NCBI GenBank assembly: GCA_937863905.1
Contig: CALMHV010000169.1
Span: 1 to 7,016 of the forward strand
Direction of reading: 5' to 3'
Source: an uncultured Bacillota bacterium
Lineage (GTDB): Bacteria; Bacillota; Sulfobacillia; UBA995; UBA9673
Length of the DNA: 7,016 nt
A program made the translations under genes and the position numbers. The notes under the pieces are model-generated. The model was not told the DNA's origin and ran no database searches. It was given only the letters and a program-made list of their open reading frames with translations. This document shows, in pieces, positions 1-7,016 of the stretch. Numbering within the stretch: position 1 is the first letter of the stretch; the number at the start of each line of letters is the position of its first letter.

Positions 1-8
1 TTCTTGAA

Positions 9-404
9 GTGAAGACAGCGGCTGTTGTTCTCGGCATCGTCGGTGGCGTTCTGGACGCGCTTCTCGCTCTCTTTGTCATGGTCTTCGGCGGCCTGGCGGC
101 GGACGCTCTGCTCGGCGCCGGGATACCCGTGGGTGCCGGCATCACTGGTTCCGTACTCGCCGCGGCTTTCGTCATCGCCGGCTTCGTCATCCTGCTGGTG
201 GCTGTCCTGGGCATCGTTGGCGGCGCCGTGGCCCGGAAGAAACCCACCCTGGGCGGCATCCTGATGCTGGTGGCGGGTGGGCTCAACCTCTTCGGCGGGT
301 GGCCCGGGTTCATCATCGGCGCCCTGCTCATCGCCGGCGGCATCCTGGCCTTGGTCGCGGCCAACGAGGCCAAGAAGGCGGCGCCTCCGGCTCCGGCGGC
401 CTAA
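9..404 (+). CDS. Small four-helix integral membrane protein, DUF4064-like
   Basis: This encodes a 131-residue, very hydrophobic protein with no catalytic motif. Apparent membrane segments lie at about residues 4-30, 45-72, 79-95 and 98-118. They are rich in Gly, Ala, Val and Leu and are separated by short loops, with a basic turn (ARKKP) near residue 75 and an Ala/Lys/Pro tail. The opening MKTAAVVLGIVGGVL and the repeated glycine-rich helices resemble the DUF4064 family of small Bacillota membrane proteins, whose function is unknown. The GTG at 9 gives the usual N-terminus of that family, but only eight bases precede it, so no ribosome binding site can be judged and a start further upstream is possible. 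A 142-bp gap separates it from the next operon, so there is no evidence of a shared role. Coding is well supported; the family assignment is from pattern recognition only. Confidence 0.75.
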   Translation: MKTAAVVLGIVGGVLDALLALFVMVFGGLAADALLGAGIPVGAGITGSVLAAAFVIAGFVILLVAVLGIVGGAVARKKPTLGGILMLVAGGLNLFGGWPGFIIGALLIAGGILALVAANEAKKAAPPAPAA

Positions 405-427
405 TCCGGATAATGAACAAGGCTTCT

Positions 428-470
428 GCGAGGCCCGGGTCCGCGCTGATTTCGCGGAGCAGGGCCTCGC
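428..470 (+). other. Strong two-part hairpin between genes
   Basis: A perfect 9-bp outer stem pairs 428-436 (GCGAGGCCC) with 462-470 (GGGCCTCGC). After a 3x3 internal loop, a perfect 6-bp inner stem pairs 440-445 (TCCGCG) with 453-458 (CGCGGA), closed by a 7-nt loop. It lies 24 bases after the stop of the membrane protein gene and ends 76 bases before the next start. No T-tract follows, so it is not a standard intrinsic terminator. It could be a 3' stabilising structure, a Rho-linked or non-canonical terminator, or a leader element for the downstream operon. The rest of 405-546 shows no gene and no clear promoter. Confidence 0.45.
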
Positions 471-546
471 CGCCCGCCCGTGGAAAGAAGTCCCCACCAA
501 ACCGCGCCCCGGTCCCCGGAGGCGAAGAAAGGCGGGGTTCCCTCTG

Positions 547-1764
547 ATGCCCACTCCGCAGCTTCCCGGTGACGTCTACATCCTGGACCTCGGTCGCCCT
601 GATCCCTCGCCGGAGGCGGTTCAACAGGCCGTCGATCGCCTCTTCGCTCTGACCGGCCTGGACAAGGTCATCGGCGCCGTCGGGCGGGCCGCCACGCCTG
701 CCGCCGGGCCCGCGGTCGCTACGTCCCCGGGCACCGCTCCCCGGTGCCAGGTCCTCATCAAGCCCAACATCCTGGCCCCGGTCCCGGCCGAGATGCACGT
801 CACCACCAGCCCGTCCGTCGTCCGGGCCGTCGTCGGGGCCGTGCGCGCGGCGGGGGGCACGCCCTCGGTCGGGGACAACCCGGGTGGGGTCGACCGGAAT
901 TCTCTCCACACCGCCGAGGTCTGCGGCATCCTGGCCGCCTCCGACGGCTGTTTCCGCAACCTCTCCGACGAGGTCGTCGAGATGCGCCTCGACAACCCCT
1001 CCGTCGACAAGGTCGTCATCTCCAAGTTCATCCTCGAGGCCGACGTGGTCATCAACGTCCCGGTCTTCAAGACCCACATGCTGACCACGCTGACGGGAGC
1101 GGTGAAGAACTGCTACGGCTACGTGGCCGGCACGAACAAGGCCCGGCTCCACCTGGCCGCCTTTTCGCGGGGGCGCTTCGCCCAGCTTCTCCTGGACCTC
1201 TACGCCCTGCGTGTGCCCGACCTCCATATCGTGGACGCCCTGTACGTGATGGAAGGCAACGGCCCCACCCACGGGCGCGTCCGCCCCTACGGGAAGCTGG
1301 TCGCCGGCCGCGACGGCCTGGCCGTGGACCACGTCCTGACCAGGCTGATGGGTGTCGACCCGGCCGAGACGCGCCTGTTCCAAAGGGCGGTCGAGCGCGG
1401 GCTCTTCCGCCCGGAGACCGTCCGCGTCCTCGACGGCGACGGGAACCCCGTCCAGGTGGAGGCCATCCCCAACTTCGCCCTGCCCAACACGATAGGCGTG
1501 TCTATCGAGGAACAGGCCCAACTCTTAGTCGCGCTCGGGGCCATCCGGCCCGTGGTCAAGGAGGACCTCTGCACCATGTGCGGGGACTGCGCTAAGAACT
1601 GCCCGCCCCAGGCCATCACCCTGGATCCGTTCCCCGTGATCGACGCGGGCAAGTGCATCTCCTGTTTCTGCTGCGCCGAACTCTGCACCGAGGGAGCCAT
1701 GGAGGTGCCGTCCGGCGAGGCGACGGGTCTGTTCAACAGGATGTTCCGGGGAGGTTCAGCCTAG
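547..1764 (+). CDS. DUF362 protein with C-terminal 2x[4Fe-4S] ferredoxin domain
   Basis: This is a 405-residue iron-sulfur protein. The DUF362 domain spans about residues 10-320, with the characteristic LIKPNIL near residue 72, an AGG..VGDNPGG segment near 105-117, and VINVPVFKTH..TTLTGAVKNCYG near 165-190. An Ala/Pro/Gly-rich stretch at about 40-64 interrupts the N-terminal part. The C-terminus carries two ferredoxin motifs: Cys342, 345, 348, 352 followed by Pro, and Cys370, 373, 376, 380, with an extra Cys375. Two [4Fe-4S] clusters and cytoplasmic electron transfer follow from this; the substrate of DUF362 is not known. The ATG at 547 is chosen because the reading frame upstream (to 277) is Arg/Pro-rich and overlaps the membrane gene; AAAGGCGG lies about 11 bases upstream. 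The stop shares a base with the next start, so the gene is coupled to the dehydratase-like pair. I infer, but cannot show, that it supplies electrons to that pair. Confidence 0.88.
   Translation: MPTPQLPGDVYILDLGRPDPSPEAVQQAVDRLFALTGLDKVIGAVGRAATPAAGPAVATSPGTAPRCQVLIKPNILAPVPAEMHVTTSPSVVRAVVGAVRAAGGTPSVGDNPGGVDRNSLHTAEVCGILAASDGCFRNLSDEVVEMRLDNPSVDKVVISKFILEADVVINVPVFKTHMLTTLTGAVKNCYGYVAGTNKARLHLAAFSRGRFAQLLLDLYALRVPDLHIVDALYVMEGNGPTHGRVRPYGKLVAGRDGLAVDHVLTRLMGVDPAETRLFQRAVERGLFRPETVRVLDGDGNPVQVEAIPNFALPNTIGVSIEEQAQLLVALGAIRPVVKEDLCTMCGDCAKNCPPQAITLDPFPVIDAGKCISCFCCAELCTEGAMEVPSGEATGLFNRMFRGGSA
1748..1754 (+). promoter_or_regulatory. Ribosome binding site fixing the GTG start at 1764
   Basis: GGGGAGG sits nine bases before the GTG at 1764, inside the end of the DUF362-ferredoxin gene. 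The frame stays open back to an ATG at 1653, but that upstream part overlaps the ferredoxin cysteines in another frame. The GTG is therefore the better start. The junction reads TAGTG, with the stop and start sharing one G, which suggests coupled translation. Confidence 0.7.
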
Positions 1765-2891
1765 TGCTGGAGCGCCTGGTTGCGGCCGGGGCCGATCCCC
1801 TGGCCCATCGGCCATCCGACCGGCCGTCCCTCGGTTACGTGTGCTCGTACGTCCCGGAGGAGGTCATCCTGGCCGCCGGCTTCCACCCGGTGCGCCTGGG
1901 GGCGAGGCCGGGCCCGACAGGCCCGGCCGACAGTCTGCTGCAGACCTTCGCCTGTTCGTTCGCGCGGGCCTTGCTCGACGGCCTTCTCTCCGGCCGGGCG
2001 GCCGGCCTGTCCGGCGTGGTCTTCGCCTACACCTGCGACTCGCTGCGGGCCGCCATGGAGGCCTGGAAGGTGCGGGCCCCGGCCGGGTCCTTCATCCACT
2101 TCCTGAACCTGCCGGCCCGTCTGGAGGGCCCCGGCGTCGACACCTACGCCGCCTCCGAGGTGCAGCGGCTGGCGGACGCTTTGGCCGGAGTGAAAGGCGG
2201 GCGCCAGGTCACGGCCGAGAGGCTGGCCGAGGCCACGCGGCTCGTGGCCGACCTGCGGCGGAGCCTCGGGCGCCTCGACCGGGTGAGGTCCTCACGCCCG
2301 GACCTCCTGCCCGGTTCGGTCTTCATCGCCGTGGCTCGGGGCGCGCAGGCTCTCGAACGTTCCGAGGCGGCGCGGCTCCTGGCCGCCCTGGCCGACGAGT
2401 TTGAGGCTGCCGCGGCCCGGCCGTCCCAGCCCGCCGGCCGCCCCCGCCTCCTCGTCTCCGGCGGGTATCTCGAGACGGAGCAGCCCCTGCGCCTCATCGA
2501 GGAATCCGGGGCCGACATCGTGGCCGACGACCTGTGCCTGGGCTGGCGCCGCATCGCCTTCGCGGAGGACGACGAGCCCAACAGCCTGGCCGAGCTTGCC
2601 GCCCGGTACCTCCGGCGCGTGCCCTGCGCCGCCAAACATCCGCCCGACCCGCGTTTCGATTTTGTCGTCCGCCTGGCCGACGAACACCAGGTCGCCGGCG
2701 GCGTGTTCCTGCTCCAGAAGTTCTGCGACCCGCACGCCTTCGACTACCCGGCTCTCCGCGACCGGCTGGAGGCCACCGGCCGTCCGACCCTCCTGCTTGA
2801 GGTGGAGCAGGGGAGCGTGGCCTCCGGGCAGGCCCGGACGCGTCTGGAGGCCTTCGTTGAGCGGTTGCGGGCGGGAGGTGGCTCCTCGTGA
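1764..2891 (+). CDS. HGD-D family subunit (2-hydroxyacyl-CoA dehydratase / benzoyl-CoA reductase type), smaller subunit
   Basis: This 375-residue protein belongs to the iron-sulfur family that includes HgdB, FldC, BcrC and the double-cubane cluster proteins. Recognisable blocks are GYVCSYVPEEVILAAGFHPVRL (about 24-45), TFACSFAR (61-68), YTCDSLR (89-95), a central helical part (130-220), SGGYLE (232-237), and the C-terminal LQKFCDPH plus GQARTRLEAFVE (317-367). Cys64, Cys91 and Cys321 are spaced 27 and 230 apart, close to the three-cysteine [4Fe-4S] ligand pattern of the family. Three further cysteines (27, 258, 288) bring the total to six. Family members carry out ATP-driven radical dehydration or reduction of CoA thioesters, or reduction of small molecules, after one-electron activation by an ASKHA ATPase. 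No such activator is visible here. The start is GTG at 1764, set by GGGGAGG. The substrate cannot be predicted. Confidence 0.87.
   Translation: MLERLVAAGADPLAHRPSDRPSLGYVCSYVPEEVILAAGFHPVRLGARPGPTGPADSLLQTFACSFARALLDGLLSGRAAGLSGVVFAYTCDSLRAAMEAWKVRAPAGSFIHFLNLPARLEGPGVDTYAASEVQRLADALAGVKGGRQVTAERLAEATRLVADLRRSLGRLDRVRSSRPDLLPGSVFIAVARGAQALERSEAARLLAALADEFEAAAARPSQPAGRPRLLVSGGYLETEQPLRLIEESGADIVADDLCLGWRRIAFAEDDEPNSLAELAARYLRRVPCAAKHPPDPRFDFVVRLADEHQVAGGVFLLQKFCDPHAFDYPALRDRLEATGRPTLLLEVEQGSVASGQARTRLEAFVERLRAGGGSS
2874..2878 (+). promoter_or_regulatory. Ribosome binding site for the second HGD-D subunit
   Basis: GGAGG lies nine bases before the GTG at 2888, inside the 3' end of the preceding gene. 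The junction is GTGA: the new start and the old stop overlap by four bases. This is typical of coupled translation for subunits made in equal amounts. Confidence 0.65.
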
Positions 2892-4150
2892 CCCAGCCCG
2901 AACGCCCTCTCGCGACCGACCTGCGCCTGGCCGCCGACCGGGACCTGAAGGGCCTCATCCTCAAGCACTACCTCGGCGCCTACCGCGCCAAGCGACCGTT
3001 CTCGCGGCGTCCCGTGGCCTGGGTGACCAGCGGCGCCCCGGTCGAGATCCTGCTGGCCCTGGGCATCCTGCCGATCTACCCGGAGAACTACGGGGCTCTC
3101 GTCGGCAGCCGGAAGGCCGCCGTCCCCTACTGCGAGTCGGCCGAGCAGGCCGGCTACAGCCAGGACCTGTGCTCCTACGCCCGGACGAACATCGGGTCGA
3201 TGCTCACGGGGCGGGGCGAGTTGGCCGGCCGGCCCCTGCCGCGCCCGGACCTCCTGGTCGCCGCCAAGAACATCTGCGATGTCGTCGTGAAATGGTGGGA
3301 GGTCACCGCCCGCCACTTCGACTGCCCGCTCTTCATCCTCGACACCCCGTTCGCCGCCGACGGCCTCACTCCGGACCAGGTCGCCTATGTCCGCGGCCAA
3401 CTCGAGGAACTGGTCGTCGTGGCCTCGAAAGCGGTTCGGCGCCCGGCGCCTCCGCCGGCAGCCTTCGAGCGCGACCTGCTGAAGGTCCTCGACCTCACGC
3501 GTCAGGCCACGGGCCTCTGGCAGGAGATCCAGACCTTGCGCCAGGCGTCGCCGACGCCCGCCTCGGCTCTGGACATGTTCACCAACCTTTTCCCCATCGT
3601 CACCCTCCGGGGGACGCAGGCCTGCGTGGACTACTATCGCCAGGTCCGCGACGAACTCGCCGAGCGCGTGCGGCGCGGCGTGGGCGCCGTGCCCGGGGAA
3701 CGCTTCCGCCTCCTCTGGGACAACATCGCCATCTGGTACGACTTCGACCTCGTCCGCTACCTCCACGCGCGGGGCGCGGCCTTCGTCGGCGAGACCTACA
3801 CCGACGCCTGGGGCATCTACCAGTTCAGCCCGGAGGACGAGAAGGATCCCCTCGGGGCCATGGCCCGCCAGTACTCGCTCATCCTGCTCAACATCGGTCT
3901 GGGGACGCGCAAGGAGCGTCTGTTCAACATGCTGCGGGCCCAACGGGCCGACGGGGCCGTCTTCCACTCCTGCCGGAGCTGCAAGACGTATTCCCTGGGG
4001 CAATACGAGTTGGCGCGGGCCGTCCGCGATGAGTTGGGGCTTCCGGTCCTGGTGCTGGAGGCCGACATGACCGACTCCCGGGCCTACGCCGCCGGGCCGG
4101 CCATGACACGAATCGACGCCTTTCTTGAGCTTTTGACCTCAAAAGCCTAG
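2888..4150 (+). CDS. HGD-D family subunit (2-hydroxyacyl-CoA dehydratase / benzoyl-CoA reductase type), larger subunit
   Basis: This 420-residue protein is homologous in fold to the upstream gene but belongs to the BcrB/HgdA-like branch. Key blocks are TSGAPVEILLALGILPIYPENYGA (about 47-70), VPYCESAEQAGYSQDLCSYAR (79-99), NICDVVVKWWE (128-138), FDCPLFILDTPF (144-155), a central block around WDNIAIWYDFD (277-287), and HSCRSCKTYSLGQ (360-372) followed by LEADMTDSRAY (390-400). Cys95, Cys130 and Cys365 are spaced 35 and 235 apart, as expected for ligands of the subunit [4Fe-4S] cluster; Cys82, Cys146, Cys246 and Cys362 are extra. Two dissimilar subunits made from overlapping genes suggest a heterodimer in the cytoplasm. 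The family reduces or dehydrates acyl-CoA esters using very low-potential electrons. The exact reaction is unknown; a non-CoA reductive role, as for double-cubane proteins, is possible. Confidence 0.87.
   Translation: MTQPERPLATDLRLAADRDLKGLILKHYLGAYRAKRPFSRRPVAWVTSGAPVEILLALGILPIYPENYGALVGSRKAAVPYCESAEQAGYSQDLCSYARTNIGSMLTGRGELAGRPLPRPDLLVAAKNICDVVVKWWEVTARHFDCPLFILDTPFAADGLTPDQVAYVRGQLEELVVVASKAVRRPAPPPAAFERDLLKVLDLTRQATGLWQEIQTLRQASPTPASALDMFTNLFPIVTLRGTQACVDYYRQVRDELAERVRRGVGAVPGERFRLLWDNIAIWYDFDLVRYLHARGAAFVGETYTDAWGIYQFSPEDEKDPLGAMARQYSLILLNIGLGTRKERLFNMLRAQRADGAVFHSCRSCKTYSLGQYELARAVRDELGLPVLVLEADMTDSRAYAAGPAMTRIDAFLELLTSKA
4129..4146 (+). repeat. 8-bp perfect palindrome at the end of the dehydratase-like operon
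   Basis: GCTTTTGA and TCAAAAGC form 8-bp arms around a central CC, ending one base before the TAG stop at 4148. As RNA it could fold as a 7-bp stem with a tetraloop. No T-tract follows, so it is a poor intrinsic terminator. It could instead be an operator-like site or a 3' end structure. A chance origin within coding sequence is possible. Confidence 0.3.
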
Positions 4151-4243
4151 CCGCGACTGTCCGCCCAACATTTTCCGCCACAGACAGGTCCTTACAGTAA
4201 GTCTCGAAGAATCTCCCCGAAAGGACTCGTTGGGGGAGAGGTC
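4151..4243 (+). promoter_or_regulatory. Intergenic region, likely promoter/leader of the signalling operon
   Basis: These 93 non-coding bases separate two operons on the same strand and have lower GC than the surroundings. They contain an 11-bp palindrome, CTTACAGTAAG, at 4191-4201. TACAGT within it (4194-4199) could serve as a weak -10 box, with only a poor -35 match 17 bases upstream. A 7-bp inverted repeat, TCTCCCC at 4212-4218 with GGGGAGA at 4233-4239 and a 14-nt loop, covers the ribosome binding site of the receiver gene. A change of gene theme here makes a promoter plausible, but I cannot place one with confidence. Confidence 0.35.
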
Positions 4244-4660
4244 ATGGCTGTCGTCGGCTCGGACAATGTCGAGGCCTCCGCTCGTCCACTCATCTTCGTC
4301 GTCGAACCGAATCCCTTCATGGCCGAGATGGAGCGCTCCATCCTGAGGTCCTACGCCGTCGAGTTTCTCTCCCCGGAGACCGTCGTCCGCGCGGCCGTCT
4401 CGCGCCGGCCCGACCTCATCATCGCCGAGATTGTCCTGCGCGGCCGGGATGGGCTGGCCCTGTGCCGCGAACTCAAGGCCCGGCCCGAGACCGCGGCTAT
4501 CCCGTTCCTGGTCTTCAGCGTTGTCGACGCGGCCGCGGAGGCCGCGGAGGCCGGAGCCGACGCCTTCTTGCTCAAGCCGTCCGAACGGAACGCCTTGGCC
4601 CCTGAAGTCCGGCGACTCATCGGTCCGCCTCGTTCACATGGACGGGAGGCAACGCCTTGA
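4244..4660 (+). CDS. Stand-alone receiver domain with altered phosphorylation site
   Basis: This 138-residue protein is a single CheY/Spo0F-like receiver domain with no output domain. The first strand reads IFVVEPNPF (17-25), so the usual acidic pair is Glu21-Pro22. The phospho-acceptor strand reads PDLIIAEIVLRGRDG (56-70), placing Glu62 where the Asp normally lies. The conserved Ser92 (FSVVD) and Lys111 (LLKPS) are kept, as is the helix pattern. With Glu at the acceptor site and a broken acidic pair, normal Mg-dependent Asp phosphorylation is unlikely. It may act as a constitutively active mimic, a binding partner or a scaffold. The start ATG at 4244 is preceded by GGGGGAGAGG at 4232-4241. 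It overlaps the next gene by four bases (TTGA), which ties it to the GAF/Spo0E protein and the kinase. Family assignment is firm; the role is inferred. Confidence 0.88.
   Translation: MAVVGSDNVEASARPLIFVVEPNPFMAEMERSILRSYAVEFLSPETVVRAAVSRRPDLIIAEIVLRGRDGLALCRELKARPETAAIPFLVFSVVDAAAEAAEAGADAFLLKPSERNALAPEVRRLIGPPRSHGREATP
4644..4649 (+). promoter_or_regulatory. Ribosome binding site supporting a TTG start at 4657
   Basis: GGGAGG lies seven bases before TTG at 4657, within the end of the receiver gene. The next in-frame ATG (4723) has no comparable site, so the TTG is preferred. The junction is TTGA, with the receiver's TGA stop inside it. Confidence 0.6.
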
Positions 4661-5847
4661 CCTGCGCCGACGATTTTGACCCCGCCGACGGCGCGAAGCC
4701 TCTAGCCGCGAGCGCCCCCAGGATGAACCTCCAGCACCGGCGAGTGTTCCTCCGGGGTACCGGCCTGCGCCAGGTGGCGGACTACCTGGCCCAGAGCTTC
4801 GCCGCGCTCCTTGGCCTGGAAGCCTGCGTCCTCTATCTCTACGACCACCGCCGCGCCAATCTCGTGGCCGTGACCTCCGTCGGCCGGGTCACGGATCTCC
4901 GACGCCTCGGTCGCATCCCTCTGGACCCCGGAACCGGACTGGCCGCCCTGGCGGCGAGCCCCGGCGAACCCGGAGGCTCTGTCTCCCTCCCCCTCTGGGA
5001 CAGCCGGCGTCTTCTCGGCGTGGTCTACGGGCGGATGAACCCTGGCCGGGTTCCCGACCCCGGTTTGGTGAACCTGGCCCGAGCCATGGCCAGGGGAGGC
5101 GCTCTCGCCCTCTCGGTCGCTCTGGCCAAGCCGGGTGGGAACTCCGGGGTGGCCAAGGCCCGCCTGCCGCGGTACCAGGGGGTGGCCGGGGAGTTCCTGC
5201 TTAACCCGTACCTCACCCGCTACCTCGAATCCGCCCTGCGGCTGACCCAGCCGGACGGCGCCGTGGTCCTCGCCCTGCTCCGCCTGGCGGGCCCCGGGTG
5301 TCTGGGCCGGCTACCGTACCGGGGTTGCCCCGTCCCGGCCCCTCGCGCCTTAGGGCGCGGCTTCGGGCTCGGTCGGGGCTCCAATCGGGTGGCCGTGGTC
5401 TGGTTGGGGCTGAGCCGCCAGGACGCGGCGGCCCGGTTGAGGCTCCTGATGGCCGGGAGTCTCTCCCTGGACGACATCATCGGCCGAACTGCCGCGGTCG
5501 CCCGACCGACCTCGGCGGCCGTCGTGAGCCATAACGAGGACCTGGTCGGGGCGGGGTCGATGCTGGCCGTCGCCTCCGACCTTCTGGACCTGCAGACCTG
5601 CCTGCAATCCACACGTCGGGACGAAAGGAGGGAGCCCGTGCACCAGTTGACCGGCGACGCAGCGGCCATGGTCATGGACAGCCATGTCCTGGCCCAAGAG
5701 ATCGACCGGCAACGACAAGTCCTGCAAGACGCGATCGCCAGTGGGTGCGATTTCCAGGACAGGCACGTCAGGGAGATCAGCGAGCGTCTCGATAGACTTA
5801 TTGTCGTGATGATGAGGCTGATGGGCCATCGGGGAGCGGTTCCCTAG
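4657..5847 (+). CDS. GAF / degenerate GGDEF-like / Spo0E-like fusion protein
   Basis: This is a 396-residue cytosolic protein. Residues about 36-157 look like a GAF sensor domain (LRQVADYLAQSFAALLG, then ACVLYLYD, and VSLPLWDSRRLLGVVYG). Residues about 185-312 have the order of elements of a diguanylate cyclase domain (RGSNRVAVVWLGLSRQDAAARL, then a VSHNEDL..AGSMLAVASDLLDL ending), but no GGDEF signature, so it is probably inactive; this call is tentative. Residues about 342-389 form a helix-loop-helix with EIDRQRQVLQ and ISERLDRLI, matching Spo0E-like aspartyl-phosphate phosphatases, whose usual signature is SQELD. Spo0E proteins remove phosphate from Spo0A and are normally 50-85 residues and free-standing, so the fusion is unusual. 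A TTG start with GGGAGG is used, overlapping the receiver gene by four bases. The protein may tie a ligand or redox signal to Spo0A dephosphorylation. Confidence 0.72.
   Translation: MTCADDFDPADGAKPLAASAPRMNLQHRRVFLRGTGLRQVADYLAQSFAALLGLEACVLYLYDHRRANLVAVTSVGRVTDLRRLGRIPLDPGTGLAALAASPGEPGGSVSLPLWDSRRLLGVVYGRMNPGRVPDPGLVNLARAMARGGALALSVALAKPGGNSGVAKARLPRYQGVAGEFLLNPYLTRYLESALRLTQPDGAVVLALLRLAGPGCLGRLPYRGCPVPAPRALGRGFGLGRGSNRVAVVWLGLSRQDAAARLRLLMAGSLSLDDIIGRTAAVARPTSAAVVSHNEDLVGAGSMLAVASDLLDLQTCLQSTRRDERREPVHQLTGDAAAMVMDSHVLAQEIDRQRQVLQDAIASGCDFQDRHVREISERLDRLIVVMMRLMGHRGAVP
5624..5631 (+). promoter_or_regulatory. Consensus Shine-Dalgarno inside the fusion gene
   Basis: AAAGGAGG, an exact match to the Bacillota consensus, ends six bases before an in-frame GTG at 5638. 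It is the best ribosome binding site in the window, better than those at most gene starts. It includes two consecutive AGG arginine codons. Its position just before the Spo0E-like domain suggests internal translation initiation. Confidence 0.55.
5638..5847 (+). CDS. Candidate nested Spo0E-like phosphatase from an internal start
   Basis: Starting at GTG 5638, the same frame as the long protein yields a 69-residue polypeptide beginning VHQLTGDAAAMVMDS and containing only the Spo0E-like helix-loop-helix. Helix 1 is about residues 15-33 (HVLAQEIDRQRQVLQD) and helix 2 about 39-60, with Ser48-Glu-Arg-Leu-Asp52 at the place of the SQELD signature. The size is typical of free Spo0E-family proteins, which dephosphorylate Spo0A~P and delay sporulation. 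Three points support it: the consensus AAAGGAGG at 5624-5631, the correct spacing, and the coincidence of the start with the domain boundary. It could be made in addition to the full-length protein. The alternative is that only the fusion is translated and the Shine-Dalgarno match is a by-product of tandem AGG codons. I see no way to decide from sequence alone. Confidence 0.42.
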   Translation: MHQLTGDAAAMVMDSHVLAQEIDRQRQVLQDAIASGCDFQDRHVREISERLDRLIVVMMRLMGHRGAVP

Positions 5848-5871
5848 CGCGAACTGAGCGTGAGGAACGAG

Positions 5872-7016
5872 GTGGCTCGACTGAAGTCAAGGCAGGCGCC
5901 AAGCGAGAGCTGGATAGCTCAGCCTTGGGACGCCGTGAAGCTGCTGGCCGGAGACCTGGGTTTTAGCCTCGCCGATGGCCACGGCGACTGGCGGGGTGGC
6001 TCTAACTCTCTCTCTCGGACCAAGACGCCCCGAGCTTTGACGCAGGTGACCGAGACCGACCTGGAGACCCTGAGGGTGGAGAACGACGGGCTGATCAAGA
6101 TCTGTCGGGACTATGTCGAAGCCCTGAGCCGGGCCGAAAGGACTCTCGGCCTGGAAGGCTTCGTCGTGCTGTCCGAATGCTCCGGAGTCCTCCTGGAGGT
6201 GGTTCCCCTCCAGAACCAAGCCGCGGGGGCGGGCCCTCCGTCCATGGCCGCTCTGGTCCCCGGCACGGTCCTCTCCCTGATGGCCGCGGGCGTGAATCCC
6301 ATCGGGCTGGCCCTGGACCAGGCCGCGGTGGCGATCCTCCCGCCACCCGACCCCGCGGTGCGGCGCCGCGCCCTCGGTATCTGCGGCCTGGCCGTCCCGC
6401 TCGGTCGCTCGCCGGTACCGGTGGGGTGCCTGGCCATCCTGGTGCCGCCGCGCCCGCTCGGGGTCGCTCCAGCGGTCCTGGGCCAGGCGCTTTTCTCGGC
6501 CCGGGCCATCGAGCTGGCCTTGGCCCTCAAACAGGAGCGCTCCACCAACCTGCAGGCGGCCGCCAGCCTGGCTCACGAGGTCAGAAACCCCCTCACCGCG
6601 GTGAAGGGGTTCCTGCAGCTCACGCTGACCCATGGGAGCGAGGTCCCGGAGTACTCCGGGCTGGCCCTCCGCGAGCTGGACCGGGCCATCAGCCTGCTGG
6701 AAGACTACTCCCTCCTCAGCCGCACGCCGAGGATGGCCCCGGACCAGGAACTGAAGGTCGACGGCCTCATGTCCGACGCCGCCCTTCTCGCCCGCGGCAT
6801 GGTGGGCAGCGGACCGGCCGTGACCATCGACTACCGTCACTCCGCTCCCGGCCTGACGCTCCTGGGCGATCCCCAAAGGCTCAAGCAGGTCCTCCTGAAC
6901 CTCTGCCGGAACGCCATCGAGGCCATGCCGGCGGGCGGTCTGCTGACCCTGCGGGCCCGGCGCCAGGATGGGGAAGTCGTCCTGGAGGTGTCCGACACCG
7001 GGGTGGGCATCCCCGC
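5872..7016 (+). CDS. Cytosolic GAF-sensor histidine kinase, sporulation-kinase type (3' end outside window)
   Basis: An open frame of 381 codons runs off the window. Residues 1-58 are poorly ordered and unconserved. A helix around 59-90 (TDLETLRVENDGLIKICRDY) leads into a GAF-like sensor at about 92-222, with GVNPIGLAL at 140-148 and a later AVPLG..PVGCLAIL, resembling the N-terminal sensors of AcoR-type regulators. The H-box SLAHEVRNPLTAVKGFLQL, with His235 as the likely phosphorylated residue, resembles Bacillus KinA-E kinases. The ATPase domain shows an N-box (QVLLNLCRNAIEAMP, Asn347) and a G1 box (DTGVGIP, Asp375); the remaining lid and G2 box are cut off. There is no membrane segment, so it is soluble. 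GTG 5872 is chosen for GAGG at 5862-5865; GTG 5860 is an alternative. It lies 24 bases after the Spo0E fusion gene, so kinase and phosphatase are probably co-transcribed. Confidence 0.88.
   Translation, partial: MARLKSRQAPSESWIAQPWDAVKLLAGDLGFSLADGHGDWRGGSNSLSRTKTPRALTQVTETDLETLRVENDGLIKICRDYVEALSRAERTLGLEGFVVLSECSGVLLEVVPLQNQAAGAGPPSMAALVPGTVLSLMAAGVNPIGLALDQAAVAILPPPDPAVRRRALGICGLAVPLGRSPVPVGCLAILVPPRPLGVAPAVLGQALFSARAIELALALKQERSTNLQAAASLAHEVRNPLTAVKGFLQLTLTHGSEVPEYSGLALRELDRAISLLEDYSLLSRTPRMAPDQELKVDGLMSDAALLARGMVGSGPAVTIDYRHSAPGLTLLGDPQRLKQVLLNLCRNAIEAMPAGGLLTLRARRQDGEVVLEVSDTGVGIP

Follow-up and report, generated by a model that had tools for sequence, protein, structure and literature searches.

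A Spo0E-like domain fused to a predicted GAF/GGDEF-fold sensor, with a candidate internal translation start, in an uncultured lineage of Bacillota

Can a single gene supply both a sensor-bound and a free form of a Spo0E-like protein? The question is raised by a 396-codon gene in the window analyzed here (7,016 nucleotides, the whole of one contig of the 1.94 Mb draft genome G000 of an uncultured Bacillota bacterium), in which a Shine-Dalgarno (SD) sequence and a GTG are found in frame ahead of a C-terminal Spo0E-like domain. To our knowledge, little is known about the control of Spo0E proteins, and a Spo0E brake joined to a predicted sensor beside a kinase gene offers a direct handle on it. 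The fusion also connects a GGDEF-fold module with sporulation. With a working internal start, translation would determine how much of the brake is sensor-bound and how much is free.

Domain architecture of the fusion gene

The TTG start of the fusion gene overlaps the TGA of an upstream receiver gene. Three domains are predicted in the encoded protein, and their positions are given in Table 1 together with the features of the internal site and the flanking genes.

Table 1. Features of the fusion gene and its immediate neighbours in the window
Feature	Position	Strand	Basis and remarks
Single-domain receiver protein	4244..4660	+	Pfam Response_reg, 48.7 bits; upstream of fusion
GAF - degenerate GGDEF-fold - Spo0E-like fusion gene	4657..5847	+	396-codon ORF, TTG start at 4657; Pfam; homologues in 4/4 family genomes
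Predicted GAF domain	4756..5130	+	About residues 34–158
Predicted degenerate GGDEF-fold domain	5206..5625	+	About residues 184–323; GGDEF motif not seen
Internal SD AAAGGAGG	5624..5631	+	Sequence; GGAGG core at same codons in 4/4 DNA sequences
In-frame GTG (V328, codon 328)	5638..5640	+	Six-base spacer; start codon also in L005, absent from L004 and L006
Predicted internal product, 69 residues, ~7.8 kDa	5638..5847	+	Contains entire PF09388 match
ATG of Met340 (MDS)	5674..5676	+	Precedes first Spo0E helix; invariant in 18/18 rows; no SD at normal distance
Spo0E-like helical hairpin, predicted	5680..5829	+	Residues 342–391; PF09388; SxxxD = S375, D379
Histidine kinase (HisKA + HATPase_c)	5860..7016	+	Pfam; cut by window end; 12 nt after fusion stop if GTG 5860 is the start

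The joining of a Spo0E-like domain to the C-terminal end of a predicted sensor is a solid finding. PF09388 matches the full protein with 24.6 bits and the 69-residue C-terminal piece with 29.0 bits (cut-off 23), and the same profile is matched at E 1 or better by all 18 family members. The protein alignment comprises 18 rows, namely the window's protein and 17 homologues (P0001–P0014 and L004–L006), and S375 and D379 of the SxxxD signature are invariant in every row. In the predicted structure, two helices (residues 342–361 and 369–391) form a two-helix hairpin. A sequence search of the PDB returned three weak matches and no Spo0E chain.

In PMC11115286, Spo0E is described as a small Spo0A-inactivating phosphatase with an SxxxD motif; the survey in that paper was filtered for proteins of 40–100 aa, so fusions of the present kind fell outside it. 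The window's domain shares with the Spo0E family (PF09388; Spo0E of B. subtilis and of C. difficile) the profile match, the SxxxD signature and the predicted two-helix hairpin, but it follows a predicted GAF domain and a degenerate GGDEF-fold domain in the same polypeptide. The 396-codon gene does not encode a stand-alone protein of about 40–100 aa, which is the usual though not the defining form of Spo0E, and the 69-residue product is a prediction only. Among the matches listed in an open literature search, none dealt with a Spo0E domain fusion or with a link between Spo0E and c-di-GMP or GGDEF.

GAF profiles score below cut-off (GAF_2, 17.3 of 28.6 bits; GAF_3, 15.5 of 27 bits), GAF_3 is matched at E 1 or better by 15 of the 18 members, and the structure model points to a GAF fold. 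The second domain was predicted alone, as structural matches of the whole model mainly covered residues 23–161, and its model is consistent with a GGDEF fold. PF00990 (GGDEF) is absent from the seven Pfam families matched by the 18 members, and no GGDEF or GGEEF motif was found; at the expected position, judged by eye, the consensus is FGFGxxSNRVALVW. The GGDEF domain of PelD is likewise degenerate. PelD (4etz) also has a GAF followed by a GGDEF-fold domain, and the structures align over 296–312 columns with low TM-scores (0.28–0.32 by target), whereas the C-terminal output in the window gene is the Spo0E hairpin.

The fusion is present in all four family genomes examined, which are also the only four among 154 genomes of the class. 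In a phylum sample it was found in one of 398 genomes, the window's own, and a search of a database of 5.8 billion proteins retrieved 14 homologues. Spo0E fusions in general are not common in the class: PF09388 occurs in 71 of the 154 class genomes, mostly in short frames, and three of the longer frames (L018, L034 and L035), inspected by eye, have Spo0E at the end of overlapping high-GC frames, with no recognizable partner. Spo0A_C was detected in three of the four family genomes, including the window's; the fourth, G001, is 81% complete.

A ribosome-binding match inside the frame

The original prediction placed an SD, a six-base spacer and an in-frame GTG within the fusion gene, and all three are exactly as described, with GAGCCC (5632–5637) as the spacer. 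It also claimed a 69-residue product starting just before the Spo0E-like hairpin; this holds as well, with GTG 5638 in the linker 14 residues ahead of the hairpin. Two other uses of the region were considered and rejected. The SD does not serve the next gene, as the kinase start lies near 5860, about 230 bases further on. The invariant Met340 ATG was rejected as the true internal start, as no SD was seen before it in any of the four DNA sequences.

The strength of the SD and its shared core make a second initiation event at GTG 5638 plausible, and our tentative reading is that the GAF/GGDEF-fold/Spo0E fusion gene carries an internal SD/GTG that would start a minor free 69-residue product in this lineage. 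The full-length protein would be the main product and would sense a signal via GAF/GGDEF, and its tethered hairpin, predicted to act on Spo0A, would oppose the neighbouring histidine kinase. As a secondary event, AAAGGAGG in the linker would recruit ribosomes for initiation at GTG 5638, yielding the hairpin without the sensor.

Bacterial signalling genes with an in-frame short form include CheA of E. coli (CheA-L/CheA-S; PMC11005335) and AerR of Rhodobacter capsulatus (PMC6199135). The window gene resembles them in having an SD and a start inside the frame, and its short product would likewise lose the N-terminal part; the short forms of CheA and AerR were shown by experiment, whereas that of the window gene is predicted from sequence. 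Among the matches listed in an open literature search, none describes an internal start for a Spo0E protein, which does not prove that no such case exists. PMC5100845 reports that SD sequences are depleted inside genes.

The strength of the site was compared with the genome background. Across the 1.94 Mb genome, AAGGAGG-N4-9-DTG has 93 occurrences and its reversed form has 66; by itself, the pattern is therefore weak evidence. Genes were called with a home-made codon-usage script (491 genes, 88% coding) in a sample of 569 kb, picked to include every AAGGAGG-start place and hence biased toward strong sites. Of the 93 forward places, 48 lie no more than 30 codons from a called start; the rest are internal and in frame (16), out of frame (6), antisense (16) or other (7). 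For the AAAGGAGG pattern, 8 of 17 places are near starts and 2 are internal in frame; the backward motif GGAGGAA, counted in the same stretches (picked for the forward motif), gave 36 places, of which 11 are close to starts and 3 lie inside genes in frame.

Pairing energies were calculated with the standard anti-SD rather than one read from the host 16S, as the 16S tail pattern was found in none of the four family genomes. The predicted pairing at GTG 5638 is −12.1 kcal/mol, compared with −10.3 kcal/mol at the gene's own TTG. Among the 5,711 internal in-frame start codons in the sample, only 9, with GTG 5638 one of them, pair this strongly, and the same value is reached by 10.7% of 412 gene starts (best candidate start per call). 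GTG 5638 is the least folded of these nine sites, and about 94% of the sampled internal sites are equally or more folded. The ribosome-binding match is unusually strong and weakly structured, and disorder is predicted for the linker that contains it.

Alternatively, the internal SD-GTG may be incidental, arising where Glu-Arg-Arg-Glu happens to be written GAA AGG AGG GAG. Initiation would then be leaky and functionless, the tethered fusion alone would matter, and free Spo0E would come from its own gene. This explanation has a sizeable chance of being correct, and an incidental origin is nearly as likely as secondary initiation. The 93 pattern places against 66 reversed ones and the 16 internal in-frame cases fit it; the low folding of GTG 5638 among the strongest internal sites argues against it.

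Disorder of the linker also allows a third route, in which the free Spo0E domain is released by proteolysis rather than by internal translation. Residues 323–335 have a pLDDT below 50 in the predicted structure and are variable across the family, which favours this route; proteolysis, however, would not preserve a nucleotide motif, and we regard this route as improbable.

Conservation of the start codon

DNA was compared among four sequences, those of the window and of L004, L005 and L006, whose orthologues of the fusion are 42–48% identical to the window's. The linker reads GAA AGG AGG GAG CCC GTG in the window, GAA GGG AGG GAC CCG GTG in L005, GAG AGG AGG GAA ACC TCC in L004 and GAA GGG AGG GAC GGC CGA in L006. 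A start codon is present at the GTG column in two of the four (the window and L005), and L005 carries GAAGGGAGGGACCCG-GTG with spacing identical to the window's. In L004 and L006, no ATG, GTG or TTG follows GGAGG until the Met340 ATG, about 40 nt downstream.

The 17 homologues were also examined at the protein level for the capacity to encode, with any codon choice, GGAGG and an in-frame start 4–10 nt later within the linker. Five can encode the pair at the same place (P0001–P0003, P0011 and L005), six only elsewhere in the linker (P0006, P0008, P0010, P0012, P0014 and L006), and six cannot encode it at all (P0004, P0005, P0007, P0009, P0013 and L004). P0009 nearly duplicates L004, and P0012 closely resembles L006, in whose DNA the pair is absent although the protein would permit it. 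The E[GR]R[DE] segment itself is missing in 8 of the 17 (P0004–P0008, P0010, P0013 and P0014). Valine occupies the GTG column in 7 of 18 rows, with two changes on the tree drawn; a single origin is still compatible with the well-supported branches.

The closest proteins, P0001–P0003 (93–96% identical), have EGRD instead of ERRE. EGRD permits at most AAGGGAGG, with −11.8 kcal/mol as in L005, so that the GGAGG core is still possible, and the perfect consensus AAAGGAGG is, among the sequences seen, private to the window's strain. Conservation of SD and GTG among homologues, put forward earlier as a check, stands for the SD core in all four DNA sequences and fails for the SD together with its start. 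As start codons are missing in L004 and L006, the internal start is at best a lineage-restricted trait. An incidental site is favoured by each of these observations: the start codon in half of the DNA sequences, the homologues unable to encode the pair, and the near-identical relatives without RR.

Conservation of the Shine-Dalgarno core

The test of synonymous conservation at the AGG codons was positive for the core, with GGAGG in all four DNA sequences. This sharing despite a rare codon choice speaks against an incidental site. AGG makes up 9.4% of Arg codons in G000. Arg325 is AGG in all four sequences; none of the other nine all-Arg columns is AGG throughout, and one of them, column 372, is AGG or AGA throughout. 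The tandem AGG AGG of the window recurs only in L004 among the DNA of the three relatives. With amino acids fixed and codons drawn by usage, GGAGG in all four was reached in 12 of 4,000 simulations. Codons 322–329 have 13 of 18 same-codon matches against 7.7 expected, a count reached in 99 of 4,000 simulations. Codons 324–331 rank first in synonymous conservation among 323 eight-codon windows, and the best eight-codon window is not significant once the whole gene is scanned (748 of 4,000).

The fusion and kinase genes of the window contain five GGAGG, of which only the one in the linker is common to all four genomes; such sharing occurs elsewhere too, as one of three GGAGG in an HGD-D gene is common to 3/3 sequences. 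At [GR]R[DE], xGG-AGG is used in 5/238, 7/212, 9/185 and 16/291 cases in the samples of G000–G003 (2.1–5.5%, fusion site included). An empirical null was built from 350 ortholog pairs outside the fusion, after 6 fusion pairs had been set aside. These pairs have a median identity of 64% and contain 955 aligned [GR]R junctions, with 27 and 39 carriers of xGG-AGG and 2 shared, a conditional rate of 6% (95% upper bound 18%). If orthologues are treated as independent, three further orthologues would all share xGG-AGG with a probability of about 0.0002, or as much as 0.006 when the bound is used. For AGG alone, the sharing rate between other orthologues is 21%, which makes four of four an event of about 0.01 under the same treatment.

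A core kept without its start may have another role, in which an SD-like sequence in the linker slows elongating ribosomes and gives the sensor time to fold ahead of the Spo0E hairpin. Whether SD-like sequences cause pausing is disputed. Ribosome slowing agrees with the presence of GGAGG in L004 and L006, where the start codon is missing, and with its position at a predicted domain boundary, but only four DNA sequences are involved and the eight homologues lacking the E[GR]R[DE] segment do not fit; we give this role little credence. In L004, from position 2390 onward, GAAA and CCTCC come after the SD core and could form with it a tetraloop hairpin hiding GGAGG, a hairpin not chosen by the MFE fold of an 80-base stretch.

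Free Spo0E-like proteins elsewhere in the genomes

Each of the four genomes contains exactly one further PF09388 match, which is unfused; judged by their likely starts, these frames encode free short proteins. Since such a frame exists in all four genomes, the internal product is not needed for a free form, a point in favour of an incidental site. The idea that one gene makes both tethered and free Spo0E was therefore borne out only in part: the conserved fusion and the strong SD support it, whereas the unconserved start and the separate free frames weigh against it. A full dual-product brake on Spo0A, in which Spo0E tethered under GAF/pseudo-GGDEF control and an always-on free Spo0E from a conserved internal SD act beside an opposing kinase, appears unlikely. 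If it were true, translation would set the share of the sporulation brake that obeys the sensor.

In the window's genome, the separate Spo0E-like frame (G000:C344; L002 1114–1710, − strand) lies between NuoA/NuoB-like and MurB-like frames, named by eye, and hardly any SD precedes its likely ATG (62 aa).

A search with the 69-residue product retrieved two short proteins of the same Spo0E subfamily, P0015 (81 aa, 70%) and P0016 (71 aa, 61%). P0016 starts at the GTG column and P0015 six residues earlier, a point in favour of internal initiation. Both could be genuine free genes, or else artefacts of gene calling in broken frames; in the 154 genomes of the class, P0016 had no match beyond the four fusions.

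Genomic neighbourhood

A kinase gene resembling the window's adjoins the 3′ side of the fusion in all four genomes. No receiver gene was found at the corresponding upstream place in L004, L005 or L006 (ORFs of at least 120 aa). The upstream receiver of the window has DLIIAEIVLRGRDG at the site that the phospho-acceptor Asp usually occupies; with Glu there, the protein may be a pseudo-receiver.

The window also carries a DUF4064 gene, a DUF362-ferredoxin gene and two HGD-D (2-hydroxyglutaryl-CoA dehydratase-like) genes, the last three at 547–4150, upstream of the fusion. An HGD-D-like gene lies upstream of the fusion in three of the four genomes (the window's, L004 and L006); in L005 this place is taken by a gene judged by eye to be KaiC-like.
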